From: Phycisphaerae bacterium
Lineage (GTDB): Bacteria > Planctomycetota > Phycisphaerae > Sedimentisphaerales > SG8-4
Assembly (NCBI GenBank): GCA_030613765.1
Contig: JAUWLI010000198.1
Coordinates: forward strand, 1 to 5,982
Reading direction: 5' to 3'
DNA length: 5,982 nucleotides
Shown here: one piece after another, positions 1-5,982 of the stretch
Layout: each line of letters begins with the position of its first letter
How positions within the stretch are numbered: position 1 is the first letter of the stretch
The notes under the pieces: model-generated
Told to the model about the DNA's origin: nothing
Database searches by the model: none
The model's input: only the letters and a program-made list of their open reading frames with translations
Translations under genes and position numbers: made by a program

Positions 1-11
1 ATCTCTACCGT

Positions 12-27
12 TGTAAAGCGCTTTACA
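12..27. promoter_or_regulatory. Perfect 16-bp palindrome resembling a LacI-family operator
   Basis: TGTAAAGCGCTTTACA is identical to its reverse complement. The central AAAGCGCTTT core with TG/CA ends is typical of operators bound by LacI/CcpA-family repressors, which centre on a CG step. No LacI-family gene and no adjacent promoter is visible in the window, so the controlled gene would lie to the left of position 1. A chance palindrome of this length is unlikely, but the binding protein is inferred only from motif style. Confidence 0.4.
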
Positions 28-82
28 GGCACGTAAATCCTTTATTAATCGCAGATTACGCTGATTAAAGGGATTTTTTAAC

Positions 83-142
83 CACGAAGCACACGAAGAG
101 CACGAAGAAAAATTAGACAGGATAACAGGATTAACAGAGATT
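83..142. repeat. Short tandem-unit block 1 (CACGAAG / ACAGGATTA units)
   Basis: CACGAAG occurs three times at exactly 9-nt spacing (starts 83, 92, 101). It is followed by ACAGGATA, ACAGGATTA and ACAGAGATTA-like units at about 9-10-nt spacing (116-142). The units are not coding: the frames are broken by stops. Such CAC-GA-rich degenerate arrays are familiar as dispersed intergenic repeats in planctomycete and other environmental genomes; that comparison is from memory. The block ends three bases before the first TTTTTGCCAGC element. Confidence 0.6.
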
Positions 143-145
143 ATG

Positions 146-260
146 TTTTTGCCAGCTTTGTGTACTTTGCAAAACCTGCTTTTAAAGCCAGCTTTGTCGC
201 AGGTTATTGCCTTCGTCCACAAGGCCATTGAAATGGCCTTTTTCATAAGCCGGCTAAAAA
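146..260. repeat. Structured intergenic element, copy 1 (diverged)
   Basis: It begins with TTTTTGCCAGC (146-156) and ends with GCCGGCTAAAAA (249-260), which pair apart from one A-C mismatch and one bulged T. Inside is a long hairpin: GCAA + AACCTGC (169-179) pairs with GCAGGTT + TTGC (199-210) around one bulged A, and is capped by AAAG/CTTT (184-187/192-195) with a CCAG loop. A second hairpin, AAGGCCAT/ATGGCCTT, lies at 221-240. The layout and several sequence blocks (CGTCC-N5-GCCAT, ATGGCC, CATAAG) recur in copy 2 at 406-527, so I read the two as diverged members of one family. Its role is unknown: mobile repeat, structured RNA or terminator-like element are all possible. Confidence 0.5.
221..243 (+). 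terminator. Possible intrinsic terminator (hairpin plus T run)
   Basis: AAGGCCAT (221-228) and ATGGCCTT (233-240) form a perfect 8-bp stem with a TGAA loop, and five T residues run from 239 to 243. This is the shape of a weak rho-independent terminator reading rightwards and would end transcription entering from the left edge. The same hairpin is also the second arm of structured element copy 1, so its terminator look may be incidental. Confidence 0.4.
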
Positions 261-355
261 CGGTTCTTGTTAGTCGTAAAGATGCACATAATGCACAAAA
301 GCTAACATAAAATGAACAAAAAAGTGGTTTATAAGCACATAAGTAGTTAATTAAC

Positions 356-407
356 CACGGATTTACACAGATTTTCACCGATTTATAGCCACAGAGGGCA
401 CAGAATT
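356..407. repeat. Short tandem-unit block 2 (CACNGATTTW and CACAGA units)
   Basis: Three 10-nt units in register, CACGGATTTA, CACAGATTTT and CACCGATTTA (356-385), are followed by two 9-nt units, CACAGAGGG and CACAGAATT (390-407). The block runs into the TTTTTGCCAGC start of the second structured element, as block 1 does with the first. Unit length and CAC-GA core resemble block 1, but the sequence is distinct. Confidence 0.6.
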
Positions 408-527
408 TTTGCCAGCCGGTGCGGACTTGGCAGCGGCTTTCTCGATACCAGTATCTGCAAAGCCTGCGGCCAGCGTCCGTTGTGCCATCGGGGATGGCCC
501 GCATAAGAATATGCAGGCTGGCAAAAA
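406..527. repeat. Structured intergenic element, copy 2 (multi-hairpin fold)
   Basis: Perfect 12-bp inverted ends, TTTTTGCCAGCC (406-417) and GGCTGGCAAAAA (516-527), enclose three consecutive hairpins. Hairpin A (422-479) stacks CGGAC/GTCCG, TGGC/GCCA, GGCTTT/AAAGCC and GATAC/GTATC. Hairpin B is GCCATC/GATGGC (484-498) with a GGG loop. Hairpin C is GCATA/TATGC (501-514) with an AGAA loop. About 43 base pairs fall within 122 nt, so most bases are paired. It has no useful open reading frame. It could be a structured RNA, or a small non-autonomous mobile repeat with terminal inverted repeats; no target-site duplication is evident. Either strand could be the transcribed one. Confidence 0.55.
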
Positions 528-570
528 GGGATTCTTTATTATCCATTAATACACCAAAATGATCAAAACA

Positions 571-587
571 TTGGCATTTTTTGCCAA
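571..587. repeat. Small hairpin TTGGCA-TTTTT-TGCCAA
   Basis: A perfect 6-bp inverted repeat (571-576 and 582-587) surrounds five T residues. Its right arm reads TTTTTTGCCAA, echoing the TTTTTGCCAGC ends of the two structured elements, so it may be a decayed end of the same family. It stands alone and no function is evident. Confidence 0.3.
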
Positions 588-600
588 ATAATTACGGAAA

Positions 601-628
601 ACAGACTACAGACAACAGACTATAGACT
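601..628. repeat. 14-nt tandem duplication (ACAGACTACAGACA x2)
   Basis: ACAGACTACAGACA (601-614) is followed directly by ACAGACTATAGACT (615-628), with 12 of 14 positions identical. It is the first of three similar-sized two-copy tandem duplications within about 175 bp. Confidence 0.55.
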
Positions 629-655
629 AATGATTAAAATGGCTCCCTGCCTAAA

Positions 656-685
656 GGGTTCCTGTCTACTGGGTCCCTGTCTACA
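656..685. repeat. 15-nt tandem duplication (GGGTTCCTGTCTACT x2)
   Basis: GGGTTCCTGTCTACT (656-670) and GGGTCCCTGTCTACA (671-685) are adjacent and match at 13 of 15 positions. The sequence differs from the duplications at 601 and 747. No coding role: the open frame across it is made of repeats. Confidence 0.55.
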
Positions 686-720
686 ACCTACAGGGATTCG
701 GATACGTGGGCCACGGCCCC

Positions 721-748
721 ACTATTGCGGTTCTCTGCAATCAATAGT
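721..748. repeat. Hairpin ACTATTG / CAATAGT
   Basis: A perfect 7-bp inverted repeat (721-727 and 742-748) has a 14-nt loop. The alternative inner pairing ATTGC/GCAAT (724-728/737-741) is also possible. There is no T run, so it is not a convincing terminator. Confidence 0.3.
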
Positions 749-774
749 ATTTAGTATCTCGTATTTAGTATATA
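747..774. repeat. 14-nt tandem duplication (GTATTTAGTATCTC x2)
   Basis: GTATTTAGTATCTC (747-760) is followed directly by GTATTTAGTATATA (761-774), with 12 of 14 positions identical. AT-rich and non-coding. Confidence 0.55.
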
Positions 775-799
775 GCCGGTTGAGGCCGAGACGACCGGC
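775..799. repeat. Hairpin GCCGGT / ACCGGC
   Basis: A perfect 6-bp GC-rich inverted repeat (775-780 and 794-799) has a 13-nt loop. It follows immediately after the GTATTTAGTAT duplication. Function unknown. Confidence 0.3.
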
Positions 800-830
800 A
801 TTGTTTATTGACCACCTACAGGCGGTTTAC

Positions 831-848
831 GTTTGCCTGCCTGCAAAC
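831..848. repeat. Hairpin GTTTGC / GCAAAC
   Basis: A perfect 6-bp inverted repeat (831-836 and 843-848) has a CTGCCT loop and no following T run. From here to the control region (849-1020) I see nothing beyond A- and T-rich tracts, including an AAAAAAATG/CATTTTTTT inverted repeat at 887-895/907-915. Confidence 0.3.
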
Positions 849-1022
849 ACACAGATATGTTAACAGATTTCCAAACATAAGACAACAAAAAAATGAATAA
901 CAAAAGCATTTTTTTTGGCTGCCCTGAGCGTAATCAATCAAAAGAATCACAATGAATTGCGGTTTTTTTCAACAGGGCCACTGTCCATAGCATTGATTTT
1001 GAGTCAAAAACGGGGATCGATG

Positions 1023-1040
1023 AAAAAATTTCAATTTTTT
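1023..1040. promoter_or_regulatory. AT-rich inverted repeat upstream of the operon promoter
   Basis: AAAAAATT (1023-1030) and AATTTTTT (1033-1040) form an 8-bp inverted repeat two bases apart, about 20 bp upstream of the TTGACA box. The phased A and T tracts look like an UP-type or curved-DNA element that could strengthen the promoter. This reading rests on composition and position only. Confidence 0.3.
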
Positions 1041-1046
1041 TATTTT

Positions 1047-1082
1047 CTACGGGTTTTACCGTTGACAAACTACGGGTTATAC
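1047..1082. promoter_or_regulatory. 13-nt direct repeat in the control region
   Basis: CTACGGGTTTTAC (1047-1059) and CTACGGGTTATAC (1070-1082) match at 12 of 13 positions, with starts 23 bp apart. The second copy lies inside the dyad operator and supplies its left CTAC half-site and its spacer. A second, lower-affinity repressor site overlapping the upstream copy would fit, but this is inference. Confidence 0.45.
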
Positions 1083-1090
1083 AGTAGTTT
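1062..1090 (+). promoter_or_regulatory. Probable sigma70-type promoter of the repressor-sensor operon
   Basis: A consensus -35 box TTGACA sits at 1062-1067. At the standard 17-bp spacing the -10 position is TAGTTT (1085-1090), a weak match. TATACA at 1078-1083 is a better -10 sequence but too close to this -35. Transcription would start near 1097, leaving about 55-60 nt before the ATG. The weak -10 lies within the right arm of the dyad, so a bound repressor would occlude it. Confidence 0.45.
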
Positions 1091-1092
1091 GT
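1065..1092. promoter_or_regulatory. Candidate BlaI-type operator (dyad ACAAACTAC-N10-GTAGTTTGT)
   Basis: The 9-bp arms (1065-1073 and 1084-1092) are perfectly complementary, with a 10-bp spacer. Arm centres are 19 bp apart, about two helical turns, as expected for a dimer of winged helices. BlaI/MecI/CopY repressors bind short dyads with TACA/TGTA-like half-sites; the ACTAC/GTAGT here is similar but not identical. A further pair, TTTACCG (1055-1061) and CGGTAAA (1101-1107), flanks the dyad nearly symmetrically. Position over the promoter and directly before the repressor gene supports autorepression. The binding protein is inferred. Confidence 0.55.
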
Positions 1093-1140
1093 GTTCAAGT
1101 CGGTAAATTGACAAAGGAAATGTTTTTCGAAAAGTTCAAT

Positions 1141-1145
1141 AGGAG
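1141..1145 (+). promoter_or_regulatory. Ribosome binding site of the BlaI-type repressor
   Basis: AGGAG lies nine bases before the ATG at 1155. It is the only good Shine-Dalgarno match nearby and fixes that start; the protein begun there has the right N-terminus for the family. Confidence 0.7.
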
Positions 1146-1154
1146 AACAGTTCA

Positions 1155-1550
1155 ATGGCAAGACCACGTCACAAAAATCCAACCCCGGCGGAGTTAGAAG
1201 TTCTGCAGATTATCTGGGAGCACGGGCCATGCACAGTTAGAGAGGTCATGAATTTGCTAAAGCCTAAACGGCCCAGGGCTTATACATCTGTCATGAGCCT
1301 GATGAATGTTATGGCCGAGAAAGACCTGCTTAATCAGAAGCCCAAAGGACGAGCATTTATCTATTCGGCGAAAGTCTCGCGGGACAAAACTCAGTCCAGT
1401 ATGCTCAGTGACTTACTAAATCGAGCCTTTGACGGCTCTGCAAATGCCCTTGTCGCGCATCTGCTTCAGCAGGCCGAGCCAAACAACGAAGAATTGGGCG
1501 AAATCCACAAAACCATTACCAGGTTTACTCGAAAGAAAGGGAGTGCGTAA
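1155..1550 (+). CDS. BlaI/MecI/CopY-family transcriptional repressor
   Basis: A 131-residue cytoplasmic DNA-binding repressor, close to the family's usual length (about 120-130). Residues 1-72 form the winged helix: helix 1 around TPAELEVLQIIWEHG (10-24), helix 2 TVREVMNLL (27-35), recognition helix RAYTSVMSLMNVMAEKDLL (41-59) and wing QKPKGRAFIYSAKV (61-74). Residues 75-131 match the dimerisation and cleavage region, with the family-typical LLNRAFDGSANALV (87-100). In staphylococcal BlaI/MecI the sensor pathway cleaves at an Asn-Phe pair just after this motif; by eye the aligned pair here is His102-Leu103, so the cleavage residues differ. The start is set by AGGAG at 1141. The stop overlaps the ATG of the M56 gene, the usual repressor-sensor arrangement. 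It probably represses its own operon through the dyad at 1065-1092; other targets are not in the window. No beta-lactamase gene is present, so a beta-lactam role is not supported. Confidence 0.95.
   Translation: MARPRHKNPTPAELEVLQIIWEHGPCTVREVMNLLKPKRPRAYTSVMSLMNVMAEKDLLNQKPKGRAFIYSAKVSRDKTQSSMLSDLLNRAFDGSANALVAHLLQQAEPNNEELGEIHKTITRFTRKKGSA
1537..1543 (+). promoter_or_regulatory. Ribosome binding site of the M56 sensor gene
   Basis: AAGGGAG lies six bases before the ATG at 1550, inside the last codons of the repressor gene. With the TAATG stop-start overlap this indicates translational coupling and supports the chosen start. Confidence 0.65.
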
Positions 1551-4500
1551 TGTCAATAGTTGAATTTCTTTCTCAGCCCCTCTGGCAACGGCTTGGCCTG
1601 ACGTTGGTGCATTTTCTCTGGCAAGGTCTGGCTGTAGCTGTTCTGGTTGGCGTGCTTGTTAGAGTGTTCAGACTAAAGCACGGCAATGCTCGGTATACCG
1701 CTTATGTTCTGGCTTTTATAGCTATGGTCGTTTGCCCTGTAGTAACTTTCACAGCTATTGATATTCCCATAAGTCCCAACACCGAGCTTGTGACAGGAGT
1801 AGAATCAGCCGAGGTTGTTGAAACTTTCTCCTATGCTGCTTTACCTGCAGGTGATATTTTGCCGGAAGCCGAGCCTCCCCCCCCTGCCATGCCGACATTG
1901 GCAGATTCGATTCCGTTGGGCCAGAGAATATCTGACTGGCTGAATGTATCGATGCCCTGGGTTTTGGTGATATGGATGGTTGGGGTCATCGTGCTGAGTG
2001 TGCGATTACTTATGGGATTTGTCGGGGTATATCGCTGGCGTCATCATTTAGAACCGCTGCCGGAAAGATTAGTTCAGCGTATTGTTTCGCTAAGTGAAAG
2101 ACTGCGTATGCGGGGCTTTTCGCGGGTGTTCATATCGCCGACTGTTTTGCAGGCAATGGCTGTAGGCTACTTACGGCCGATGGTTCTGCTGCCTGCGGCG
2201 ATGGTAGCGCAAATGCAGCCGGAGATGCTGGAGGCGGTGATAGCCCATGAATTAGCCCATATTCGCAGGTTTGATTTATGGGTCAATCTAATTCAGCGGG
2301 TGACCGAAACTCTGCTGTTTTATCATCCGGCCGTCTGGTGGCTGTCAAATTGCATCCGGAGGGAACGCGAATTATGCTGCGACGAATTGGCTGTAAAGGC
2401 TACGGGCGAGCGACTGACTTATGCCACAACTTTGGAAAGCGTAGGCCGAGCCAGATTTGTGGCAAAGCCGCCTGTCCTTGCAACGGGATTAGGCCAGGAC
2501 AACAAACCAACATTGGGCCGAGTACGCCATATATTAGGCTTAGATAATAAACGAAAAGATTCACGTTTCTGGCTTGCAGGTGTTATTGCGGTTCTTTTGA
2601 TAATGGCAATTATAATACCAACAGGCTTTGGTTTAATAGGTCGTTTGGAAGATAAACCCGCTGTGCAGGTGTCGGCTCAGGAGCTCGTGGCTAAGATTAT
2701 CGAAAGTGAGAGAAGAATTGAAGACATTCAATTGCACATGACCTGCACTATTCCCGCGAGAAACCTGGTTTTTTACGAGTACGATTGGGGCTATGACAGC
2801 GGCAAAGAATTCTACGCTGGCTTTCAGAATTCCACAAAGCCGGGCCGGAACGAGATTTCAAGGACCACTCAGATAACAAGAGCTTTTGATGGACAAAACG
2901 AATGGAGTTTGAGAGTTTCCTCTGAAGATAAACAGCCGCGCGGAGCGATATTCAAACCGAGTTTCTCTTTACGCTCCACGATGACATTTAACACATTGTT
3001 AGGTTTTGATGCAAAAGAGCGCAGCCGCCTTTCGTTTGGAGAAGCGATAGCTCAGGCAGAATCAATTTCCGTAAGAGATAAGGTTGAATTCATTGACGGC
3101 CATCCTTGTTATGTTATCGAGGCCGTTAATTTGGTAACCGACACTTCGGTCAACTGGGCTTACGATGTTAGAGCATGGATAGATTATCAGAGGGACTACC
3201 GGCTCCTTAAGTTCGAGAAATATCGCAGCATCAGCGGCAAGAACCGCTTCAAGGTAGTCTCCCGGCGAGTGGACAATATCAAGTTAATACAAGTCGATGG
3301 AATTTGGCTTCCTATCGAGGGCAGCCGTACAACTTTCTCCACAAACGATTACGGCCCGCCCAAGGGAATGACGCTTGCGCAGTTTGCAGCTCTGCCTATG
3401 GAAGAGCAAAAGCAAGTGGGCGTCTTTAAGCTAACACCAATGGCGCCACCACGCAGATTAGAGGTTGACGTTAAGAGTATAAGACTTAATAAAGGCATCC
3501 CGCCGGAAAGATTTACCGTAGCTTTCCCCGACGGCTGCGAAGTCTATAACGAGTTTACCGGCAAAAGATATGTAGTAGGTGAGCCGTCCGAGCGGGAGGT
3601 GGCCTTTTCCGACGCCGAGTGGATTGAACAAATGGCGGGGCTTTCAGTAGGCGAGCTGATAGTTATTCTTCGCGACTCGCGTATCGGCAACGAAAAGAAG
3701 AAGTGGTTCGCAGCCGTTCACAGGCTTGTAGAAATCGGATCTACTGCGGTACCGGAGTTGGTTACCGAACTAAGGCGAACAGAGAAACCACAGACTCAAA
3801 GCAAATTGGCCCTTACGTTGAGAGCAATCGGCGATCCCAATGCCGTGCCGGGTTTGATTGACGGCCTTGAACGCAGCGGTTTTTCCAGTGACTACGGAAT
3901 TGGTTATCCCAGGACCGAACTTGATATGTTCTTTAAACAGCATCAATTGGATCCTGCCAGAAAAAGTTTAGGTTTGGCCCGGGCCGTTCGTGAAATCACA
4001 ATAGCCATTGAGAAACTGACCGGCCATACCGAAGGACATGAACATTTCCACGCCTATGATTTGAAGTACGACCGATTGGGCTCTTATACCATAACCCCGG
4101 AAATCAGGGACAGGCAAAGACAACACCGGCGTCAGGTGGCAGAGCGATGGCGCAAGTGGTGGCAGGCCAACAAGGACAATATCAAACCGATCGAAACTCT
4201 CCCAAAACCACCCGCCGAGCCGAAACCCGCGAGATCCGAAAAGCTCGAACAAATGATTATGGCCGCACCGGAAGGCTCAATACTGACTTTGGCTATCGTC
4301 CCGAATGTGGACGGTTCAGGTCGCCGGCCGAGCCTGACTAAAGAGGAATATCAACGGCATGTTGAGGATTTGGCCCGAAACGGACCGTTTGCAGGTTCGG
4401 TTCGTGGAGAAAGCTTCCAATGGTCGCCGATAAAAGGTGACTCCACTCGGTTCAAAGATTTGCCTTTGAGCGCTTATAAAGATCGAAACTATCTGCTGCT

Positions 4501-5982
4501 ATGTGCGCGTGCTCAATACGTAATGGTGCCTGAGCTTGAAGGCAAGTTGGCCTGGGGGCTTGAGAAAGTTGAGACCACCCAGGATGGAGATGGGAAACCG
4601 ACGATAAGTATTCAATTTGATGAAAAAGGCTCCGAACTCCTCTACGAGTTGACCAGAGCTAATATTGGCAATCATCTGGCGATAGCTGTGGACAGTTGGG
4701 TTCTGTCGGCTCCGACTATTGAAACACCGTTGACGAAAAGGGCAATCATCACGGGAGACTTTACCGAACAGCAGATGCGTACATTTGTAGAGGACCTGCG
4801 AAAAGGTATGACGCCGGTAGACCAGCAGACCATAAAAGCAATGCGACTTATTGCCGAAGCAGCCGACAAGTTAAATAAACAGGATGTTGCAAAGATGGGG
4901 CCACGCCGGGTCGTAGAGAATCTTTTTGTTGTTGGACTTTCCGGTAATGTCGAAAAGCTCACTTGGTTCTTCCGCCCCGGCTCAGCTGCCGACGGGGTGT
5001 TCAGCGTCCGTGATTTCGCCCAGATGGCCGACGGCCATAAGATTAAGGTCCTGGAAGTCTACGCCGACAGCAGCGACGCACTGGCAATAACCTCAAACAT
5101 CAAAGGCAAATCCGGTGATCAGGAAGGTCAGCTTGTCTTCTACCTCTCAAATCAAACAGGCACTTGGCTCATATATGACCTCGACGTAGGCGAAGCCGAC
5201 AGGGTACGCGAAAACCTCACTGAGTTCCTAAGTACACACTCCGCTGTGCAGGTTGAGGGGGGAGAAATAAATGTCGAAACTCTCTTGAACAAAGTTCGTC
5301 AGGCACAAAGACCTACTGAAAATATGATAGTAGAATGGCAATCTGAAAAACCCCAGCCGGGATTTTCTTTAGTACCTTCTGGATCACGAAAACCGGACTT
5401 TTCTCCGCCGTCACGAATTTTACAGACCTATAAAGCTATTATAGCAGGCGACAAGTCTCGGATTGAAGAAAGAGAATTGACTTTCCAATCTCAAAAGGAT
5501 ACTGAACCGTCAAGGATAAGAGAGATAACATATGTTTTTGATGGTACTACGCAGAAGCAACTCGACCATTTTGTAAAGGGCTTTGAGAATGAGTATCGTG
5601 GCTATCGACATACGTATGATAAAAATACACAGTTGCTTTTAAAATTGCTCCTGGCTTACCCGCCATACCTGGATTCCCCCGAGCTACAGGAAAAATATAA
5701 TCTAAAGGTTATAGAGAACAAAGAGAAGGGATTAATAACACTGGAGACATCAAAGGAGAATTCCGGTATTCATAGATATACAATCGATCCAGATAAGGAT
5801 TACAACATTGTTAAACAGGAGGTCATTTTACCCAGAGGAACAGACTACGAGATTAATTGTATCGTGAAAAAACAAGCAAATGGGTCATGGTACCAGGTAG
5901 CTCGAGAGAAAATTCGTTATAGCGTAAAAACCGGAAAACCATCTTTAGAAAACAAAGTTAAAATAACAAAACTTGATTTTAA
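1550..5982 (+). CDS. Giant M56 (BlaR1-type) membrane metallopeptidase sensor, C-terminus cut by window edge
   Basis: The frame is open for 1477 codons with no stop; the 3' end lies beyond the window. Residues 1-363 are a typical M56 unit: membrane segments near 16-39, 47-66, 137-161 and 340-363, and a cytoplasmic zinc site with HELAH (233-237) and ERELCCDE (272-279), where Glu274 is the likely third ligand. The family's role is to sense an outside signal and proteolytically trigger loss of the BlaI repressor. After segment 4 comes a predicted extracytoplasmic part (read by eye): LolA-like domain (~376-600); beta-rich piece ending KRYVVGE (~636-680); HEAT-like helices (~695-777) with a WRKWWQAN tail (867-874); proline-rich linker (~882-897); SecDF P1-like domain (~898-1090), the clearest match, with TRANIGN, LSAP and IITGDFT; NTF2-like region (~1090-1235, weak); and a second LolA-like domain (~1242 onward). 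BlaR1 is only ~600 residues with a penicillin-binding sensor, which is absent here. The start is fixed by the TAATG coupling and AAGGGAG. The M56 call is firm; the signal sensed is unknown, with lipoprotein or export status a guess from the modules. Confidence 0.92.
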   Translation, partial: MSIVEFLSQPLWQRLGLTLVHFLWQGLAVAVLVGVLVRVFRLKHGNARYTAYVLAFIAMVVCPVVTFTAIDIPISPNTELVTGVESAEVVETFSYAALPAGDILPEAEPPPPAMPTLADSIPLGQRISDWLNVSMPWVLVIWMVGVIVLSVRLLMGFVGVYRWRHHLEPLPERLVQRIVSLSERLRMRGFSRVFISPTVLQAMAVGYLRPMVLLPAAMVAQMQPEMLEAVIAHELAHIRRFDLWVNLIQRVTETLLFYHPAVWWLSNCIRRERELCCDELAVKATGERLTYATTLESVGRARFVAKPPVLATGLGQDNKPTLGRVRHILGLDNKRKDSRFWLAGVIAVLLIMAIIIPTGFGLIGRLEDKPAVQVSAQELVAKIIESERRIEDIQLHMTCTIPARNLVFYEYDWGYDSGKEFYAGFQNSTKPGRNEISRTTQITRAFDGQNEWSLRVSSEDKQPRGAIFKPSFSLRSTMTFNTLLGFDAKERSRLSFGEAIAQAESISVRDKVEFIDGHPCYVIEAVNLVTDTSVNWAYDVRAWIDYQRDYRLLKFEKYRSISGKNRFKVVSRRVDNIKLIQVDGIWLPIEGSRTTFSTNDYGPPKGMTLAQFAALPMEEQKQVGVFKLTPMAPPRRLEVDVKSIRLNKGIPPERFTVAFPDGCEVYNEFTGKRYVVGEPSEREVAFSDAEWIEQMAGLSVGELIVILRDSRIGNEKKKWFAAVHRLVEIGSTAVPELVTELRRTEKPQTQSKLALTLRAIGDPNAVPGLIDGLERSGFSSDYGIGYPRTELDMFFKQHQLDPARKSLGLARAVREITIAIEKLTGHTEGHEHFHAYDLKYDRLGSYTITPEIRDRQRQHRRQVAERWRKWWQANKDNIKPIETLPKPPAEPKPARSEKLEQMIMAAPEGSILTLAIVPNVDGSGRRPSLTKEEYQRHVEDLARNGPFAGSVRGESFQWSPIKGDSTRFKDLPLSAYKDRNYLLLCARAQYVMVPELEGKLAWGLEKVETTQDGDGKPTISIQFDEKGSELLYELTRANIGNHLAIAVDSWVLSAPTIETPLTKRAIITGDFTEQQMRTFVEDLRKGMTPVDQQTIKAMRLIAEAADKLNKQDVAKMGPRRVVENLFVVGLSGNVEKLTWFFRPGSAADGVFSVRDFAQMADGHKIKVLEVYADSSDALAITSNIKGKSGDQEGQLVFYLSNQTGTWLIYDLDVGEADRVRENLTEFLSTHSAVQVEGGEINVETLLNKVRQAQRPTENMIVEWQSEKPQPGFSLVPSGSRKPDFSPPSRILQTYKAIIAGDKSRIEERELTFQSQKDTEPSRIREITYVFDGTTQKQLDHFVKGFENEYRGYRHTYDKNTQLLLKLLLAYPPYLDSPELQEKYNLKVIENKEKGLITLETSKENSGIHRYTIDPDKDYNIVKQEVILPRGTDYEINCIVKKQANGSWYQVAREKIRYSVKTGKPSLENKVKITKLDF
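1877..1884 (+). repeat. C8 homopolymer inside the M56 gene
   Basis: Eight C residues encode part of Pro109-Pro112 in the loop between membrane segments 2 and 3. The frame before it (start, segments 1-2) and after it (segment 3, HELAH) agree, so this copy is intact. A one-base slip would abolish the protease and all sensor domains. Confidence 0.6.

Follow-up and report, generated by a model that had tools for sequence, protein, structure and literature searches.

A BlaI/BlaR1-type gene pair with a modular outer segment and a recurring short DNA seam at module joints

By what route could a BlaR1-type protease, paired with a BlaI-type repressor, come to carry a long outer segment made of several modules, and what might that segment do? 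Our analysis of the window (the whole stretch of 5,982 nucleotides) leads us to favour the reading that the two genes encode a proteolytic signalling pair of the BlaI/BlaR1 type and that its outer part, which probably does the sensing, has been re-assembled by recombination at a DNA seam. At the level of sequence, the comparisons establish an HExxH-bearing M56 core, a BlaI-type repressor, two dyads, outer modules found again in different orders and behind different cores, and a seam of about 22 bp at many of their joints. The features are as follows.

1047..1064, + strand: upstream dyad O1, CTACGG-N6-CCGTTG, a probable BlaI operator; TTGACA (1062-1067) overlaps it
1070..1087, + strand: dyad O2, CTACGGGTTATACAGTAG, lying 23 bp from O1, likewise a probable BlaI operator
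1155..1550, + strand: blaI-type repressor, 131 aa (Penicillinase_R profile)
1550..2653, + strand: core type 1, M56 protease, residues 1-368, with four hydrophobic stretches; HELAH at 2246-2260
2654..2670, + strand: seam 1, AAACCCGCTGTGCAGGT, the core/module A joint
2669..3625, + strand: module A, LolA-like, residues 374-692 (LolA_like matches of alignment members)
3647..4234, + strand: module B, weakly HEAT-like, residues 700-895 (Pfam, below cut-off)
4262..4816, + strand: module C, SecD P1-head, residues 905-1089 (Pfam; PDB 3aqo)
4826..5245, + strand: module D, MlaC/NTF2-like, residues 1093-1232 (Pfam, below cut-off)
5237..5258, + strand: seam 2, CACTCCGCTGTGCAGGTTGAGG, the module D/module E joint
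5258..5980, + strand: module E, a second LolA-like module (hhalign to module A), truncated by the window edge

The protease, its partner and the outer modules

The blaI stop codon and the M56-gene start codon overlap, and from the ATG at 1550, in this TAATG, an uninterrupted frame of 1477 aa runs to 5980, up to the window edge, its stop codon lying beyond the window end. Its core matches Peptidase_M56 (PF05569) over residues 124-327 with 103.4 bits (cut-off 31), retains an intact HExxH (HELAH, residues 233-237), and can be aligned over residues 139-357, Glu region included, with 8exs, the structure of S. aureus BlaR1; this places it in the M56 family. It does not qualify as a BlaR1/MecR1 equivalog, since blaR1_generic gave 73.6 bits against 400, over residues 137-361 only. 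Pfam found no class D-like penicillin-binding C-terminal domain in the window frame (to 5982) or in the frames of L001-L007, and we reject beta-lactam sensing on the absence of this domain from those frames. The repressor scores 102.4 bits against Penicillinase_R (cut-off 22.6) and its gene adjoins the M56 gene, which assigns it to the BlaI/MecI family; its PDB relatives are 1sd4, a penicillinase repressor, and 1okr, MecI, and it is 94.6-95.4% identical to the BlaI of L003, L004 and L005. An Rfam scan gave no match at gathering thresholds.

The modules are of uneven clarity. Module C passes its Pfam cut-off, with SecDF_P1_head at residues 1007-1087 (56.4 bits against 27), and has 3aqo as its relative in the PDB. 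Module A by itself, taken as residues 372-690, matches LolA_like weakly (E 0.008, below cut-off), but in its nine-member alignment eight sequences hit this family with E<=0.1, the best at 1.1e-5. Modules B and D both stay below cut-off, B against HEAT at E 0.0033 and D against MlaC at E 8e-5 (22.9 bits, cut-off 26). Module E matched no Pfam family; profile-profile comparison (hhalign) aligns it to A with 96% probability and E 2e-9, on an E alignment of 4 sequences only, compared with 1% and 0.1% for A-D and D-E as controls. A module 84% identical to E occupies residues 362-615 of P0021, directly behind the core, and in P0020 the last module goes about 42 residues beyond the equivalent of the window end, to a further seam. 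The architecture is not a chance one, because P0002 (1794 aa) is collinear with window residues 1-1239 at 71% identity.

Much of the preliminary description thus stands: a frame open from TAATG to the edge with a multi-domain outer part (1477 aa, with profile matches), an M56 core that is intact, a BlaI-type partner of the normal kind, no penicillin-binding sensor (for the portion inside the window, by Pfam) and an outer segment of periplasm-type domains. Its module list holds for SecD-P1 and for the second LolA-like module, the latter through the alignment to A, while HEAT is weak and both LolA_like, for A alone, and MlaC fall below cut-off. Its implication that so long an M56 fusion is rare was not borne out: a core-based search, which admits lengths of about 812-2585 aa only, counted 1523 proteins with E<=1e-40 out of 7995 scored. 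M56 proteins of such length are a frequent find in these searches, and the length of the window protein alone is not unusual.

What might the outer segment do? We infer that the window protein is a sensor with an input other than beta-lactams, and this is helped by P0005, in which modules A-D stand behind an ECF sigma factor with no M56 core in that place. The outer segment would lie outside the inner membrane and read an envelope signal, as suggested by the resemblance of some outer domains to lipid or lipoprotein carriers. The signal would act on the M56 site, BlaI would be cut, and its cleavage would turn on at least the blaI-blaR1 operon.

The dyads bear on the reach of this circuit. O1 is a 16-nt repeat of O2, both are kept with small changes in all six aligned blaI upstream regions (the window counted in), and a stricter promoter scan passed no candidate. 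A strict dyad pattern occurs once per genome, near the own M56 gene, in four of five relatives and is absent from G006; a wider regulon is rejected, the strict pattern marking own promoters only in these 4/5 genomes. Counts for a looser pattern (<=3 mismatches) lie below the reversed control in three genomes (G003 32 vs 55, G004 33 vs 37, G005 72 vs 162) and above it in two (G006 50 vs 40, G007 73 vs 51), and given these counts weak additional operator targets may exist; among the looser matches listed, which hold none from G004 or G006, zero mismatches are found in own pairs only. No target other than the own promoter stood out in either scan of the five genomes.

This restriction to own promoters would also suit a cargo role of the outer segment, with the circuit simply raising a periplasmic multi-domain protein on demand, and the modules do look like working periplasmic proteins. 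We consider this unlikely. In P0005 the same modules follow a sigma factor, S. aureus BlaR1 has its sensor at the same place (in the part of PMC9834060 consulted), and operator targets may be missed because the genomes are metagenome bins.

The mosaic and its DNA seam

The mosaic outer segment and the seam were not visible to the preliminary description. Comparison with relatives, three duplicate proteins having been removed, indicates that the core does not share its history with the outer segment. L003, L004 and L005 have other or displaced outer segments and cores that are 78%, 84% and 81% identical to the window core, while the window outer segment is 82% identical to that of L001 and 87% to that of P0001, whose cores share only 27% and 30% with it. 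More generally, among proteins with a usable core (128 of 142), there are 414 pairs with cores at least 70% identical, and in 272 of them matches at >=50% identity cover under 20% of either outer segment. Four loci with core type 2 (L001, L101, L103, L104) have their BlaI and their neighbours, SAICAR synthase and others, in common, and a fifth, L102, shares one neighbour and BlaI with them; the outer segments differ in all. Automatic clustering of segments (P0009, P0003, P0067 and P0110 left out beforehand) merged the bulk of the modules into a single family, owing to the wear of some seams, and the mosaic was consequently drawn from chosen representative modules in 27 chosen proteins.

The seam, AAR-NCC-GMT-GTG-CAG-GTT-GAG-G, lies at many module joints and translates as K(T/P/S)(D/A)VQVEG. 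Its synonymous bases are nearly invariant and its residue-changing bases variable: across 32 motifs with DNA, one of them a poor match (L001 residue 2794), we count GTG in 29/30 Val, CAG in 31/32, GTT in 25/32, GAG in 22/23 Glu, GAT in 19/19 Asp, ACC in 15/15 Thr and CCC in 11/12 Pro, counts that treat the motifs as independent when distinct flanks number 20/31 upstream and 24/31 downstream. The DNA is strongly conserved between -9 and +13 and less so up to +18; outside, conservation is near zero, and no conserved stretch extends past about -16 to +18. The 13-bp seam core CCGMTGTGCAGGT occurs at 32 places in 10 genomes, against 0 in the reversed control; 27 of these are in-frame seams and 5 chance, and all 27 seams within long frames keep the reading frame. 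A protein may hold up to seven seams (L001), and they occur across three core lineages. The window has two, and at seam 1 the start of module A stands in place of the 3' part of the consensus.

At the seam, agreement between loci switches on or off. Where module A begins, DNA identity to the window rises from 0.32-0.35 ahead of the seam to 0.73-0.98 behind it (3 loci); where module D ends, it falls from 0.82-0.93 to 0.17-0.33 (1 locus). Of 154 clustered breakpoints, 26 lie no more than 10 aa from a seam motif against 5.2 by chance. Recombination at the seam has to contend with the other 128, which lie farther away, with the core-A joint of P0002, which lacks a clean seam, and with the rarity of the seam 20-mer, present in 6 of the 397 genomes of a class sample, one by chance. 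G006 and G007 have no seam, although G007 has 14 M56 places, and in G007 (11 frames of these places) the 15-mers present in >=3 places amount to one intra-frame repeat only.

Could repeats of about 22 bp have led assemblers to fuse unrelated genes? All our sources are metagenome assemblies or metagenome proteins, and repeats of seam length are able to confuse small k-mers. We nevertheless regard such an artefact as very improbable: the frame survives at every seam in a long frame, the order core-A-B-C-D recurs in P0002, a D-type (MlaC-like) module followed by E recurs in P0020 and P0025, and the core-2 loci retain their shared neighbours.

How modules may be exchanged

We propose that modules are gained, lost and exchanged through in-frame recombination at the seam, with the crossover inside GTGCAGGT, and by default we assume that it is short identical repeats that recombine. 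New inputs would in this way be fitted to a single conserved protease and repressor.

Ordinary domain shuffling by rare illegitimate or homologous events would do without any role for the DNA, the K(T/P)DVQVEG stretch being kept for the protein's sake as a flexible joint or protease site. Inter-domain linkers are often conserved, which counts for this account, and so does the position of most breakpoints away from seam motifs. Where modules behind different known core types were compared (two cases), third bases match at 0.84 and 0.79 of the identical residues, which would make the exchanges fairly recent and the seams perhaps merely young copies. Against this account, it is the amino acid of the seam that varies (T/P/S, D/A) and the synonymous position that is fixed, and in 371 seam pairs with flanks unrelated on both sides the third base still agrees in 1467 of 1820 identical residues. 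Five of six control motifs (4-10 copies) vary more, with a mean majority third base of 0.62-0.79 against 0.96 for VQVE; the sixth (4 copies), at 1.0, is as invariant as the seam. On balance we hold ordinary shuffling to be fairly unlikely.

At the other extreme, a dedicated site-specific system, integron-like or with another recombinase, would act on the seam as its target, with the modules serving as cassettes. A single short site at many joints, always in frame within long frames, would fit, as would a crossover seemingly limited to the stretch named above and the seams lying 5 (L001) and 8 (L101) residues before the end, which resemble open ends for new modules. We find it improbable all the same, since the seam has no conserved flanks or arms beyond the limits given and no recombinase is tied to the loci in a search that covered the integron integrase only. 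An integron origin is not supported: the integrase profile TIGR02249 rises above cut-off in 1 of 10 genomes only, the completeness of which is not given. Phage and plasmid carriage are rejected as well, viral contigs holding no outer-segment relative and plasmids two matches only, both to the SecD-like part and one annotated secD. Two viral seam matches, in the same kind of gene, a capsid gene judging by its setting, are put down to chance.

Recombination at the seam, as we propose it, suggests that in-frame swapping of gene pieces could re-equip a bacterial receptor without introns. A stronger version, which we hold to be doubtful, is that a subset of Planctomycetota practises intron-free exon shuffling, a specific activity recognising the ~22-bp seam and rebuilding outer segments from a shared pool of modules. 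If so, lineages could exchange inputs and keep the protease, the repressor and the operator unchanged. In bacteria, the way in which a receptor changes its input without loss of output has mostly been inferred from end products. Here the joint itself is visible, the same DNA element standing at many module joints with one flank agreeing and the other differing, orthologous loci included, and domain exchange thus becomes directly testable within one receptor family.

Comparison with known systems

Rows of integron cassettes likewise carry a short site at each joint, but the cassettes are whole genes, and their attC-type site is a long imperfect palindrome; the units here are pieces of one reading frame, and the integron integrase passes its cut-off only in the single genome mentioned. 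In the open-licence literature, which leaves most subscription papers outside, we came across neither a description of such a seam nor one of mosaic outer segments in M56 proteins.

The nearest relatives by family are BlaR1/MecR1 with BlaI/MecI of S. aureus, described in the part of PMC9834060 consulted as a gluzincin M56 core (HExxH...E) with membrane helices, an outer C-terminal segment and a BlaI-family partner. The window pair shares the core, the outer C-terminal segment and the repressor, with dyads before blaI; unlike that of S. aureus BlaR1, its outer segment (1112 aa) is more than four times longer and consists of exchangeable modules, and neither the window frame nor the frames of L001-L007 showed a penicillin-binding sensor. 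Cyanobacterial PetP/PetR likewise joins a BlaR1-family protease to a BlaI-family factor, with copper as input (PMC7896320, in part). The window pair presumably serves a non-beta-lactam input too, copper being particular to PetP/PetR, and its outer segment is modular, a trait that the consulted part of that paper does not mention. BlaI/BlaR1-type pairs of these bacteria should not be taken for antibiotic sensors on the strength of annotation.

The closest parallel for the exchange is DOMO in Helicobacter pylori HsdS, in which, according to the part of PMC3077401 consulted, target recognition domains change places inside a gene or pass from one gene to another, probably by way of short repeats on either side (21 and 19 bp in a Type IIG case), the acting recombination machinery being left open there. 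Here too short DNA repeats lie at the ends of exchanged domains, with 128 of the 154 breakpoints not near a seam. DOMO, as far as that part describes it, has two distinct repeats, x and y, around one kind of domain in restriction enzymes, whereas the same seam stands on both sides of modules here, and the modules are of different folds, in a membrane receptor with up to seven seams (L001) and across three core lineages.

The repressor-protease pair and its modules

The blaI-type gene and the M56 frame of the window share one base, in TAATG, and the features that we discuss are as follows.

Features of the window (nucleotide positions) and of the M56 frame (residues)
1047-1064: dyad 1, 5' of blaI, with TTGACA overlapping its end
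1070-1087: dyad 2, 5' of blaI, 23 bp from dyad 1
1155-1550: blaI-type repressor gene
1550-5980: M56 frame, 1477 aa, open up to the window edge
First 368 residues: M56 core
Residues 374-692: module A, LolA-like
Residues 700-895: module B, weakly HEAT-like
Residues 905-1089: module C, SecD P1-head
Residues 1093-1232: module D, MlaC/NTF2-like
Residues 1237-1477+: module E, second LolA-like module

The core has four hydrophobic stretches resembling membrane helices (19-37, 52-70, 138-156 and 345-363) and a weaker one (202-220), carries HELAH at residues 233-237, and can be aligned to the S. aureus BlaR1 structure. Past residue 363 there is a single weak hydrophobic peak, 902-920, directly ahead of module C. 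The module list of the preliminary description is borne out, with modules A, B and D scoring below curated cut-offs; module E matches no Pfam model and aligns with module A at 96% probability.

Length alone does not make the M56 fusion unusual: with the window core as query, 1523 of 7995 scored proteins match at E<=1e-40, in a search that by design admitted lengths of about 812-2585 aa only. The outer parts among the 120 matches listed include what we take, from the Pfam accessions, to be ankyrin, LRR, HEAT, carboxypeptidase-regulatory, PDZ, thioredoxin and other domains. The genomes of eight relatives hold between 1 and 14 M56 places each, in open frames of 221-4353 aa, and the related loci found are all from Planctomycetota (8/8).

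The pair is likely autoregulated, as judged from the dyads before blaI and from the strict dyad near its own M56 gene. Apart from small changes, both dyads are conserved throughout the six aligned sequences, the window among them. In four of five genomes the strict dyad is found at a single place, close to the genome's own M56 gene. A looser dyad pattern showed no consistent excess over control (fewer in three genomes, more in two). Dyad scans of the five genomes found no targets besides the pair's own promoter, and no promoter was predicted by a stricter sigma-70 scan. The region 1-1046, 5' of blaI, whose open frames were searched for repeats, showed no convincing gene.

Mosaic outer segments

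Sequence comparison indicates that the outer segment is a mosaic. Three related loci, L003, L004 and L005, have BlaI about 95% identical and cores 78-84% identical to the window, while the outer segment of L005 has nothing in common with that of the window at the limits used, that of L004 matches only in module D (27%), and L003 has the window modules but shifted by about 410 residues. Conversely, locus L001 (4347 aa) has a core 27% identical to the window and repeats window residues 350-1241 at 82%; likewise protein P0001 has a core 30% identical and an outer part 87% identical. Among the 128 of 142 proteins with a usable core, 414 pairs have cores at least 70% identical. Counting outer-segment matches of 50% identity or more, 272 of the pairs have less than 20% of either segment covered, while the better matching fraction is 20-80% in 64 and at least 80% in 78.

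Mapping of representative modules across cores places module A (70-93% identity) and a further module, W (copies 82-89% identical, with weaker ones elsewhere), each behind core types 1, 2 and 3. Module E stands next to D in the window and immediately after the core in P0021 (84% identity). Moreover, L001, L101, L103 and L104 occupy the same genomic place, judged by neighbours and BlaI: all four have a SAICAR synthase neighbour, some also an HD, MFS or upstream frame, and BlaI of L001, L101 and L104 is 77-86% identical to that of L103. L102 has the upstream frame and BlaI in common with this place, and the outer segments of all five differ. All data are metagenome-derived and single joints might be assembly errors. 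Against such an error at the window joints we count the recurrence of the order core-A-B-C-D in P0002 and of a D-type module followed by E in P0020 and P0025.

Near the end of its 2387-aa frame L003 has an undetermined base (around 15097-15164). Next comes an overlapping frame of 1100 aa that contains related modules, so the assembled gene may be too short.

The seam sequence at module joints

At many module joints the protein motif K(T/P/S)(D/A)VQVEG is repeated; 18 of 142 proteins contain QVEG, with 29 occurrences in total where 2.4 would be expected. The 32 motifs with DNA, from 12 frame pieces, read AAR NCC GMT GTG CAG GTT GAG. Variation falls on residue-changing bases (ACC, CCC, TCC; GAT, GCT) while synonymous bases are almost fixed (GTG in 29/30 Val, CAG 31/32, GTT 25/32, GAG 22/23 Glu, GAT 19/19, GCT 9/10, ACC 15/15, CCC 11/12), which argues that the DNA of this seam is conserved, and not the protein alone. 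Across 371 seam pairs with unrelated flanks the third base is the same in 1467 of 1820 identical residues; the mean majority third base is 0.96 for VQVE. Of six other short motifs used as controls, five gave 0.62-0.79 and one, present in four copies, gave 1.0. Information from 31 seams (distinct flanks in 20 upstream and 24 downstream) is high between -9 and +13, lower up to +18 and near zero farther out, save weakly at -15.

At the start of module A, identity to the window rises from 0.32-0.35 upstream of the seam to 0.73-0.98 downstream, and at the end of module D the jump is reversed. Two pairs, L001 (DVEQKTD|VQVSA) with L005 (DVEQKTD|VQVEG) and the window (EDKPA|VQVSA) with P0028 (EDKPA|VQVEG), put the exchange point within GTGCAGGT.

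In eight genomes exact GTGCAGGTTGAG has 17 places, 15 of them in-frame seams in long frames, versus 2 for the reversed pattern. Over ten genomes (eight with a match) CCGMTGTGCAGGT has 32 places versus 0 in the reversed control; 5 are chance and 27 are in-frame seams, in M56 proteins and in outer-module frames on two core-less contigs, G004:C39 and G002:C216. In the class sample of 397 genomes, 6 contain the 20-mer AARNCCGMTGTGCAGGTTGA, at 13 places of which one (G292) is chance, and its control gives 0. Of 154 clustered breakpoints, 26 are no more than 10 aa away from a seam motif (random mean 5.2, maximum 12 in 500 draws). Some of the other 128 show worn seams (PDVHVE, PDVQIK), and others resemble local-alignment ends within modules. 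Third-base agreement at identical residues is 0.54-0.92 in seven module comparisons (window-L001 0.84 and L001-L105 0.79, each joining different core types; window-L002 0.54), and set beside 0.78 between the cores of the window and of L004 it suggests that some exchanges are fairly recent.

L001 (residue 4343) and L101 (residue 1755) also have a seam very near the end of the frame, 5 and 8 residues before it, as if leaving an open end for more modules. Altogether, nine seams are found in the last 45 aa before a C-terminus, though some of these proteins are perhaps cut. A Sedimentisphaerales MAG (G007, with L007 and L140-L150) has 14 M56 places, the longest frame being 4101 aa, and lacks the seam.

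Proposed working and known systems

By analogy with S. aureus BlaR1 (PMC9834060), activity of the M56 site would be governed by the outer segment, and cleavage of BlaI at that site would free the operon. Support for the outer modules being inputs comes from P0005 (1208 aa). There an ECF sigma factor takes the place of the M56 core ahead of window-type modules A-D (45% identity), so that a second signalling platform carries this outer row; the module mapping lists no clean seam in P0005. Module A occurs also outside such signalling pairs, since in L008 (6825-9239) it stands, at 50% identity, behind an arylsulfotransferase (ASST) domain. The carrier-like folds suggest that the signal read is an envelope signal, and a BlaI/BlaR1-type pair with a non-beta-lactam input, PetR/PetP with copper, is known (PMC7896320).

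How could such a mosaic arise? Modules may be exchanged at the seam by ordinary short-homology recombination, or by an enzyme recognising it; an integron integrase, above cut-off in 1 of 10 genomes, is not the common factor. The nearest precedent is domain movement in HsdS genes at repeats of 19-21 bp (PMC3077401). Unlike the HsdS case, here one seam serves many joints, and the modules that it joins are of different fold.
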